Below, one piece after another: positions 1-64,000 of a DNA stretch of 64,000 nucleotides. Numbering within the stretch: position 1 is the stretch's first letter; each line of letters starts with the position of its first letter. Made by a program: the position numbers and the translations under genes. The notes under the pieces are model-generated. The model saw only the letters and a program-made list of their open reading frames with translations. It was not told where the DNA came from and searched no databases. The DNA is from an uncultured Synergistales bacterium (lineage in GTDB: Bacteria > Synergistota > Synergistia > Synergistales > Aminobacteriaceae), in the NCBI GenBank assembly GCA_905233565.1, contig CAJOCL010000005.1, positions 77,090 through 141,089 of the forward strand, given 5' to 3'.

Positions 1-1
1 T

Positions 2-364
2 CTTGAAAATCCTGAACCATATCTCATGGAATGCGGGAAATTCATGCGTAAGTATTCACTTGATGAGCTTCCGCAGATTATTAACATTCTCAAGGGCGAT
101 ATGTCAATCGTAGGCCCCCGTCCTGCACTCTGGAATCAGGAGGATTTAATCGCTGAACGGGACAAATACGGAGCTAACGACATAAAACCCGGCCTGACGG
201 GCTGGGCTCAGATTAACGGGCGCGATGAGCTTGAAATTTCAGAAAAGGCAAGGCTTGACGGTGAATATGTGAAGCGTGAAAGTTTTATGTTTGATTTAAT
301 GTGCATGTTCAGGACTGTTTGGAGTGCCGCCAGACATGAGGGCTTTGTTGAAGGAAAAAAATAG
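2..364 (+). CDS. Polyprenyl-phosphate sugar-1-phosphate transferase, C-terminal part (5' end outside window)
   Basis: The open frame runs in from the left edge, so only the last 120 or so residues are visible. They carry the hallmark of the bacterial sugar transferase family (WcaJ/PglC/WbaP type): a DELPQ motif, then LKGDMSIVGPRP, and later LTGWAQINGRDE. Members move a hexose-1-phosphate from a nucleotide sugar onto undecaprenyl phosphate at the inner face of the cytoplasmic membrane, the first step of capsule, O-antigen or glycan assembly. The N-terminal membrane part and most of the catalytic loop are not visible, so the sugar and the subfamily (small PglC-like or long WcaJ-like) cannot be told. 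An internal ATG at 26 is not the start, because codons upstream read on in the same family-like sequence. Confidence 0.9.
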   Translation, partial: LENPEPYLMECGKFMRKYSLDELPQIINILKGDMSIVGPRPALWNQEDLIAERDKYGANDIKPGLTGWAQINGRDELEISEKARLDGEYVKRESFMFDLMCMFRTVWSAARHEGFVEGKK

Positions 365-410
365 GGGCTATAATAACTCTCAAATTCATATAGTAAGGTG
401 AGATTTTAAC

Positions 411-2318
411 TTGCGTAAATTTTTCCTGTCTCTAAGTCTGTTATTAATGCTGTCAAATTTATCATATTCGGCAGAAGTTCCGCGCGCAAACCTTGACGAG
501 GCCGAACGGTTATTCAACAATGCTTATATTCACTTCATGAGGCGCGATTACAGGGATGCCCAAGTATATTTGGATCAGGCGGCGCGTGAGAATACATACA
601 TGGTAGATTATTATCTTTTATCCGCACTTAATCTTAACCGCATGGGCTATGTTGACGAAGCAGTAACGGCTCTCAACAGCTATCTTGAAGTAAGGCCGCA
701 TGATGTATCAGCCCCCAGAATTTCACGGAATTTTGACGAACAGGACAGGGTTTTGCGTTCTGTTCTGGGAACTGCACCGATTCCCGTGTCGTGGCGTTAT
801 TCAGAGTCGAACGTTCAGACTGACTGGGACATGGGATATACACGCCCTTTCAGCATAAAAGGCTTGGGGAAAGTAAGATCTTTGGGCGGAACCGTCTGCA
901 TTCCCGACACGTTCGGCGACAAAGTTTTCATAAAGCATGACCAGAGCGGCGGTATGCCTGCCTCATTCCTTCACGGAAATTTATACGAGTTCAACGTCCC
1001 TTCACCCGTAACCGTAATTCCTATGGGGGACGGAACTTTCAGGGTTTTCAATTCTGACGGTGAAGTCTACGGGCTGCCTAGAATTGAGGGAAATACAAAT
1101 ATTTCTGCTGATTATCTTTACACCCTGCCTTCTCTTGTAGTTTCTGATGCTGAATACATAGCCGAAAACTTATTCGCCGTTTCAGACCCTGCAGACAGGA
1201 ACGTGGCTTTTTACAGCACGGCAGCTTATGACTTGAGAGTTAGATACTGGAGGCCGCCTCTTGTTGACGGTGATTTTCTTTTTGAACCCGTTGCGATTGA
1301 GCCGTATGCTGACTGGCTCGCCGTAGCTGACAGGATGAACGACAGAATATATATATTAAATATCGTTACGCATGATTATTTTGCACTCAGAGGCATAGCG
1401 AAGCCGAGAGATTTAGCGTGGAGCGTAACGGGTGAACTTTTTGTCCTGACTGATGAGGGTAAAATTTTCGATTTCATTATAGATTTTGGGACGAGAACTT
1501 ACGCTAACAGGAATAACGGTGCTTTGTATTCTGACCTGCGTAATTCATGGTCATTTTTCAAATCTCCTGAGGGCGATATAAACTGGCTTGATATGAGCGT
1601 TTCAAAAATTTTCAAGAATATAATGATGCCTTCGCGCGATGACGTTCCCGGATTTCTGAGCATATACAACCCTTCAATTTCCGTTGATACTGAGGGGCGC
1701 GAAAGTTTTATCATTGAGGCCGCTTTGATGTCCCCCTTCATGCACTATGCTAATAACGCGAGAATTGTAGCCCAGTCAGTCTGGAATGACAGGAACATGC
1801 TCTGCAACGTGGGCTGGCACAGACCGGGAAATTTTGACGCAGTTTTATTTCATGCACCTGTACCAAGAGGAACGGTCTTCCCGTTAAACGTAAGGCCGTC
1901 GCAGATTACTTCGGGGCGCGATGTCCAGTCCGTTTTAGCTTCAATGTGGCTGCTTCACAGGGAGACTTTGACAAATATAATCGTTGATGCCTCACTGCCT
2001 TTCACTGAGAATGATATGTTGATGCTGCTGAAATTCTGCGTATTGAACGGCCTTGAACTTGACATTTACGCCCGTGAGATTCCCTCGCTCGGATTGACGA
2101 GGGCAAGCGCATTCACGGGCGGAAAGACAGTTTACTCGATGGGCAATACCCTTGAACTTCCCGTGCAGCGTACGCACTTGCAGCTTCAAATTCCGCTGCC
2201 TGAAGAGTTATCAAGCTCAGGTTATCCGGGACGCTCAATGTTAGCCGTTTATCTTGATGCAGGATTGATACAGTCTAGGGCGTGGATACCGTTATATCCT
2301 GATATGTTCACGAGATAA
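411..2318 (+). CDS. Secreted protein with N-terminal TPR-like helices and a probable beta-propeller body
   Basis: TTG start behind AAGGTGAG. Residues 1-20 form a signal peptide (basic RK, hydrophobic core, SYSA/E cleavage), so the 635-residue product is exported. Residues 27-100 look like two tetratricopeptide-type helix pairs with alternating aromatic and Ala positions. From about residue 140 to 400 there are short strand-rich blocks, typical of NHL or six-bladed propeller proteins, with repeated aspartate-rich turns. The last third has an alpha/beta look. No catalytic motif was recognised. The gene starts 46 bp after the sugar transferase on the same strand, so a link to surface glycan assembly is possible but unproven. 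I do not recognise a specific family. Confidence 0.75.
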   Translation: MRKFFLSLSLLLMLSNLSYSAEVPRANLDEAERLFNNAYIHFMRRDYRDAQVYLDQAARENTYMVDYYLLSALNLNRMGYVDEAVTALNSYLEVRPHDVSAPRISRNFDEQDRVLRSVLGTAPIPVSWRYSESNVQTDWDMGYTRPFSIKGLGKVRSLGGTVCIPDTFGDKVFIKHDQSGGMPASFLHGNLYEFNVPSPVTVIPMGDGTFRVFNSDGEVYGLPRIEGNTNISADYLYTLPSLVVSDAEYIAENLFAVSDPADRNVAFYSTAAYDLRVRYWRPPLVDGDFLFEPVAIEPYADWLAVADRMNDRIYILNIVTHDYFALRGIAKPRDLAWSVTGELFVLTDEGKIFDFIIDFGTRTYANRNNGALYSDLRNSWSFFKSPEGDINWLDMSVSKIFKNIMMPSRDDVPGFLSIYNPSISVDTEGRESFIIEAALMSPFMHYANNARIVAQSVWNDRNMLCNVGWHRPGNFDAVLFHAPVPRGTVFPLNVRPSQITSGRDVQSVLASMWLLHRETLTNIIVDASLPFTENDMLMLLKFCVLNGLELDIYAREIPSLGLTRASAFTGGKTVYSMGNTLELPVQRTHLQLQIPLPEELSSSGYPGRSMLAVYLDAGLIQSRAWIPLYPDMFTR

Positions 2319-2325
2319 GATAATA

Positions 2326-3030
2326 TTATGAAAATAAAATCGTGAAAAATATGACGTAAACAAGTCCGGGCAGCATATCGCCGAGTTTCAGGCTTGTAAT
2401 TTTCATGAAGTTTAAGCCTATGCCCATAATCATGAGACCGCCCAAGCCTGAAATATTCGCGTACATGTCAGGGGTTATCACGTTTTCAAGCATTGACGAA
2501 AAGAGCGTTATACCTCCCTGATATATGAACAGCGGAAAAACTGAAAATACTACGCCGATCCCCATAGAACCGGCAAACATGATTGACGCTATACCGTCCA
2601 TAATTCCCTTAGTCATCAAAATTTCAGGGTTATGCCTCAATCCGTCTTCAATTGCTCCGATTATTGCCATTGAGCCGACACAGAATAATAACGTTGCCGA
2701 GACAAATCCCTGAGTGAAGCGGGCGTTTGATGTCTTTAATTTTGACTTTAACTTATCGCCCAAAGTATTTAATTTATTTTCAATGCCCAAGATTTCACCT
2801 GTTACAGCACCGATTATCAGGCTTAATAAAACTGCTATTGAATGCTTCGTGTTCAGGGACATGTTAATACCGATGTATAGCGTGAAAAGTCCCAGACAGT
2901 TGAAGATTGTACCCTGCATTTTTTCAGGTATTAATTTCCCTATAAACAGCCCCGCCGTACTGCCTGTTAATATTGCAATGATGTTGAATATGCTTCCTCC
3001 GGCCGGCAATGACTTGAATATTTCAAGCAA
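2326..3030 (-). CDS. DUF554 family integral membrane protein
   Basis: A 234-residue, very hydrophobic protein with about seven membrane segments and the glycine-rich signature of DUF554 (YdfK-like) proteins: GSIFNIIAILTGSTAG near the N terminus, then NCLGLFTLYIGINMSL and GSMAIIGAIEDG. The function of the family is unknown; a transporter-like role is only suspected. The frame stays open to 3204, but the TTG at 3030 (revcomp) has AAGGAG eight bases upstream and gives the usual family length. The longer version would run into the promoter and start of the divergent rqcP gene. It converges with the secreted protein gene at 2318 with only 7 bp between the stops and no clear terminator. Confidence 0.85.
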   Translation of the reverse strand: MLEIFKSLPAGGSIFNIIAILTGSTAGLFIGKLIPEKMQGTIFNCLGLFTLYIGINMSLNTKHSIAVLLSLIIGAVTGEILGIENKLNTLGDKLKSKLKTSNARFTQGFVSATLLFCVGSMAIIGAIEDGLRHNPEILMTKGIMDGIASIMFAGSMGIGVVFSVFPLFIYQGGITLFSSMLENVITPDMYANISGLGGLMIMGIGLNFMKITSLKLGDMLPGLVYVIFFTILFS

Positions 3031-3097
3031 AATATTTACTCCTTTTACTATAATAATTATATTTATAATTTTAGCAGTAAAAGGGGGGTAAAATTTT

Positions 3098-3373
3098 TTG
3101 AGACTTGATAAATTTCTGAAACTTGCGAGGCTGATTAAACGCAGGACAGTGGCGCAGGAAATGATTGAACTTGGGGCGGTGCGTCTTGAGGGCAGACAGT
3201 GCAAGCCGTCAAGTGAAGTTCACGAAGGAAATATAATCGAAATTGCTTATATAAACCGCGTTCTTAAAGTCAAAGTTTTGTGTTCTGATGAGGCAGTTTT
3301 GAAACGTCCGAAGGCCATATCTTGGGAACAGATAGACGAAAGACCCGTTAAACCAGATGAAAAACCGTTCTAA
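3098..3373 (+). CDS. rqcP: S4-domain RNA-binding protein, RqcP-like
   Basis: A 91-residue protein that is almost entirely an S4 RNA-binding domain: MRLDKFLKLARLIKRRT at the start, then a GAVRLEGRQCKPSSEV core and a strand-rich IIEIAYINRVLKVKV end. Length and the opening RLDKFLK..RLIKRRT match RqcP (YabO), which works with RqcH in bacterial ribosome-associated quality control by helping C-terminal alanine tailing on stalled 50S subunits. Hsp15 is the alternative relative. The TTG start is preceded by a strong GGGGGG-rich ribosome site. It is divergent from the DUF554 gene and 76 bp upstream of eno. Confidence 0.85.
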   Translation: MRLDKFLKLARLIKRRTVAQEMIELGAVRLEGRQCKPSSEVHEGNIIEIAYINRVLKVKVLCSDEAVLKRPKAISWEQIDERPVKPDEKPF

Positions 3374-3389
3374 TTTTGCGTTTTTCATT

Positions 3390-3395
3390 TATAAT
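3390..3395 (+). promoter_or_regulatory. Probable -10 element for eno operon
   Basis: A TATAAT hexamer lies about 55 bp before the eno start in the rqcP-eno gap. A weak TTCTAA lies 16 bp upstream, overlapping the rqcP stop. It would give a leader of about 48 nt ending in a strong GGAGGAG ribosome site. Confidence 0.5.
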
Positions 3396-3434
3396 ATTAC
3401 AACGTATAAAAAATAATGAAATTCTTTTTTGTAG

Positions 3435-4745
<1,311 letters not shown>

Positions 4746-4756
4746 GAGGTAATATT

Positions 4757-5182
4757 ATGGCATTCGTAGACCCTGAATCAATTCTCGAACAGCTTAAAAT
4801 CAGGCGTGCAGTTTCAACGGACAAGGCACCGGCAGCCATAGGCCCTTACTCACAGGCCGTACAGGCAGGCGTTTCGCTTTACGTTTCAGGGCAGATTCCC
4901 GTTGACCCGTCAACAGGAAAAATGGCTGACGATATATCGCTTCAGGCCAAGCAGTCCCTTGAAAACCTGAAGGCGATTCTTGAGGCATCAGGTTATTCGC
5001 TTTCAGATGTCGTAAAAACTACGGTATTCGTAACTGATATTAATAATTTCAATGCAATAAACGCCGTTTATGCTGAATATTTCCCGAAAGAGGCTCCGGC
5101 GCGTTCGTTCGTGGCCGTCAAAGACCTTCCGAAGGGTGCAGGCATTGAGATTGAAGCCATAGCGTGGCGGAACAGGGCATAA
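4757..5182 (+). CDS. ridA: RidA family enamine/imine deaminase
   Basis: A 141-residue YjgF/YER057c/UK114 protein. RidA hydrolyses reactive enamines and imines, such as 2-aminoacrylate, released by PLP enzymes like threonine or serine dehydratases. Family marks seen are APAAIGPYSQAV, SGQIPVDPSTGK, TVFVTDINNF, the substrate-binding arginine in APARSFVAV, and the terminal IEIEAIA. The ATG at 4757, 11 bp after the eno stop and behind AGAGGTAA, is chosen over a GTG at 4733 that overlaps eno. Compared with the usual 125-130 residues it has about 15 extra N-terminal residues. An ilvA-type threonine deaminase, the usual source of RidA substrate, is encoded at 23.5 kb. Confidence 0.93.
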   Translation: MAFVDPESILEQLKIRRAVSTDKAPAAIGPYSQAVQAGVSLYVSGQIPVDPSTGKMADDISLQAKQSLENLKAILEASGYSLSDVVKTTVFVTDINNFNAINAVYAEYFPKEAPARSFVAVKDLPKGAGIEIEAIAWRNRA

Positions 5183-5209
5183 TTTTTTCTTGGAGGTAAT
5201 TTTTTCAAT

Positions 5210-5587
5210 ATGGCAGAAAGTACTACAGCAGTAAACCCGTGCGGAGGCAGCGCACCGTCAACAGGCGGAGGCACGGGGACAGGGACAGGAACAGAAGGAG
5301 CAGCACAGGGCGGTTTAATGGGAATGCTTTTCCCCCTTGCTATTTTTGTTCTTATATTCTATTTTTTCATTATACGGCCTCAAAGAAAGCGCGATAAACA
5401 GCAAAAGAACATGATTGACAGCATTGCGCGGGGAGACCAGATCGTAACTATCGGCGGATTTTACGGAACCGTCCGCGAAGTCCGTGATGACTCGTTCCAG
5501 ATTGAGATTGCCGAAGGTGTGCGCGTTAATATCCTGAAATCAGCCGTACAGGGCAAGCGTGCAGTGAAGACGGAGGCAGCTTCTTAA
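5210..5587 (+). CDS. yajC: Preprotein translocase subunit YajC
   Basis: A 125-residue single-span membrane protein. A Gly/Thr-rich N-terminal stretch (residues 12-35) precedes the membrane helix (about 38-58), which ends in the family motif FFIIRPQRKRDK. The cytoplasmic domain carries GDQIVTIGGFYGTV. YajC associates with SecDF and SecYEG and is non-essential in model organisms. The ATG sits behind TTGGAGGTAA. It directly precedes secD by 2 bp, the usual yajC-secD-secF order. The low-complexity glycine-threonine N terminus is longer than in most YajC proteins. Confidence 0.95.
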   Translation: MAESTTAVNPCGGSAPSTGGGTGTGTGTEGAAQGGLMGMLFPLAIFVLIFYFFIIRPQRKRDKQQKNMIDSIARGDQIVTIGGFYGTVREVRDDSFQIEIAEGVRVNILKSAVQGKRAVKTEAAS

Positions 5588-5589
5588 TT

Positions 5590-6978
5590 ATGAACCGTAT
5601 TGACAGATTACGCCTCTGGCTGGTCTTAATCGTAGTTGCCGGTGCGCTTTGTTTTGTTTATTTCAACAGGGACGGCCTTAATTTAGGGCTTGACCTGAGA
5701 GGCGGAGCGCATATAGTCTTACAGGCAAAAGATACGCCGGAAAATCCCCTGAGAGATGACAGCATAGACAGGCTGCTTGCTGTTTTGAGAAACAGGGTAG
5801 ATCAGTACGGAGTTGCAGAGCCGATAATTCAGAAGTCAGGGAATGACAGAATCATTGTTGACCTTCCGGGCGTTCAGGATCCGGCGGCGGCACTTGAGCT
5901 TATCGGCAGGACGGCGCAAATGGATTTCCGCGAAGTCCTGGATTCAACGGGTACTCCTCCCCCTGCGCCGGTCAGGAGCAATTACGACAGCGATATACAG
6001 TTCGTGAACGCTCAGGAGCGCTGGCAGAAGGCAATTAATGATTTGAGCAATTCAAGCGCGGATTTTCAGGCACGTTCAAAGACGATTGAGGGTTCTATCG
6101 TTGCACCTGCAGAAGAGGCCGGAAGATTTTATCTTTTAGGGCCCGTTTTACTGTCCGGCAAGGATTTAATAAACGCTGAAGTAGCCCCCGACAGTTTAGG
6201 CAGAATGGGCGTTTCAATCGAGTTTAATTCAGAGGGCGCAACGCTTTTCGAGAACGCAACGGCTAGACTTATCGGCAAGCAGCTCGCAATAGTTCTTGAC
6301 AACGTTGTAATCTCTGCTCCCGTAGTTCAGGATAGAATTTCGGGGGGACGCGCACAGATTACGGGAAGATTTACGGCTGACGAAGCAGGAAGGCTCGCAA
6401 TAATGTTAAAGGCCGGAGCTTTGCCCGTAGCCGTTGAGATTGCCGAGAACAGGTCAGTGGGGCCGAGCTTGGGTGCTGACAGCGTAAAGCAGGGTGTCGA
6501 AGCAGGTTTGTTCGGTGCCGGTATGGTATTGGTCTTCATGCTGATATATTACCAGTTAAGGGGGCTTGCGGCAGATTTAGCTCTTGCCGTTACTGTGCTG
6601 CTGATATTCGCGGGGCTTATAGCGTTTAATGCAACACTGACGCTTCCGGGCATCGCGGGAATTATTCTCACGCTTGGAATGGCCGTTGACGGGAACGTTT
6701 TAATCTATGAACGCATAAGAGAGGAAAGAAATTCCGGGAAAACTCCTATGGCAGCTCTTGACTCAGGTTTCAGGAAAGCACTCGTTACGATACTTGACAG
6801 CAACATAACGACACTGATCGCAGCCATTGTATTATTCTATTTCGGATCCGGCTCCGTGAGGGGCTTCGGCGTAACGCTCTCGGTCGGACTTGTAGCCAGC
6901 GTTTTCGCAAATATAGTCGTAACAAGGGCAATACTGCAGTTATTCGTTAAGCGCGGAAGGGAGATAGTGAGAAGATGA
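5590..6978 (+). CDS. secD: Protein translocase subunit SecD
   Basis: A 462-residue inner-membrane RND-family protein that, with SecF, uses the proton gradient to pull proteins through SecYEG on the periplasmic side. It has an N-terminal membrane helix, then the conserved LNLGLDLRGGAHIVLQ (D1 motif), a periplasmic P1 region with NRVDQYGVAEP and IIVDLPGV, and five further membrane helices after residue 290 with GMAVDGNVLIYERIREE (D4/D5 region). The length fits the family for an organism with separate secD and secF. The ATG starts 2 bp after the yajC stop and the gene overlaps secF by 4 bp. Confidence 0.97.
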   Translation: MNRIDRLRLWLVLIVVAGALCFVYFNRDGLNLGLDLRGGAHIVLQAKDTPENPLRDDSIDRLLAVLRNRVDQYGVAEPIIQKSGNDRIIVDLPGVQDPAAALELIGRTAQMDFREVLDSTGTPPPAPVRSNYDSDIQFVNAQERWQKAINDLSNSSADFQARSKTIEGSIVAPAEEAGRFYLLGPVLLSGKDLINAEVAPDSLGRMGVSIEFNSEGATLFENATARLIGKQLAIVLDNVVISAPVVQDRISGGRAQITGRFTADEAGRLAIMLKAGALPVAVEIAENRSVGPSLGADSVKQGVEAGLFGAGMVLVFMLIYYQLRGLAADLALAVTVLLIFAGLIAFNATLTLPGIAGIILTLGMAVDGNVLIYERIREERNSGKTPMAALDSGFRKALVTILDSNITTLIAAIVLFYFGSGSVRGFGVTLSVGLVASVFANIVVTRAILQLFVKRGREIVRR

Positions 6979-7841
6979 GCAGTTTTTACTTTAACATAGA
7001 CTTCATGAAAATCAGAAAGTTTGCACTGACTCTCAGCCTCGTTCTCGTAATTGCCAGTATTGCATTGTTATTCACACGCGGCCTTAACTTGGGAATCGAC
7101 TTCACGGGCGGAAACGTAATCCAGGCTGAATTTGAAAAACTTCCTGATATTTCCGAAATCAGGGACGTAATCTCAGGCATAGTTGCAAAAGGCGCAATGA
7201 TACAGAATTTCGGCGAAAAAGGTATAATCATAAGGACGAATGAAGACACTGAACAGAGCCGTGAATCTGTAGTCAAGGCACTGAGCGCAAAATATCCTGA
7301 CATGAAAGTTACGGGATTTGAGAAGGTAGGGCCTGTTGTCGGCGGAGAGTTGAGGCGTCAGGCGTTTATAGGCGTAACCATAGCTCTCATTGCAATATTG
7401 ATTTATATAACTCTGAGATTCCAGTTCAGATTTGCAGTCGTCAGCGTTGTTCCGTTAGTTCATGATGTTATCGTTACTCTTGGATTTTTCAGCATAACTC
7501 AAATGGAAATCGGATCATCGTTTATTGCAGCGATATTAACGATTGTCGGCTATTCTCTGAACAACACGATAATAATTCTTGACCGTGTCCGCGAAAACTG
7601 GGGGACTTTATCACGTGACGGAATAGTAAACCTCGTAAACAGATCCCTTAATCAGACATTGGCAAGAACGATTAACACTACTCTCACAACCTTATTCCCC
7701 GTCGTTGCCTTATGCGTATGGGGAGGGCCGGTTCTCGGGGCTTTCAGTTACGCCATGCTGGCAGGAATGATCGCCGGGACTTGGAGTTCAATGTTCATAG
7801 CTACGGGGCTCCTTTGTGAGTGGATTTTGCACAAAAAGTAA
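6975..7841 (+). CDS. secF: Protein translocase subunit SecF
   Basis: A 288-residue partner of SecD. It shows the SecF signatures RGLNLGIDFTGGNVIQ near the N terminus and GYSLNNTIIILDRVREN in the later membrane region, with six predicted membrane helices. Start and stop overlap with secD (ATGA), implying translational coupling. It is the last gene of the eno-ridA-yajC-secDF run and is followed by an intrinsic terminator at 7903-7933. Confidence 0.97.
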   Translation: MSSFYFNIDFMKIRKFALTLSLVLVIASIALLFTRGLNLGIDFTGGNVIQAEFEKLPDISEIRDVISGIVAKGAMIQNFGEKGIIIRTNEDTEQSRESVVKALSAKYPDMKVTGFEKVGPVVGGELRRQAFIGVTIALIAILIYITLRFQFRFAVVSVVPLVHDVIVTLGFFSITQMEIGSSFIAAILTIVGYSLNNTIIILDRVRENWGTLSRDGIVNLVNRSLNQTLARTINTTLTTLFPVVALCVWGGPVLGAFSYAMLAGMIAGTWSSMFIATGLLCEWILHKK

Positions 7842-7902
7842 CAAGTATCTTCGTTTACTTGCGAATTTTTTTCATGCAACATTCTTCTTTTTACAAAAAT
7901 TT

Positions 7903-7933
7903 CTCCCTGCCCGTTTTTGAGCAGGGAGTTTTA
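7903..7933. terminator. Intrinsic terminator between secF and treC (convergent)
   Basis: CTCCCTGC (7903-7910) pairs perfectly with GCAGGGAG (7921-7928) over a 10-nt loop and is followed by TTTTAATTTT. On the other strand the stem is followed by an AAATTT run, so it may also serve treC. Confidence 0.85.
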
Positions 7934-7947
7934 ATTTTCTGTTTTTC

Positions 7948-9585
7948 TTATTTTTCAAGAATTGCAAGTGCTTCAAAAGGCTGCATGATTTTGTGTGAAC
8001 CTGAATAGTTGCCGATGAGAATCTCGCCCTTTACGTCAATGTTTGAAATTTTTTCTTCGTTTCCGCTGAAGTTGCAGAGGACAACAAGCCTCTGGGATTT
8101 CAGTCTCCGTTCGTAGGCGAAAATATTTGAATTTCCCGTGTCAAGGAATTTCACTGAACCGTCAGAAATAACCGGATAATCAAATCTCAGCTTTATCAGC
8201 TGTCTGTAATAATTCAAAATTGAATCCGGGTCATTTTCCTGAGCTTCAACGTTGATTTTTTTGTAACTCTCAGGAATGCCTATCCATGTTCCGCCGTCAG
8301 AATCCGAAAATCCTGCGTTCTTTCCTGATGTCCACTGCATGGGTGTCCGCCCGTTGTCGCGTGATTTTGAATCGAGAACCGCAAGAGCCTCTTCTTCCGT
8401 CATGCCCCTTGAAAGCATGATTTCATAATAATTCAGCGATTCAACGTCTTTATACTGCGATATGCCGGTGAAATGAGGGTTAGTCATTCCGATTTCCTCG
8501 CCCTGATAGACATACGGAGTTCCCCTCAAAAGGTGAATGAAAGTAGCGAGCATTTTTGCTGACTCCTTCCAATAAGTTCCCTCATTTCCCATTCTTGATA
8601 CTATTCTGGGCTGATCGTGATTGCACCAGAAAAGAGCGTTCCAACCGCCGTTTGAATACATTTCTTCCTGCCATGACGAAAAAATATCGTGCAGCTTTGA
8701 CAGATCCGGCTTCATCAACGACCATTTGTCGCCGTCCTTGTAATCAGCTTTAAGATGATGAAAGCTGAATGTCATTGAAAGTTCGTGATTTTCCGGCCTC
8801 GTGTAACGTATGCAGTTCTCAATATCCGTTGAGGCCATTTCGCCGACCGTGAACATCTCTGAAATCCCCGTATCTCTTACAAGTTCCCTGATAAATTCGT
8901 GAACTTTCGGCCCGTCCTTGCAGAAAGAAACGGCGCGGCCTGATTTAGGAGTGTCGGCAAAAAAATTATCAGGCTTTGAAATCAGGTTCAGGACATCGAA
9001 TCGGAACCCCTTAACGCCCTTATCCTTCCAGAATTTAACGATGTCTTTCAATTCAGCGCGTACTCTCGGATTGTTCCAGTTCAAATCGGCCTGTGACTTG
9101 TCGAACAGGTGAAAATAAAATTTCCCGAGTTCGGGGACGTATTCCCATGAATTTGTCCCGAAACTTGAGACCCATTCGGTCGGGGGATGTCCTTCTTTTC
9201 CGTCCCTGAAGAGGTAGTAATCCTGATAAACGGGGTCGCCGTCAAGGGCTTTTTTGAACCATTCATGTTCCGTTGAAGTGTGGTTGAAAACCATATCGAA
9301 AAGAAATCCCAAGCCCAGAGAGTCAGCCTCAGAAATCATTTTTTCACAGTCCTGCATAGTTCCGAACATGGGATTAACATTCCTGTAATCCGAAACATCA
9401 TAACCGTTGTCGTTCATCGGAGAACAGAAAAAAGGAGTTACCCAGATGTATTTAACGCCCAAAGATTTTATGTAGTCAAGTTTTGAGCGTATTCCGTTGA
9501 TGTCGCCTATCCCGTCGCCGTTTGAGTCGCAGAATGATTTCACATAAATCTGATAGGCTGAATTGTTCTTGAAAATGTCCTGCAT
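7948..9585 (-). CDS. treC: GH13 alpha-glucosidase, probable trehalose-6-phosphate hydrolase
   Basis: A 545-residue glycoside hydrolase family 13 enzyme. It has the (beta/alpha)8 signatures YQIYVKSFCDSNGDGIGD, DMVFNHTSTEHEW, GFRFDVLNLI with nucleophile Asp197, TVGEMAS with acid/base Glu249, and NHDQPR. The substrate call rests on context: it lies 6 bp downstream of a trehalose-type PTS permease in the same direction, and DMVFNHTS..H.WF and ADLNWENP-like motifs resemble TreC. It would split imported trehalose 6-phosphate into glucose and glucose 6-phosphate in the cytoplasm. Oligo-1,6-glucosidase is the main alternative. The ATG at 9585 has GGAGTG upstream. Confidence 0.88.
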   Translation of the reverse strand: MQDIFKNNSAYQIYVKSFCDSNGDGIGDINGIRSKLDYIKSLGVKYIWVTPFFCSPMNDNGYDVSDYRNVNPMFGTMQDCEKMISEADSLGLGFLFDMVFNHTSTEHEWFKKALDGDPVYQDYYLFRDGKEGHPPTEWVSSFGTNSWEYVPELGKFYFHLFDKSQADLNWNNPRVRAELKDIVKFWKDKGVKGFRFDVLNLISKPDNFFADTPKSGRAVSFCKDGPKVHEFIRELVRDTGISEMFTVGEMASTDIENCIRYTRPENHELSMTFSFHHLKADYKDGDKWSLMKPDLSKLHDIFSSWQEEMYSNGGWNALFWCNHDQPRIVSRMGNEGTYWKESAKMLATFIHLLRGTPYVYQGEEIGMTNPHFTGISQYKDVESLNYYEIMLSRGMTEEEALAVLDSKSRDNGRTPMQWTSGKNAGFSDSDGGTWIGIPESYKKINVEAQENDPDSILNYYRQLIKLRFDYPVISDGSVKFLDTGNSNIFAYERRLKSQRLVVLCNFSGNEEKISNIDVKGEILIGNYSGSHKIMQPFEALAILEK

Positions 9586-9591
9586 TGTTAA

Positions 9592-11523
9592 TCACTCCGC
9601 ATGTGCTATGACGTTCTCGGCAGCCTTGACTTCAAGCCCTGAATCAAACCTGAAATTTTCGTAGCCTTCACCGTTAGTTATTACCATTATGGTTGTCAAA
9701 GGATGCCCTGCAGCTTTGATTTTTTCGGGGTCAAAAGTGATTAATTCCTGTCCCGTTTTAACCCTGTCTCCCTCAGAAACGTGAATCTTGAAACCCTCGC
9801 CCTTCATTTCAACTGTATCAAGCCCGATATGCAGCAATAATTCAAGACCGTTTGACATAACGAGGCCGATAGCGTGATTGCTGCCCTCCATAGTCTGTTC
9901 GACAACGGCATCAACAGGCGAGACCAGTATATTATCCGTAGGTTCAATGGCTATGCCGTCACCCAAAACTTTTTCGGCAAACGTTGCATCAGGAACTTCA
10001 GTTATTGCTACAGTTTTTCCCGTTAAGAAGGCCATGAAATCAACGGGAGCATGTTCAGCCTTTGCCCTTTCCGCCATTTCAGCCCGTAAAGCCTCTTCAT
10101 TTGCTTCCTTGTCAATGCCTTTGCGTTTTCCCATAATATAAGTGAGCGCAAAAGGAACGGCAACGGAAACAGCCATACAGACCGCAAACATGGATATTGA
10201 ACCGGGCTGAATTGAGAGAATGCCGGGAAGGCCTCCGACACCGATCGCGCTGGCCGTAACGCTCGAAGCAGTGCTGATTATTCCCGCGATACATGATCCC
10301 GTCATTCCGCATATGAACGGGAAAACGTATTTTAAGTTTACGCCGAACATTGCCGGCTCAGTTACACCGAGATAACAGGAAATGCAGGAGGGTATGTTGA
10401 GCTCTTTAGCCTTTGCGCTGCGCCTCTGAAGGAATATCATTCCGAGAACTGCACTTCCCTGAGCGATATTTGACAATGCAATCATCGGCCACAGCATAGT
10501 ACCGCCGAAATCAGCAATTAACTGAATATCAATAGCATTGCTCATGTGATGCAGTCCCGTAATTACTAAAGGAGCGTAGAAAAATCCGAATATCGCCCCG
10601 AATATTACCCTGTACGATCCCGAAATACCCGCATAAACAGCCGCTGAAATCCATGATCCTATCTTCCAGCCTATCGGCCCCAAAACAAAATGGGCGGCCA
10701 TGACCGCAAATAACAGGCTGAAAAACGGTACAAGAATCATCTGGACGACCTGCGGAATTATTTTCTTGAAGAAGCGTTCAAGATAAGCAAGGGTGAAAGC
10801 CGCAAGCATTGCCGGGAGAACCTGAGCCTGATAACCGATCATGTTAATTTTGATAAATCCGAAATTCCATTGATTTATTGTCCCGTTTGCAAGCGCAGAA
10901 GCAACGCCGTAAGCATTCGTAAGCTGGGCAGAAACAAGCGTAAGCCCTAAAATCAGCCCTAACATTTCAGTTCCGCCCATCTTTTTCATGATAGTCCAGC
11001 ATATTCCGACAGGGATACCGACATGGAACACAGCTTCGCCGAGCAGCCACAGGAAATGGTCAACACCTGCCCAGAACTGGCTCTGACTGACGAGCGTTGC
11101 ACCGTTGAAGATTTCCATGCTGTCTATTACGTTTCTGAAGCCTAAAATCAAACCGCCGACAACAATTGCGGGGATTAACGGCGCGAAAATCTCGGCTATT
11201 GATGTCATAAGCCGTTGAATGATATTTTGATTTTGCTTTGACATGCTTTTTACTTCTGATTTCGATACGCCCGTAACCCCTGAAATTTCGCTGAAATCCT
11301 TGTAGAAATCAGCAACTTCATTCCCTATTATCACCTGAAACTGCCCGGCCTGCGTGAATGTTCCCTTGACTGACTTTATTGCCTCAATGCGCTTTATGTC
11401 AGCCCTCTTGGGGTCAACTAGAACATAACGCATTCTCGTTATACAGTGCGAAACAGCGGCGATGTTTTCACGGCCTCCGACTGCTTCGAGCAGTTCTTTT
11501 GCATCTGACGCAAATTTACCCAT
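9592..11523 (-). CDS. treB: PTS trehalose-type permease, fused EIIBCA
   Basis: A 643-residue phosphotransferase permease. Residues 1-80 are EIIB with the phosphorylated Cys27 (SHCITRMR). Residues 105-465 are a ten-helix EIIC, including GLHHMSNAIDIQ and TEPAMFGVN. Residues 500-640 are a glucose-type EIIA with His550 (NHAIG) and phospho-acceptor His565 (LLHIGLDTVEM), 15 residues apart as in E. coli EIIA-Glc. The protein would import trehalose as trehalose 6-phosphate. Unlike E. coli TreB it carries its own EIIA. Trehalose is inferred from the EIIBC type and the treC partner; sucrose-type permeases are close relatives. No EI or HPr gene is in the window. A palindromic candidate operator lies upstream. 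Confidence 0.88.
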   Translation of the reverse strand: MGKFASDAKELLEAVGGRENIAAVSHCITRMRYVLVDPKRADIKRIEAIKSVKGTFTQAGQFQVIIGNEVADFYKDFSEISGVTGVSKSEVKSMSKQNQNIIQRLMTSIAEIFAPLIPAIVVGGLILGFRNVIDSMEIFNGATLVSQSQFWAGVDHFLWLLGEAVFHVGIPVGICWTIMKKMGGTEMLGLILGLTLVSAQLTNAYGVASALANGTINQWNFGFIKINMIGYQAQVLPAMLAAFTLAYLERFFKKIIPQVVQMILVPFFSLLFAVMAAHFVLGPIGWKIGSWISAAVYAGISGSYRVIFGAIFGFFYAPLVITGLHHMSNAIDIQLIADFGGTMLWPMIALSNIAQGSAVLGMIFLQRRSAKAKELNIPSCISCYLGVTEPAMFGVNLKYVFPFICGMTGSCIAGIISTASSVTASAIGVGGLPGILSIQPGSISMFAVCMAVSVAVPFALTYIMGKRKGIDKEANEEALRAEMAERAKAEHAPVDFMAFLTGKTVAITEVPDATFAEKVLGDGIAIEPTDNILVSPVDAVVEQTMEGSNHAIGLVMSNGLELLLHIGLDTVEMKGEGFKIHVSEGDRVKTGQELITFDPEKIKAAGHPLTTIMVITNGEGYENFRFDSGLEVKAAENVIAHAE

Positions 11524-11569
11524 GTTAAAAGCCTCCTGAAAATATAAAATTTTAGCGGTAATAGTGGAT

Positions 11570-11584
11570 ATGATTATTAATCAT
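11570..11584. promoter_or_regulatory. Candidate operator palindrome between treB and folK
   Basis: ATGATTA-T-TAATCAT is a perfect 7-bp inverted repeat about one centre base, in the short divergent gap 47 bp upstream of treB. The minus strand has a TATAAT just upstream of it. Its position fits a local trehalose repressor, but no regulator gene is adjacent, so this is a positional inference. Confidence 0.45.
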
Positions 11585-11606
11585 TATAATTCAGGGAGCC
11601 TATAAA

Positions 11607-12098
11607 ATGAATATATATTTTTCAATCGGTTCAAATCTCGGCAACAGATTGCAGAATTTACGGACTGCATCACAGAGGCTTGAGGAGTTAGGGGAAATTT
11701 CGGCAAAAAGCAGCGTTTTTGAAACTGCCGCATGGGGAGGAGTAAAGCAGCCTGATTATTTGAATGCCTGCCTGAAAGTCAAAACTTCAAAAACTGTTGA
11801 GCCTTTTGAAATTTTGAAGACGGTTAAAAATTTTGAAACTGAGATAGGCCGCGTCCCTTCAGTTCATTGGGGGCCGAGAAAAATTGATATAGACATAATA
11901 ATGATTGATGATTTAATTTTTCACTCTCAGATTTTGTCGATACCTCACGCCCGAATGTCAGAGAGATTATTCGTTCTCGTTCCGTTAAAAGAAATTCTGC
12001 CTTCAGATTTCAGGCACCCTGAGAATAATTTAACGGTTGAAAAAATGATTAAAGCCCTTGATAATGAGCCGTACCCCCTGCGTATAACTGACTTATAA
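11607..12098 (+). CDS. folK: HPPK, 6-hydroxymethyl-7,8-dihydropterin pyrophosphokinase
   Basis: A 163-residue folate-pathway enzyme that transfers pyrophosphate from ATP to 6-hydroxymethyl-dihydropterin, giving the substrate of FolP. Family marks: SIGSNLGNRLQNL at the start, FETAAWGG..QPDYLNA, and the catalytic region GRVPSVHWGPRKIDIDIIMI, followed by IPHARMSERLFVLVPL. Length is typical. The ATG lies behind AGGGAGCC. Its partner folP is 39 kb away on the other strand, so the folate genes are split. Its stop overlaps the 3' end of the convergent ruvC remnant by 6 bp. Confidence 0.96.
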   Translation: MNIYFSIGSNLGNRLQNLRTASQRLEELGEISAKSSVFETAAWGGVKQPDYLNACLKVKTSKTVEPFEILKTVKNFETEIGRVPSVHWGPRKIDIDIIMIDDLIFHSQILSIPHARMSERLFVLVPLKEILPSDFRHPENNLTVEKMIKALDNEPYPLRITDL

Positions 12099-12522
12099 CG
12101 CAAAACCTGCAACAGCGGCGGCCAGTGCATCAGCCGTATCATCAGGCTTGGGAATTTCATTCAGGAAAAGCATATCGCGTATTTTGTGCTGAATTGTTGA
12201 TTTGTCGGCTCTTCCGTTTCCGCATAAAAATAATTTTATGTGATTCGGTGCCGGTTCAATGACGGGTAAATTATTCTGTGCTGCCAGAAGCATTATAACG
12301 CCCCTTGCCTGATAAACCAACCGAAATAAAATCAGGACTGTTTATCAATATTTGCTCCTGAAGTGAATTATATATCTTTAATAATCTTTCAGTGAAGGAC
12401 ATTGCCGGACTTGTCGTTATACAGCCGTAATTAAGTGCTGTAAGTTCAAATCCGGCTTTCAACACGGCCCCGTAGCCTACGCGGGCGAGACCGGGATCTA
12501 TTCCCAGACAAATTCTGCACAA
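12093..12522 (-). pseudogene. ruvC: Disrupted ruvC (Holliday junction resolvase), internal deletion with frameshift
   Basis: Two adjacent reading frames together match RuvC. The first part (from TTG 12522) has ICLGIDPGLARVGYG with the first catalytic Asp, and runs to SPDFISV. The second part, in another frame, continues with QARGVIMLLAAQNNLPVIEPAP, then KSTIQHKIRDML and DDTADALAAA with the last catalytic aspartates. The intervening segment, which in RuvC holds the catalytic Glu (E66 of E. coli) and the xxFxxxN motif, is missing. Compared with E. coli about 48 nt are replaced by 7 nt, a net loss near 41 nt that also shifts the frame. As written the gene cannot make active RuvC. It follows yebC by 3 bp, the classic yebC-ruvC order. 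An assembly error is the other explanation. Confidence 0.88.
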
Positions 12523-12525
12523 ATA

Positions 12526-13281
12526 TTAAGCGTCCTCAATCTGTGATGCGATTTCGTCAGGGATTTCAAAATTTGAATAAACGTTCTGAACATCATCATG
12601 TTCTTCAAGGGCATCAATGAGCCTCAAGACTTTACGTGCTGCCTCAGCGTCGGAAATTTCAACGGGAGTTTTAGCAATCATTGAGACTTCAGCATTTTCA
12701 ACGACATATTTAGCCTCTTCAAGTGCTTTCTGTAACGTATCCAAATCTGAAGGTTCTGAATAAAGCGTGAATCCCTCATCGCCGGCTTCCATGTCTGACA
12801 TGCCGTTATCAAGGCCGAGAGTCATTAAAGCGTCCTCGTCGAGATTTTCGCCTTTTACTTCAATAACGCCCTTTCTGTCGAACATCCAGGCAACTGAGCC
12901 TGACTCGCCCATCTGTCCGCCGTTCCTTGCGAGAAGTGCGCGGATTTCAGGCGTTGTCCTGTTTCTGTTATCAGTCATGACGTTTACGAGTACGGCGATT
13001 CCTGAAGGTCCGTAAGCCTCGTAGGTAAGTTCGTCATAAGTTATGTCGCCGAGTTCTCCCGTTCCGCGCTTAATTGCACGGGTTATATTATCGTTAGGGA
13101 CACTGACGGCCTTTGCGCGTTCGATTGCAGTTTTAAGGCGCATATTCATGGCCGGATCTCCTCCGCCGTCCTTAGCTGCGATAATTATTGCACGTACTAA
13201 TTTCTGGAATAAATTTCCGCGTTTTGCGTCCTGAGCTGCTTTGCGATGCTTAATATTTGCCCATTTTGAATGACCTGACAA
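12526..13281 (-). CDS. yebC: YebC/PmpR family protein
   Basis: A 251-residue member of the TACO1/YebC family, opening with the invariant MSGHSKWANIKHRKAAQDAKRG. Further marks are GGGDPAMNMRLKTAIERAKA, YEAYGPSGIAVLVNVMTDNRNRT and GGQMGESGSVAWMFDRKG. Members have been described both as transcription regulators and, more recently, as ribosome-associated factors easing translation of difficult motifs such as polyproline. It sits between nadE (33 bp upstream) and ruvC (3 bp downstream) on the minus strand and probably shares their transcript. The ATG has AGGAGTGATTTA upstream. Confidence 0.96.
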   Translation of the reverse strand: MSGHSKWANIKHRKAAQDAKRGNLFQKLVRAIIIAAKDGGGDPAMNMRLKTAIERAKAVSVPNDNITRAIKRGTGELGDITYDELTYEAYGPSGIAVLVNVMTDNRNRTTPEIRALLARNGGQMGESGSVAWMFDRKGVIEVKGENLDEDALMTLGLDNGMSDMEAGDEGFTLYSEPSDLDTLQKALEEAKYVVENAEVSMIAKTPVEISDAEAARKVLRLIDALEEHDDVQNVYSNFEIPDEIASQIEDA

Positions 13282-13313
13282 GTTAAATCACTCCTGAAAA
13301 ATATAATTATGAA

Positions 13314-14027
13314 TTATGGCCTGAAGATAGGAACTGCCCTGCGTTTGTGTTCGCTGCGCCTGTGCATTGCGTCAATCTTTTCTTTTGCTGAAAAATCATC
13401 AATTTTCCCTGTCGCTAAATATTCATCAAGAACATCATATGAAAAACCCATATCGCCCTCATCTGTCTGGCCTTCAGTTAAGCCGGCACTGGGAGCCTTA
13501 GCAATGATTTTTTCGGGAACGCCGAGAATTTTTGCCATTGCCCGGATTTCGCGTTTCAGAAAACTTACAAGCGGCATAAGGTCTGAACCTGAGTCGCCGT
13601 ATTTCGTGAAGTATCCTGTTTCATATTCTGATCTGTTGCTTGTTCCGCAGACAAGGAGATTTTTAGACTGCCCGATTGCGTAAAGGGTAACCATTCGCAG
13701 ACGTGCTTTAATGTTTGAAAGTGAAAGCGTGCTGATTTCTGAGCCTATGGAACTGCAAAGAGCGTCAAAAGTATCTGACAGGTCAACGCGCATATGTTTA
13801 ACGTTCAGAGTTTCAGCAAGTAATACTGCGTCGTCCTCATCATTTTTAATGCTGTGACACGGCATAATAACGCCCAATACACCATCATGCCCCAGAGCCT
13901 CGCGACCCAATGCAGCAAGTACCGAGCTGTCGATACCGCCCGAAAGTCCGAGAATTATTCCTGAGGCTCCTGCACTTTTCACTTCATTTTGAAGCCATTT
14001 TTCACAACGGATAATAACATCACGCAA
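13314..14027 (-). CDS. nadE: Ammonia-dependent NAD+ synthetase
   Basis: A 237-residue NadE that amidates nicotinic acid adenine dinucleotide to NAD+ with ATP. The PP-loop LSGGIDSSVLAALG is at residues 27-41. Also visible are VCGTSNRSEYETGYFTKYGD, LKREIRAMAKILG and the KAPSAGLTEGQTDEGDMGFSY segment that binds the substrate. There is no N-terminal nitrilase (glutaminase) domain, so ammonia is the likely nitrogen source, which suits an ammonia-rich amino-acid fermenter. The TTG start has GAGAGGAAT upstream. It leads the nadE-yebC-ruvC operon. Confidence 0.95.
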   Translation of the reverse strand: MRDVIIRCEKWLQNEVKSAGASGIILGLSGGIDSSVLAALGREALGHDGVLGVIMPCHSIKNDEDDAVLLAETLNVKHMRVDLSDTFDALCSSIGSEISTLSLSNIKARLRMVTLYAIGQSKNLLVCGTSNRSEYETGYFTKYGDSGSDLMPLVSFLKREIRAMAKILGVPEKIIAKAPSAGLTEGQTDEGDMGFSYDVLDEYLATGKIDDFSAKEKIDAMHRRSEHKRRAVPIFRP

Positions 14028-14086
14028 GTTTTAATATTCCTCTCTCAGAATGTTTATTTTCAGTATTATACACTCTTTTGAAGAGC

Positions 14087-14113
14087 TTGAAATTTTTTGC
14101 ATTGTGTTATAAT
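14087..14113 (+). promoter_or_regulatory. Probable promoter and structured leader of the first small secreted protein gene
   Basis: TTGAAA (14087-14092) and TATAAT (14108-14113) are separated by 15 bp, a short but usable spacing. Transcription would begin near 14120, leaving a 100-nt leader. In that leader ACAAAC (14122-14127) can pair with GTTTGT (14195-14200) just before the GGAGGTGA ribosome site, and ATACC with GGTAT inside, so the leader may fold. The minus-strand nadE promoter must share this 190-bp gap. Confidence 0.5.
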
Positions 14114-14220
14114 TAGTCAGCACAAACAAAAAATTTTAAGAATATATACGCAAAAATACCATAATCGGGTATTAGAGTAACAGTATCGAAGTTAGTTTGT
14201 ATAGTGAAGGAGGTGAACAT

Positions 14221-14586
14221 ATGATGATAAAGAAGTTTCTGCTTTCGGTGCTTTTAATTTCTGTCATTGCGACTGCAGCCAGTGCAGAGTTTAACCTCAA
14301 CTTCACACTTCACAACAACAGCGGATACACTTTCAAAGAAGTATGGGTCAGCCCTCACAATAATTCAGAATGGCACGCCAGTACTGACAGGGTTAATATG
14401 CGTCCGTTAAGGAGCGGTTACTACACAAAGATTACGTTTAACAACGTCAGCAGGGCGCGCAGAAATGAGCGTTACTGGGATCTGCGTGTTTACTACGCTG
14501 ACACTTGGCACGAGTGGCGTAATATCCGTTTTTCAGCAATTACTGATATTTGGGTAGACCGCAATTTTTACGCGCGTTGGGAATAG
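14221..14586 (+). CDS. Small secreted protein, paralog 1 of a tandem pair
   Basis: A 121-residue protein with a clear signal peptide (MMIKKFLL..., cleavage near ASA/E at residue 22). The mature part is rich in Trp, Tyr and Asn and looks all-beta. Core pattern: FTLHNNSGYTFKEVWVSP, then PLRSGYYTKITF, WDLRVYY, EWRNIRFSAI and a final ARW. The same pattern is repeated by the next gene, so this is a recent tandem duplication. The layout loosely recalls a widespread group of small secreted proteins of the type 'TLVNNTGYTI..lyiSPs..W', which have no assigned function. The ATG at 14221 follows GGAGGTGA; a TTG at 14197 would swallow that site and is rejected. The mature protein is strongly basic. Confidence 0.85.
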   Translation: MMIKKFLLSVLLISVIATAASAEFNLNFTLHNNSGYTFKEVWVSPHNNSEWHASTDRVNMRPLRSGYYTKITFNNVSRARRNERYWDLRVYYADTWHEWRNIRFSAITDIWVDRNFYARWE

Positions 14587-14587
14587 C

Positions 14588-14682
14588 TGTCTAAATGCAG
14601 ACAAACGAGGTGAAGGCGTATTCATCCTACCTTCCGCGTGTAGCTCCTAACACAGTAAGAATGCGCCTCTTTAAGTTTTTTT
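14588..14682 (+). terminator. Double hairpin with U-tract between the tandem secreted paralogs
   Basis: A first short hairpin pairs TGTCT (14588-14592) with AGACA (14599-14603). A longer one pairs GGCGTATTC (14615-14623) with GAATGCGCC (14659-14667) by eight Watson-Crick pairs and one G-U, with an inner GTGT/ACAC hairpin. It is followed by TTTAAGTTTTTTT (14670-14682) and then directly by the ribosome site of the second gene. It reads as a terminator or attenuator. Confidence 0.65.
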
Positions 14683-14699
14683 AGGAGTGAAATTTTAAT

Positions 14700-15053
14700 A
14701 TGAGGAAGTCAGCGTTAATATTTTTTCTGACAATTGCAGCCCTTGTTCTTTCAGCAGCAGCGGCGGTCAGAACCGACACAGCAGTTTTCACACTGCATAA
14801 TCACAGCGGCTATACATTCCGCGAAGTCTGGATTATACCCGGCGAGGAAGGAGCTTCGGGAGGCGGAAAGCTGAATATCAAACCCCTAGAAAGCGGTTAC
14901 AAAGTGAAAATAACAATCAGAAATGCTTCACAGCATGAAAACTGGAACATACGCGCATATTACGAAAATTCAGGGCGCGAGTGGACTAATGTACCCGTTT
15001 CAAGAATTAAAGATTTCTGGGTTGACGGCAGTTTAATGGCGCGTTGGCAATAA
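14700..15053 (+). CDS. Small secreted protein, paralog 2 of a tandem pair
   Basis: A 117-residue protein with a signal peptide (MRKSALIFFLTIAALVLS, cleavage near AAA). The mature part repeats the pattern of its upstream neighbour: FTLHNHSGYTFREVWIIP, PLESGYKVKITI, NWNIRAYY, EWTNVPVSRI and a final ARW. Identity to paralog 1 in the aligned core is high by eye, although the loop after the first strand differs (a Gly-rich EEGASGGGK here). No catalytic residues stand out. The family is unknown to me; a periplasmic or extracellular binding role is only a guess. ATG behind TAGGAGTG. Confidence 0.85.
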   Translation: MRKSALIFFLTIAALVLSAAAAVRTDTAVFTLHNHSGYTFREVWIIPGEEGASGGGKLNIKPLESGYKVKITIRNASQHENWNIRAYYENSGREWTNVPVSRIKDFWVDGSLMARWQ

Positions 15054-15105
15054 TTTCAATGAAACGGATTGATAAAGGCTTCAGGCTTGATCATGCAGAA
15101 AATTA

Positions 15106-15124
15106 GGGGGAAAATAAATCCCCC
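15106..15124. terminator. Possible terminator between secreted paralog 2 and metH
   Basis: GGGGG (15106-15110) and CCCCC (15120-15124) enclose a nine-base AT-rich loop, followed by TTTGAATTAATCTTT. The U-tract is interrupted, so strength is uncertain. The rest of the 157-bp gap shows nothing clear. Confidence 0.5.
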
Positions 15125-15210
15125 TTTGAATTAATCTTTCATAATATTCCTACTGTGAGAATATATTTAACAATTTCACTCCTGACAATATGAATTAAAT
15201 ACGTTATATA

Positions 15211-17643
15211 TCAACCGAGAAGCCCCGTTAAAATCCTGACACCTTCCATAGCATCTTTAGCGTAGAAGTCAGCACCTGCATAATTTGCAAGTTCAGGCGT
15301 AAGGACTGCGCCCCCTGCAATGATCTTGACATCAGGGCATGAAGCCTTTAATTTCGTTATGGTCTCCTTCATGCTTGTAACTGTCGTAGTCATTAACGCG
15401 CTCAGGCCGACGACATTAACGCCGCGATTGATTACGGCCTCGACAATTTTTTCCGGCTGAACATCTTTGCCCAAGTCGATAACGTCAAAATTATAATTTT
15501 CAAAAATAGTTCTCACTATATTTTTTCCTATGTCATGGACATCGCCGTAAACGGTTGCGAGAATGACAGGGCCTTTAGCTTTTCCTGCGTTTTCTGAGTT
15601 TTCATTTTCCATTGAGAGCGATAAGACTTCAAAGGCAGATTTAGCGGCTTCAGCGGATTTTATGAGCTGAGGGAGAAATAATTTCCCGGCCTCGTAATCC
15701 TTTCCGACAGTATCAAGCGCAGGTACTATGTTATTTTCAATTATTTCAAGAGGCTTTGAAGATTTCAGCATTTCGCGCGTTATATTAGCTGCCTCATCTT
15801 TCAGACCCTTTATGATTGAAGCGTTTAACCCCTCCTGTATTTCCCGTTTTTCGTGTACTTCCTGTTTTCCCTGTTGTTCCTGTTTAATTACAGGCTGTAG
15901 CGGTGCTGAATGAAGCTCACAATAAGATATATAATCCTGCATTTCTTTTTCACCGCCTGAAAGCAGGTTCCAAGCGTATAAAGTCTCTTTCAGGTCAGTA
16001 TCGCCGGGATTTATTATAGCCCCGTCAAGCCCCTGCATTATCGCAGCGATCATCATAGTTCTGTTGACAAGCGACCTTCTGGGCAGCCCGAAAGAAACGT
16101 TGCTCAATCCGAGAACTGTAGAGACTCCAAGCTCATTTTTGACTAATTTTACTGCTTTCAGTGTTTCAGGAACTAATTTCTGCTGAGCCGATGCCGTCAA
16201 AGTCAGGCAGTCAATCAAAATATTTCTTCTTTCAATGCCCATGCTTTCCGCAGCTTCGACAATTCTGCGGGCAATCGACAGCCTCTCTTCCGCCGTTTCA
16301 GGAATGCCGTTATCATCAAGCGTAAGACCCAAGACGCAGGCACCGTATTTTTTCGCAACAGGTAAGATATTCTCAAGGCTTGAAGATTTCCCGTTCACCG
16401 AGTTCAAGAGTGGTTTACCGTTGTAAATTCTTGCAGCCGTTTCGAGTGTCTTGTAGTCCGAACTGTCTATCTGTACCGGCAGATTGACAACGCCCTGAAT
16501 TTCGATTAACGAACGCTTTAACACTTCAGGTTCATCAATATCCGGCAATCCTGCGTTCAAGTCAAGAATATCTGCTCCCTGTTCCTGCTGTTTAACAGCT
16601 TCTTTCAGCAAATAATCAGTATTTCCCTCTCTGAGAGCTTTTTGAAGCATTTTTTTGCCGGTAGGGTTTAACCTTTCGCCGATGACTACGAATTTACCGC
16701 CGAATGTTACGACTTTTGACGGTGAGCAGACAATTGTTAAATCTTGAACGGTTCTTTTTTTTGAACGGCCTGAAGTTTTTTTGATTACGGCATTTTTCAT
16801 GGCCGTTATGTGTTCTGGAGTAGTTCCGCAGCAGCCGCCGAGAATATTAACGCCCAATTCAGCAAATTTACATGATATTTCGGCGAACTCTTCAGGCTTT
16901 ACATCATAGTATGATACTCCGTCCCTCATAACGGGTAATCCTGCGTTAGGCTGTACCATTACGGGAATATGCGAACATGAACAGAAGCGTTCAACAATTG
17001 GCAATAACTGCGAGGGGCCAAGAGAACAGTTTACGCCCAGAGCGTCAATGCCCAAACCCTCAAGAGTTGCTGAAACCGCCTCAACGTTTGCCCCGAAGAA
17101 TGTACGGCCTGACTCCTCAAAACTCATTGTGGCGAATATCGGAAGCGTTGAATTTTCCCTTGCTGCCAGGACAGCCGCTTTAAGTTCGTATAAATCCGTG
17201 AAAGTTTCAAGGAGAATTACATCACATAAATTTTTCCCTGCAATGACCATTTCAGATACAGCGTCATAAATTTCATCGAACGAGGCATCTCCTGAAGGGT
17301 ACATAACCCGCCCCGTTGATCCTATGTCGAGAGCAACATAAACATTTTTCCCGTCTGAATTTCTTTCATCAGCAGCATTACGGGCAATTTTAAGACCTGA
17401 AGTTATTACGTCTTTTACGGTGTAACCTGAATTTTTGAGTTTGAATTTATTTGCGCCGAAAGTGTTTGCTGTTATGAAATCGGCACCGGCATTTATATAT
17501 TCAATATGAACGGATTTTATTAACTCAGGGTTAGTCAAGTTTAAGATTTCGGGAATTTCGCGGAGTTTCAAGCCTCTTGACTGTAACATCGTACCCATTG
17601 CGCCGTCAAAGAAATATATTTTTTCCTGATTGAACCTGAACAT
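15211..17643 (-). CDS. metH: [18 protein letters not shown] methionine synthase, short form without reactivation domain
   Basis: An 810-residue enzyme that moves a methyl group from methyltetrahydrofolate to homocysteine via cobalamin. Residues 1-290 form the homocysteine/Zn domain, with the zinc cysteines in GVNCSLGPSQ and GGCCGTTPEHI. Residues 310-560 form the pterin-binding barrel (GERLNPTGKK, ILDLNAGLPDIDE). Residues 600-810 are the B12 cap and Rossmann domain with the cobalt-ligand histidine in GDVHDIGKNIV. The C-terminal AdoMet-binding reactivation domain of full-length MetH (about 1200 residues) is absent. Reactivation must come from another protein or be unneeded under strict anoxia. 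Related corrinoid methyltransferases are possible, but the zinc domain favours MetH. ATG behind AAAGGGA. Confidence 0.92.
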   Translation of the reverse strand: MFRFNQEKIYFFDGAMGTMLQSRGLKLREIPEILNLTNPELIKSVHIEYINAGADFITANTFGANKFKLKNSGYTVKDVITSGLKIARNAADERNSDGKNVYVALDIGSTGRVMYPSGDASFDEIYDAVSEMVIAGKNLCDVILLETFTDLYELKAAVLAARENSTLPIFATMSFEESGRTFFGANVEAVSATLEGLGIDALGVNCSLGPSQLLPIVERFCSCSHIPVMVQPNAGLPVMRDGVSYYDVKPEEFAEISCKFAELGVNILGGCCGTTPEHITAMKNAVIKKTSGRSKKRTVQDLTIVCSPSKVVTFGGKFVVIGERLNPTGKKMLQKALREGNTDYLLKEAVKQQEQGADILDLNAGLPDIDEPEVLKRSLIEIQGVVNLPVQIDSSDYKTLETAARIYNGKPLLNSVNGKSSSLENILPVAKKYGACVLGLTLDDNGIPETAEERLSIARRIVEAAESMGIERRNILIDCLTLTASAQQKLVPETLKAVKLVKNELGVSTVLGLSNVSFGLPRRSLVNRTMMIAAIMQGLDGAIINPGDTDLKETLYAWNLLSGGEKEMQDYISYCELHSAPLQPVIKQEQQGKQEVHEKREIQEGLNASIIKGLKDEAANITREMLKSSKPLEIIENNIVPALDTVGKDYEAGKLFLPQLIKSAEAAKSAFEVLSLSMENENSENAGKAKGPVILATVYGDVHDIGKNIVRTIFENYNFDVIDLGKDVQPEKIVEAVINRGVNVVGLSALMTTTVTSMKETITKLKASCPDVKIIAGGAVLTPELANYAGADFYAKDAMEGVRILTGLLG

Positions 17644-17663
17644 TTATGATCCCTTTATATATA

Positions 17664-17691
17664 TAAAAAATGCCGCTGATTGTAGCGGCGG
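17664..17691 (-). terminator. Intrinsic terminator of the small Cys-rich protein gene
   Basis: On the minus strand GCCGCT-ACAATC-AGCGGC forms a perfect 6-bp stem followed by ATTTTTT. It lies between the 110-residue protein and the metH ribosome site, so the two genes are probably separate transcripts or only partly coupled. Confidence 0.85.
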
Positions 17692-17696
17692 TGTTT

Positions 17697-18029
17697 TTAC
17701 AGAGCGTCTCTGTTTTCCCAGATTACGCTGCCTGCCTGACAAGCCGGGCAGAAACAGTATTTATTTCCTGCTGCCTTGAATTTCTTTCCGTTTTCGGCCA
17801 TTTCCTTAGCTTTTTCAGCCCCGAAAATTTTTGCGCCCGTTTCCGATTCAAAAAGCCCTATAGATTCATCAATCGTGCAGACTTCAGCTTCGAGAACTTT
17901 AACAAGAGCATCGGCGTTTTTCTTGTCCTGAGATTTTGCGTATGCCTCAGCGGCTTTTTTGACGCTTTCACAGACTGAAGGGGCTGCGATAAGCTCGTTG
18001 ACTTTTGCGAGAATTTCCTGTTTTGTCAT
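17697..18029 (-). CDS. Small conserved protein with C-terminal CxCxxC motif
   Basis: A 110-residue, mostly helical and charged protein opening MTKQEILAKVNELIAAPSVC. It has a KIFGAEKAKEMAENGKKFKAAG segment (split here as KIFGAEKAKE and the following helix) and ends with CFCPACQAGSVIWENRDAL, where three cysteines in a CxCxxC array could bind a metal. Similar small proteins occur in Synergistota and Clostridia; I recall some being labelled as Hsp90-like, which this sequence does not support. No signal peptide is present, so it is cytoplasmic. The ATG has AGGAGGAAAAA upstream. Function unknown. Confidence 0.8.
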   Translation of the reverse strand: MTKQEILAKVNELIAAPSVCESVKKAAEAYAKSQDKKNADALVKVLEAEVCTIDESIGLFESETGAKIFGAEKAKEMAENGKKFKAAGNKYCFCPACQAGSVIWENRDAL

Positions 18030-18149
18030 TTTTTAATTTTTCCTCCTGATTAAATTTCGTATTATTATGCCACAAAAAATACGTATTGTGTGATAAGTAT
18101 TTATTAGAGATTAAAGAAAGTATTTTTTACGGGGGAAGGATTTTTTATC

Positions 18150-19106
18150 ATGACAGAGAGAGTTGCAGTTATAGGTGTCGGACATTTAGGTCAGCATCAC
18201 GCGAGGATATATACGGAGCTTCTTGATGCGAATCTTGTAGGAGTTGCTGACAGCGATTTGAACAGGGCGAGAATGATCGGGGAACATTTAGGCGTTCCGG
18301 CTTATTCGTCGCTTGAGGAGTTAATACACCGTAAATCACCGGACGCAATATCGATTGTTGTTCCGACAAGCCAGCACTACGAAATCGCAAAGACGGCACT
18401 TGAGGCAGGTATTCACGTACTCGTTGAAAAACCCGTAACTGTAAAACCTTCAGAAGCCGGCGAACTCTTGGAGATTGCCGACAGAAAAAATCTTGTACTT
18501 CAGGTCGGACATATCGAACGCTTCAACAGTGCAATACGTTACATTTCACAGATACCATGCAAGCCGGTATACCTTGACGCAAGACGTACTGCGCCTTTCA
18601 CGCCCCGAATTAACGATGTCGGAGTTGTCCTTGATTTAATGATACATGATATTGACATAGTGATGTCTCTCGTTCCTTCAAAGATTGCGAGGATTGCGGC
18701 AACTGGTGCATGTGTCTTCACTGACCATGAGGACATTGCGGACGCCCATATAACTTTTGAGGACGGAACTGTAGCGCATATACTGACATCGAGATGCGCC
18801 CAGAAAAAATGCCGTCAGCTTGAAGTTGTTGAACGTGAGAGACAAATTACGGTTAATTACGAACAGCAGACTGTTCAAATTTCGCGCTGTGTAAACAATC
18901 CTGAAGGTCAGGTTGAAATCCGTGAAACTCCCGTTTTCCCGAAGAGTGAGCCGCTGAAGCTCGAACTTGCTGATTTCGTCAGATGTGTGCGCGAACACAG
19001 GCCGCCTGTTGTCGGGGGAGGAGACGGGAAAAAAGCCCTTGAAGTTGCCGTTGAAATCCTCAGACAGATACATGAAGGAAGCACTGAAAAAGTGAAAACT
19101 GCATAA
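18150..19106 (+). CDS. Gfo/Idh/MocA family NAD(P)-dependent oxidoreductase
   Basis: A 318-residue two-domain dehydrogenase. The N-terminal Rossmann fold has VAVIGVGHLGQHHARIY, and the family EKPV motif is in HVLVEKPVTVKPSEA. The C-terminal alpha/beta domain begins after VGHIERFNSA. Members oxidise or reduce sugars, inositols and UDP-sugars; the sequence alone does not fix the substrate. The histidine/aspartate pair in LDLMIHDIDIVMSL fits the catalytic site of the family. A UDP-sugar role linked to envelope glycans is plausible in this genome but not shown. ATG behind GGGGGAAGG; followed by a strong terminator. Confidence 0.9.
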   Translation: MTERVAVIGVGHLGQHHARIYTELLDANLVGVADSDLNRARMIGEHLGVPAYSSLEELIHRKSPDAISIVVPTSQHYEIAKTALEAGIHVLVEKPVTVKPSEAGELLEIADRKNLVLQVGHIERFNSAIRYISQIPCKPVYLDARRTAPFTPRINDVGVVLDLMIHDIDIVMSLVPSKIARIAATGACVFTDHEDIADAHITFEDGTVAHILTSRCAQKKCRQLEVVERERQITVNYEQQTVQISRCVNNPEGQVEIRETPVFPKSEPLKLELADFVRCVREHRPPVVGGGDGKKALEVAVEILRQIHEGSTEKVKTA

Positions 19107-19131
19107 ATCGATCTGCGTGTATATATCTGCA

Positions 19132-19165
19132 CTCCGGCTGAATTTCTCTGCCGGAGTTTTTTATT
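19132..19165 (+). terminator. Intrinsic terminator after the Gfo/Idh gene
   Basis: CTCCGGC (19132-19138) pairs with GCCGGAG (19150-19156) over an 11-nt loop, followed at once by TTTTTTATT. A TATAAT immediately downstream may start transcription of the next gene. Confidence 0.92.
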
Positions 19166-19202
19166 ATAATTAGTAAATATTATAAATAAGGAGCTTTTTA
19201 CG

Positions 19203-22200
19203 TTGAATTATTCATTACCCGCTGAAACCCCTAAAGGACAGCGGGACGCAATAAACGCTGATAACGCTGATTCAGAAATAATAACCGTAGAGGCAGGAGC
19301 AGGAACGGGAAAAACTTGGGTATTGTCAGAACGTTATTTAAGGCTTTTGCTTGAAGATAATGAATTACTGCCTTCTGACATTCTGACTTTGACTTACACT
19401 GACGCAGCAGCAGGAGAGATGAAGGCGCGTATTGAAGCGAGATTAACTCAGGCACTGAATGATTTTAAGGATGCTGAAAGAAAACAGAAAATACTTGACG
19501 GTTTGAGTGATTCATGGATTTCAACAATACATTCATTTGCGACGAGATTAATACGCGAGTCAGGTTTATCGCTTGACATTGACCCGAGAGCGTCAGTAAT
19601 AACGGATCATCAGGAGCAGGAATTTTGGGAAGATATACGAAAAGCCGCAGAGTTTTCGGAATTGGGCAGGCTTGCAGGGAATTACGGCGGTGTTCTGCTA
19701 AAACATGCAAAGTCCCTTGATAATGATGAACGCATGACCTATGCTGTAGGGAAGTGGGGCGCGTCAGCCCTCAGCATTTTTGCCCGTGAAACGGCAGAAC
19801 TTCACGCCTCTTCCGGCAGATCATGGGAGGAGATGTTGGAATGGGCAAAAAATGACTCAGAACTGATTGAACGTTCAAGCGGTCTTGTAAAAGATATTCT
19901 TAAATCTGAATGGCTGAAAGTATGGAACACGTTTTTTAATATGCAGCTTCCAAAGGCAAAAAATCCTGAAGGTACGGGCGCAATACTTAATGATTTAATG
20001 TCATGGCAGCAATCAGCAAGCCCCGAAAATGAGAAAGAGTTAAAGCACTTTTATAAACGAATACTCATCGACAATGATATAAAAGCCAATAAGGGCGAAC
20101 CATTCGCAACACTCGGACAATATTTAGGCATGACGCTTGGAGACTGGAGGAAGACTCAATCACCTGCAGTCAGGAACGTAACGGAAAATTTTGATGCTGC
20201 TTTAGCAGATGAAGAAAAGGAAATGCGAAAAACCCTCATGAAATTCTGTGCTGTTTCGTGGGGAATGTGGGACACGATGAAATCAAAAAGAAAAGTATTA
20301 TCATTTTCAGATATGATACTTCATGCCAGAAAGGCCGTTGAACAGAACGGCATACGCAGGACTTTCAAATATATACTTGTTGACGAGTTTCAAGACACTG
20401 ACCCTTTGCAGTTCAAAATGATTGAAGCCCTGAACAAATACGGCGGAAAATCAAAACTTTTTGCTGTCGGAGATCCCAAACAGTCAATCTACAGATTCAG
20501 ACACGCCGATCCTTCACTTTTTGCAGAGATAAGCAGACGTGACGGGACACAAAATATTCATCTCGATGAAAGTTTCAGGACAAGGGAATCGCTTTTAACA
20601 AAAATAAACATGATTTTTTCGTCTTTATGGCTAAACGGTATAAGCAGGTTAGAATCAATGAGAGATGTTAAATATAATCCCCTTAAAGCAGCAAATTCTG
20701 ACGATGAGCGCAATTCGGGAACGATGCCGGATTTCAGGATTATTCTTGCGCAAAGTCAAAGCGATTCAAAAATTCAGGACACAAAGAAGGCACTCGCTGA
20801 AAAATTGGCAGAAAAAATAAATTCATGGGTTACTGAAGGCTGTACGGTCTGGGACAAGAAAGGGAAAACAATACGCCCCGTAAAATTCTCGGATTTCGCT
20901 ATATTATCACGCGGGCGGGGCTGTTTTGACATTCTCGAGGAGGCTTTGGAGAAGTTCAATATACCTTCAGTGCAGGACAGGAGCAGCGATTATTTCAGCA
21001 GGGGCGAAATCGGCGACGTTGTATGCACTTTGAGGGCTGCTGCCGACATGAACGATGATTTTTCGGTTACTGGCTGGCTTATGTCCCCGTTTTCGGGAAC
21101 AAGTGAAGATGACGCGGTAACAAAATGTTTAACGTTAATTGATGATAATCATAGGCCGGTTGATTTAATCCGTGATAATCTCCACGATACATATTCATAT
21201 CTTGAACGCCTCTCAATTGTCGGTGAAAACGAAGGGGCAGCGGGCATACTTTCAATTATTGACAGCAACAGGAAATGGCTTTCATGTTACAAGCCTAATG
21301 ACCGTCTTAGGGTCTTGCGTAATGTCAGGCTTGCTTTGAATATTGCGCGTGAATTTCAGTCTTCGGGAACATCGAGCCTTGTTTCATGTGCCGAATATCT
21401 GACACGTTCAGTCCGTAATCAGTCATCATACGAAGAACCTGCATGGCATGATGACGGTGAAAACGCTGTCAGGCTCGGTGCCGTCCATTCTGCAAAAGGT
21501 CTTGAATACCCCGTTACTGTTATATTTGAAGACAGGAAGGGGGCAAGGAGCGACAGCACTTCACTGAATGCCTCGCGTGAACTCGGTATCGTCATGAAGT
21601 CATTACCTGATGAGTGCGGAGCAAAAAATACAAAGCTCAAATTTTCCGACTGGGATAAATTATTATCTGAACAGGGAGACTCAGAAGAGGAAGAACGGTT
21701 ATTTTATGTTGCCTGCACCAGAGCTCAGGACAGTTTAATATTCTGCGGTATACTCACGTCAAAATCTGAAGCCCCTAAAAGCACATGGACAAAATTAATG
21801 CTGGACAATACACAAAATATGAATGATATTGATGATATTAAAGAATATGTAAATATCAATGACGGTGCAAAAATTATATCTTCAAGTGTTAAGGTTGAAA
21901 ATAAATCCTTCACTGCCGTTAAAATCGTCAATCCTGAAATTTCATTGCGCCAGATTTCCGCAACTTCATTCGCGCTTTATGAATTTTGCCCTTACGCATG
22001 GAGGCGCAAATACCGTCAGGGTTTGAAACTTGAATGGGAACACGTAGACCGTGAAAATAATGACGATGTAATAGGCGGCTCGGAACTCGGCAGCCTTGCA
22101 CACTGGATTTTAACCCGCTGGCCGTCCGTTAATGATGAAGATTACATGTCGAAACTTGATTATTATCTTCATAACAAGGAAGTAATTACGCTTCTTCCGG

Positions 22201-22694
22201 GTTACCTTCGTGATATGTGGCGGAAAAATGACAAGGATAATAAATCAAGCCTAAAAGAATGGCTGATGAATTTTGCTGACAGTGAATTGGGCGTTAAACT
22301 GCGCAGTAAGAATAACATTGAGCGCGAATACAGGTTCAGGGAATGGCTTAACGGCAAAACGATAATGTCAGGAGCTGTTGACGTTGTAGACGGTTCAGAC
22401 ATTATTGACTACAAGATTACGGAGATAAACAGAGTTCCTCCCGGCCTTTATGAATCACAAATGGATTTTTACGCGTACATTATTCACATGAAAAAGAATC
22501 TTGACAGCGTAAACGCCTGTATTGCCTTACTGCGTGAGAATAAGACGTTAAACAGGACTGTTAGTAACTTTGATGACATACGGGAGAGAATTATACGTGC
22601 TTCTGAAATTTGCGCATCAGGGCCGTATAATCCAAATCTTAATCACTGCTCAAAATGTCCGTTTAAGAAAGGCTGTGTTAAAAATGCCGGATAA
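19203..22694 (+). CDS. UvrD/RecB-like helicase-nuclease (AddA/AdnB-like) with Fe-S-type cysteines
   Basis: A 1163-residue superfamily 1 helicase fused to a RecB-family nuclease. Helicase motifs: Walker A AGAGTGKT (31-38), motif Ia TLTYTDAAAGEMK, motif II LVDEFQDTD (about 393), motif III GDPKQSIYRFR, motif V HSAKGLEYPV and motif VI YVACTRAQ. The C-terminal PD-(D/E)XK nuclease starts near residue 920; GAVDVVD...IIDYKIT holds the active-site Asp and Lys. Cys929 plus Cys1149, Cys1152 and Cys1158 (CxxC-x5-C) match the 4Fe-4S nuclease pattern of AddB, AdnB and Cas4, unusual for classical AddA. It should process double-strand breaks for recombination. No addB is adjacent. The TTG start has AAGGAGC upstream. 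Confidence 0.9.
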   Translation: MNYSLPAETPKGQRDAINADNADSEIITVEAGAGTGKTWVLSERYLRLLLEDNELLPSDILTLTYTDAAAGEMKARIEARLTQALNDFKDAERKQKILDGLSDSWISTIHSFATRLIRESGLSLDIDPRASVITDHQEQEFWEDIRKAAEFSELGRLAGNYGGVLLKHAKSLDNDERMTYAVGKWGASALSIFARETAELHASSGRSWEEMLEWAKNDSELIERSSGLVKDILKSEWLKVWNTFFNMQLPKAKNPEGTGAILNDLMSWQQSASPENEKELKHFYKRILIDNDIKANKGEPFATLGQYLGMTLGDWRKTQSPAVRNVTENFDAALADEEKEMRKTLMKFCAVSWGMWDTMKSKRKVLSFSDMILHARKAVEQNGIRRTFKYILVDEFQDTDPLQFKMIEALNKYGGKSKLFAVGDPKQSIYRFRHADPSLFAEISRRDGTQNIHLDESFRTRESLLTKINMIFSSLWLNGISRLESMRDVKYNPLKAANSDDERNSGTMPDFRIILAQSQSDSKIQDTKKALAEKLAEKINSWVTEGCTVWDKKGKTIRPVKFSDFAILSRGRGCFDILEEALEKFNIPSVQDRSSDYFSRGEIGDVVCTLRAAADMNDDFSVTGWLMSPFSGTSEDDAVTKCLTLIDDNHRPVDLIRDNLHDTYSYLERLSIVGENEGAAGILSIIDSNRKWLSCYKPNDRLRVLRNVRLALNIAREFQSSGTSSLVSCAEYLTRSVRNQSSYEEPAWHDDGENAVRLGAVHSAKGLEYPVTVIFEDRKGARSDSTSLNASRELGIVMKSLPDECGAKNTKLKFSDWDKLLSEQGDSEEEERLFYVACTRAQDSLIFCGILTSKSEAPKSTWTKLMLDNTQNMNDIDDIKEYVNINDGAKIISSSVKVENKSFTAVKIVNPEISLRQISATSFALYEFCPYAWRRKYRQGLKLEWEHVDRENNDDVIGGSELGSLAHWILTRWPSVNDEDYMSKLDYYLHNKEVITLLPGYLRDMWRKNDKDNKSSLKEWLMNFADSELGVKLRSKNNIEREYRFREWLNGKTIMSGAVDVVDGSDIIDYKITEINRVPPGLYESQMDFYAYIIHMKKNLDSVNACIALLRENKTLNRTVSNFDDIRERIIRASEICASGPYNPNLNHCSKCPFKKGCVKNAG

Positions 22695-23451
22695 CAATAA
22701 CTTTGCTACTGAACAGCACAAGGAGTTACATAAAGAATTGCACAGGGAATATTATTTAACCTGTGAAAAGTATTATATTTTTGAACTTCTCACGATTGCC
22801 GGCGGAATGATGGGGCTTTACACCTATAATTTAAGGGGCGGTGTATTCTCAAACGCCCAGACGGGCAACATTGTAAAAATGGCCGCTGCGTTCGGAAGCC
22901 GTAACTTCAGGGCTGCTTTGTATTACATTATACCGTTCAGCGCGTATGTTCTGGGGACAATAATATCCGAAATACTCCCGCAGAAAGTAAGAAGCAAAAA
23001 ATTCATCCGATGGGATACTCTTTTAGTCGGCATTGAGATTGTAACGCTGCTCATTGTCGGATTCATACCATTTACATGGCCGGATCAGATTTCGCAGGTA
23101 ATAATTAATTTTTTATGTGCAATGCAGTTCAACACTTTCAGGCAGGCTGAGGGCGTCCCGATGGCTACAACGTTCATGACAAATCATGTCAGACAGATAG
23201 GAATCAGCATAGCCCGTATAATCCGCCACCATGAACAGGAAAATGAAGCGCGTGAAAAAATGCTGAAACATATAAAGATTATTTTTGCGTTTTTTTTAGG
23301 CGGTCTTACCGTTACGGCTTTGGGGCCTTATTTAATGGAGCGTACAATATGGCTCGCAGTTATCCCGTTAAGCGCGTGTTTTTGCGTAATGCTGCAGTCT
23401 GATTTAGTCTATGAAAAAGCAATGTTAAATCTCAAGCCTCACGGACATTAA
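22684..23451 (+). CDS. DUF1275 (YoaK-like) membrane protein
   Basis: A 255-residue protein with about six membrane helices. It shows the DUF1275 pattern: GGMMGLYTYNLRGGVFSNAQTGN in helix one (split here as GGMMGLYTYNLRGG and SNAQTGN), AYVLGTIISE, and NTFRQAEGVPMATTFMTNH. The family is common and of unknown function; transport is presumed. The ATG at 22684 overlaps the helicase-nuclease stop by 11 bp, so it is probably coupled to that gene although the roles look unrelated. An upstream in-frame extension into the nuclease gene is rejected because the homology starts after the chosen Met. Confidence 0.88.
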   Translation: MPDNNNFATEQHKELHKELHREYYLTCEKYYIFELLTIAGGMMGLYTYNLRGGVFSNAQTGNIVKMAAAFGSRNFRAALYYIIPFSAYVLGTIISEILPQKVRSKKFIRWDTLLVGIEIVTLLIVGFIPFTWPDQISQVIINFLCAMQFNTFRQAEGVPMATTFMTNHVRQIGISIARIIRHHEQENEAREKMLKHIKIIFAFFLGGLTVTALGPYLMERTIWLAVIPLSACFCVMLQSDLVYEKAMLNLKPHGH

Positions 23452-23522
23452 AATTTTTCCTGCAAAAATTCGGCAAAATTGCGGTATACTAATACCATTA
23501 AATTTGCGAGGTGTGATTAATT

Positions 23523-23564
23523 ATGAATGTAGAGGATAAAGAAATTAAAGTATGCTTACGTTAG
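23523..23564 (+). CDS. 13-codon leader ORF overlapping the ilvA start
   Basis: ATG at 23523 behind GCGAGGTG opens a 13-codon frame (MNVEDKEIKVCLR, stop TAG 23562-23564). It overlaps the ilvA start at 23552 in a different frame. The best ribosome site in the gap belongs to this frame, while ilvA itself has only AGAGG at 16 bp or an A-rich spacer. Translational coupling from the leader into ilvA is therefore likely. There is no run of Ile, Val, Leu or Thr codons, so it is not a classical attenuator peptide. Confidence 0.5.
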   Translation: MNVEDKEIKVCLR

Positions 23565-24757
23565 ATAAAGTTTACCATGCTGCTTATGTTCTCAGGGAAT
23601 GTGCAAGAAAGACTGATTTAATCGCCGCTCCCCTTCTCAGCGAGGAACATAACCTTTATTTGAAAACGGAAAATTTACAGGTAACAGGAAGTTTCAAACT
23701 TAGAGGAGCATATTACAAGATTTCGCAGCTCAGTGATGACGAAAAGTCAAAAGGGATAGTGGCCTGTTCAGCCGGCAATCATGCTCAGGGCGTAGCAATG
23801 GCCGCAACAAGAAAGGGCATAGCGTCAACAATCTGTATGCCTGACAGTGCCCCCGTAATGAAAGTTGAAAGTACCAGAAGGCTCGGTGCAAATATTGAAC
23901 TTGTCAAGGGGGCGTATGACGATGCACATGACAGAGCCGTTCAGATAGTCCAGGAGACTGGCGCGGCGTTCATTCACCCGTATGATGATGATTACGTCAT
24001 TGCAGGACAGGCAACTATAGGGCTTGAAATTCTTGATCAGCTTGAAGACGTTGAGGCGATTATAGTACCGGTCGGCGGAGGCGGTCTGATTTCAGGAATT
24101 TCATTCGCCGTAAAATCTCTGAAACCTGGCGTAAAAATCTACGGCGTTCAAGCATCGGGCGCACCGTCAATGTATAACTCATTTCATGCACACGAAAGAA
24201 AAACACTTGAAAGCGTATCGACATTCGCTGACGGTATAGCCGTCAAAAATCCCGGCGAAACGACATACGATATAATTTCGCGCTACGTTGATGATGTTGT
24301 CTGCGTCTCGGAAGATGAGATCGCTGCCGCAATTCTCGCGTTAATCGAAAAACAGAAGCTCATTGCCGAAGGTGCAGGAGCCGTTCCCGTAGCGGCGGCC
24401 ATGTTCCATAAGCTGCCTATTGAGGGTAAAAAGGCGGTCTGCGTTGTTTCGGGCGGAAATATTGACGTTAATATACTTTCACGCGTCATTACAAGAGGTC
24501 TAATGATGACGGGGCGGAATGTTAATCTTACGATTGAACTTGTTGACAAGCCCGGACAGCTTCAGCAGGTATCAGAGATTATAGCCTCATGCGGTGCCAA
24601 TGTTGTATCAGTTTACTACGATCACGGCGATACTAACATGGCTATAAATTCATGCTTCCTGAAACTTGCTTTGGAGACAAGAGACAGTGAACAGATTGTC
24701 AATATAAGGCAGGAATTAGGCAAGGCAGGATTCAGAATAGTAACGGAAAGAGTTTAA
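23552..24757 (+). CDS. ilvA: Threonine ammonia-lyase with ACT domain
   Basis: A 401-residue PLP enzyme that deaminates threonine (and serine) to 2-oxobutyrate and ammonia. Lys in TGSFKLRGA binds PLP. Further marks are SAGNHAQGVA, GGGGLISG for the phosphate loop, and VVSGGNID. Residues 325-400 form one ACT domain (LTIELVDKPGQLQQVSEIIA), giving the 400-residue architecture of the TdcB-like/short IlvA class. The enzyme may be catabolic rather than biosynthetic, in line with amino-acid fermentation. Its enamine product is the substrate for RidA at 4757. The ATG overlaps a 13-codon leader frame. It is followed at 15 bp by the M23 peptidase gene. Confidence 0.94.
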   Translation: MLTLDKVYHAAYVLRECARKTDLIAAPLLSEEHNLYLKTENLQVTGSFKLRGAYYKISQLSDDEKSKGIVACSAGNHAQGVAMAATRKGIASTICMPDSAPVMKVESTRRLGANIELVKGAYDDAHDRAVQIVQETGAAFIHPYDDDYVIAGQATIGLEILDQLEDVEAIIVPVGGGGLISGISFAVKSLKPGVKIYGVQASGAPSMYNSFHAHERKTLESVSTFADGIAVKNPGETTYDIISRYVDDVVCVSEDEIAAAILALIEKQKLIAEGAGAVPVAAAMFHKLPIEGKKAVCVVSGGNIDVNILSRVITRGLMMTGRNVNLTIELVDKPGQLQQVSEIIASCGANVVSVYYDHGDTNMAINSCFLKLALETRDSEQIVNIRQELGKAGFRIVTERV

Positions 24758-24772
24758 GGGGGACTGATTAAG

Positions 24773-26197
24773 TTGAACAAGTTAAAGAAATTTGCATTAA
24801 TTACGTTAATCATAATGACATTTTCGGGGACGGTATACGCCGCTAAATGGAAAGAGTTAGTATTTACTGATGATATTAACATGGGACTTGCTGAATTGAG
24901 CAAGTACTGTATGCTGCATAATATTACGGTTGCTGACGTTTTATGGGCAAACAGCGTTGAAAGCAATGACTTAAAGCCCGGCCAGTCGTTATATCTTCCG
25001 GCTAATCATGCTGATATGCTGGCAATATGGCAGAATCGAGGGGCTTGGAAACCGACAGCGTTAGTCCCCGTAACAAGTGCCGCCGCCGCAAAGCGTGCAG
25101 CTTCAAATGAAACACTGACAACACAGACGACGCAGACAATGCAGGCACCGGCACCATTAACGCCCGTAACGCCTGCAGCACCCGTAACGCCTGCTCCCGT
25201 AACAGTTCCTGAAGTCAAGCCGGAAATTAAACCCGAAGAGCCTCAGAAGACTAATGATGAATTAATAGCACAGTTAAGGGACGAAGTAAGGACAGATGCA
25301 AGAAATCTCCCTGCTTCTAATCCTGTTCCTGCCCCTGCTCCTGCGCCCGTTATGGCACAGACAAAGCCCGAAACTCAGGAATTACAGCCCGTTCAGACAG
25401 TGCAGACGGTGCAGAATAAGCCCGCCCCTGTAAGAACTCAGGAGAGGCCTGACCCTGCGAAAGTCATCGCAAACACGGCAAAACCCGACAAAATTTTAAC
25501 AAGCACTCCCAGAAAATCAGCGAAAAATGATATTCCCGGTTTAATGGATCCGATAATCATACTTTCGCCGAACGGAGACCCCTCAAAAGGCCCTATGCGT
25601 CTTGTCATTTCGGGCGATAAAGTCGAGGTCGTCCAGCTTCCGAAGAATGCAGCACCGAAAAGGCCGAGCCTTGCGGATTTAGATCACACGTTCGGTGCAA
25701 CTCCAAGTTATCTGCCTCACTATAATTTAACGCCCAGACAGCGCGCACGTGATCCCTTCATAATAAACATGGGGAATCTTGCCGGAAAAATGCTCTGGCC
25801 TGTTGACGGAAAAATCTCGTCGCCTTTCGGAAAATGGCGCGGCAAACACAAACATCAGGGTATTGATATTCCAATGCCTGCAGGTACGCCGATAAGGGCA
25901 TCAAGAAACGGAGTTGTTACGAGGACGGGAAATAATTCAACAATGGGATTCAGAGGTTACGGGAATTTCGTACTCATGGATCACGGCGATGGACTGCAGA
26001 CGTTTTATGCACACTGCCTGAGCGTTGCGGTCATTCAGGGTCAAAGAGTAATGCAGGGTCAGATTATAGGCTATGTCGGAAGTACAGGGCGTTCAACGGC
26101 TAACCACCTTCATTTTGAAGTAAGGGTTAATAACGTAAAAGTCGATCCGATCCCTTATTTGGCCGGAAATACACATCTTGCATCCCGCAAACAGTAA
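24773..26197 (+). CDS. Secreted M23 family metallopeptidase with LysM domain
   Basis: A 474-residue exported protein. A signal peptide covers residues 1-23 (FSGTVYA/A). A LysM-like peptidoglycan-binding module follows ([22 protein letters not shown]...[10 protein letters not shown]). Residues 95-260 are a long Pro/Ala/Thr/Gln-rich linker. The C-terminal LytM/M23 domain begins near residue 340; its zinc ligands are in [10 protein letters not shown] and HLHFEVRVN, with a catalytic-type His in YAHCLSV. Both HxxxD and HxH are present, so it may be an active endopeptidase acting on cross-links during growth or division, rather than an inactive EnvC/NlpD-type activator. TTG start behind AAGGGGGA. 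Confidence 0.93.
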
Positions 26198-26222
26198 AAA
26201 CACGAAAGGAGACATCGAAAAC

Positions 26223-27134
26223 TTGAACTTTCAGGAAATATATTTCAGACTGGAAAATTTCTGGTCTCGTCAGGGCTGTGTAGTTCAGCAGCCATATGAT
26301 ATTGAGGTCGGCGCGGGGACTATGAACCCTGCGACGGCTCTGCGCGTTTTAGGGCCTGAACCGTGGCGCGTTGCATACGTTGAGCCTTCACGGAGGCCGT
26401 CAGACGGAAGATACGGGAAAAACCCGAACAGACTTCAGCATTATTATCAATATCAGGTCATAATAAAGCCTGCACCGGCAAATATTCAGGATTTATATAT
26501 AGAAAGCCTAGCAAGTTTAGGCATAAATCCAGATGAGCATGATATAAGATTTGTTGAGGACGACTGGGAAAACCCTTCAACGGGTGCTTGGGGCTTGGGC
26601 TGGGAAGTCTGGCTTGACGGAATGGAAATAACACAGTTCACATATTTTCAGCAGTTAGGCGGTATTGACATGGAGAACGTACCGGCTGAAATAACATACG
26701 GAATTGAAAGAATTGCAATGTACGTTCAAAAGGCTGACAGCGTTTACGATTTGGAATGGGCCGGAAAAGTTACGTACGGCGATGTTCATCTTCAGGGTGA
26801 AATCGAACACTCACATTATAATTTTGAAATTGCTGATACTGATATGCTTTTCACGCTGTTCAACATGTACGAAAAAGAGGCCGGAAGGGTACTCGATGCC
26901 GGTTTTGTACTACCTGCATATGATTATGTCCTGAAAAGCTCTCACACTTTTAATCTTCTTGATGCCCGTAACGCAATCAGCGTAACCGAACGGACGGGCT
27001 ATATTTCGCGTGTCCGTGCATTGGCCTGCAGATGTGCTGAGGCTTACAGGAAACAGCGCGAGGAAATGGGCTTCCCGTTAATGGAAAAATTCACGAACGA
27101 GACGGGAAAATTTTTCGAGGAACTGGGGGAATAA
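26223..27134 (+). CDS. glyQ: Glycine-tRNA ligase alpha subunit
   Basis: A 303-residue catalytic subunit of the alpha2beta2 glycyl-tRNA synthetase. Strong family marks: [57 protein letters not shown] (20-residue block), [11 protein letters not shown] and ERIAMYVQ. The TTG at 26223 has AAAGGAG 12 bp upstream and matches where homologs begin. The frame is open to 26178 but that stretch lies in the end of the M23 gene. glyS follows after 6 bp. It closes a run ilvA-M23-glyQ-glyS on the plus strand. Confidence 0.97.
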
Positions 27135-27140
27135 TTCAAA

Positions 27141-29219
27141 ATGGCCATAAAAAATGTACTGCTTGAAATCGGAACGGAAGAAATACCATCGAGATTTATT
27201 CCTGATTCATTAAATGCGCTGAAAAAGAACGCTGAGGCTTCATTTTCAGCAAACAGAATAACATTCAAGGACGCAAAGACTTACGCAACACCGAGAAGGC
27301 TTGTATTAATCTTAACGGGAGTCAGCGAAAAACAGACAGAACAGGTTGATATGCTGAAAGGGCCTCCGGTTTCAACGGCTTATGACGAAAACGGCGAACT
27401 TACGAGGGCTGCAACGGGTTTCGCAAAAAGCAAGGGAGTATCTCCCGATCAGCTGAAAGAAATAGAGATCAACGGAGTTAAATATATAGCCGCTGAGATA
27501 AAACAGGAAAGCAAGGCAGCTGTTGAAGTTTTGCCCGAAATAATGAAGGGATTAATTTCCGGATTAGGATTCCCGAAGAGCATGTACTGGGACAGGTCGG
27601 GCGTAAGATTTGCGAGGCCGATACGGTGGATTACGGCACTTGCTGATGATAAAGTTATAGAATTTGAGTACGGCGGTGTTCAGTCAGGACGCAGGACGAC
27701 AGGTCATAGATTTATGGGTCATAAGGCCATAGATATAAAGGACGCTTCAGAATTTCTTGACGTTCTTTTTGACAACAGCGTAATTCTTGACCAGGAAAAA
27801 CGCCTCCAGAAAATGAAGACGGCAATAGCGGCACTTCAAAGGGATTTTGACGGGAATCTTGAAGTTGAAATGGATGCAGATATTCTTGAAGAAAATCTTT
27901 ATCTTGTTGAATATCCCGTTCCGTTTGCAGGTTCGTTTGACAAGCGTTATTTAGAAATCCCGGAGGAAGTTTTAACTACTTCAATGAAAAAAAATCAGAA
28001 GTATTTAGCCGTAAGAAATAAAGATAAAGGCGGGAAACTTGCTAATTATTTTGTCGGAGTCAGCAATAATCTTGTTCCCGACATGGGAGTTATACGCGAG
28101 GGAAATGAGAGAGTGTTGCGCGCAAGACTTGAAGATGCTGCGTTTTTCTGGGAGGAAGACAGAAAGATTCCCCTTGTTTCATATGTCGACAGGCTCAAAA
28201 ACGTAACATATCAGGAAAAACTCGGCAGCGTATACGACAAAGTCATGCTTACCCGGAAACTTGCCTTATGGTTCTGCGAAAAATACGGAATGAAAAATAT
28301 TGCCTCACTTGTTGACAGGGCGGCTTATTTATCAAAGGCTGATTTAGTTACGTCAATGGTCTTTGAATTTACTGACCTTCAGGGAGTAATGGGGCGTGAA
28401 TACGCTAAATGTGCAGGAGAAGACCCGAGAGTTTCACTCGCGCTTTATGAGCAGTATTTACCTCTGACGGCTTCGGGGATTACGCCGAGCGATGATGTCG
28501 GTGCATTGCTTGGGCTTGCCGAGAGGGTACACATAATAACCGCCTGCCATAAGGTCGGGCTTGAGCCTACGAGTACGCAGGATCCTTACGGCTTGAGACG
28601 TGCTGCGAGGTGCATAAACGAGATACTTTTTGCGAGGAAATATAATTTTGACATGGCCGAAACTGTTTCGGAGGCCTGCAGGATCAACGAAGTTGACGAC
28701 GAAATGAAAGCAAAAATACTTGATTTCATGAGACAGAGGCTGCACGGACAACTGCGCGAAAAGGGCTACGATTTTGAACTTGTAACACTTGGAATAAGCG
28801 TAGCCGGTAATGTACCGTATCAGGCCATGAAATTAATTGAGACGTTAAACAGCGTAAAATCTGAGAGCTGGTTCACGGGGCTTGCGGGTTCCGCGCTCAG
28901 GGTCAAGAATATTCTTCAGAAAAACGCTAAATCAGTTAAGGGCGTAAAACCTGATGAGGCGTTAATGACGGCTGAAGCTGAAAAGAATCTGTATTCTGAA
29001 ATTATGAGGCTTGAGAATCCTGTCCGTGAAGCTGTAAAGGCTTATGACTGGGCAGGGCTGGCAAAGATGCTCGCGGAATTGTCGCCGGTTGTTGCAAAGT
29101 TCTTTGATGACGTCATGGTCATGGATAAGGACGAAAATATAAGGAATAACAGGCTTGCGGTTCTTACGGAATGCAATAATCTTTTCCGTGAAGTCGGAGA
29201 TTTAAGCGTATTGTCGTAG
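27141..29219 (+). CDS. glyS: Glycine-tRNA ligase beta subunit
   Basis: A 692-residue beta subunit that binds tRNA-Gly together with GlyQ. Visible marks are LLEIGTEEIPSRFI at the N terminus, KRPTG-type KGPPVSTAYDENG, GFPKSMYWDRSGVRFARPIRW (split as GFPKSMYW and RFARPIRW), FVGVSNN, RDVLRARLEDAAFFWEED-like VLRARLEDAAFFWEED and the C-terminal DALR-like anticodon-binding helices with FFDDVMVMDKDENIRNNRL. Length is usual. Followed by an intrinsic terminator at 29243. Confidence 0.97.
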   Translation: MAIKNVLLEIGTEEIPSRFIPDSLNALKKNAEASFSANRITFKDAKTYATPRRLVLILTGVSEKQTEQVDMLKGPPVSTAYDENGELTRAATGFAKSKGVSPDQLKEIEINGVKYIAAEIKQESKAAVEVLPEIMKGLISGLGFPKSMYWDRSGVRFARPIRWITALADDKVIEFEYGGVQSGRRTTGHRFMGHKAIDIKDASEFLDVLFDNSVILDQEKRLQKMKTAIAALQRDFDGNLEVEMDADILEENLYLVEYPVPFAGSFDKRYLEIPEEVLTTSMKKNQKYLAVRNKDKGGKLANYFVGVSNNLVPDMGVIREGNERVLRARLEDAAFFWEEDRKIPLVSYVDRLKNVTYQEKLGSVYDKVMLTRKLALWFCEKYGMKNIASLVDRAAYLSKADLVTSMVFEFTDLQGVMGREYAKCAGEDPRVSLALYEQYLPLTASGITPSDDVGALLGLAERVHIITACHKVGLEPTSTQDPYGLRRAARCINEILFARKYNFDMAETVSEACRINEVDDEMKAKILDFMRQRLHGQLREKGYDFELVTLGISVAGNVPYQAMKLIETLNSVKSESWFTGLAGSALRVKNILQKNAKSVKGVKPDEALMTAEAEKNLYSEIMRLENPVREAVKAYDWAGLAKMLAELSPVVAKFFDDVMVMDKDENIRNNRLAVLTECNNLFREVGDLSVLS

Positions 29220-29242
29220 AGTTTTAGAGTACGTTAATGATA

Positions 29243-29275
29243 ATGCTCCTCTGAGATATGGGGAGCATTTTTTAT
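29243..29275 (+). terminator. Intrinsic terminator after glyS
   Basis: ATGCTCC (29243-29249) pairs with GGAGCAT (29262-29268) over a short AT-rich loop, followed by TTTTTTATT. Confidence 0.9.
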
Positions 29276-29289
29276 TGAGGCTTTGAGGT

Positions 29290-29295
29290 TATAAT
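29290..29295 (+). promoter_or_regulatory. Probable -10 element for the coiled-coil gene
   Basis: TATAAT lies 25 bp before the ATG at 29321, just after the glyS terminator. No convincing -35 was found. Confidence 0.45.
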
Positions 29296-29320
29296 ATTCA
29301 AAAATAAAGGAGTGATAATT

Positions 29321-30025
29321 ATGAAAATAATAATATTTACGCTGATAACGCTGCTTTTATTTGTACCGGCCTGTAATGCGGCTGTCTCTGAAGATATGAG
29401 CGTGTATCTGCGCAAAGATGTTTTTGAGGCAAAAATGGACGCTTTTATGTCTGAAATACGTTTGATGAATGAACAGACAAGGGGTGAAATTCGTGCGTTG
29501 TCCGAACGTTTGGACGGGAAAATATCGGCTTTGTCATCGAGGGTTGACGGTTTAGAATCAAAAGTCGACGCAAAAATTGACAGTTTAGAGACAAAATTAA
29601 ACACACGAATTGACGGACTCGAAGCAAAAGTCAATGCGAAAATTGACAGTCTGGAGACGAAATTAAATACACGAATTGACGGACTTGAATCAAAAGTCGA
29701 TGCAAAAATTGACGGTCTGGAAGCAAAATTAAATACACGAATGGACGGGGTTGAGGCAAAGTCAAGTACACGAATGGACGGAATCGACACGCGTATGGAC
29801 GGAATTGGTACGCGCATTGATGATTTGCGAAACGGGATATATTTATGGCTGGTAATAATAACTGCAATATTCGGATATATTGAAATCCGCCGTAAAAAGC
29901 AGGAACGTGAAGCAGCAAAGGAAATTCCTACTACTCAGTCAATAACTCTCGAAGACGTGAAAAATTTGGTCTTGCAGATGATAGAGGAAAATAATTCACG
30001 GCTAAGAAAGAGCGTTCAAGCGTGA
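29321..30025 (+). CDS. Exported membrane-anchored coiled-coil protein with hendecad repeats
   Basis: A 234-residue protein of unknown function. A signal peptide (MKIIIFTLITLLLFVPACNA) is followed by a helical region, then from residue 76 a chain of 11-residue repeats of the form K-x-x-x-[KR]-[IM]-[DE]-[SG]-[LV]-E-[TAS], alternating two variants. Such hendecads form long coiled coils. After residue 165 the repeats decay into RMDGIDTRMDGIGTR. A membrane helix (GIYLWLVIITAIFGY) and a basic cytoplasmic tail with a short helix close the protein. The overall plan, coiled coil then one membrane span, recalls small phage or competence-associated proteins but no family is recognised. The ATG at 29321 has AAGGAG eight bases upstream; the GTG at 29312 is too close to that site. 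Confidence 0.8.
   Translation: MKIIIFTLITLLLFVPACNAAVSEDMSVYLRKDVFEAKMDAFMSEIRLMNEQTRGEIRALSERLDGKISALSSRVDGLESKVDAKIDSLETKLNTRIDGLEAKVNAKIDSLETKLNTRIDGLESKVDAKIDGLEAKLNTRMDGVEAKSSTRMDGIDTRMDGIGTRIDDLRNGIYLWLVIITAIFGYIEIRRKKQEREAAKEIPTTQSITLEDVKNLVLQMIEENNSRLRKSVQA
29546..29824 (+). repeat. Tandem 66-bp repeats inside the coiled-coil gene
   Basis: Three near-identical 66-bp units start at 29546, 29612 and 29678, each coding two hendecads (start GACGG, end ACACGAATT). A fourth unit from 29744 is degenerate. Third-position differences between copies show they are not an assembly collapse. Copy number could vary by recombination without breaking the frame. Confidence 0.9.
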
Positions 30026-30051
30026 AAAAATCATAATTTCATTGATTATGA

Positions 30052-30087
30052 AAAAGACGACCCCGATTAATGAGGCCGTCTTTTATT
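30052..30087 (+). terminator. Intrinsic terminator after the coiled-coil gene
   Basis: AAGACG (30054-30059) pairs with CGTCTT (30077-30082), extended by CC/GG after one mismatch, followed by TTTATT. The remaining 130 bp up to the convergent peptidase gene hold only a 7-bp inverted repeat (AAGGAAT/ATTCCTT, about 30177-30208) without a U-tract. Confidence 0.8.
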
Positions 30088-30218
30088 ATGACGATATTAC
30101 CTTGTTTTTTGCGGATAGTATGTAGCTCCATGCAGATATGAATTGTTCTGACTGCTTAGAGTGGTAGAGGAATACAAGGAATAATGAATCGTTTCCTGCA
30201 TTCCTTACATCATGTAAA

Positions 30219-33200
30219 TTATTTCTTCATAAAGAACATTCCTGCCAAGAAAATCATTATGCTCCAAGTTCCAACATCACAGCCTCCGCTTTGACTTTCA
30301 TTTTCGTGTATTGTGGCGACAACGGGAGCGTAGAACCTTCCGGCGGTAAAGTCAGCGGAGAGTCTAACAACGTCAGTTGAATCTGTGAATGTGAATGATG
30401 CATCGAGATCTTCAGAGTCCGCAAGAAGCACTAGCGGTAAGCCTTCCGGTGGAGTCACGTTGAGCTGTACGGTGAATGAATATGTGCCTGTGGCTGATGG
30501 AGTGAAGGCCGGGAGGACTGCTAGGATTACGGTGGAGTCGTTCGCCGATGATAAGCCAGATTGTGAGGCGGGAGGGGCATAGGCTGATGACATTGCGCTT
30601 GAAGGCCAAGTTATGATTACGCCGTTGTCGCAGTAAACATCGTTGCGATCAATGTTAGGGCAACTGCTAAGGTCTAAGGCTGTAAGCTGATTTTCTTTGC
30701 ACCAAAGTCTTCGCAAAGCAGTATCATTGCTCACATTCAGCGTAGTAAGTCTGTTGCCCGTACAGCCCAGAGTCTCCAGTTTGGTTTTGTTGCTCACATC
30801 TAATGCGGTAAGTTGATTATCATAGCAATATAATTGCTGCAAGGCGGTACATTCGCTTACATTTAGTGAAGCCAGCTTGTTATAGGAGCAATCAAGAATC
30901 CACAAAGCGGTACACCCGCTGATATTCAAAGTGGCAAGCTGGTTTTCTCCACATGATAGCTCCTGCAGGTCAGTACAACCGCTCACATCCAAGTCTGTCA
31001 AGTTATTCCCTTCGCAGACTAGGGTTTTCAGGTTTACGAAATACTTAATTCCTTGCAATGAGTTAATACCATAGTAGCCATAGTGGAATACATTTATTTC
31101 TGTCGTATTTTCTATTTCTGTTCTGCTGAGAATGCCGTCTTTGTCTGTGTCAATTTCTTCGCTGATATACCTGCGAAACAGCTCATCCGGGAAATGCGCC
31201 TCATCAATCGGAATATTTTCCAAAACGACATCATCTGAGGCGGGAATATCATCCGAAACAGGAATATCCTCGCTCTCAGGCTCAAGTGTCAAGTCCTGTA
31301 TAACATCACCCAAATGGATAACTATTTCAACGGAGTTGGACTTATACTTTTCCTTTGAAGCCGTTACTGTGTAAGTTCCAATTTCTTGTCCTGTGAGATC
31401 GAAATAATACAGCCCGTTTACGTCTGTTGTGGTTGATTTCAGATTTTTATCGCTGCCTGTCCTGCGAACCCTGACAGCTGCTCCGGCTATGTATGAGTTG
31501 TCGGAAGCGTTCCGAATTGTTCCGCTAAGTGAAATCTCAGAAGGAGTCAGAGTCTTGTCCGCGCTCACATCTTCAGATGACACTATTGCGACATCAATGG
31601 ACTCTGAAATATAGCCGGTCTTGTCGAAACTCAGGATATATTTTCCTGCTTCAAGCGATATTGCGTATTTCCCTTGAGCGTCAGTAAATGTTCTTCCAGC
31701 CAGTACAGACTTGATTTTGCCGTTCCGTAGTTTTTTCTCGGAGGCTGTTACGCTGACACCTTCAAGCACTTTGTTCGGATCTGTTTTGTCCCTGACAGTG
31801 CCGTATATTGTTCCGAAATTTGCATCTTGAGCCTCGATCCCAACTTTATCAAAAGCGGCTTTGATTGCAGCGAGTTTTTCGGCGGACAAGTTGATTTTCA
31901 TCGCAGCCCAGATTACGCACCTTCGGACATCATAGAAATTTGAGGTAGCGTCAAGTCCCATGTGCATAGACTCGTACCAGACTTTTCCAAGTTCGTCCCA
32001 AGTCAGGCCGTTTGCAGGATTATTATCCTTGTGCATGAGGTAGGCAACATGACCAACGAATAATAATCCGAACAAGTGTGCATCTTGCTTAGGATTTTTT
32101 TTGAGAACTTTTAGTTGGTATCCTGCCAACGAGTTTTCGTTATATGGATTTGCTAAGTCTCTGTAGCACTCGAAATTTTCTCCGTATGCCACGATACCTG
32201 AATACCCGCCATGTCGCCAATCTTCTGCTTTTATGCAGGCGAATATATCAGCATATCCTTCATTTAAACTGCTGACATAAATATTGTTAGTACCAGCAAG
32301 ACAGCAAGAAGCAATGTATTGCAACACGGCATGAGTCGTTTCATGCGTCAGAACCTCAATGTCAAATGCTTCGGTGTACCTGTAATCGTCTTTTTTATCC
32401 GTGATCCATAACTGTTGGAGTCCGTGATTCCAAGCGGCATTACTTTTTCCGATGCTGAGTTTTAACCCTTTAAGGATTTCTAAATCATAGGCGTGAACAA
32501 TAACTTCGACCTTTCCGCCTTTGCCGTCAAGAGAATCTCTGCCGAAACGGTTTTTCCACCACTTCATAATGTCTCGCATATTAGTGTACGCGGACACTGC
32601 TACGGGATCATTCCAAGTGTTGGTAAGACTTTTAACAGGGGACAAAATATTCTCTTTAATTTCAACATGGAGTTTGGGATCATACATTACATAATGGATA
32701 CTGCTTGTGCGTCTGTGTATTTCTATTTTTCGTAAAACATCAAAGCTGACCGTGTCTCCGGATTCATTTTTCCCATCTGCGCTCACAGTGTTGAACGCCA
32801 TGTTTGACATGTTTATGATTATCTGTCCCGTATCAGCATTCACTAACACATCATCATCAGCGTATTCACTTCCTGATGTTCCGTAAACTCTCACGACATA
32901 CGCATAAACGGGTTTATCCGCGTAATCCTCAAGAGAATACACTATACGTTCTGTGCGCTCCGTATCAATCTCAACATCTCCTGAATACGCAGAGGCAACA
33001 ATAGACTCAGCCTGCGAGGCCGTAAGATTAATCTTCATGTCCGCGCTGTCAAGAATATTTGACGCAAGAATGCTCGAATGCATGAAATCTCCCCTGCCTG
33101 AAGCATTAACAGAGGCCATCAAACTGCGCCCGTATACTTTCACGCCTTTGTACATTTGCTGGAACGAGTATTCAGCCCCGTAACTGTTGGAAGTTGCGAG

Positions 33201-34073
33201 AAATGTTTTAAGCTCTTTATCTGGACTCCTCATCCCAAGTTCATCACGGAGAACCGTAACAGCATCGAGAGCATCATCGGCATTCCGAATATCAAAGCTG
33301 ACGTACTGCCCCTCAATTTCTGTAATATCTCCAGAATCATTGCGTGTTATCCCGATGTCTCCGCTTGAGGCTTCCTCAATGCTTAGTACTTTGATTGCGC
33401 TGTTATCTCGTGTGCGTCTGCGGATTACCCGAAGCTCAAACGTCTTAGGCTCTGCTGATTTCCCGTTGTAACTTGCCGTTGCCGTCAATGTTACGTCTGT
33501 GTCTTCAGCCTGCCTCGTTACAGTACCGTCCGTAGCTACTGCCCCCGAACTGCTTGACCACGAAATATCCGCGCTGTTAATTTTTGTAGGGAGCGTCAGA
33601 TTTTGTGTAACGTATTTCGGGTTGTCGCCGTCAGCATAACCTATGACGATTTCGCTGAGAGAGTATTCGGCAATGAAAATGTCAGTGTCAAGCCACCGTG
33701 CATAAAGCGTAATATCCTGCGTAACCTTGTCCCCGTTTTCGCCGAACTTGAATAAAACCGTGCGCCCTTTGTCCTTGAACCAGCCTGAAAACACATAACC
33801 TTCTTTTACAGGGTTTTCAGGTTTCGTTACTGTACCGCCCGCAGGGACTTTCTGACTTGTTACGCTGCTTCCGCCGTCTGAGTCAAATGTTACGGTGTAA
33901 TATATCTGACTCTGGTCTGGTACGGGGGTAACGTCAGGACTTTGATTCGGTGTCGGATCATTATTGACGCTTACCTCACTTCCGCTGCTTCCTCCGCAGC
34001 CGCCTGTACACATTACGGCTGTGAAAAGGAGCATACCCAACATGAATAACGCGAAAAACTTACGATTATACAT
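30219..34073 (-). CDS. Large secreted thermolysin-type metallopeptidase with InlB repeat, carboxypeptidase-regulatory-like and leucine-rich repeats, and Synergist-CTERM-like tail
   Basis: A 1284-residue exported multidomain protein. Order: signal sequence with Cys22/Cys26 (possible lipoprotein); an InlB/Listeria-Bacteroides repeat (about 57-128, VTFDSDGGS...GWF..LYARW); an Ig-like strand region (135-215); an FTP/PepSY-type propeptide (230-420); an M4-like gluzincin domain with zinc motif H577-E-T-T-H581 and third ligand Glu605 in NEGYAD; two carboxypeptidase-regulatory-like beta domains (about 775-945); a calcium-loop-like DTDKDGILS; five leucine-rich repeats of the L..L.V..CT.L..L.C..N.L type (about 1030-1150); and a C-terminal SGGCDVG, helix and KK. 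It is likely a surface protease displayed to host or microbial targets. ATG behind AGGAGGCA. Confidence 0.9.
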   Translation of the reverse strand: MYNRKFFALFMLGMLLFTAVMCTGGCGGSSGSEVSVNNDPTPNQSPDVTPVPDQSQIYYTVTFDSDGGSSVTSQKVPAGGTVTKPENPVKEGYVFSGWFKDKGRTVLFKFGENGDKVTQDITLYARWLDTDIFIAEYSLSEIVIGYADGDNPKYVTQNLTLPTKINSADISWSSSSGAVATDGTVTRQAEDTDVTLTATASYNGKSAEPKTFELRVIRRRTRDNSAIKVLSIEEASSGDIGITRNDSGDITEIEGQYVSFDIRNADDALDAVTVLRDELGMRSPDKELKTFLATSNSYGAEYSFQQMYKGVKVYGRSLMASVNASGRGDFMHSSILASNILDSADMKINLTASQAESIVASAYSGDVEIDTERTERIVYSLEDYADKPVYAYVVRVYGTSGSEYADDDVLVNADTGQIIINMSNMAFNTVSADGKNESGDTVSFDVLRKIEIHRRTSSIHYVMYDPKLHVEIKENILSPVKSLTNTWNDPVAVSAYTNMRDIMKWWKNRFGRDSLDGKGGKVEVIVHAYDLEILKGLKLSIGKSNAAWNHGLQQLWITDKKDDYRYTEAFDIEVLTHETTHAVLQYIASCCLAGTNNIYVSSLNEGYADIFACIKAEDWRHGGYSGIVAYGENFECYRDLANPYNENSLAGYQLKVLKKNPKQDAHLFGLLFVGHVAYLMHKDNNPANGLTWDELGKVWYESMHMGLDATSNFYDVRRCVIWAAMKINLSAEKLAAIKAAFDKVGIEAQDANFGTIYGTVRDKTDPNKVLEGVSVTASEKKLRNGKIKSVLAGRTFTDAQGKYAISLEAGKYILSFDKTGYISESIDVAIVSSEDVSADKTLTPSEISLSGTIRNASDNSYIAGAAVRVRRTGSDKNLKSTTTDVNGLYYFDLTGQEIGTYTVTASKEKYKSNSVEIVIHLGDVIQDLTLEPESEDIPVSDDIPASDDVVLENIPIDEAHFPDELFRRYISEEIDTDKDGILSRTEIENTTEINVFHYGYYGINSLQGIKYFVNLKTLVCEGNNLTDLDVSGCTDLQELSCGENQLATLNISGCTALWILDCSYNKLASLNVSECTALQQLYCYDNQLTALDVSNKTKLETLGCTGNRLTTLNVSNDTALRRLWCKENQLTALDLSSCPNIDRNDVYCDNGVIITWPSSAMSSAYAPPASQSGLSSANDSTVILAVLPAFTPSATGTYSFTVQLNVTPPEGLPLVLLADSEDLDASFTFTDSTDVVRLSADFTAGRFYAPVVATIHENESQSGGCDVGTWSIMIFLAGMFFMKK

Positions 34074-34142
34074 ATTATGTTGCCTCCTGTTTGGTTTTGC
34101 TGAAATAAAGATAACACATGACCAATCCCCTCCGCCTTATGA

Positions 34143-34148
34143 TATAAT
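34143..34148 (+). promoter_or_regulatory. -10 element of candidate small RNA
   Basis: A perfect TATAAT. Transcription would start near 34155, a few bases before the first paired base of the folded element at 34159. The best -35 match (ATGACC, 34118-34123) is weak and at 19 bp. Confidence 0.55.
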
Positions 34149-34154
34149 TGAAGC

Positions 34155-34247
34155 GTAAAATAAGGGGATAGGAGTAAGCAACTCCTGTCATGTGCGAAAC
34201 TATATTTTCAGCAGATTTATTATAGCACATCCCTTATTATTTTTTTA
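34155..34247 (+). ncRNA. Candidate three-way-junction small RNA with its own terminator
   Basis: Between the metallopeptidase and lepA lies a compact fold. P1: AATAAGGG (34159-34166) with CCCTTATT (34231-34238), 8 bp. P2: AGGAGT (34170-34175) with ACTCCT (34181-34186), 5-nt loop. P3: ATGTGC (34190-34195) with GCACAT (34225-34230), enclosing GAAA and a possible CTATA/TATAG extension. Joining strands are GAT and GTC. The P1 3' strand runs into ATTATTTTTTTATG, so P1 doubles as terminator stem. All pairs are Watson-Crick. The promoter is placed just upstream. It does not match a riboswitch or housekeeping RNA that I recognise. A lepA leader is less likely, as the U-tract ends 95 bp before lepA. 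Confidence 0.6.
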
Positions 34248-34342
34248 TGCCAATTTCAATTTTCATATAAAAATCATCATTCCTTGAAAATTTCTCCAAG
34301 ACGCTGAAGAAACAATGATATTATTCTCCTTGAGGTGAAAGA

Positions 34343-36145
34343 ATGAACAACATACGAAACTTTTGCATAATAGCTCATATAGATCATGGGAAATCAACGC
34401 TGGCCGACAGACTTTTAGAATTAACCGGCACTATATCATCACGCGACATGAAGGCTCAAATCCTCGACAGCCTCACTCTTGAACGCGAACGGGGAATAAC
34501 AATAAAACTTGTACCCGTAAGAATGGATTACACGGCCAAAGACGGAAAGAAATATATATTAAATCTTATAGACACTCCCGGACACGTTGATTTTGCCTAT
34601 GAAGTATCGCGCTCACTGGCTGCCTGTGAAGGTGCATTGCTTGTTGTCGATGCAACTCAGGGCGTTGAAGCTCAGACAGTCGCTAACGCATATCAGGCTA
34701 TCGAGCAGGGATTAGAGATTTTGCCCGTCATAAACAAAATAGATTTACCCTCAGCAAGGCCGGATAACGCAAAGCAGGAAATTTCTGACGTTGTAGGCCT
34801 TGATGCCTCCGATGCAGTTTTGACAAGCGCGAAAACAGGTCAGGGCGTTGATGATATTCTTGAACGCATAGTAAAAGACATTCCGTCACCCAAGGGAGAT
34901 TCAGGCGCACCCCTTCAGGCTTTAATTTTCGACTCGGTTTATGACAATTACAGGGGCGTTATATGCTATGTCCGTGTTATTAACGGCAGCATTAAATCAG
35001 GACAGAATATCATGTTCATGTCAAACGGAATAACTTACCCCGTCAATGAAGCAGGAGTTTTCAAGCCCGGTTTTACGCCGGTAAGCGAACTGAAAGCCGG
35101 TGAAGTAGGTTACATAACTGCCAGTATTAAAACTTTGGCTGAAGCTCAGGTAGGCGATACGGTAACTGACGCAAACAATCCCGCCTCCTCGCCTCTTCCG
35201 GGCTATAAGCGCGTTAAAAGCGTGGTATTCTGCGGATTTTACCCTGTTGAACGCGACAATTACCCTCAGTTGCGTGACGCACTCGAAAAATTATGCCTGA
35301 ATGATTCAGCCGTTACTTATGAGCCTGAAAGTTCAGAGGCTTTAGGCTTTGGATTCAGGTGCGGTTTTCTTGGACTTTTACATATGGACGTAGTACGCGA
35401 GAGGCTGCGCGAGGAGTACGGCGTTGAACTTGTAGCAACTGCCCCTAACGTAATATATGAAGTTGTTAAAACTTCAGGTGATGTTATAGAGGCTCACAGG
35501 CCGTCAGATTTTCCGGATCCTTCAGAGATTCTTGAAATCAGGGAGCCTTATATAAAACTTTCTGTATTTATGCCTTCTGAATTTACGGGGCGTGTAATGC
35601 AGTTGGTACAGGACAAGCGCGGAACATATAAATCAATGGATTATATTACTCCTGAACGTGTAAGGCTTGTTTATGAGATGCCTTTATCAGAATTTATTGT
35701 AGACTTTCACGACAAATTGAAATCACAGACTAGGGGTTATGCATCTCTTGATTATGAGCTTATAGGGTTAAAGGCTAGCGAATTAGTGAGGGTTGATATT
35801 CTTGTGAACGGTGAGGCCGCTGATGCTTTTTCGTTCATATGCCATAAAGATCAGGCATATAATCGCGGCCATGCAGTAGTTACGAAATTGAAGGAGCTGA
35901 TACCGTCACAATTATTTGAAATACCGATACAGGCATCAATAGGCCGCCGCGTAATAGTCCGCGTAAATGTCCGTGCATTGCGCAAAGATGTATTGGCAAA
36001 GTGTTACGGGGGAGATATTACGAGGAAGCGCAAACTTCTCGAAAAACAAAAAGAGGGCAAGAAACGTATGAAGCAGATCGGAAAAGTTTCAATACCTCAG
36101 GAGGCATTTTTAGCGTTTATGCAGGTTGACTCAGGTGAAAAGTAA
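34343..36145 (+). CDS. lepA: Translation elongation factor 4 (LepA)
   Basis: A 600-residue GTPase that binds ribosomes and affects back-translocation or 30S maturation. G1 is [16 protein letters not shown]2 region RERGITIK (ERERGITI), G3 DTPGHVDF, G4 NKIDLP, G5 SAKTG. The LepA-specific C-terminal domain is present with the [20 protein letters not shown] stretch and the closing [12 protein letters not shown]. Length is exactly that of the family. ATG behind TTGAGGTGAAAGA. It overlaps hemW by 20 bp. Confidence 0.97.
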
Positions 36146-37217
36146 GGGGTTATACATTCACGTTCCCTTCTGTGAGGCAAAGTGCGGTTACTGTTCGTTC
36201 TACAGCGTCAGGAAAAATGACGCTGTGATTTTTTCGTGGCTTGAAGCTGTTGAACGTGAGGCAGAACGTTATTACAGTTATTACGAGGGAATTAAAATCC
36301 CCCTTAAAACTTTATACATCGGCGGCGGAACTCCTACGGTTTTAACTTTAGATCAATGGCAGAAACTTGTAACAATAATCAATAAATATTTTGACCTTTC
36401 AGAACTTATTGAGGCTACGAGTGAAGCTAATCCGAACTCATTAACGCCTGAACATATAAAATTTTTCAGGGACAATAATTTTACGCGTATAAGTCTTGGG
36501 ATTCAGAGCCTTAATGATAAGGAGCTTTCAATTCTAGGCCGTCTTCATGATTCACGTGCAGCGTTAAATTCAATGGGACTTGTGAAAAATTCCGGCTTAA
36601 ATCTGAGCTGCGATTTAATTTTTGCAATACCTGGACAAAATTTGAGGACATGGGATAAATCTCTGCGTTCAGTAACGGATTATGCCGATCACATATCATG
36701 CTATCAGCTTACACTTGAGCCGGATACGCCTATGGGCAGAAAATACGGGGATTATGACCTGAATTATGACGGCTATAAATTTTACAGGTATGCTCAATAT
36801 ATTTTGCCTAAAAACGGCTTTATTCAGTATGAAATATCGAACTTTGCCCCTTCAGGCTATGAATGCCAGCATAATTTATCATACTGGAATCATTCTGACG
36901 TTATAGCTTTAGGGCCTTCAGCTGTGAGTTATGTTGACGGGATAAGATATTTTAATCCAAGAACTTTAAGCGGTTATATTTCGGGTGCTGGTGCAGAACG
37001 GGAGGAATTAACGCCCCGCGAAAGAATGACGGAACTTGCAATATTATCGCTGAGAACGAAATTTGGAATATTGCGCGCTGATTTGCTGCCTGAAATTGAG
37101 AATGCAATAATGCAGATGCCGCCTGACTTATTTATAATAACGCCTGAAAGAATATCGCTCAGCAAGCGCGGAATGAGATTAGGCAATTCAATATGGAGCG
37201 AATTAATTGGGCTGTGA
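36126..37217 (+). CDS. hemW: Radical SAM heme chaperone HemW-like protein
   Basis: A 363-residue radical SAM protein related to coproporphyrinogen III oxidase. The opening [20 protein letters not shown] holds the cluster cysteines in a CxxxCxxC array (Cys16, 20, 23). GGGTPTVL and [11 protein letters not shown] follow, and the C-terminal HemN-like domain has [18 protein letters not shown]. HemW delivers heme to respiratory proteins and lacks oxidase activity; the short N terminus without the extra HemN motif supports HemW. The gene is directly coupled to lepA, a common lepA-hemW pair. The start is TTG 36126 or GTG 36135; the ribosome site (CAGG) is weak either way. Confidence 0.9.
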
Positions 37218-37284
37218 GTTTTTGATAAAATGATAATGAGATTATATCTAGCTGACGTAATATGTAGAGGGTGTAGATTTATTC

Positions 37285-38547
37285 ATGAATAATCAAAAAT
37301 TCAATCGTAGCGCATTAATCGGAGCAGCATTTTTGATGGCAACCTCAGCCAGCGGCCCCGGCTTCCTGATACAGACTGCCGTTTTTACAAATAGATTGGG
37401 CTCTAGCTTCGGTTTTGTCATATTTGTATCATTGCTAATGTCTGCCATTGCGCAGTTAAACATCTGGCGCGTGTTATGTTACAGCGGCAGGCGCGGTCAG
37501 GATATAGCGAACGAACTACTCAATGGGCTGGGATATTTTATGGCCGCGCTGATCGCACTGGGCGGACTTGTTTTCAATATTGGCAACGTTGGCGGCGGTG
37601 CTCTTGGATTCAATACATTGTTCGGCTTCCCTGATAAGATTGGCTGTATCCTATCTGGTCTGCTTGGCATTGTAATCTTCCTTTCAAAACAGACCAAGAG
37701 CATTGTTGATCAGGTAGTAAAATATCTTGGTGCTATGATGATAATCATTATCATGATAGTAATGTTCATCACTAAACCGCCTATAAGCGATGCTGTAAAA
37801 AATACTTTCATACCTACAGCCGATATAAATAATATGTTTCAGGCCATTCTTACACTAATGGGCGGAACTGTGGGAGGCTATATTTGCTTCTCTGGCGCAC
37901 ACCGTCTGATCGATGCCGGTGTAACTGGCAAAAATAAACTCGGCGAGGTAAATCGCAGCTCCGTCATGGGCATTATAATTGCCGGTGTAATACGCGTACT
38001 GCTATTCCTTGCAATCTTGGGAGTCGTAACCCGCTTAACGGGCATTAATCTTTCAAATCCGGCTGAAAACAACGGGATAGTTTCTGATGAACTCAGCAGC
38101 GGCTATACTGGTATATCTAACCCTGCTGCTTACGCATTCTTAGTCGGCGCGGGCAATATTGCTTATCGCTTTGCTGGTCTTGTACTCCTCTGTGCATCTC
38201 TTCCCCCAATTCTTGGAGCGGCGTATACTTCTGTATCCTTCCTGAAAACTTTGTCCCCGTCAATCGAGAAAAACGAAAACTTATGGATTATAGGCTTTAT
38301 CGCAGTATCCACGCTGATGATGATTGTACTAGGAGGCGCAGCAAAATTACTCGTTCTGGCAGGCGCATTGAACGGTCTAATACTGCCCATCTCGCTTGGT
38401 GTCTGTCTGGCAGCCTCTAAGAATAAAAAAATTATGGGAGAAGACTATGAGCATCCGACATGGCTATTTGTTTTGGGCATAATAGTAACTATTATAGCTG
38501 CCTATGTCGGTATTACATCTCTTAGCAGCCTTACAAACCTTTTCTAA
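37285..38547 (+). CDS. NRAMP-like transporter (YcsG-like)
   Basis: A 420-residue membrane protein with about eleven helices and an NRAMP/APC-fold opening: FLMATSASGPGFLIQTAVF, matching the DPGN-type helix-1 break but with SGPG in place of the metal-binding DPGN. That substitution argues against classical Mn/Fe transport. It resembles B. subtilis YcsG, which lies beside ycsI and the 5-oxoprolinase genes. Here a YcsI homolog is encoded head-on at the 3' end (4-bp stop overlap), strengthening that link. Transport of an amino acid or oxoproline-type solute is an inference. Codon use (more CGC, CTG and GGC) differs from neighbours. ATG at 37285 behind a weak GAGGGTG site. Confidence 0.85.
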   Translation: MNNQKFNRSALIGAAFLMATSASGPGFLIQTAVFTNRLGSSFGFVIFVSLLMSAIAQLNIWRVLCYSGRRGQDIANELLNGLGYFMAALIALGGLVFNIGNVGGGALGFNTLFGFPDKIGCILSGLLGIVIFLSKQTKSIVDQVVKYLGAMMIIIIMIVMFITKPPISDAVKNTFIPTADINNMFQAILTLMGGTVGGYICFSGAHRLIDAGVTGKNKLGEVNRSSVMGIIIAGVIRVLLFLAILGVVTRLTGINLSNPAENNGIVSDELSSGYTGISNPAAYAFLVGAGNIAYRFAGLVLLCASLPPILGAAYTSVSFLKTLSPSIEKNENLWIIGFIAVSTLMMIVLGGAAKLLVLAGALNGLILPISLGVCLAASKNKKIMGEDYEHPTWLFVLGIIVTIIAAYVGITSLSSLTNLF

Positions 38548-39347
38548 TATTTTAGAGCAATATTTTTCACATCAGTTATGAACATATGGCCGGGCGCGTG
38601 AGTGATAACAAAATCCGGCTTTGTGTTCATGATAACGTTTTGAGGCGTTACGCCGCAAGGCCAGAAAACCGGGATTTCTCCAGATCTGATTGTAACGCTA
38701 TCTCCGTAATCAGGTTTTGTAATATCCTGAATGCCGATCTGTTCAGGGTCGCCGATATGTATAGGCGCACCGTGTACGCGTGGCATTGCATTGGTAACCT
38801 GAACAGCCTGAACAACCTGATTATAGGGAATTGGGCGCATACTGACAACCATGTTTCCATGAAAGATTCCGGCAGGATTACAGGGAATGTTAGTATTATA
38901 CATAGGGACGTTTTTGTTTTCCTCAATTTGACGAATCGGAATCCCAACCTCCAGCATTTCAGCCTCGAAAGAGAAGCTGCAGCCGATCAGAAAACTTACA
39001 AGGTCATCACGCCAGAACTGCCCGATCTCTGTGTATTCTCCTGTAAGGACACCTTTTTCATAGACTCTGTATTTCGGCAGATCTGTAGTTACATCTGCGC
39101 CATCGGCCATGACATGGAAATACCGGCTTCCAACGTCCGTAACCTCCAAGACAGGGCAGGCGCGTGGATTCCGTTGAGTAAACAAAAGAAAGTCAAAGGC
39201 CAGATTCTTTGGCAGAATGACCAAATTTGCCTGAGCATATCCGGCACACATACCGGAGGTCTGTGTTGTGATTTTCTTTTCACGAATCAGCTTGCGAACC
39301 TCTTTAGGTTCGACATTAGAGTAAACGTTCATAAAAATTTCGCACAA
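38544..39347 (-). CDS. DUF1445/YcsI family protein, D-glutamate cyclase-like hydro-lyase
   Basis: A 267-residue protein of the YcsI family. Typical marks are TSGMCAGYAQANLVILP, FLLFTQRNPRACPVLEVTD, GCSFSFEAEMLEVGIPIRQ, VVSMRPIPYNQVVQAVQVT, GAPIHIGDPEQIGI, PVFWPCGVTPQNV and FVITHAPGHMFITD. The animal relative DGLUCY converts D-glutamate to 5-oxo-D-proline, and the bacterial gene sits in the 5-oxoprolinase neighbourhood in B. subtilis. A role in D-glutamate or 5-oxoproline turnover is therefore likely, but direct evidence is lacking. Start is uncertain: TTG 39347 keeps more sequence, ATG 39332 starts MNVYSNVEP; neither has a strong ribosome site. The gene is 82 bp downstream of the amidohydrolase gene on the same strand. 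Confidence 0.88.
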   Translation of the reverse strand: MCEIFMNVYSNVEPKEVRKLIREKKITTQTSGMCAGYAQANLVILPKNLAFDFLLFTQRNPRACPVLEVTDVGSRYFHVMADGADVTTDLPKYRVYEKGVLTGEYTEIGQFWRDDLVSFLIGCSFSFEAEMLEVGIPIRQIEENKNVPMYNTNIPCNPAGIFHGNMVVSMRPIPYNQVVQAVQVTNAMPRVHGAPIHIGDPEQIGIQDITKPDYGDSVTIRSGEIPVFWPCGVTPQNVIMNTKPDFVITHAPGHMFITDVKNIALKY

Positions 39348-39429
39348 ATGCTTCTCTGTTAAGTTAAGGAGAAGCGCGCTATTCTACTTCCTTTCGCTAT
39401 AAATATGTTCAATCTTTGGCGGGTTAAGA

Positions 39430-40422
39430 TTAATATCGTTTAATCAGTGACAGAACGTTCTTTCTGCAGAGCCTTTCTACTGTTTCATCAGATAGTCTGT
39501 CCAATAAGAGATAATACTTACCGATTTCCTTCGGATAATCCGCCCAATGTCCAACTTTATCTGAACCGATCATAAAACGATCCGAATATTTCTCAATCAG
39601 CGCGCCCCACATATCCACAAAAATACTTGTGTCAACTTCTTCGTCCCTCATCAGATCGCCTCTAACATAGTTATCGAAGAAAACCCACGAAATATCAACG
39701 TAGAGATTCGGATTCTCATTCAAAAGCCTTCCTGCGATAATCAGCAGTTCTTCCATTTTTATGCGTCTGGATACGCCGACATGCGCCCAGATGATTTTAC
39801 AGTTTCGATTGTATTCGAGTGCTCTTTGAAGTTCCCCTTGATAAATCGGTTCTTTAGCGTACTGCGGAGAGATATTGTGGTGTACAAGCACCGGCAGCCC
39901 GTAGTCAGCGGCTAAGTCGTAGATCATACGAAACGCAGGACTGTCCATGTGTATGCCCTCACCGTATGACAGTGCTGTAAGGTCATCATGACGGCTCATA
40001 AGTTCTCCGATACCGCTCCAGAAATTCGGATACATCTTGAAAAGCCGCTCGATCTGCGTAGCGGAATTTTTGTCTGTGCAGTCGAATCCGCAGCAGAACG
40101 GATGAAATCTCACACGTAACTCATCAGGGAGAGACTTAAGCTCGTTTGCCAGAATGTAATCTGTTGCCGAATAATAATAACATCTGCTGTCGTTGCTCAT
40201 GTAATACAAGGGTCTGTCTTTCATCAGATAATCCCATTTTTTGACCATCGGCATACCAAAAACGACAGCCTCTGAAACTCCGCTTATATCCATAGCCTCC
40301 GCCAGTGCGCGGAATCCGTCAGAATCCTGTGTAAAATCCAAAAAATGAAGATGAGAATCAATGATATTGTATCTTCGACTGACATTCATTCCGCATATTT
40401 CGATTTGCTTGTCGTAGATCAT
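39430..40422 (-). CDS. Amidohydrolase family 2 (TIM-barrel) metalloenzyme
   Basis: A 330-residue cytoplasmic enzyme of the amidohydrolase-2 type. Metal ligands can be placed: DSHLHF (HxH), the Glu of GIGELM, His of VLVHHN, His of WAHVGVS and the Asp of FMIGSDKVGH. Members are decarboxylases or lactone and amide hydrolases. The substrate is not evident. Its neighbours (YcsI-like cyclase and NRAMP-like transporter) suggest a cyclic amide or oxoproline-like compound, an inference only. ATG 40422 behind GAGAGGTAA. The roughly 160 bp upstream separate it from the SRP RNA and hold no clear minus-strand promoter. Confidence 0.85.
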   Translation of the reverse strand: MIYDKQIEICGMNVSRRYNIIDSHLHFLDFTQDSDGFRALAEAMDISGVSEAVVFGMPMVKKWDYLMKDRPLYYMSNDSRCYYYSATDYILANELKSLPDELRVRFHPFCCGFDCTDKNSATQIERLFKMYPNFWSGIGELMSRHDDLTALSYGEGIHMDSPAFRMIYDLAADYGLPVLVHHNISPQYAKEPIYQGELQRALEYNRNCKIIWAHVGVSRRIKMEELLIIAGRLLNENPNLYVDISWVFFDNYVRGDLMRDEEVDTSIFVDMWGALIEKYSDRFMIGSDKVGHWADYPKEIGKYYLLLDRLSDETVERLCRKNVLSLIKRY

Positions 40423-40566
40423 TATTGTTACCTCTCGTAATTATCTAAATAACTTTCAAACCCAGTGAATTAAGAATAATATTCGCTTATATTGTATAAC
40501 TCGCGCTTAAGTTCTGTCAAATTCCGTCAAAGAGAATATGCTTTTTCACACCTTAGCCCTGAAATG

Positions 40567-40575
40567 TGATAGAAT
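40567..40575 (+). promoter_or_regulatory. Extended -10 promoter of SRP RNA
   Basis: TGATAGAAT is an extended -10 element (TG-N-TAGAAT) that would start transcription at 40582-40583, exactly at the first base of the SRP RNA stem. The same 12 bases, TGATAGAATATT, recur at 44088 before another plus-strand leader. Confidence 0.65.
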
Positions 40576-40582
40576 ATTACAC

Positions 40583-40676
40583 GTCCGGCTCAATGCGGCG
40601 GAAACCTGCGAATCGTGTCAGGTTCGGAAGAAAGCAGCACTAAGCAGAATTTTTCGGGTGCCATTGAATACCGGAC
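40583..40676 (+). ncRNA. ffs: Bacterial small signal recognition particle RNA (4.5S type)
   Basis: The conserved apical domain is clear: GTGTCAGGTTCGGAAGAAAGC followed by AGCACTAAGC (split here for length), the binding site of Ffh and the catalytic tetraloop region GGAA. The arms pair all the way out: GTCCGG (40583-40588) with CCGGAC (40671-40676) and TCAATG (40590-40595) with CATTGA (40662-40667). Length is 94 nt, typical of the short SRP RNA without an Alu domain. It targets nascent membrane proteins with Ffh/FtsY. The last 37 nt overlap, in antisense, the 3' end of the glycosyltransferase gene at 40640. Confidence 0.93.
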
Positions 40677-41731
40677 ATTATTTCGTTGAACGTCTTCACT
40701 GTTTCACGCTCTGAAAATTCATTCCCCAATTTAAGCGAAACTTCACGCAGGTCATTTACGAAATCAGCGTTATTATAATTATCGTAAATCCTGAATAAAT
40801 CCGGCAGAAGGTCATCAAAATTATTTTTCCCGCAGCGTTCGGAAAAATAACACTTAACGGCATCTTCAAGATTTTCACTTTTCAGCTGTCCGAAATAACC
40901 TGAACACATGGCGATTACGGGACGCATTGAATAAGCTGCTTCCATTGCTGAAGTTGCGGAGGCAAAGACAACATTTGCAGACTCGATATATTTTTTCGGG
41001 TTATCCTGAGTGCCTATTATATTAACGCATTTACGGCCAAGAGATTTATTGAGCTTGTGTGCAAAAATTTTCAGCTTATATAATCTCCAGCCCCCTCCGC
41101 CGACAATATTAATCTTGAAATCCGGTATATGTTCCTGAATTAATTTTATATTGTCAAGCATGTGAAATATTCCCGGTGTTTTGTATCTGCTTAATCTTCC
41201 GAAGCATAAAATATTGAAATTTTTTCGTTCGGGAAGTTCTGACGGTTCAAAAAATATATCAAGCGGACGTGTCATTTTTATAACCGGGATATCTGTATTA
41301 AGTTCGTGTAACTGTTTTAATGTGTCAGGTTCAAACGCCGTGAAAACGCTGCTGTATTTAACCAGTGATTCTATATCGCGTCCGGGCCTGTCAGTTTTTT
41401 CAACAGGATCAAGAAAGTAAGTTATAACCGGCGCACCCGTAATTTTCTTTATTCTCGCTGCCAGCGGAAATGAGCGTCTCGGATCCGTCATTATAACGTC
41501 CGGCCTGAAAAGTTTAGCTCTAATGTCAAAATATATATTGCTTACGCTTGGTGAAGGGCATGTTATGACTTTGAAGCCTTCATCCCTGTAACGTTTCTGA
41601 AATCCTTTTCCTGCCCATCTTCCCACTACGGCGATATTATGTCCTGCACGTTTCAGGGCTGCTCCCGTGTTCAGAATGCAGCTTGTTACGCCGTCAATCG
41701 TCAGCGCGTCCGAACAAAATAATATATTCAT
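40640..41731 (-). CDS. GT-B fold glycosyltransferase (family 4-like)
   Basis: A 363-residue glycosyltransferase with two Rossmann-like halves. The N-terminal half has ILFCSDALTIDGVTSCILNT, a [16 protein letters not shown] GT4-type opening with GV/GG loop. The C-terminal half has FNILCFGRLSRYKTPG and INIVGGGG, then AMEAAYSMRPVIAM near the donor site, where GT4 members carry E-x7-E. Acceptor and sugar are unknown. Four bp separate it from the GT10-like gene upstream. Its final codons (GIQWHPKNSA) are read from the antisense strand of the SRP RNA gene, so the C terminus is probably not conserved. ATG behind GGGAGTGAAAGA. Confidence 0.9.
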   Translation of the reverse strand: MNILFCSDALTIDGVTSCILNTGAALKRAGHNIAVVGRWAGKGFQKRYRDEGFKVITCPSPSVSNIYFDIRAKLFRPDVIMTDPRRSFPLAARIKKITGAPVITYFLDPVEKTDRPGRDIESLVKYSSVFTAFEPDTLKQLHELNTDIPVIKMTRPLDIFFEPSELPERKNFNILCFGRLSRYKTPGIFHMLDNIKLIQEHIPDFKINIVGGGGWRLYKLKIFAHKLNKSLGRKCVNIIGTQDNPKKYIESANVVFASATSAMEAAYSMRPVIAMCSGYFGQLKSENLEDAVKCYFSERCGKNNFDDLLPDLFRIYDNYNNADFVNDLREVSLKLGNEFSERETVKTFNEIMSGIQWHPKNSA

Positions 41732-41735
41732 TCTT

Positions 41736-42773
41736 TCACTCCCAAAATCTACCGTTTAATCTGTGATACGTCTCAAAAATTTTATCTGACTTATGCTTAA
41801 ATATTCCATTCAGAATTTTATAAACGAAATTTTTTCTGCTGCTCAACATCCTTTTGAAAAGTTCAGGCGTTTTCAGTTTAGGCACATCGTTATTATATTT
41901 TTCGATAATTTCACATGCAGCCTCGTACATGTTTGATTTTTTCAGAGCCCACTGCCTGCATTTTTTTACGGCTTCAATTCTCGATGAATATATATCGCCG
42001 TCAATGATTTCATGAATTTTTTTGATTGAGCCCGTTACGTCATTAATATCAATGATTTCAATTCCTTTTTTGTCTGGGACATTTTCGATAATTTCAGAGT
42101 CTCCGCAATATATGGGCAATGCCCAGCAGACCCAAGAGTCCATTAACTTTTCAGTCCAATAATTTTCATGTATTGAATTTTCCATAACAACATGATATTT
42201 ATACGGTGCTATTGCGTTTAATTTGTCATCTATAGGGTTAAATCCCCTTCCGTAACAGTCAATTATTCCTGAAAATTCTTTCTGAAGTTCTCTCATGAAT
42301 GCCACACGTTTTTTGTGATATTTTGTCTTGTGCTTCAATGATGATATTACGGATATTAAGCGGGATTTTTCGGGAACGTTATAATTCATTGCTTTTCCGT
42401 AACTTGACAAATCGCCGTTAAGACCTGCAAACCAGCCTAACTTAGGATTTGAGATTATCATATTTCCCGAATAACCCGGTATTTCAGATATGTTTACGAC
42501 ATGGCCGAACTGTTCAAGATAATACATGAAGTTTTTGTGTTCGAGAATTTCAGGAGGCTCTGTAATAAATAATATTCTCCGTTCTTTCGGTATATCAGTG
42601 TAAAAACAGGCGTATGGATTTTCATTGACTATGAGCCAGTCAGAACCGTACCAGCTTCCGCGCTCTGACGTGAAGAAATATTTTCCCTTCATGTAACCGT
42701 CACCGTTATCGCTGAACTGTGATAACGCTTTGAAATCGTCAGAGTAAGGTGCAGCAAAGATTTTTACCGTCAT
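41736..42773 (-). CDS. Glycosyltransferase family 10-like (fucosyltransferase-type) protein
   Basis: A 345-residue protein. The C-terminal half has the GT10 (alpha-1,3/1,4-fucosyltransferase) signature: YKYHVVMENSIHENYWTEKL, then SWVCWALPIYCGD. In known enzymes the Glu-Asn and TEKL residues contact GDP-fucose. The N-terminal half (ILFITEPPEI, WFAGLN) matches the acceptor domain in layout only. Thus the enzyme probably transfers fucose or a related 6-deoxysugar from a GDP donor to a surface glycan. No GDP-fucose synthesis genes are in the window. It overlaps the upstream GT2 stop (TAATG), so translation is coupled. Confidence 0.88.
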   Translation of the reverse strand: MTVKIFAAPYSDDFKALSQFSDNGDGYMKGKYFFTSERGSWYGSDWLIVNENPYACFYTDIPKERRILFITEPPEILEHKNFMYYLEQFGHVVNISEIPGYSGNMIISNPKLGWFAGLNGDLSSYGKAMNYNVPEKSRLISVISSLKHKTKYHKKRVAFMRELQKEFSGIIDCYGRGFNPIDDKLNAIAPYKYHVVMENSIHENYWTEKLMDSWVCWALPIYCGDSEIIENVPDKKGIEIIDINDVTGSIKKIHEIIDGDIYSSRIEAVKKCRQWALKKSNMYEAACEIIEKYNNDVPKLKTPELFKRMLSSRKNFVYKILNGIFKHKSDKIFETYHRLNGRFWE

Positions 42774-43789
42774 TAAAATTTGCTCCTCATTTTGTAATAT
42801 ATGCTTGGAATGAACATAATCATTAAAGCCTTAAAGAATGCTTCAGGTTTTTGCCTGAAAGTGTAAAAGCTCAAAGCCCTTCTTAAAATTTTAATGTCAT
42901 TGATATTTTTGAAGTTTGAATTATATTCATTTTTATCATTTTTCATTGCCGACAGCGTGAACTTTCTGATTATGTTCTGAGGCATCAGTATATTTTCAGT
43001 GAATTTCTTTATGCGTTCTGAATTTGAATGTTCGAGCAAAAATTCAGCCGTTCTTTCTGACGCTCCTGTATTGACTTCATAACGCCTGATTTTCTTTTCA
43101 TTTGTGTTTACGCCGCTGAGTGATCCCATTTCAGAATGGTGCATGTAAATATATAAACATTTATCGGAGAACGCTATTTTATCGGCACAGCAGAATACTT
43201 TTATCTGAAATTCAACATCACCGGCCCAGCATGTCCCGTCAAAATATCTCAATCCGTTATCTTCTATGAATTTCCTGCTCATCATAACGGCGCACATGTG
43301 AGGGGCTGCAATGTCTCTGAGCCTGAGATATAAAATCTCTTCACCTGTTCTTATATAAGGGGGCTTAATATTGATCGGCTTCTGAATATCTTTTTTCCCG
43401 TCCGTGAACCTGTCAACCCTTCCGCAGAATGATACATTGCAGTTATACTTGATAATCAGAGAATAAAGGCATGATATGAAATTTTTTTCGGCCATGTCGT
43501 CAGCGTCCATTAAAAGAACGTAATCACCGCCTGAATTTTCAAGCCCCGTATTTCTTGAGGCACATTCCCCCCTGTTATGCTCATGAGTGATTATTTTGAA
43601 CGGCCTTGATGATGATGATAATATTTCACGGGCGATTTTCCCCGTGTTGTCAGTCGAGGCATCGTCAACAACAATAATTTCTATGTTTTCATAGTCCTGT
43701 GAAATAATGCTTTCAAGTGAAAATTTTATCCTTGAGGCTGCATTATATGCCGGAACAATTACGCTTATAAGATGAGGCAAATTTTTCAC
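42773..43789 (-). CDS. Family 2 glycosyltransferase
   Basis: A 338-residue GT-A enzyme. LISVIVPAYNAASRIKFSLE is the GT2 opening, followed by IIVVDDASTDNTG, GECASRNTGLE and the metal-binding LMDADDMA. A CWAGDVEFQIKVFC segment in the middle resembles the ED motif region. It lacks long membrane helices, so it is a peripheral cytoplasmic-face enzyme that adds a sugar to a lipid-linked glycan. First gene of a three-gene operon (GT2, GT10-like, GT4-like). GTG start at 43789 with a poor ribosome site; a TATAAT at 43807-43812 on this strand would give a leader of only about 12 nt. Confidence 0.92.
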   Translation of the reverse strand: MKNLPHLISVIVPAYNAASRIKFSLESIISQDYENIEIIVVDDASTDNTGKIAREILSSSSRPFKIITHEHNRGECASRNTGLENSGGDYVLLMDADDMAEKNFISCLYSLIIKYNCNVSFCGRVDRFTDGKKDIQKPINIKPPYIRTGEEILYLRLRDIAAPHMCAVMMSRKFIEDNGLRYFDGTCWAGDVEFQIKVFCCADKIAFSDKCLYIYMHHSEMGSLSGVNTNEKKIRRYEVNTGASERTAEFLLEHSNSERIKKFTENILMPQNIIRKFTLSAMKNDKNEYNSNFKNINDIKILRRALSFYTFRQKPEAFFKALMIMFIPSIYYKMRSKF

Positions 43790-43816
43790 TCCATTCTAAA
43801 AAATCTATTATACGGC

Positions 43817-43861
43817 AAAAAAAAATGAGGTCTAAATCCCGAATGCACGGGGGTTCGACCT
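43817..43861 (-). terminator. Intrinsic terminator of the candidate minus-strand RNA
   Basis: On the minus strand AGGTC (43857-43861) pairs with GACCT (43828-43832), with an inner CCCCG/CGGGA-type stem, and is followed by CATTTTTTTTT with nine T residues. It lies 28 bp before the GT2 start. Confidence 0.85.
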
Positions 43862-43995
43862 ATTTTGAGGGGGGTAAAACTATTAAACGATCGAACAAGA
43901 ACGAGGGGTCATCAATGTCATTATTCTCTATGAAAGTCTTTCTTGCAGGTGTAAGGCTTTCCTGACTTAATTTATTTCGTCATTTGTTCGTTACA
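43817..43995 (-). ncRNA. Candidate structured RNA (6S-like architecture or leader) upstream of glycosyltransferase operon
   Basis: The 420-bp gap between the GT2 gene and the antiporter holds, on the minus strand, a consensus promoter and a terminator about 178 nt apart with no reading frame. In transcript order: CGAACAA pairs with UUGUUCG (7 bp), then unpaired strands of about 12 nt each side, then AUUAAGUCA with UGACAUUGAU (one bulge, one G-U), then GAAAG with CUUUC below a large loop. A separate terminal hairpin AGGUC/GACCU, with inner CCCG/CGGG, precedes nine U residues. One long hairpin with a large internal bubble, this size and a strong promoter recall 6S RNA. Identity is not established; an operon attenuator is the alternative. 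Confidence 0.5.
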
Positions 43996-44001
43996 TCAAA
44001 C

Positions 44002-44029
44002 ATTATAACCTGAAATTCTTATATGTCAA
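44002..44029 (-). promoter_or_regulatory. Consensus sigma-70-type promoter, minus strand
   Basis: TTGACA (minus strand, 44029-44024) and TATAAT (44007-44002), both perfect hexamers, 16 bp apart. The start site would be near 43995. It is the strongest promoter match in the window and faces a stretch with no reading frame. Confidence 0.85.
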
Positions 44030-44087
44030 TACTTAATTAAATTGCTCAAGAATAAGATATTTACGCAGGTGCATACAGACAAAAAAA

Positions 44088-44148
44088 TGATAGAATATTC
44101 GCTAATTAAACCCCTTTGTGCATGAGTGCTTAGGGGTTGTAGTTTTTT
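44088..44148 (+). promoter_or_regulatory. Promoter plus terminator-like leader hairpin before the antiporter gene
   Basis: Extended -10 TGATAGAAT (44088-44096) is followed by a hairpin AACCCCT (44109-44115) / AGGGGTT (44132-44138) with a possible inner GCA/TGC pairing, then GTAGTTTTTT. A transcript would stop after about 45 nt unless read-through occurs. No second promoter is evident before the gene at 44212, so this looks like attenuation. A segment at 44168-44178 (TGCAAACAAA) could partly pair with TTTGTGCA of the hairpin as an antiterminator. Confidence 0.5.
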
Positions 44149-44211
44149 GCTTGGCTCTTTCGCGGCATGTGCAAACAAAACGGCAAAAGAAAAAAGAAAG
44201 GAGAGAATAAA

Positions 44212-45648
44212 TTGTTTGCTCATTTTGTGGAATATCTTCATCAGGGTTCCCCTGCAAGCGCTGCCGTAATGACGGTGGCTTTAATGTTACTGTTCGGTTT
44301 CGCCCTGACAAGAATAACAAAACTCCTGAAACTGCCGAACGTAACAGCTTACATTATAACGGGAATACTGATCGGCCCTTACTGCCTTAATCTCGTCCTC
44401 GACACAATCGCAGAAAATACGGCATTCCTGCCTAATGTAGCCCTGTCATTCATAGCTTTCAGTACAGGTCAGTTTTTCAGGCTCAACGCGCTCAGGGGCA
44501 ACGGTTCAAAAGTTTTAATAATTACGGTATTTGAGGCTTGTGTTGCGTCAGTTTTCGTATTCATAGCGGCCTATTACGTTCTCGGAATGGATCTGGCATT
44601 TTCCGCAGTAATCGCGGCTCTTGCTTCGGCAACTGCTCCGGCTTCTACAATGATGACGATTCGTCAGACGGGCGCACACGGTGATTTTGTCAATACCCTG
44701 CTTCAGGTCGTAGCCCTTGATGATGTTGTTGGCTTGATTGCTTACAGCGTTGCGGTGTCAATCGCTCTTGCACTTTCGGCTTCAGGAACGGGGAAAAGTT
44801 TCGACTTCAGCAATGTTACTCTTCCGATACTTATGAACATTGCAAGCGTTATTATAGGGTCTTTGCTCGGCATTGTAATGAAAATCCTTCTTCCTCCTGA
44901 CCGTTCAGCCGATAACAGGCTGATTATTTCAGTTGCAATATTATTCGGCTTCTGCGGAATAAGCGAGATGCTGGGAGTTTCTCCGCTTCTGGGCTGTATG
45001 TTCATGTCGACAGTTTATATTAACATTACTGATGATGACAGGCTTTTCAAACAGCTGAATTATTTCAGCCCTCCGATACTTCTGTTATTTTTCGTGAGAT
45101 CCGGAGTATGCTTCAATCTCGGTGCATTGACTGAAGGAAACAGCGAGGGAGCGTCTTCACTTTTAACGATTGGAATAGTATATTTCCTTGTCAGAATTGT
45201 AGGAAAATACGCGGGAGCTTTTGCAGGCTGCTTAATAACCGGGAAAAATAAACTTGTCAGGAATTATTTGGGGCTTGCGTTAATTCCTCAGGCAGGCGTT
45301 GCAATCGGCCTCGCTGAACTCGGAGCGCGTACACTGGGCGGTGAAACAGGCAGTGCATTGAGAACGGTCATACTTGCGTCAAGCGTACTTTATGAACTTA
45401 TAGGCCCTGCGTGTGCAAAATTATCGCTTGCTTTGTCTCATTCTTATGACAAGGACAACAAAGAAGCCCAAGCCGTTTCTCCGCAAGATGAGGACAAAAT
45501 CATCATAAATTCGCTGATAGAGAGGATAAGGGAAATACAGCGCGAACTTCCCGAACATACGCAGCCAGTACCTGCTGAGGCGATTAACGTGAATGTTCAG
45601 CAAAAGGCATTGAGGCATCTTCACTCAAACAATATAAATTATCACTAG
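44212..45648 (+). CDS. CPA2-type cation/proton antiporter
   Basis: A 478-residue membrane protein of the Na+/H+ exchanger superfamily (CPA2, KefB-like core) with about twelve helices. Marks include LKLPNVTAYIITGILIGPY in helix 2, ASATAPASTMMTIRQTGAHG, VVALDDVVGLIAYS with the DD-type ion-binding pair, and GLALIPQAGVAIGLAELG. There is no TrkA-N domain, so the regulation of Kef is absent. It exchanges Na+ or K+ for H+ across the inner membrane. TTG 44212 has AAAGGAGAG just upstream; an ATG at 44167 in frame would place that site inside the gene and is rejected. A terminator-like hairpin in its leader hints at controlled expression. Confidence 0.9.
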   Translation: MFAHFVEYLHQGSPASAAVMTVALMLLFGFALTRITKLLKLPNVTAYIITGILIGPYCLNLVLDTIAENTAFLPNVALSFIAFSTGQFFRLNALRGNGSKVLIITVFEACVASVFVFIAAYYVLGMDLAFSAVIAALASATAPASTMMTIRQTGAHGDFVNTLLQVVALDDVVGLIAYSVAVSIALALSASGTGKSFDFSNVTLPILMNIASVIIGSLLGIVMKILLPPDRSADNRLIISVAILFGFCGISEMLGVSPLLGCMFMSTVYINITDDDRLFKQLNYFSPPILLLFFVRSGVCFNLGALTEGNSEGASSLLTIGIVYFLVRIVGKYAGAFAGCLITGKNKLVRNYLGLALIPQAGVAIGLAELGARTLGGETGSALRTVILASSVLYELIGPACAKLSLALSHSYDKDNKEAQAVSPQDEDKIIINSLIERIREIQRELPEHTQPVPAEAINVNVQQKALRHLHSNNINYH

Positions 45649-45681
45649 GAATAAATTTTTAAGAAAGGATTTTTATTTATA

Positions 45682-46449
45682 ATGATAAAGCGTTTTATTT
45701 CAGCATTAATGTTAATACTGTTACTTTCAGTTCCGTCATACCCGCTGAGTGATTCGGAATATCTCAGGATGAAGAAGAGCAGTTCAGATTTTGCGTGTGC
45801 AGACAGGAAATTAAATCAGGTCTGGGCAAACCTCAAAAAGACCCTGCCTAAGAACGTTTTCACACAGCTCGACAAGTTACAGAAAGAATGGCTTAAATCA
45901 GGGCGTGACGAGGCAGCCGAAAAACTCATGAATGACGGTTATTCGCGCATGGAAGCGTACACGATGGCTACATCTGAACGAGCCGCCGAACTTCCCGAAA
46001 TCGTCAGGGAAGTCAGGGAAGAAATGAGGCAGAGAAGGCGAAATTCCCAGCCTCAGACACGCAGAACTCAGCCGGCACCTGACCCGGAGCCTGATCCTGA
46101 ACCCGCGCCGGAGCCTGCGCCTGAACCTGAAGCCGAACAGGAATATTCGCGCCCGATTGAAATATCAGGAGAGTACAAGAATAATACGGGATTCATTACG
46201 GTTAAGATTATCGACAGAAGCACGAATGAAGCCGAAGTAACGGCATCAAGATATAAAGACGGCGTTCACTGGACGGCAAGAGGCTGGGTTGATAATAACG
46301 TCCTTGAACTTTCTGACAGCAATTACAGCGAGTGTCAGGCAACTCTGACATTTTCAGAAGGCAGCGTAAAAGTAGATATTTCCGAGACAAGCGACTGGAA
46401 CGAGGCAATATCTCCTGATTTTGTCCTTGCAGGTATTTATAGAAAATAA
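45682..46449 (+). CDS. Exported protein with LprI/DUF1311-like domain
   Basis: A 255-residue protein with a signal peptide (MIKRFISALMLILLLSVPSYP). Residues 35-75 carry the LprI/DUF1311 pattern: CADRKLNQVWANLKKTLP then LDKLQKEWLKSGRD. In mycobacteria LprI inhibits lysozyme, but most members are uncharacterised and often only one Cys remains, as here. A proline-glutamate spacer of the PEPAPEP type (residues 125-152) leads to a C-terminal beta-rich domain (ISGEYKNNTGFITVKI...) of about 100 residues. A periplasmic envelope role is likely. ATG behind AGAAAGGA. The tRNA cluster promoter begins 10 bp after the stop. Confidence 0.85.
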   Translation: MIKRFISALMLILLLSVPSYPLSDSEYLRMKKSSSDFACADRKLNQVWANLKKTLPKNVFTQLDKLQKEWLKSGRDEAAEKLMNDGYSRMEAYTMATSERAAELPEIVREVREEMRQRRRNSQPQTRRTQPAPDPEPDPEPAPEPAPEPEAEQEYSRPIEISGEYKNNTGFITVKIIDRSTNEAEVTASRYKDGVHWTARGWVDNNVLELSDSNYSECQATLTFSEGSVKVDISETSDWNEAISPDFVLAGIYRK

Positions 46450-46459
46450 TATAAAGAGC

Positions 46460-46488
46460 TTGACAGATTTAGTTTTGCCCTGTAAAAT
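46460..46488 (+). promoter_or_regulatory. Promoter of the tRNA cluster
   Basis: TTGACA (46460-46465), 17 bp, TAAAAT (46483-46488), ending 15 bp before the first tRNA. Near-perfect sigma-70-type spacing. Confidence 0.88.
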
Positions 46489-46503
46489 GCCTGAGTTGTT
46501 GAG

Positions 46504-46579
46504 GCCGGTGTAGCTCAGTTGGTAGAGCAGCTGACTTGTAATCAGCAGGTCGGAGGTTCAAGTCCCCTCGCCGGCTCCA
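46504..46579 (+). tRNA. tRNA-Thr (anticodon TGT)
   Basis: Seventy-six nucleotides with the CCA encoded. Acceptor GCCGGTG pairs with CGCCGGC (one G-U). D-loop TAGCTCAGTTGGTAGAGC, anticodon stem-loop CTGACTTGTAATCAG with anticodon TGT, and T arm with GGTTCAAGTCC are all standard. Confidence 0.97.
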
Positions 46580-46601
46580 GTGAGTGAAAAGCAGCAAATG
46601 T

Positions 46602-46687
46602 GGTGGAATGGCCGAGTGGTCAATGGCAACAGACTGTAAATCTGTCGACGGGAGTCTACCATGGTTCAAATCCATGTTCCACCACCA
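46602..46687 (+). tRNA. tRNA-Tyr (anticodon GTA)
   Basis: Eighty-six nucleotides, class II with a long variable arm (GACGGGAGTCTACC region). Acceptor GGTGGAA pairs with TTCCACC, discriminator A, encoded CCA. Anticodon loop CTGTAAA gives GTA. Confidence 0.96.
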
Positions 46688-46699
46688 TTTTAATTAAAG

Positions 46700-46775
46700 G
46701 CCGATTTAGCTCAGCCGGCAGAGCACATCCATGGTAAGGATGGGGTCTTCGGTTCAAATCCGAAAATCGGCTCCA
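46700..46775 (+). tRNA. tRNA-Thr (anticodon GGT)
   Basis: Seventy-six nucleotides. Acceptor GCCGATT pairs with AATCGGC, encoded CCA. Anticodon stem CATCC/GGATG with loop ATGGTAA gives anticodon GGT. Together with the TGT isoacceptor it reads most Thr codons. The order Thr-Tyr-Thr recalls the Thr-Tyr-Gly-Thr-tuf cluster of many bacteria, but Gly and tuf are missing here. Confidence 0.97.
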
Positions 46776-46810
46776 GAGTACAAAGTTAACACAAACGTTG
46801 AAAATAGATT

Positions 46811-46838
46811 ATCCGCTTGAAAAAGGCGGATTTTTTAT
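46811..46838 (+). terminator. Intrinsic terminator of the tRNA cluster
   Basis: ATCCGC (46811-46816) pairs with GCGGAT (46826-46831) over a nine-base loop, followed by TTTTTTATA. Confidence 0.92.
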
Positions 46839-46852
46839 AACTATAATCCCAT

Positions 46853-46889
46853 GAAAAAAAGCAGACCCGTGAATTTCACGGAATCTGCT
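46853..46889 (-). terminator. Intrinsic terminator of the folP-gyrA-psd-pssA transcript
   Basis: On the minus strand AGCAGA pairs with TCTGCT, with an inner CCGTGAA/TTCACGG stem, followed by seven T residues. It lies 34 bp after the pssA stop. Confidence 0.92.
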
Positions 46890-46922
46890 GTCAGCAAAAA
46901 ATCAATGCTTTAATTTTATAGC

Positions 46923-47672
46923 TTAATGTTCCGTCCTTGCTTCGGGCTTCAGTATCCATTGCCCCCAGTCAAAGCGTATAAGCCCGCTTATTATATACAT
47001 CGTGAATAAGAATAAAGGTGCCTGCCCCTTCAGGAACACGAAAGAAAGAACGAACATTGAAAAAAGAATCAGGCATTTTACTTTATCAGCCGTCTTCTTT
47101 GTCAGCTTTTTCATATTCGCGTAAGGTATGCTCGAAATCATCAGGAAGCCGACAAAAGCCAATACTCCGGCCATTATCCATGCAGGGAGCTTCATTCCTG
47201 CAATAACGAATGATGACACGAATAATCCCCCCGCAGGGCAGGGCAGCCCCTGAAACGGTCCGGGAACATGTACAACATTGAATCTCGCCAGCCTTAAAGC
47301 AACGCAGAGCGCAAAGAAACACGCTATAACCGCTCCTGCAATGTTCAGGCTTCTCATTGAAACCTGATACATCAGAACAGACGGCGCAACACCGAAACTC
47401 ACCAGATCCGCCAAACTGTCGAACTCAAGCCCGAACTGTGAACCGCCTCCGAGCATTCTCGCAACTTTCCCGTCAAATCCGTCAAATATAACCGCAAAGA
47501 ATACAAGCCACGCCGCAGGAACATAACGCCCGTGCAGTACGAGAATCAATGAGAACAAGCCGCATAATAAATTACCGCTCGTTACCATGTTCGGCAGTAT
47601 GTGCCTAAATTCCATAGGCTTTTTCCCCTTACGTCCCATTATCCGCCTTATACGCAGAAAATTCCTCAACAT
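46923..47672 (-). CDS. pssA: CDP-diacylglycerol-serine O-phosphatidyltransferase
   Basis: A 249-residue membrane enzyme that joins serine to CDP-diacylglycerol, making phosphatidylserine. The CDP-alcohol phosphatidyltransferase motif is complete: DGFDGKVARMLGGGSQFGLEFDSLAD, i.e. DGxDGxxAR-x8-GxxxDSxxD (written split). LPNMVTSGNLLCGL opens the catalytic region and six helices follow. The ATG overlaps the psd stop by 7 bp (GGAGTGATTAA upstream), so the two enzymes are coupled and act in sequence. Confidence 0.95.
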   Translation of the reverse strand: MLRNFLRIRRIMGRKGKKPMEFRHILPNMVTSGNLLCGLFSLILVLHGRYVPAAWLVFFAVIFDGFDGKVARMLGGGSQFGLEFDSLADLVSFGVAPSVLMYQVSMRSLNIAGAVIACFFALCVALRLARFNVVHVPGPFQGLPCPAGGLFVSSFVIAGMKLPAWIMAGVLAFVGFLMISSIPYANMKKLTKKTADKVKCLILFSMFVLSFVFLKGQAPLFLFTMYIISGLIRFDWGQWILKPEARTEH

Positions 47673-48286
47673 TTAATCACTCCAATCACTGAAATACCGG
47701 CCTTCACTTTTTCGCCGATTTTCACGCGTATTACTGTATCACTTGGCATGTATAAATCAACCCTTGAACCAAGTTTTATCATTCCGTAACGTTCTCCGGC
47801 CTCAAGGACATCGCCCCTTTTCAGCCTGCATACTATACGTCTTGCGACAAGTCCGGCAATCTGCAGCATCATTACCGCCCCCCATTGTGTCGATAAGCCG
47901 ACATAATGACGTTCGTTAATTTCTGACGCTTTCGGCGAAAATGCCGCGATCTTCTTTCCCGGTATGTATTCGAGAAAGTCAACGCGCCCCGTACAAGGTG
48001 CCCTGTTCACGTGGACGCTGAATAAATTCATAAATATACCGACTTTTATTGCCGCTCCCGTGAATTTGTGTTCGCAGTCCGAAATTTCTACGATTTTCCC
48101 GTCAGCAGGTGCATAAAAATAACCGTCCCTGTAATCCGTCTTCCTTTCCGGGTCTCTGAAAAACCATATGACTACGCACAGAAGCGCAAGCATTATCACG
48201 CACGGAATCCATGAAATGAACGCAAACGCGCATGAACAAAGCGCAAGAAATGTTATTGTCGGCAGACCGTCTCTAGCTATTTTCAT
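47666..48286 (-). CDS. psd: Phosphatidylserine decarboxylase proenzyme, short type
   Basis: A 206-residue member of the short PSD-A type. Two membrane-proximal helices precede [32 protein letters not shown] and the self-cleavage motif [13 protein letters not shown]; cleavage before the Ser of LGS makes the pyruvoyl group. It decarboxylates phosphatidylserine to phosphatidylethanolamine, following PssA. The gene overlaps gyrA by 14 bp and pssA by 7 bp. Coupling membrane lipid genes to gyrA is unusual but all lie on one transcript. Confidence 0.94.
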
Positions 48287-50897
48287 TTTCGTATACGTTT
48301 CCGTCTTCGTTTACAGGCTCGTCATTTTCAGGCTCGTCATTTTCAGGCTCGTCATTTTCAGGCTCGTCATTTTCAAACGGAATTTCAGCAGTCGTATCGC
48401 CGTCACCGTTTTCATCTTCTGTTTTTATTACGCTGCAATCTGCAAGCGTATCGCCCTCATCAAGCCTCAGTACTATATTGCCGACTGAATGACGCTTCAT
48501 TACATTTATTCCGTCAACGGGCATACGTATCATTCTGCCTTTTGATGTTATAGCGAGAAGTTCATCGCTTTCTTTTACTGCAAGGCTGGCTGATAATTTG
48601 CCGGTTCTCTCTATAAGTTCCATTATGCAAATACCGCCCGTGCTTCTGTGATGAGGCATGAAAGACGAAAATTCAACGCGCTTACCGATTCCCTGTTCAC
48701 TGACTACAAGCATCGTACGCTTATCATCAACGACATCACAGCTCAAGACACGGTCATTATTTTTAAGGTTTATTGCCGAAACTCCCCTCGCGGTACGTTT
48801 GAGGGGTCTGAACTCGTTTTCAGGGACTCTTAAAGCCTGACCGTTCCTTGTAACAATTAAAAGGTCATTTTTCCCGGTAGTTAATCTTACCTGTGCAATT
48901 TCGTCGCCCTCATCAAGCTTCATTATTCTCTTTGCCCTGTTAGTGTATCTCAGCTCTTTGAAGTCGACACGTTTAGCAATTCCGTTCCTTGTTATAAAGA
49001 AAGCGTAATTGCTGCCCTTCTGATCATCACCGGCTATATTCACTATACGTTCGTGTTCGTCAGCACTCAGCGGAAGATAACGGGAAATCGGTTTCCCCTT
49101 TCCTGATTTCGTCTCTGGAATTTCATAGCCCTTTAACGACATAATCCTTCCCGTATTCGTAAAGAAATATATATCTTTGTGAGTATGGGTAACGCAGAGC
49201 ATTTCTATACTGTCATCTTCATGGATTGACGCGCCGCGTTTGCCCTTGCCGCCCTTTGCCTGTAGTCTGTAGAATGTCAGGGGCTGGCGTTTAACAAGGC
49301 CGTCTTTTGAAAGGGTTATGATTATGTCCTCTTCGGGGATAAAGTCTTCCTCCGTAGTTTCTTCAACGTTTTCGACTATTGCAGTACGTCTATCATCGCC
49401 GAACCTTGAGGCCAGGTCTTTAAGCTCATCACGTATAACGCCGTCAAGTACTTTCTTGTCATTCAGAATATTATTGTAGTCTGAAATGTCATTTAATAAC
49501 TTCTGCTGTTCCTCGTCAAGTTTGTTTCTTTCAAGGCCGGTCAGTCTCTGCAGCCTCATATCAAGAATGGCCTGCGCCTGAGCCTCTGAAAATTCAAGAA
49601 CTGACTGAAGGCTTGTTTTTGCTTCCGCAGCGTTATTGGTTGAGCGTATTGTCCTGATTACCTGCTCAATGTGGCTTAATGCTTTTTTCAGCCCCTCGAT
49701 GATGTGTTCGCGTGCCTTTGCCTGTTTCAGCCTGTGTTCAGTTCTGCGTCTGACAACCTCGCGCCTGTAATTCAGGAAAATTGAGAGAAGCTGTTTTATA
49801 TTTAGAATTTCGGGGTGCTTGTTGACGAGTGCAAGATTAATAACTCCGTAAGTTGTCTGAAGTGAAGAGTGCTTATATAACTGGCGCATTATCAAATCAG
49901 GATCGGAATCCCTTGAAAGTTCAATAACAATTCTAAGGCCGTCCCTGTCCGATTCGTCGCGCATTTCAGAGACTCCCTCGATCTCTTTATCCTGAACAGC
50001 CTGAATCATGGCTTCAAGCATTACTGTCTTGCTTACGCCGTAAGGTATTTCAGTTATAACTATGCTCTGCTTTCCGCGCTTTGACTCCTCAACGTGCATT
50101 TTTCCGCGAACTATAATCCTTCCGCGTCCTGTCGAATATGCTTCGATTATTCCCGAACGTCCGAGAATTTCGCCCCCCGTCGGGAAATCAGGGCCGGGCA
50201 TGATCCGCATAATATCGACAAGATTTGCATCTTCAGGCTCTATATTATTATCAATCAGCCAGCAGAACAGGTCTACAAGTTCGCGCATGTTGTGAGGCGG
50301 CATGTTCGTGGCCATTCCTACGGCTATACCCGTTGAACCGTTTACGAGCAAATTCGGCAGCACTGAAGGCAGTGTTAAAGGCTCTTTCAAAGACTCATCG
50401 AAATTCTGCCCCCAGTCAACAGTATCCTCATCGAGATTTAAGAGCATAAGTTCACCCGGCCAGCTCAAACGCGCCTCTGTGTAACGCATGGCCGCCGGGC
50501 TGTCGCCGTCTATTGAACCGAAATTCCCCTGACCGTCAACGAGTGTATAACGCAGGTTCCAATTCTGTGCAAGACGCACCATTGTTTCATAAATTGCGCT
50601 GTCTCCGTGAGGGTGATATTTACCCATAGTTTCACCGACTATACGCGCCGACTTCTTATAGGCCGTGTTGTGCTTCAGGCCGAGTTCTGACATTGCGTAA
50701 AGAACCCTGCGCTGAACGGGCTTTAATCCGTCCCGTGCGTCAGGCAGTGCCCTGCCGACAATAACACTCATCGCGTAATTGAGATAGCTTGTCTTTATCT
50801 CACCTACGAGCGGCAAAGTTAATATTTTTTCCCCGCTCTCTGATTTCGCGTCTTCACTTTGATTTTGAATATTAGGGTTTAATTTTTCGTCTGCCAT
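48273..50897 (-). CDS. gyrA: DNA gyrase subunit A
   Basis: An 874-residue type II topoisomerase subunit. The N-terminal half has [20 protein letters not shown], the resistance-determining region [15 protein letters not shown] with the fluoroquinolone-sensitive Ser, and the DNA-linking Tyr in [10 protein letters not shown]. The C-terminal propeller has a GyrA-box-like [10 protein letters not shown], supporting GyrA over ParC although the box is imperfect (QRRGGKG in E. coli). The acidic tail contains ENDEP repeated four times. ATG 50897 is preceded by AGGAGGCC; the longer TTG start at 50921 would contain that site. Upstream on the same strand lies folP, 58 bp away. Confidence 0.96.
48316..48375 (-). 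repeat. Four perfect 15-bp tandem repeats in the gyrA 3' end
   Basis: The unit GGCTCGTCATTTTCA (plus strand) occurs four times without a mismatch, coding ENDEP on the minus strand. Because the unit is a multiple of three, gain or loss leaves the frame intact and only changes the acidic tail. Confidence 0.95.
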
Positions 50898-50955
50898 TAA
50901 CGATTTTTGGCCTCCTGTCAAAATTTTACTACATTAGTGCATAATTTTAACATTT

Positions 50956-52149
50956 TTAGAGTGATTTGTATCCCTCAGCAATTTTCAAAGCCTGAAAATT
51001 CTCCTTCACGTCATGAACACGCAGAAGGCTTACTCTTCCGGCCATTAACGCCGAAACTGCCAGAGTACCCGCGAGCCTTTCGGAACCCGTAAATCTCTTT
51101 CTTGAATGTCCGACAAGAATCGGCCTCCCGAAAACTGAGAGGCTCTCAATATTTTTGAGTATTGTTAAATTATCGTCTGCTGATTTCCCGAAGCCTATTC
51201 CAGGATCAATGATTAAATTTTCAGGCCTGAAACCTGCCTCATAAAGTGCCGCTGTTTTTTCCTGAAAATATATATTGATTTCACCGAGTATATTTTCATA
51301 AGGCTCACTTACGGCCATGTCTTTCGGAGTGCCTTTAATATGTGAGAGTACATAAGGCATATTGAGATCTGATATTGTCTTCAGCATTTCAGGGTCAAAA
51401 TTAAAGCCGCTTATGTCGTTGATTATGTCAGCACCTTCAGAGGCTGAAATTTCAGCAATTTCTGCCTTGTAAGTGTCGACGGAAATTAAAGCGTCGGGAA
51501 ATTCACGCCGTAATGCCCTGAGTGAAGGCAGTAATCTTTTTTCTTCATCTTCAATGCTTATTGAATCTGCTCCCGGCCTTGTTGACTCAGCACCGATATC
51601 GAGGATATATGCGCCTTCATTCAAAAATCTTTCTGCCGTCTCAAGTATATTATTTTCGTTAAATCTGCTCAATTCATGAAATGAATCGGGAGTCAGGTTA
51701 ATTATTGCCATTAATTCAGCGTGTTTATTATTAAGGCTGATTTTATGTCCTGCAGGTGAAGTTAATTCCCATTCATGAGCGTTTATGTTCCTTAAAATTC
51801 CGCACAGCGATTCGCGCAATTCCTTAATCCCCCAAATATTCATTGCCTTCATTTTTTCGGTTAAGTTTCTGATTTCGGAAATTGTACCCATTATCAAAAT
51901 ATCGCTGTAATCTGTCTTGCCGTCAATGACATGTTTGGCAACAGCGACATCTCCTCCGCGTGATAACATTTCCTGTTTAAGGAACGAGGCAGCCCTGTAA
52001 TCTATTTTATTTGCGTAAAAGTGAAGTATGTTTGATTTCGGGCCTAAATACGCCAATGCCCCGTTATCCGTGCCTATGCGTTCACATGCCTTTTTCAGGT
52101 CATCAATGCCAGAAATATTAACCGGGTAAACTGAAATTTTATTCAGCAA
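50956..52149 (-). CDS. folP: Dihydropteroate synthase with N-terminal extension
   Basis: A 397-residue enzyme that condenses the FolK product with p-aminobenzoate. The DHPS barrel starts near residue 140: MAIINLTPDSFHELSRF (pterin-binding loop), LDIGAESTRPGAD, ISVDTYKAEIAE, INDISGF, IDPGIGFGKSADDN and ILVGHSRKRF. About 130 extra N-terminal residues, including an AYLGPKSNILHFYANKI segment, form a separate small domain seen in some DHPS proteins. The loop after TPDSF reads HELS instead of the usual (S)DGG, a deviation near the active site. TTG 52149 has AAGGAGTGA upstream; the longer frame to 52188 has no such site. Promoter shared with the divergent S9 peptidase gene is likely. Confidence 0.93.
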   Translation of the reverse strand: MLNKISVYPVNISGIDDLKKACERIGTDNGALAYLGPKSNILHFYANKIDYRAASFLKQEMLSRGGDVAVAKHVIDGKTDYSDILIMGTISEIRNLTEKMKAMNIWGIKELRESLCGILRNINAHEWELTSPAGHKISLNNKHAELMAIINLTPDSFHELSRFNENNILETAERFLNEGAYILDIGAESTRPGADSISIEDEEKRLLPSLRALRREFPDALISVDTYKAEIAEISASEGADIINDISGFNFDPEMLKTISDLNMPYVLSHIKGTPKDMAVSEPYENILGEINIYFQEKTAALYEAGFRPENLIIDPGIGFGKSADDNLTILKNIESLSVFGRPILVGHSRKRFTGSERLAGTLAVSALMAGRVSLLRVHDVKENFQALKIAEGYKSL

Positions 52150-52228
52150 TTTAATCACTCCTTTCAAAATTAATTTTACATGGTACAATCAAAAATAAAA
52201 AAATCGACAGTGAAGGGAGTTTTTATCC

Positions 52229-54112
52229 ATGAGATTATTAATTACCGTTATGGCTTTGTTCCTTGCAATGCCTGCTGCCTGTGCTTTTGCTGCAGAACCG
52301 CCGCTGCTGCCTATGGAGGATTTTTTCAGGAATCCGAGCAACTCGGGCTTCTCGATTTCGCCTGACGGTACGCGTTTAGCCTTCATGCGCCCTTGGGAAC
52401 ACAGAATGAATGTTTATGTACGTGAAATCTCAACGGGAAATGAAAAACGCATTACATCGGCAACTGAGCGTGATATTGCCGGGTTTTTCTGGAAGGGCAA
52501 CGGAAAAATCGTTTACGTTCAGGATTCAGGCGGGGACGAAAATTTCCATTTATACATCACTGATGTTAAAGGCTCTCAGCACAGGGATTTAACGCCGTTT
52601 GAAAAAGTCAGGGCAGGAGTTGTTGACGACCTTGAAGATGACCCGTTCCACATGTTAATAGACATGAACAAAAGAAATCCTGAAATTTTCGATGTTTACA
52701 GGTGCAACATTGAGACGGGAGAACTTGAACTTGTAGGCGATAATCCGGGAAATATAACGGGCTGGATGACTGACCATGACGGGAAACTGAGAATCGCAGA
52801 GATAACTGACGGAGTTAATACAACGCTTCTTTACAGGACAAATGAGAGCGAGGACTTCAGGGAGCTGATAACAACTGACTTCAAAGAGACATTTGCGCCG
52901 GTTCTTTTTGCGTATGACAACAAGATGATTTATGTTGCCTCTAACCTGAGCCGTGATAAAAGCGCGGTATATACTTTCGATCCTGAGTCAAATAAAGTTT
53001 TAGACCTTGTTTTTGAACATCCTGAAGTTGACGTAGGCAGCCTCATGCACTCGAAAAAACGAAAAATCATAACCGGTGTAAGTTATCTGACGGACAGAAG
53101 ACACTACAAATTTTTTGACCCGGACCGTGAGGAACTGCAGAAGACTATTGACGAGTTCTTTCCGGGACTTGAAGCCGTTGTTGCGGACATGGACGATGAC
53201 GAACGCAGGGTAATCGTCAGGACATACAGCGACAGGACAAGAGGAGCATATTATCTCTATGACAGGCAGGACAATTCAATTTCAAAACTTGCTGAGCTAT
53301 CGTCATGGCTGAAAGCTGAATACATGGCACCGATGACCGCAATAAAATTCAAGGCTCGTGACGGCTTGGAAATTAACGGATATATAACGCTCCCGATCGG
53401 TGTTGAACCCGTAAACCTTCCTCTTGTCGTAATTCCTCACGGAGGCCCCAGCGCGAGGGACGGATGGGGATTTGACTCAGAAGCCCAGTTCCTTGCAAAC
53501 AGGGGAATCGCCGTATTGCAGGTGAACTACAGGGGGTCAACGGGTTACGGGAAATCGTTCTGGCAGTCAGGCTTTAAGCAGTGGGGCAGGAAAATGCAGG
53601 ACGATGTAACGGACGGCGTATTATGGGCAGTCAAGGAAGGAATAGCCGACAAATCAAGGCTTGCAATTTACGGCGGAAGTTACGGGGGTTATTCGGCATT
53701 GGCAGGAGCGACATTCACGCCGGATATTTACGCGTGTGCAGTAAGTTACGTCGGGCCGTCTAATCTGTTTACGCTTCTTGAGAGCATTCCGCCTTACTGG
53801 AAGCCGTTTATCGAAATGGAGTACGAAATGATCGGGGATCCTTCAAAGGATAAGGCACTTTTGGAAGAAGTTTCGCCGGTTTTCCATGCTGAGAATATCA
53901 GAATACCTTTGTTTGTTGCTCAGGGTGCCAACGATCCGAGAGTGAACAAGGCAGAATCAGATCAGATTGTCGAGGCCGTCAGAAAAGCCGGTAAAGATGT
54001 CGTCTACATGGTAAAAGATAATGAAGGTCACGGCTTCCACAATGAGGAGAACAGATTCGATTTTTACAGGACGCTTGAAGAGTTTTTCAGGAAACATTTA
54101 GGCTCAAGATAA
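52229..54112 (+). CDS. S9 family (prolyl oligopeptidase-type) serine peptidase, secreted
   Basis: A 627-residue exported peptidase. A signal peptide (MRLLITVMALFLAMPAACAFA) is followed by a seven-bladed propeller (about 30-370) and an alpha/beta-hydrolase domain. The catalytic triad can be placed at Ser484 (GGSYGGYSA), Asp569 (GANDPRV) and His601 (EGHGFHNEEN). Family marks GYITLPIG, PHGGPSARDGWGFD and QVNYRGSTGYG are present. Dipeptidyl- or acylaminoacyl-peptidase activity in the periplasm is expected, feeding peptides to amino-acid fermentation. ATG behind GAAGGGAG; a TACAAT at 52181-52186 may be the -10. Confidence 0.94.
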   Translation: MRLLITVMALFLAMPAACAFAAEPPLLPMEDFFRNPSNSGFSISPDGTRLAFMRPWEHRMNVYVREISTGNEKRITSATERDIAGFFWKGNGKIVYVQDSGGDENFHLYITDVKGSQHRDLTPFEKVRAGVVDDLEDDPFHMLIDMNKRNPEIFDVYRCNIETGELELVGDNPGNITGWMTDHDGKLRIAEITDGVNTTLLYRTNESEDFRELITTDFKETFAPVLFAYDNKMIYVASNLSRDKSAVYTFDPESNKVLDLVFEHPEVDVGSLMHSKKRKIITGVSYLTDRRHYKFFDPDREELQKTIDEFFPGLEAVVADMDDDERRVIVRTYSDRTRGAYYLYDRQDNSISKLAELSSWLKAEYMAPMTAIKFKARDGLEINGYITLPIGVEPVNLPLVVIPHGGPSARDGWGFDSEAQFLANRGIAVLQVNYRGSTGYGKSFWQSGFKQWGRKMQDDVTDGVLWAVKEGIADKSRLAIYGGSYGGYSALAGATFTPDIYACAVSYVGPSNLFTLLESIPPYWKPFIEMEYEMIGDPSKDKALLEEVSPVFHAENIRIPLFVAQGANDPRVNKAESDQIVEAVRKAGKDVVYMVKDNEGHGFHNEENRFDFYRTLEEFFRKHLGSR

Positions 54113-54138
54113 TTAACAGGCTTTAAGATTTTTTGCGA

Positions 54139-54176
54139 GGAGCTTCCCTAAATTTAATGGGAGGCTTCTTTTTTAT
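54139..54176 (+). terminator. Intrinsic terminator after the S9 peptidase gene
   Basis: GGAGCTTCCC (54139-54148) pairs with GGGAGGCTTC (54159-54168) through ten pairs including two G-U, followed by TTTTTTATT. Confidence 0.9.
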
Positions 54177-54179
54177 TAT

Positions 54180-54208
54180 TTGACATAACAAACTTTTTAT
54201 GTTTTAAT
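54180..54208 (+). promoter_or_regulatory. Promoter of the Tp47-like surface protein gene
   Basis: TTGACA (54180-54185), 17 bp, TTTAAT (54203-54208). It predicts a leader of about 45 nt ending in AAGGAGATG. The gene is thus a single-gene transcript between two terminators. Confidence 0.8.
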
Positions 54209-54259
54209 CATCTAACAAATTAAATTTATATTATTAAAAATTAAGGAGATGTAATAGTA

Positions 54260-57200
54260 ATGAATAAAACAGGAAAATTATTATTCTTACTTGCTCTAAC
54301 AATCATGCTTTGTGCATCTTCAGGCCATGCAGAAGGTTATAAGTATGCAACAACAAACATGACATGGGCAGAATTTTACGCAGGTGAAACCGGCAAAGCA
54401 TCTGCGGATTTGCTGTCTGAAGGTCTTGACGCTATAAGCACGCCGACAACTCACGGTATATCACGCTTTCCGTTGCTTGACAGCGAGTCGGACGACACGG
54501 GTAGCAGGATTTACGGTCTCAAAGATGTTCAAGTCAGGATGTCTGAAGAAGTCTATAACATCCTTAGCAATGACAGCCGTTATACGTTTTCAGATGATGC
54601 AGAGTTTGACGAGTATAAAGACGTAAACTCTGACGGCTCATTCGGTGCTATGGTTACTGATGATTACTATGCTTATGACGCTGTTGTAACAATGGCTACG
54701 GGATCAAGTGCAAGGTGGGGGCATTACGTTATCAGCGTATCGAGTGCTGATATTGACATCGGAACAAGCAACGACAGAATCGCACGGAATTATCTGGGTG
54801 TTCTGCTTCAGACTTCCGACGATAAAATTTACGGAATGCGCCACGACAACAACATCTGGAGCAACACGGATATAGCCTTCACGCTTGATGAAAACTACAC
54901 CGAGCCTCACGGAGCAGGCACTCAGCGATTCTATGAATACACATCGGACATGAGCGGAAAGACAATAACAAAAATAACTTACATGTTAAAAGATCTTCCC
55001 GATGTTGTCATAGACGGCCTCAGTCTCTATGTAAAGCCGATAACAAGTGCGAGCGTTGCGCCCGAAAAAACTTACGCAGCCGGAAAAGATTTAGCAGTAA
55101 CCCTGATCTTCTCTGATGTTTCAGATGACGCTGATTATCAGTTCTCATCACTGACTTACGGCTCAGGACGAAACAGAATCCCCATAACTGACTGCACGTA
55201 TTCAGAAGATGCAAAAATCCTGACGATTAACGGAAATGTTATTCCGGGAACTTACACGGCAACATTCAGCAGCGAAAAATACGCCGATATTGCAGCAGTA
55301 ATAACAGTCGGAGACTATTACGCCGTTACCGATATGACTTGGGCAGAATTTTACGCAGGTGAAACGGGATCAACATCATCAGAACTCAAGACAGCAGGGC
55401 TTGACGCTGTAAGTTCTCCGACACCGAGAGTAGGCGCGAGATTTTCACAGTTAGTAAGCACCTCAAACGATATAGGCGGTCTTGACATAACGGGCGTTAA
55501 GGACGTTAAAGTCAAAATGTCTGCTGAAGTCTATAGCCTCCTGAGCAGTGATGAGCGTTTCACATTCAGCAGCGATGTCTTCAGCGAGTATAAAGAAGTA
55601 AGCTCTAACGGTTCATTCGGCGCAATGAGTTCTGACGTTCACGAACAGGAAGGCGCAGTTATAACCCTCTCAGCTCCCGGAACATGGGGTACTTACCTTC
55701 TCAATATCTCAAGCGTTGATATTACTCTCGGAAGCGGCGACACAAGATATTATTTAGGCGCAACAATAACGACATCTGACAATAAAGTCTACGGCCTCCG
55801 CCATAATTCAAATCTCTGGTTCAACGCCGGCGCAATTGCTTTCACGACTAACGGAAATTACAGAGAGCCTCACGGAGTATCACGCGATTATGCTTACACT
55901 GCAGATCTTGAGGGAAAAACGATAAAGCAGATAAGATACATTCTCAAAGATCTGCCCGATGAGATAATCAGCTGTGATATATTCCTGAAATATCAGACAG
56001 GCGCAAGCGTAACACCGGAATATGAATCAGGTTACCACGCAATAATGGCCGGTTATGATCTGCCGGTAAATTTAATATTCAGCGGTGTTTCTGACGATGT
56101 AACATATGAATTGGCCTCCGTATTTTACGGAACCGGGCGGAACCGTCAGAGAGTTTCAGGCTGTACAATGTCGGGCGATACGCTGATAATCAGCGGTGCA
56201 GTATCTGAAGGAGTTTATACGGCAACTTTCACGACAGATTTATATTCCGATATTTCAGCAGCTATTCAGGTTTACACGACAAACGCAACCGACAAAATCA
56301 TATCATCCGACAATAACCCGGCGGGCTTAACATTCCTTTTAACTCCTCAGGGCGTTTCAGATGCAACCGATGAAGTTCTCGAGGCGAATAATTTTGTGAA
56401 CGCTACGGATTGCACTGACATTTCGGAAAATTACACTTCAGTATTTACGGGCGGAGCAAACCAGATTGACGGCTCAGGATTCAGGTTAAGCGTTAAACTT
56501 AACAATGTACCTTCAGAAAAACGGGGGATTTTAGGCTTCAGCAAGAATTTTGAAATAACTCCTGCAAAAATCGGAACTAATGACTTCACTGCACTGGTCT
56601 CGAAAATCCTAGCACTTCCTGATGTCGCATACGGCTGGCGTGTTCCTACAGCTTCACAGTTGAGGGATATGGGGCTTATCGTCAATGCAATATACCCTGA
56701 CGGAGTGAGCCGCGATGTTACGAATTATATTTCAAGCGGATTATATGCAGGTGAAGGCAGCGTAACTTTTTCATTCGGAACGGTGCTTATTGACCGGGCT
56801 TTCACGGCTTCAGAAGAAGGCAAAGCCTACGCACTTTCAGACGAGGGCGAAGGCACCATGAGCGACGGAGCAAAAGATGACGTTATAACAGCTACATGGT
56901 ACGTCAGCAGACCTGGCGGAAGTTCCAGCGGAGGCGGCAATAATGAGGGCAGTGATGACGGCAATAACGGCAGCAGCAACAATAACAGCAACAATAACGA
57001 CAGCGGCGGCGGAAGCAGTACACCATCAACCGAAACTGGAACGGTACAAATCAGTACCCCGTCAATAAGCCTTACGGATTCAAAGAAAACTGAAATCAAA
57101 AATTCACTGAGTATGCTTTCAGACAGGATAAGCAGCACTACAGAAGTTGCTGAACTTCCTTCTTCAGCCGTAAAGGGGAATCAGAGCGTTACAAGTTCAG

Positions 57201-57595
57201 ATTCAAGTATCGTCTATCTTCCCATAATTGAAGTCAGTGAAGATAAAGTTTACGTTTTCGGCGTATCTCTTGACAAATTTGCGGTCTATTCGCCGATTTA
57301 CTGGCATTCAAATGCTCAGGTTACGTCTACGGGAGAATTTGTTGACGCTGCAGATGACGGCGAGGCAGTAATCTTCATGAATGACAGCGGCGTTGAAGTC
57401 AGCACCGTACCTGCCAACAAACATGTAAACGTTGCGGCATATCTGCAGGCAGGAAGAACGTATAATCCTGTAATCGTTACAGAAAATACGGACGAAAAAG
57501 GCGTTGGAACTTCAAGCAGCGGATGCAGTTCATTAATGGGAATCCTTCCGGCCATGCTTGCGGGAATGCTTCTTGTTTTCAAACGCATAAGATAA
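54260..57595 (+). CDS. Large surface protein with two tandem Tp47-like units and a Synergist-CTERM-like tail
   Basis: An 1111-residue exported protein. After a signal peptide (about 1-24) come two homologous 330-residue units (about 27-350 and 355-690), each opening with [NT]DMTWAEFYAGETG-type sequence and containing AMxxDx, LRH.N..W....IAFT and a closing TYTATF / VYTATF strand with Y(S/A)DI. This order resembles the A and C domains of Treponema Tp47, recalled as YATLSYADYWAGELG...; Tp47 is a penicillin-binding lipoprotein. A third domain (700-880), an Asn/Gly/Ser spacer (895-925), and a last domain lead to SSSGCSSL, a helix and KRIR. The likely role is at the cell surface; a beta-lactam link is inference only. 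ATG behind AAGGAGATG. Confidence 0.85.
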   Translation: MNKTGKLLFLLALTIMLCASSGHAEGYKYATTNMTWAEFYAGETGKASADLLSEGLDAISTPTTHGISRFPLLDSESDDTGSRIYGLKDVQVRMSEEVYNILSNDSRYTFSDDAEFDEYKDVNSDGSFGAMVTDDYYAYDAVVTMATGSSARWGHYVISVSSADIDIGTSNDRIARNYLGVLLQTSDDKIYGMRHDNNIWSNTDIAFTLDENYTEPHGAGTQRFYEYTSDMSGKTITKITYMLKDLPDVVIDGLSLYVKPITSASVAPEKTYAAGKDLAVTLIFSDVSDDADYQFSSLTYGSGRNRIPITDCTYSEDAKILTINGNVIPGTYTATFSSEKYADIAAVITVGDYYAVTDMTWAEFYAGETGSTSSELKTAGLDAVSSPTPRVGARFSQLVSTSNDIGGLDITGVKDVKVKMSAEVYSLLSSDERFTFSSDVFSEYKEVSSNGSFGAMSSDVHEQEGAVITLSAPGTWGTYLLNISSVDITLGSGDTRYYLGATITTSDNKVYGLRHNSNLWFNAGAIAFTTNGNYREPHGVSRDYAYTADLEGKTIKQIRYILKDLPDEIISCDIFLKYQTGASVTPEYESGYHAIMAGYDLPVNLIFSGVSDDVTYELASVFYGTGRNRQRVSGCTMSGDTLIISGAVSEGVYTATFTTDLYSDISAAIQVYTTNATDKIISSDNNPAGLTFLLTPQGVSDATDEVLEANNFVNATDCTDISENYTSVFTGGANQIDGSGFRLSVKLNNVPSEKRGILGFSKNFEITPAKIGTNDFTALVSKILALPDVAYGWRVPTASQLRDMGLIVNAIYPDGVSRDVTNYISSGLYAGEGSVTFSFGTVLIDRAFTASEEGKAYALSDEGEGTMSDGAKDDVITATWYVSRPGGSSSGGGNNEGSDDGNNGSSNNNSNNNDSGGGSSTPSTETGTVQISTPSISLTDSKKTEIKNSLSMLSDRISSTTEVAELPSSAVKGNQSVTSSDSSIVYLPIIEVSEDKVYVFGVSLDKFAVYSPIYWHSNAQVTSTGEFVDAADDGEAVIFMNDSGVEVSTVPANKHVNVAAYLQAGRTYNPVIVTENTDEKGVGTSSSGCSSLMGILPAMLAGMLLVFKRIR

Positions 57596-57621
57596 TTCAA
57601 AAATACACGCACAGAACTGAA

Positions 57622-57651
57622 AAAGCTCCCTTTTAAGGAGGGGGCTTTTTT
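57622..57651 (+). terminator. Intrinsic terminator after the Tp47-like gene
   Basis: AAAGCTCCC (57622-57630) pairs with GGGGGCTTT (57640-57648) with one G-U, followed by TTTTTTA-type U-tract overlapping the stem end. Confidence 0.85.
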
Positions 57652-57662
57652 ATGGTTAAAAT

Positions 57663-57671
57663 TGCTATAAT
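57663..57671 (+). promoter_or_regulatory. Extended -10 promoter of the K+/H+ antiporter operon
   Basis: TGCTATAAT is a TG-N-TATAAT extended -10 element 49 bp before the ATG at 57720. No -35 is needed for this class and none is clear. Confidence 0.6.
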
Positions 57672-57719
57672 AGCCTAAAATTTATCTTGACTCTTTTTGA
57701 AAGGAAATGATAATAAAAT

Positions 57720-59246
57720 ATGCTGCAAACTGTAAACCCCTTTTTAGTAACAGGACTTCTTTTTTTCATGAGCCTTGTTGCAGGATCATTATCGGAAAAA
57801 ATCAAAGTCCCTGCTTTAATTCTATTCTTAGGTATAGGAATGCTGGCAGGTGTTGACGGGCCGGGTGGACTCAGTTTTGATGACGCAAACGCCGCAAATC
57901 AGGTCGGTACTTTCGCGCTTGCATTCATACTTTTTTCGGGCGGATTTCAGACTAAATGGAGCGACATAAAACCCATAATAACACAGGGTGTCGTACTCTC
58001 AACTTTAGGCGTTTTCTTAACTGCCGTTGTCATGGCCGTACCGATCGCCATGCTTCCGCAATTCACGTATAAAGACGCGTTTTTGTTAGGGGCGATAATC
58101 TCATCGACTGACGCTGCTGCGGTCTTCTCGATACTGAGAACGCAGAAAATCGGCCTCAAAGGTTCGCTGAAACCGCTGCTTGAATTTGAATCAGGAAGCA
58201 ACGACCCTATGGCGGTCTTCCTGACCATAACGGCTATAACATGGCTTACAACTCCCGATGTCCCTGTTGATGAACTTGCAATAAAATTCGTTGTCCAAAT
58301 GGCTGCCGGCGGTGTTATGGGTCTGGTAATGGGGCGTTTTTCATGCTGGGCAATTCAGAGGCTGCATGTTGCTAATGAGGCGTTGTATCCCGTCTGGGGA
58401 ATTTCAATAGTAATGGCAACTTTCGGAATAACTGAAACTGTTCAGGGTAACGGATACTTAGCCGTCTATATCTGCGGAATCGTAATGGGCGGAGGAGATT
58501 TTCTATATAAATACAGCCTTCAAAGATTTCACGAAGGTTTCGCGTGGCTGATGCAGATTATCATGTTCCTTGTTCTCGGACTGCTTGTAAATCCGCGTGA
58601 AGTCGTCAACGTTCCTGTTATGAGCGTAGGATTTTTAATATCATTCTGTCTTATGTTCATTGCCCGCCCCGTAGCAGTATTCGCATGTACGATCTTCAGC
58701 CGCTTTAACTGGCGCGAAAAATTATTCATTTCTTGGACGGGTTTAAGGGGAGCAGTGCCGATTATACTTGCGACTTACCCTTTAACCGAAGGACATCCGC
58801 AGGCTAAATACATGTTCAACGTAATATTTTTCGTTGTCCTTACATCAGTTATGTTACAGGGTAAAACTTTGGCACAGGCTGCAAAACTGCTCAGGCTTGA
58901 CGATTTTGTACGCGAGGCAAAGACATGGACTCTTAATTTTGACATAACGCCGACTTCCGGAACTGATATAACCCTTGAAGTTGACCTCCCTAAAAATGCT
59001 GCTGTAATCGGGCATTCAGTAAAAGATCTGAGATTCCCTGACGGCGTTACGATCCTGCTGATTAACAGGGGCGAAAAATACCTGATTCCTAAGGGCGGTA
59101 CTGTACTTGAGGAAAATGACACGTTATTATTATTCGGTGACAGGGCTAAACTTCCCGATGTTGAAAAGAATTTAGCTGCACTCAAAGAAAAAGACACGAA
59201 AGAAAAGAAAGAAAAGAAAGATAAAAAAGAAGAGAAGGGGGAATAA
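57720..59246 (+). CDS. nhaP2: CPA1-type potassium/proton antiporter with C-terminal RCK domain
   Basis: A 508-residue protein with about twelve membrane helices and the NhaP2/CvrA layout: FFMSLVAGSLSEKIKVPALI, LILFLGIGMLAG, ISSTDAAAVFSILR with the Asp of the ion site, LEFESGSNDPMAVFLT and WTGLRGAVPIILATYPL. Residues 415-490 form a TrkA-C (RCK_C) domain (LPKNAAVIGHSVKDLRFP), which binds nucleotides or c-di-AMP in relatives. The very end is a Lys/Glu-rich tail (KEKKEKKDKKEEKGE). It likely exports K+ for H+ under osmotic or pH stress. ATG behind GAAAGGAAAT; L,D-transpeptidase follows after 5 bp. Confidence 0.9.
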   Translation: MLQTVNPFLVTGLLFFMSLVAGSLSEKIKVPALILFLGIGMLAGVDGPGGLSFDDANAANQVGTFALAFILFSGGFQTKWSDIKPIITQGVVLSTLGVFLTAVVMAVPIAMLPQFTYKDAFLLGAIISSTDAAAVFSILRTQKIGLKGSLKPLLEFESGSNDPMAVFLTITAITWLTTPDVPVDELAIKFVVQMAAGGVMGLVMGRFSCWAIQRLHVANEALYPVWGISIVMATFGITETVQGNGYLAVYICGIVMGGGDFLYKYSLQRFHEGFAWLMQIIMFLVLGLLVNPREVVNVPVMSVGFLISFCLMFIARPVAVFACTIFSRFNWREKLFISWTGLRGAVPIILATYPLTEGHPQAKYMFNVIFFVVLTSVMLQGKTLAQAAKLLRLDDFVREAKTWTLNFDITPTSGTDITLEVDLPKNAAVIGHSVKDLRFPDGVTILLINRGEKYLIPKGGTVLEENDTLLLFGDRAKLPDVEKNLAALKEKDTKEKKEKKDKKEEKGE

Positions 59247-59251
59247 TTTTC

Positions 59252-60136
59252 ATGACACTTGAAAACGTTAAAGCATTTGTTAAAGATCTGTTCACGCTGC
59301 GTACAGTATGGTTAGACAAGGGCGGCGGAAGATGGGCGGTTAAAAGGCGGATACACCCTTTATTGCGTTATTCTTTGTGGGTAATTGCCGTTATTGTTTC
59401 GGCAGGTGTATATTCAAGCCTCAATAATCCGTCAAATTTACAGGCTGCACAGGTTACGCCCGTATCTGAAGTTAAAGTTTCAAGGCTTCCTGAACCTGAA
59501 ATCCCTGCGGTGTTCGTGTCTTCAGAGCCTTATGAACCTTCAGGGTCTTCAAGGCCGATGATTATACAGCTTACTACACAGGCAAACCGCAGCAGCATTG
59601 TATTTCCGACAGATGTAAACCCTGAGACTGACAGGATAATTTCACGCCCTGAGAATCTCAGGCCGGCAACGCCCCCTGCACCTTCAATAAATTCCGAAAC
59701 TTTGCTCCCTGATCCTTCTGATGACGGGAAATACAGCATTCAAATAAGCAAATCAACATTTACACTTACGCTTTACAGGGGAAAAACGCCGGTTAAAGAA
59801 TATTCAATCGCTGTCGGAAAAAATCCGGGAGATAAGCAGAGGAAAGGCGATAACAGAACGCCCGTAGGAAATTTCAAGATAGTATCAATTGAAAACGCCT
59901 CGAAATGGTCGCATGATTTCAGGGACGGAAAGGGAAAAATAAAAGGAGCTTACGGCCCGTGGTTTTTCAGGCTTGACGCTAAAGGCTGGAAGGGTATAGG
60001 CATACACGGGACTCATGATCCTGATTCTCGCGGGACTAACGCAACCGAAGGCTGTATACGTCTCAGCAATGAAGATATAGCCGAGTTAAGGCAGTATGCT
60101 TACAAGAACATGCCCGTAACGATAAGCGAAAATTAA
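59252..60136 (+). CDS. Membrane-anchored L,D-transpeptidase (YkuD family)
   Basis: A 294-residue protein with a cytoplasmic N terminus (about 45 residues), one membrane span (LLRYSLWVIAVIVSAGVYSS) and a Pro-rich periplasmic stalk. The YkuD domain runs from about residue 160 (YSIQISKSTFTLTLYRGK) to the end. Its active site is GIHGTHDPDSRGTNATEGCIRLSN; the nucleophile Cys and the HGT are kept, while the usual SHGCxR is TEGCIR. It would form 3-3 cross-links or anchor proteins to peptidoglycan; family members differ and the exact role is open. The ATG starts 5 bp after the antiporter stop and has AGAAGGGGGAA upstream. Confidence 0.92.
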   Translation: MTLENVKAFVKDLFTLRTVWLDKGGGRWAVKRRIHPLLRYSLWVIAVIVSAGVYSSLNNPSNLQAAQVTPVSEVKVSRLPEPEIPAVFVSSEPYEPSGSSRPMIIQLTTQANRSSIVFPTDVNPETDRIISRPENLRPATPPAPSINSETLLPDPSDDGKYSIQISKSTFTLTLYRGKTPVKEYSIAVGKNPGDKQRKGDNRTPVGNFKIVSIENASKWSHDFRDGKGKIKGAYGPWFFRLDAKGWKGIGIHGTHDPDSRGTNATEGCIRLSNEDIAELRQYAYKNMPVTISEN

Positions 60137-60154
60137 GGAGGATTTTTAATATAA

Positions 60155-61252
60155 ATGCTGAAATGCGGAATAATCGGACTTCCATTATCGGGAAAATCTA
60201 CGGTCTTCAACGTAATAACACGTGCAGGAGCTGAAGTTAAGCCCTACGCTTCAGGAAAAACAGAACCTAACAGGGCATTGGTAAACGTTCCTGATGAGAG
60301 ATTTGATAAACTCGTTGAAATTTTCAAGCCTAAAAGTGAAAAGCCTGCAGATGTTGAATTTGTCGACCTTGCAGGATTATCAAGAGATGCAGGGAAGGGC
60401 GCAGGCTTGGGAAATTCATTCCTTTCGTTCGTATCTGAAAGTGAGGCATTGCTTCATGTTGTCAGGGTTTTCAAGAATGAGGCAGTCCCGCACCCTGAAA
60501 ATAGTATTGACCCGTTAAGGGATTTTCACATTGTCGAGGCTGAATTAATATACCGTGATTTAGGCGTAATAACTAACAGGTTATCGCGCCTTGAGGAAAA
60601 GAAAGCTAAAAAGAAATTAACACCTCAGGAAATTTCAGAATATGAGCTGATTAAAGAGCTTGAAGCACATATGCTTGATGAAAAGCCGCTGCGTGAATTT
60701 CCGCTTACTGACGAACAGAAGCGCACTTTATCGGGCTATGCGTTTTTGACGCTCAAGCCTGAACTTGTAGTTTTGAATCTCGATGATACACAGACGGGTG
60801 AAGTTCCCGAACTTTCAGGCTTAATTTCAGAACTTGAGGCAAAAGGCATAAAATCAGTCAGGGTTTACGGTGCAACTGAAATGGAACTTGAACAGCTTGA
60901 CCCCGAAGACAGAATCGAGTTCATGAAAGACTTAGCGATTACTGAGCCGGGACGCGACAGGCTTATTCACGAGGCTTATAAACTGCTCGGGCTGATTTCG
61001 TTTTTCACGTCAGGTAGCGATGAAGTCAGGGCTTGGACCTTGCGCGAAGGTTCAAACGCCGTTGATGCTGCAGGAACGATTCACAGTGATTTAGCGAGAG
61101 GTTTTATAAGGGCTCAGGTTGTTGCTTATGATGATTTTATTGCAAACAATGCCTCAATATCTCAATGCAGGGACAAAGGAGTTTTGAGGCTTGAAGGCAA
61201 GGAATATATCGTCAAGGACGGCGATATGATAGAAATCAGATTTAATGTTTAA
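60155..61252 (+). CDS. ychF: Redox-regulated ATPase YchF (OLA1-like)
   Basis: A 365-residue Obg-related P-loop ATPase. The P loop is GLPLSGKSTVFNVIT (usually GLPNVGKSTLFN), G3 is VDLAGLSRDAGKGAGLGN, and the C terminus has the TGS domain with FTSGSDEVRAWTLREG and the closing HSDLARGFIRAQVVAYDDF. NxxE-type specificity is represented by VLNLDD. YchF binds ribosomes and responds to oxidative stress. The P-loop substitutions (N to L and V to S) are unusual for the family. It starts 18 bp after the L,D-transpeptidase stop behind AAGGAGGA. Followed by a terminator. Confidence 0.93.
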   Translation: MLKCGIIGLPLSGKSTVFNVITRAGAEVKPYASGKTEPNRALVNVPDERFDKLVEIFKPKSEKPADVEFVDLAGLSRDAGKGAGLGNSFLSFVSESEALLHVVRVFKNEAVPHPENSIDPLRDFHIVEAELIYRDLGVITNRLSRLEEKKAKKKLTPQEISEYELIKELEAHMLDEKPLREFPLTDEQKRTLSGYAFLTLKPELVVLNLDDTQTGEVPELSGLISELEAKGIKSVRVYGATEMELEQLDPEDRIEFMKDLAITEPGRDRLIHEAYKLLGLISFFTSGSDEVRAWTLREGSNAVDAAGTIHSDLARGFIRAQVVAYDDFIANNASISQCRDKGVLRLEGKEYIVKDGDMIEIRFNV

Positions 61253-61261
61253 TAAAAAAAG

Positions 61262-61303
61262 CCCCCGTTTAATTTCAATTTCAATCGGGGGTTAATTTTT
61301 TTT
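61262..61303. terminator. Bidirectional intrinsic terminator between ychF and the small lipoprotein gene
   Basis: CCCCCG (61262-61267) pairs with CGGGGG (61286-61291). A run of ten T follows on the plus strand and seven A precede on the other side, so it can serve both convergent genes. Confidence 0.92.
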
Positions 61304-61306
61304 TTG

Positions 61307-61717
61307 CTATTTCATTTCCAGTGAGGATAAAATTTCCCCCAGTGTCTCAGCGTTATTAATAAATCCAGTGCCTATAATGAGCATGAAAAAATCATCATCA
61401 CCCGTAATTGATGCCTGACTTACGCCGTTGTTAAATTCAAAAGTGTAATTCCCTTCGTCATCACTTTCAGGCTTTGTTCCGTTAAATTCTTTTGAAAATG
61501 ACAGTGCAAGATCGTTTATCGTCCGTCCTTCAGGATTACCAGTAGTTATTGAGAGTGAGCCGGTTTTGTCGTCAGCAGCAACAGTAACAACATTCCCTTC
61601 TTCTTTGGCCGTCCAGCCGTCAGGAACATCAAGCGAAAAATACCTGAAGTCATGAATATCAGCGTATGAGCATGACGAAATCAGCAAAAATATCACAAAT
61701 AAAAATAAACGCTTCAT
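61307..61717 (-). CDS. Small exported (lipo)protein, PsbP/DcrB-like fold possible
   Basis: A 136-residue protein with a signal peptide and a plausible lipobox (ISSC at residues 13-16), or signal peptidase I cleavage after SYA. The mature part resembles the DcrB/PsbP-like pattern: [19 protein letters not shown], then [20 protein letters not shown], and strand-rich acidic sequence. It shares an ATGA overlap with copA and follows it on the same strand, so it may be expressed with the copper exporter. No metal motif (Met or His rich) is seen. Function unknown. Confidence 0.8.
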
Positions 61718-63954
61718 TTCTTGCCTCCGTAAATGTTGAATAAATTCAGCCTCAAAGCGTTAGTTACGACACAGAAACTTGAAAGGCTCATCGCAGCAGC
61801 CCCGAACATCGGATCAAGTTTCCAGCCCCATAAGCCTGCAGCTAATGGAATCCCGATAACGTTATAGATAAATGCCCAGAAAAGATTTTCATGAATGTTG
61901 CGCAGTGCGGAGCGGCTCAATCTTACGGCAGCGGGAACATCTTTAAGCGTACTTTTCATTAAAACAACGTCAGCGGCATCAATCGCCGTGTCAGTCCCTG
62001 CACCTATGGCGATTCCAATATCGGCACGGGTCAGGGCAGGAGCGTCATTTATACCGTCACCGACCATTGCAACTTTTCCGCTCTTCTGAAGTTCACGGAT
62101 AACGCTTTCTTTCCCGTCAGGCAAAACACCTGCTATTACGTCATCAACACCGGCCTGTTCTCCGATTGATTTTGCCGTTCTTTCATTGTCGCCCGTCAGC
62201 ATTACTACTTTTATTCCCATAGACTGAAGCTCTTTAACGGCCTCTTTGCTGTCAGGCTTTATGACATCGGCAACTGCTATAATTCCCATTAATTCATCAT
62301 CTCTGACGAACATTAACGGCGTTTTACCGTTCTGTGCAAGATTGTCGGCGTTACGCATGAATTTTTCGCTTACTGAATATTTTTCGGAAATAAATTTTAC
62401 GCTTCCGCCCGTTATGATACTTCCGTCATTGAAATTTGCCGTTAATCCGTTTCCGGGCAGTGCCGTGAAATTCTCGACATCTCTTGCTTTTATTCCTTTT
62501 TCCTTTGCGTAGTCAACTACTGCGCGCGCTAAAGGATGCTCGCTCTTAGCTTCAAGAGAATAAGCAAGTTTCACTAACTCTTCCTCAAGGCAGTCTCCGG
62601 CCGTCAGAATGTCCGTAACTTTAGGTTCACCGCTCGTTATTGTTCCCGTCTTGTCGAGTGCAGCAATATTGATTTTCCCGGTCTGCTCAAGCGATGCGGC
62701 TGTCTTGAATAATATTCCGTTCTTTGCGCCCATTCCGCTTGCTACCATGACCGCAACGGGCGTAGCAAGTCCCAGAGCGCAGGGGCAGCTTATGACGAGT
62801 ACAGCGATTCCATAAGACAAGGCATCGCCGAAAGTTTTCCCGGCAATTAACCAGCCTGCAACAACGATAACGGCAACGAATATAACTGACGGGACGAAAA
62901 TCCCGCAGACTTTATCGGCAATTTTTGAGACGGGAGCTTTTGTTGCTGCTGCATCGCTTACCATTTTTATAATCTGCGACAACGTTGTATCCTGTCCGAC
63001 CCTCGCAGCCTCGCACTTTATGAAACCTGACTGATTGAGGGTTGCTGCTGAAACGAAATCGCCCTTTGCCTTGTCAACAGGAATGCTTTCACCCGTCAAT
63101 GCCGATTCATTAACCGCGCTTGTTCCTTCGATGATGATTCCGTCAACGGGGATATTCTCGCCCGGCCTGACAACAAAAATAGTCCCCTTCATGACCTGCT
63201 CAACCGGGACTGTAATTTCCTGATTGTTCCGTATTATCGTTGCAGTTTTAGGGGCTAATTTCATGAGGCTCTTTAACGCGTCAGTAGTACGGCCTTTTGA
63301 TTTCGCCTCAAGCATTTTGCCGACAGTTATTAACGTTAAAATCATTCCTGCACTCTCAAAATAAAAATCTGACGTTGAAAATGATCCCGCATTTCCCCCC
63401 GTCATCATGAATAATACATAAACGCTCCAGATAAACGATGCAAACGAACCCATAGCGACAAGAGTATCCATGTTGGGCGCGAAATGAATTAGCGATGAGA
63501 ATCCTGAAACAAAGAATTTCTGGTTAATTACCATTATTATTGCCGCTAATAATAACTGTGCCAGCCCCTGAGCGATATTATTATTAACAAAAAATGAGGG
63601 CAAGGGCAGATTCAGCATATGACCCATTGAAAAATACATCAGCGCAATCAAGAATATTACTGACGCGATTAAACGGCGTTTTAATATCGGCGTTTCATGG
63701 TCTTTCAGTGCGTCTTCCTCCTGAGAATGTGAAATTTTTGCAGGCTGTTCAGGAATTTTCAGGGAAGCCCCGTAACCTGCCTTTTCAACTGCTGCAATAA
63801 TATCTGATGATTTTGCCGTACCTTCAACATTCATTGAATTAGTTAGAAGGCTGACGGCACATGACGTTACGCCCGGCAATTTTTTGACTACGCGTTCAAC
63901 CCTTGCCGAACATGCCGCGCAGCTCATTCCCGTAATGTTATATTGTTCTGACAT
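61714..63954 (-). CDS. copA: Copper-translocating P1B-type ATPase
   Basis: A 746-residue P-type ATPase. One HMA domain (residues 1-70) has [15 protein letters not shown] with Cys12 and Cys15. Eight membrane helices follow, with the ion-binding Cys390-Pro-Cys392, the phosphorylated Asp434 in LDKTGT, the HP motif in [10 protein letters not shown] and [13 protein letters not shown] plus conserved Tyr, Asn and Met-Ser residues in later helices fit Cu+ (or Ag+). It pumps Cu+ out of the cytoplasm. ATG 63954 has AGAAGGCC upstream. A possible TATAAT-like sequence at 63988-63995 may drive it. No CopY- or CueR-type regulator is in view. Confidence 0.93.
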
Positions 63955-64000
63955 GAATTTTTCACGGCCTTCTGTAATATGATTGATTTTTATTATATTA

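Follow-up and report, generated by a model that had tools for sequence, protein, structure and literature searches.

RuvC retained without RuvAB after probable repeated loss in a Synergistaceae genus, and a broken ruvC in one of its assemblies

Introduction

Textbook accounts have RuvC depend on RuvAB in the cell. RuvC-like resolvases also work in phages, in chloroplasts and in the mitochondria of yeast, where RuvAB is not known. In E. coli, according to sections of one study, deletions of ruvAB and of ruvC are alike in the unresolved DNA that they leave, the role of RecG is weaker in the absence of RuvABC, and RusA releases the DNA that had been trapped (PMC2716532). Parts of a 2005 survey of 117 genomes name only Wigglesworthia and Aquifex as lacking RuvAB in the presence of RecA, and both have RecG (PMC1193525). 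In isopod Wolbachia, ruvA drifts neutrally and recG is constrained, as described in portions of the report (PMC4224334). Plant organelles, which are without RuvAB, have RECG1 and RADA, and chloroplasts have the resolvase MOC1, according to excerpts of the source (PMC6981420).

The stretch of DNA analyzed here, termed the window, comprises 64,000 nt of contig CAJOCL010000005.1. The genome from which it comes (G000) is a Synergistaceae-like MAG of 2.02 Mb in 34 contigs and is 96.5% complete; the YebC protein encoded in the window shares 94% identity with that of RGIG3217 (JAFSKE010000037.1) and 92% with that of RGIG2313 (JAFRAH010000002.1), both Synergistaceae MAGs from the goat gut, so that the source is presumably a gut species of this family. 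The RuvC of RGIG3217 is of the RuvABC type and that of RGIG2313 is an orphan. None of the papers listed in literature searches describes Synergistaceae that have RuvC but not RuvAB. The best explanation for the observations described below, and on balance a probable one, is that RuvAB was lost repeatedly in this genus, that RuvC was kept as a stand-alone enzyme, and that RuvC was recently broken in the genome under study.

Absence of RuvA and RuvB across the genus

The sequence-only reading of the window, which reported a broken ruvC, had suggested looking for ruvA and ruvB elsewhere; in a genome-wide profile search, neither RuvB_C nor RuvA_N had a match in the window's genome. RuvB_C is found in 21 of the 43 genomes of the genus and absent from 22, and the split is similar among the 30 genomes with a completeness of 90% or more and a contamination of 5% or less (present in 16, absent from 14). 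RuvA_N, searched for in 25 of the 43, is absent from the same 13 genomes that are without RuvB and also from G012, in which a contig ends inside ruvB. Seven of these 13 genomes are 97% to 100% complete, besides the window's own at 96.5%. In the other nine RuvB-less genomes, ruvA was judged absent by the gene order at the locus, and the locus of G054 stops after ruvC.

The organization of the locus agrees with these searches. The order ruvC-ruvA-ruvB occurs in 19 of the 21 RuvB-bearing genomes (contig ends truncate the locus in the other two), and a spoIID-like gene lies further on in 18 of these 19 loci; in the last, that of G008, the contig ends in ruvB. (The names spoIID-like and, below, queA are presumptive and were given from the look of the sequences.) About 950 nt separate ruvB from the spoIID-like gene in G007, G019, G020, G046 and G058. 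In 18 of the 22 RuvB-less genomes, the spoIID-like gene comes immediately after ruvC, at most 138 nt away, and neither ruvA nor ruvB gives a hit. This arrangement is not seen in G022 and G054, where contigs end, in G003, which has no such locus, or in the window's genome itself, where a convergent folk gene, folK, follows ruvC. That RuvAB is present but was missed, being too divergent or lying in unassembled parts, is very improbable: the genomes are draft assemblies and the absence of ruvA from nine of them was judged at the locus rather than genome-wide, but 13 of the 25 genomes searched with both RuvB_C and RuvA_N match neither, seven of them being 97% to 100% complete, and in 18 of the 22 RuvB-less genomes the slot behind ruvC has closed up.

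Two further observations concern these loci. G007, which is 75% complete, has two ruvC-ruvA loci (G007:C51 and G007:C57) and is probably a mixture of strains. Among 80 yebC loci, nine (L034, L043, L045, L062, L074, L079, L098, L102 and L112) have a ruvC hit and no ruvA or ruvB hit in the stretch examined, which is only a lead to further orphan ruvC genes.

Repeated origin of the RuvAB-less state

The number of losses was assessed on three trees. The first, of four locus proteins, covers 42 genomes by a quick method and includes G014, G018 and G048 but not G003; the second, of the off-locus protein RecG, covers 30 genomes by a quick method; the third is a joint tree of 40 genomes under LG+G4, from which three rows (G014, G018 and G048) were excluded because they were long or were linked to long ones. 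In all three, the window's genome falls in a starred clade made up of RuvB-less genomes only, and other RuvB-less genomes are placed elsewhere, for example, G021 beside the RuvAB-bearing G049. The fewest changes of RuvAB state are six on the locus tree, six on the RecG tree and five on the joint tree, and starred branches force four, two and four, respectively. A single origin of the RuvAB-less state was rejected by the AU test under LG+G4 (p-AU 3e-196, or 3e-47 without G024 and G054), the tested group having been defined once a first tree was at hand. With one clade rejected, the RuvAB-less state therefore arose repeatedly. Because ruvA and ruvB are without a match in the window's genome and its clade consists of RuvB-less genomes only, RuvC was already an orphan there.

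Regain of ruvAB was considered for G043, G049 and G053. In a tree of RuvAB, G043 and G049 are sisters (93/91, not starred), a placement in line with descent, and G053 is unplaced. Judged from these sequences, some regain of ruvAB by recombination may still have occurred; repeated loss is the simplest reading.

Conservation and constraint of orphan RuvC

RuvC is found in 40 of the 43 genomes and is missing from G003, G012 and G048, the last two having contigs that end inside ruvB. Among the 22 RuvB-less genomes, 19 have a full-length RuvC; that of G022 is cut by a contig end, that of the window's genome is broken, and G003 has none. The 19 full-length orphan proteins cover positions 2-147 of PF02075 at 125-145 bits, compared with 144-152 bits in RuvB-bearing genomes. 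Seven columns (8, 68, 141, 144, 71, 109 and 120) are invariant in both the RuvB-less and the RuvB-bearing sets, with G022 contributing its first part only. They hold the four catalytic acids (aligned with E. coli D7, E66, D138 and D141), the aromatic residue after the Glu and two conserved lysines.

The orphan protein is also under purifying selection. Its dN/dS is 0.046-0.123 in five close RuvB-less pairs, versus 0.030-0.145 in five RuvAB-bearing pairs, and NadE gives 0.083-0.140 in the same RuvB-less pairs. Column entropy of RuvC is higher in the RuvB-less set, by a ratio of 1.73-1.79 over the RuvB-bearing set (20 versus 19 rows, or 18 versus 17 without outlying rows), whereas the four controls (YebC, NadE, the spoIID-like protein and RecG) give 0.78-1.03. 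The ten most released columns, with kinship ignored, are 21, 107, 130, 111, 122, 126, 129, 23, 104 and 135 in G016 numbering. Read from these alignments, the raised variability may reflect loss of a RuvAB-binding constraint with the nuclease kept.

The lower profile scores of the 19 full-length proteins, the higher column variability and the lack of a ruvC match in G003 would also fit a RuvC that is simply decaying in RuvB-less species, with the window's genome among the first to lose it. Such decay is improbable, however, given that orphan RuvC has a dN/dS of 0.046-0.123, versus 0.083-0.140 for NadE in the same pairs, that the catalytic columns are invariant, and that, despite several separate origins of the RuvAB-less state, ruvC is open in 19 of 19 genomes where it is full length. 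The predicted fold is likewise that of RuvC. A model of the orphan protein of RGIG2313 (locus L034, in which ruvC is followed by the spoIID-like gene) reached a mean pLDDT of 89.8 from a three-sequence alignment, with five models spanning 45.5-89.8, and matches the RuvC structures of D. radiodurans, T. thermophilus and E. coli at a TM of about 0.9 (0.91 for both 1hjr and 7xhj). RGIG2313 presumably corresponds to G042 and would hence be RuvB-less genome-wide.

RecG and other junction-processing enzymes

In the window's genome, RecG scores 704.7 bits against a cut-off of 659.4 (TIGR00643) in an open frame of 687 aa with no stops, and RecA is present and open. RecG exceeds the TIGR00643 cut-off in 29 of the 43 genomes; the count, made by hand, becomes 31 when two genomes just below the cut-off are included, G017 at 656 bits and G054 at 651 bits. 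RecG occurs in 20 of 22 RuvB-less versus 11 of 21 RuvB-bearing genomes, a complementarity with a raw Fisher p of 0.007 that is not significant on pairs (locus-protein tree). G050, a RuvB-less genome without RecG, is probably an assembly gap, since a match of about 350 bits in the RecG search, which we take to be Mfd, is also missing there. G011, 97% complete, has an orphan ruvC and a RusA-like gene and matches neither RuvAB nor RecG; its sister G056 has RecG.

The reverse of ruvAB loss is seen in G007, G008, G009, G013, G019, G020, G046, G055 and G058, which bear RuvB and have no full RecG match; G009 and G019 were scored as 100% complete. G048 has only a fragment of RecG, which may be a gap.

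RecU-like matches occur in five of 41 genomes (four over the cut-off) and RusA-like matches in six of 41. The window's genome has no match to RecU or RusA in the family profile search. RusA-like genes are present in five of 13 RuvB-less genomes (G005, G010, G011, G022 and G023) versus one of 12 RuvB-bearing genomes (G018); they may be prophage genes and could do the cutting in the RuvB-less genomes. The sequence-only reading had held that the strain, if its RuvC is lost, must resolve Holliday junctions by another route. That expectation finds a candidate in RecG, present and full length, but not in recU, or in RusA, neither of which was matched.

Without RuvAB, RuvC may be uncoupled from RecG, acting alone or having another job such as the cleavage of reversed forks, a possibility that stands well short of even. 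The phage, chloroplast and yeast mitochondrial resolvases that resemble RuvC work without a known RuvAB, and G011 combines an orphan RuvC with no RecG match. The higher frequency of RecG in RuvB-less genomes points the other way, even though it is not significant on pairs. The analysis turned up nothing that ties RecG to RuvC directly.

A broken ruvC in the window

In the window, ruvC lies on the minus strand (12522-12093) and is split into two overlapping minus-strand open reading frames. The 5ʹ half (12318-12522) is in frame from its first TTG to the lesion, 68 codons and 1 nt, beyond which the frame continues, out of register, as far as 12271; the resulting reading frame (12271-12522, 83 aa) matches PF02075 positions 2-63 at 43 bits. 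The 3ʹ half, in a shifted frame (12093-12320, minus strand, 75 aa), matches positions 78-147 at 61.8 bits and retains QARG, the lysines and the DDTADA catalytic motif. Positions 64-77 are absent in the profile search, the whole-genome search returns the same two pieces, and no open frame spans the whole family profile. Alignment with eight intact relatives shows that a 14-codon segment has lost 41 of its 42 nt at the point between 12317 and 12318 of the plus strand, with nothing added. The lost codons specify the catalytic Glu, the LFFGxN motif and the start of the next helix. The set of four catalytic acidic residues is thus incomplete, its three Asp being present but split over two frames. 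The sequence-only reading had described two recognizable, well-preserved halves and a net loss of about 41 nt that removes the catalytic Glu segment and shifts the frame, all of which the alignment and the profile gap bear out.

No second RuvC match was found elsewhere in the window's genome by whole-genome profile search, and a plasmid collection gave no match. A programmed frameshift was ruled out because the catalytic Glu segment is missing in every frame. No slippage repeat that would explain the deletion was seen at the junction, as judged by eye from the letters.

The surroundings of ruvC are conserved on one side only. Upstream, yebC (12526-13281, minus strand) and nadE (13314-14027, minus strand) are intact, and the order nadE-yebC-ruvC is that of relatives, as the sequence-only reading had it in calling the neighbors intact. 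That description does not extend downstream, where folK (11607-12098, plus strand) is convergent and overlaps the ruvC stop by 6 nt in the place occupied by ruvA or the spoIID-like gene in relatives. A rearrangement point (11600-12100) lies directly past the ruvC stop, with folK at the position of the spoIID-like gene and queA of relatives, and tblastn gave no hit for either of these two genes in the window.

Elsewhere in the window, a metH-like reading frame (15211-17643, minus strand, 810 aa) covers positions 2-858 of the 1182 of the MetH model, the C-terminal part of which is absent. A small SRP RNA (Rfam RF00169; 40582-40680, plus strand) overlaps by 41 nt the 3ʹ end of a minus-strand glycosyltransferase reading frame (40640-41731). 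A protein of 1284 aa (30219-34073, minus strand) has an unusual mix of domains, namely a thermolysin-like M4 peptidase, a Listeria-Bacteroides repeat and a leucine-rich repeat.

Age and reality of the break

Outside the gap, the other 39 RuvC proteins in the genus have 38 invariant columns, and the RuvC of the window departs from none of them; seven further invariant columns lie inside the gap. When each of the 39 was left out in turn and put to the same test, 33 showed no change and six showed one or two. A rough estimate bounds drift free of selection to about 3-5% of the branch, beyond which changes would be expected. The dS to the three nearest relatives is 1.5-2.5, with saturation for several others. 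The dN of the window's ruvC halves to the clade is 0.157-0.305, versus 0.121-0.233 for the nearest relative, G042, to the same clade; dN of YebC and NadE is likewise raised on the branch of the window's genome. From the unchanged columns and the bound on drift, the break is either very recent or an assembly error, and the view of the sequence-only reading that the lesion is recent or erroneous is borne out by the same columns.

It is quite possible, at somewhat below an even chance, that the break is an artefact of assembly or strain mixture and that the strain in nature carries an unbroken orphan RuvC, as its clade-mates do. The undecayed halves, with no change in 38 invariant columns as in 33 of the 39 others, the narrow bound on drift and the open frames of 19 of 19 fully assembled orphan RuvCs of the genus all fit an artefact. 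However, the junction, viewed by eye, appears to have no repeat long enough to mislead an assembler, and the assembly does not look rich in errors, since recG and recA are open and no other split gene was found. For the latter, all 50 mapped reading frames of the window were scanned, 20 with NCBIfam and 30 with Pfam. Among the 48 other than ruvC, no neighboring pair matches consecutive parts of one family; seven of the 48 have no family match and are not judgeable in this way, and the reading frame at 26-364 is cut by the window edge. The lesion is present in this assembly and would presumably be present in the living strain as well. By itself, a broken ruvC is a minor pseudogene, here a confirmed lesion of uncertain reality.

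A proposed route to RuvABC dismantling

In the favored account of repeated RuvAB loss with RuvC retained, the genus would have discarded the RuvAB branch-migration motor several times and retained RuvC, which would act by itself as a Holliday junction nuclease. The ancestor of the clade would have lost ruvAB from between ruvC and the downstream spoIID-like gene, and RuvC would have stayed active in the descendants, freed from the constraint of RuvAB binding. RecG or another form of migration would most likely bring junctions to cleavable sites, where RuvC would cut them. It is from the E. coli phenotypes of ruvAB, ruvC, recG and RusA (PMC2716532) that an autonomous RuvC fed by RecG or other migration was proposed. 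In the window's genome, the 41-nt deletion would have removed the catalytic Glu segment very recently, and if the lesion is real, processing of joint molecules driven by RecG would be what remains of the routes tested. Because the absence of ruvAB is repeated and orphan RuvC is intact, under purifying selection and more variable, the lesion looks like the last step in the dismantling of RuvABC where RuvC already worked without RuvAB.

A more specific version has close to an even chance. It holds that RuvC in this genus is a resolvase selected for without RuvAB after several losses and paired with RecG, that its released positions mark the surface contacting RuvAB, and that the window captures the final loss. 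We know of no mapping of the RuvC surface that contacts RuvAB.

The result worth following is the retention of RuvC without RuvAB after repeated loss rather than the lesion in the window. This retention contradicts a 2012 survey, and therein lies its interest. Repeated natural removal of RuvAB with RuvC under selection amounts to a natural genetic experiment, one that makes testable whether RuvC can use RecG or act alone, where RuvAB contacts RuvC, and which half of late recombination is dispensable.

Comparison with known systems

The RuvC of this genus corresponds to that of the E. coli RuvABC system (PF02075 / TIGR00228) in its profile match, its catalytic residues, its predicted fold and its position beside yebC. 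It differs in that 22 of 43 genomes of the genus are without a RuvB match and that RuvC itself is broken in the window's genome. Plant organelles, in the excerpts of the source, share the migration and cutting of junctions without RuvAB (PMC6981420). However, the setting is an organelle, and MOC1 is only distantly similar to the L034 RuvC model (TM about 0.6). Isopod Wolbachia, as portrayed in the relevant portions, are alike in that RuvAB becomes dispensable and RecG is kept; they represent an early neutralization of ruvA in an endosymbiont, whereas the absence of ruvAB here is complete and repeated (PMC4224334). Wigglesworthia and Aquifex aeolicus, in the parts of the survey that name them, likewise have RecA and RecG and are without RuvAB. 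These are two isolated genomes, whereas here the RuvAB-less state arose repeatedly within one genus, with ruvC kept in place (PMC1193525).

Follow-up and report, generated by a model that had tools for sequence, protein, structure and literature searches.

The predicted small RNA at positions 34155-34246 (+ strand) of the window, that is, the whole 64,000-nucleotide stretch of contig CAJOCL010000005.1 analyzed herein, is, as judged from sequence, one copy of an undescribed multicopy family in gut Synergistaceae. We consider it probable that this ~92-nt molecule is a structured cis-antisense RNA, which would repress the adjacent surface-lipoprotein gene through a loop private to that copy in an IS10-like fashion. 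Each copy of the family is probably a gene-specific off-switch for its neighboring gene, which usually encodes an exported protein.

Architecture of the putative antisense RNA

The initial annotation had described this segment as a compact three-way-junction RNA with its own promoter and terminator. The TATAAT on which its promoter was based (34143-34148) was confirmed and proved to lie inside a perfect extended -10 element TATGATATAAT (34138-34148, + strand), from which we infer transcription with a start at ~34155. No -35 consensus was found at this + strand promoter, and for that reason a sigma-70 scan did not list it. The motif TRTGNTATAAT was present at the antisense promoter in 40 of 41 distinct copies, in whose selection it had not been demanded. 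The delimitation of the RNA to 34155-34246, with both ends predicted, was based on its fold, on covariation, and on the match of a covariance model of the family (R2), which covered 34138-34249 with 81.5 bits. The + strand fold of 34150-34255 reached -31.2 kcal/mol with a z score of -5.16, a value that none of 200 shuffled sequences equaled, and the reverse strand of the same segment gave z = -2.5.

In the minimum free energy (MFE) structure, three helices were predicted on the + strand: P1 of 8 bp (34159-34166 with 34231-34238), the P2 hairpin of 9 bp (34167-34175 with 34181-34189, spanning 34167-34189), and the P3 hairpin of 6 bp with a large loop (34190-34195 with 34225-34230, spanning 34190-34230), P1 and P2 being also backed by covariation in the family. 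The lengths previously proposed for P1 and P3 thus held, whereas P2 had been given as only 6 bp and the joining strands drawn at the junction are absent from the MFE structure of the window copy. The seven-T tract reported at the end of P1 was located at 34240-34246, starting one base past that helix, and together with the 3' strand of P1 it forms a putative intrinsic terminator (34231-34246, + strand); P1 and a T-rich tail were present in nearly all copies. The view that the small RNA is self-contained, bringing along a promoter and a terminator (both predicted from sequence), was supported. As had been noted, there is no gene inside the element, and only a mechanical 64-aa ORF (33964-34158, + strand) overlaps its promoter end. 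The RNA had also been said to match no known class by eye, and correspondingly, an Rfam search of the window element returned no family at the gathering score or at E <= 1, with only chance-level matches at relaxed E-values; in Rfam 15, no family reached the gathering threshold at 12 loci with other copies.

Opposing promoter and leader of the lipoprotein gene

A promoter on the opposite strand had been missed in the initial annotation, and therefore neither the position of the RNA antisense to the leader of a lipoprotein gene nor its membership of a multicopy family had been seen. The sequence ATTATAGCACA (34219-34229), which comprises the end of the P3 loop and the 3' arm of P3, reads on the opposite strand as a second perfect extended -10 element, TGTGCTATAAT (34219-34229, - strand), with a predicted mRNA start at ~34212. 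This mRNA promoter recurs across the family, always oriented towards the gene. In the window, the predicted mRNA would cross P2 and the antisense promoter region and then run through a Shine-Dalgarno sequence, GGAGG (34083-34087, - strand), to an ATG at 34073. Since the minus-strand promoter reads into that gene, the + strand transcript would be a cis-antisense RNA to the lipoprotein mRNA leader. The putative regulated gene (30219-34073, - strand), identified by its ORF and a domain search, encodes a lipoprotein of 1284 aa that comprises a List_Bact repeat, an Ig-like domain, FTP and M4 (thermolysin-type) peptidase domains, carboxypeptidase-regulatory-like repeats, and LRRs.

The predicted 5' tail of this mRNA, termed V (34195-34212, - strand), is A-rich, hypervariable between conserved boxes, and private to each copy within a genome, and is the exact complement of the antisense P3 loop sequence. 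It is followed by box II, CACATGAC on the mRNA (34187-34194, - strand), which would pair with box III, GTCATGTG (34115-34122, - strand), an assignment based on covariation and strand-specific wobbles; in the MFE structure of the window-copy leader, all 8 positions of the II:III helix are paired. The complement of P2 also folds as a hairpin within the mRNA leader. The Shine-Dalgarno sequence (34087-34083) is located outside the antisense overlap, and its sequestration by the leader fold was not a general feature (mean unpaired probability, 0.51).

GCUGAAA, at the predicted 5' end of the window-copy mRNA (34202-34212), is complementary to UUUCAGC past box III (34099-34109), which would extend the leader stem. 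Pairing of V with the sequence 3' of box III was tried as a family feature and rejected, as only in 39 of 73 cases was a copy's own pairing better than the median for cross-pairing; pairing of this type was striking only in the window copy and a few others.

Distribution of the family

Diverged relatives of the element, several per genome, were found by BLASTN. A pattern of two short boxes gave 42 matches in 17 of 43 same-genus genomes and none when reversed. Covariance models were then built (R1, followed by R2 from 89 members), and R2 detected ~235 copies in 42 Synergistaceae genomes at E <= 0.001, its E-values being rough because the calibration was shortened. Copies were present in 40 of 43 genomes of the window's genus (1-37 each), with the highest numbers in genomes G028 (up to 37), G033 (29), G010 (21), and G030 (21), as well as in 2 of 4 genomes of a second genus, where they follow the same plan in different letters. 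None was detected in the other 36 genomes of the family at E <= 0.001, or at E <= 1e-4 in the 136 genomes from other genera of the order. The window's own genome carries seven copies at E <= 0.05, the last two of which are weak. All named genomes in which the rest of the element was kept are Synergistaceae/Synergistales MAGs, most of them labeled as from goat or red deer. The matches to the DNA pattern outside Synergistaceae (six genomes and one viral contig) lacked the rest of the element and were read as chance.

Nearly all copies possess two opposed perfect extended -10 elements, an apparent invariance that is partly by construction, since one or the other -10 motif had served to select several of the family sets.

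Covariation on both strands

All three helices of the + strand RNA appeared in the MFE structures of 38 of the 41 pattern-selected copies. In an alignment of 85 distinct members (A4), which was fitted to the model and thus leans towards structure, 88.8% of the P1-P3 cells pair, and 294 double-change cells were counted against 88 ± 11 in shuffles and 30-53 when the alignment was slid. Every pair of the main P1 helix (8 of 8) and of P2 (7 of 7) showed compensatory changes; in P3, 97% of cells are paired and the variation is mostly G-U, a pair that holds only on the + strand. An alignment of 12 members made by MAFFT from sequence alone pointed in the same direction (16 double-change cells against 8.4 ± 2.1), and RNAalifold recovered P1 and P3 from it; an earlier MAFFT alignment (A1, 39 copies), in which P1 was misregistered, was left out of the covariation analysis. 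The check that had been suggested earlier, a covariance model searched against relatives, was thus positive, with P1-P3 covarying strongly.

The mRNA strand showed covariation of its own. Box II has the consensus GCACATGAC, and box III, beyond the antisense promoter, has the consensus GTTGTGTGC or GTCATGTG. In 100 sequence-aligned leaders, 90.4% of the II:III cells pair, compared with 83.8% in shuffled and 17-51% in slid alignments, and 75 double-change cells were found against 20.4 ± 4.6 (maximum 50). The wobbles were strand-specific, as G-U, valid on the mRNA, occurred in 152 cells, and A-C, valid on the other strand, in 33. The helix was also present in 63 of 73 predicted leader folds, a set chosen for II:III complementarity at no fewer than 7 of 8 positions. 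From these predicted structures, a conserved fold is encoded on each strand of one DNA segment. The two folds share P2 and use box II differently: on the mRNA it pairs with box III, and in the antisense RNA the complement of box II is paired to that of the TGTGC in the mRNA promoter.

Private loops and neighboring genes

At most positions of V, identity among the copies of G010 and G030 was ~20-50%, with the flanking -10 element and box II ~90% identical. The calculated pairing of loop and tail averaged -20.1 kcal/mol for cognate and -3.0 for non-cognate partners in G010, and non-cognate pairs came within 5 kcal of the cognate in 0 of 272 cases in G010 and 7 of 156 in G030. No conserved partner of V was found downstream of box III, and its own antisense loop is therefore the only partner found. 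The conserved boxes common to the copies (II, A', promoter complement) could permit some cross-talk.

Of 100 copies with enough context on the mRNA side, 72 lead into a Shine-Dalgarno-preceded ORF of exported type, comprising 34 prepilins and 38 with signal-peptide, N-terminal-TM, or lipoprotein-like features, and the corresponding figure on the antisense side was 16 of 102; the call of exported type is a simple heuristic that favors exported readings equally on both sides. The domains among sampled targets were diverse (M4 peptidase, GLUG, He_PIG, CXXCXGXG, and N_methyl). Some copies precede no clear exported gene, including G000:C4 in the window's genome. At this weaker copy (G000:C4:40207-40312; L170, L215), the nearest mRNA-strand frame resembles an HTH regulator.

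Proposed mechanism and alternative explanations

As proposed here, the antisense promoter would face the lipoprotein-gene promoter, with its transcript overlapping that promoter and the 5' leader. The mRNA would consist, in order, of the short A-rich copy-specific tail V, a leader closed by the II:III helix, the Shine-Dalgarno sequence, and the AUG, and the antisense three-way junction would display the exact complement of V in its P3 loop. By analogy with IS10, the P3 loop would most likely seize its own mRNA by the free 5' tail; that this loop, which is variable, could bind a target had been suggested earlier and is supported as probable. Pairing could then spread from V through box II and P2, so that the II:III leader fold would be broken and a long duplex formed; expression would therefore fall via decay, attenuation, or reduced translation. 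With many such modules before exported-protein genes, each with a private loop, a dedicated repressor per gene is thus envisaged.

The main rival explanation is that control is exerted by the act of convergent transcription, through polymerase collision or promoter occlusion, with the antisense RNA largely a by-product. The promoters do face each other ~70-80 bp apart in every copy, and such interference can coexist with RNA pairing, to which it may well add. As the sole account we regard it as unlikely, for it leaves unexplained the covarying P1-P3 helices with their terminator, the wobble-tolerant II:III helix of the mRNA, and the private loops. The conserved object might instead be chiefly the leader of the mRNA, acting as a structured 5' element for mRNA stability or translation beside which the antisense promoter is secondary, as the covariation of II:III on the mRNA strand and its occurrence in 63 of the 73 leader folds, selected for that very complementarity, would allow. 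Yet P1 and the T tract are located upstream of the predicted mRNA start, outside the mRNA, and all 8 P1 pairs covary nonetheless, so that we judge this reading quite improbable.

Still less credence is given to the + strand RNA as a riboswitch, a lepA leader, or a free-standing trans-acting small RNA, although its self-contained promoter, fold, and terminator would suit any of these. The riboswitch alternative and the link to lepA, both raised in the initial annotation, were not borne out: there is no conserved unpaired core as for a ligand, the P3 loop is hypervariable, and no consistent gene follows on the + side of the copies; among 30 same-genus lepA loci examined, the element adjoins only that of the window's genome. 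By position, moreover, every copy is fully antisense to the adjacent leader. That the element is merely a DNA repeat, be it a miniature transposon, an invertible promoter segment, or a set of regulator operator sites, would agree with its multicopy nature and short inverted repeats (TGTGC/GCACA, CACATGAC/GTCATGTG), but appears equally remote, as its position and orientation are fixed relative to the start codon, the antisense promoter has the same orientation in all Synergistaceae copies seen, and the wobble asymmetry points to RNA.

Extending the preferred cis-antisense reading, we tentatively propose a possibility that we hold to be rather doubtful as it stands: the copies of a genome may constitute a bank of orthogonal antisense switches, whose loop/tail barcodes would silence or release each of up to dozens of surface-protein or prepilin genes and so let gut Synergistaceae vary their surface with no rearrangement of DNA, ~110 bp encoding two conserved opposite-strand RNA folds that could not coexist in the duplex. 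If the preferred reading is true, this would be an undescribed RNA family with dozens of copies, each facing a different exported-protein gene, in a phylum for which our literature search, directed at small or antisense RNAs of Synergistetes, showed no described family among the papers listed. Such naturally diversified, mutually orthogonal antisense/leader pairs would bear on surface variation of gut bacteria and could serve as gene-control parts, and the covariance model R2 makes the family searchable.

Comparison with known antisense systems

In the window and its relatives, extended -10 elements oppose each other and the predicted transcripts overlap, and at the sequence level the element is a cis-antisense RNA. 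It would work like RNA-OUT and resembles the DonS type, but fits the context that defines them in neither case. Pairing in IS10 begins where the loop of RNA-OUT meets the unstructured 5' tail of RNA-IN (PMC4737173). The element shares with RNA-OUT/RNA-IN of IS10/Tn10 its cis-antisense nature, the opposed promoters, and a predicted antisense hairpin loop complementary to the mRNA 5' tail; given the predicted start, the P3 loop (34196-34224) covers the complement of V (34212-34195, - strand). In contrast to the single hairpin of RNA-OUT, however, it forms a three-way junction, faces a structured leader with a covarying II:III helix, and occurs in many diverged copies mostly before exported-protein genes, with no transposase. 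Membership in the IS10 type was hence rejected, as that type targets a transposase and has the Shine-Dalgarno sequence in the pairing region, whereas the targets here are exported proteins or prepilins with the Shine-Dalgarno sequence outside the overlap.

The DonS-type RNAs of Bacteroides PULs likewise form a family of cis-antisense RNAs, which are short (78-128 nt), occur several to a genome, and lie at envelope-protein genes, whose expression they lower (PMC7366714). They belong to another phylum and face susC homologues only, whereas the present targets are unrelated exported proteins and prepilins (an M4-peptidase/LRR lipoprotein in the window; prepilins, GLUG, He_PIG, and similar proteins elsewhere), and membership was thus not assigned. 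The shared covarying fold of the Synergistaceae family was established in the present analysis. An antisense transcript is also found at the type IV pilin gene pilE of Neisseria meningitidis, but from a single locus, starting 3' of pilE and spanning the whole coding region and 5' UTR, and with no significant change in pilE transcript or pilin level (PMC4402397). A type I toxin-antitoxin system, in which a short toxic hydrophobic peptide is the target, was also rejected, as the window target has 1284 aa and the others are mostly long secreted proteins or prepilins of ~150-230 aa.

Observations on prepilin-like genes and their leaders

Genomes G010 and G030 (L171-L200) each contain more than 10 dispersed prepilin-like genes, every one with its own copy of the element, whose mature parts are strongly diverged and whose leader boxes are conserved. 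At four loci (L118, L128, L130, and L132), mature proteins that are dissimilar follow a near-identical leader and signal peptide (MKKYAVMVLAVMLAGVMAAGAWA-like), which suggests that the leader travels jointly with the signal sequence as a cassette. Many prepilin-type leaders also contain, between box III and the Shine-Dalgarno sequence, a second motif of two hairpins, such as TTTGCAG-TAACCATT-CTGCAA followed by TTCATCTG-TAATAGGCGG-CGGATGAA, which is absent from the window copy and matches no Rfam family. Its stems vary between copies around a conserved ATAGGCGG-like loop, as at L117 from 7165, L112 from 5533, and L199 from 1127 (all reverse complement) and L019 from 1640 (+ strand), and it is possibly a separate regulatory RNA of pilin mRNAs.
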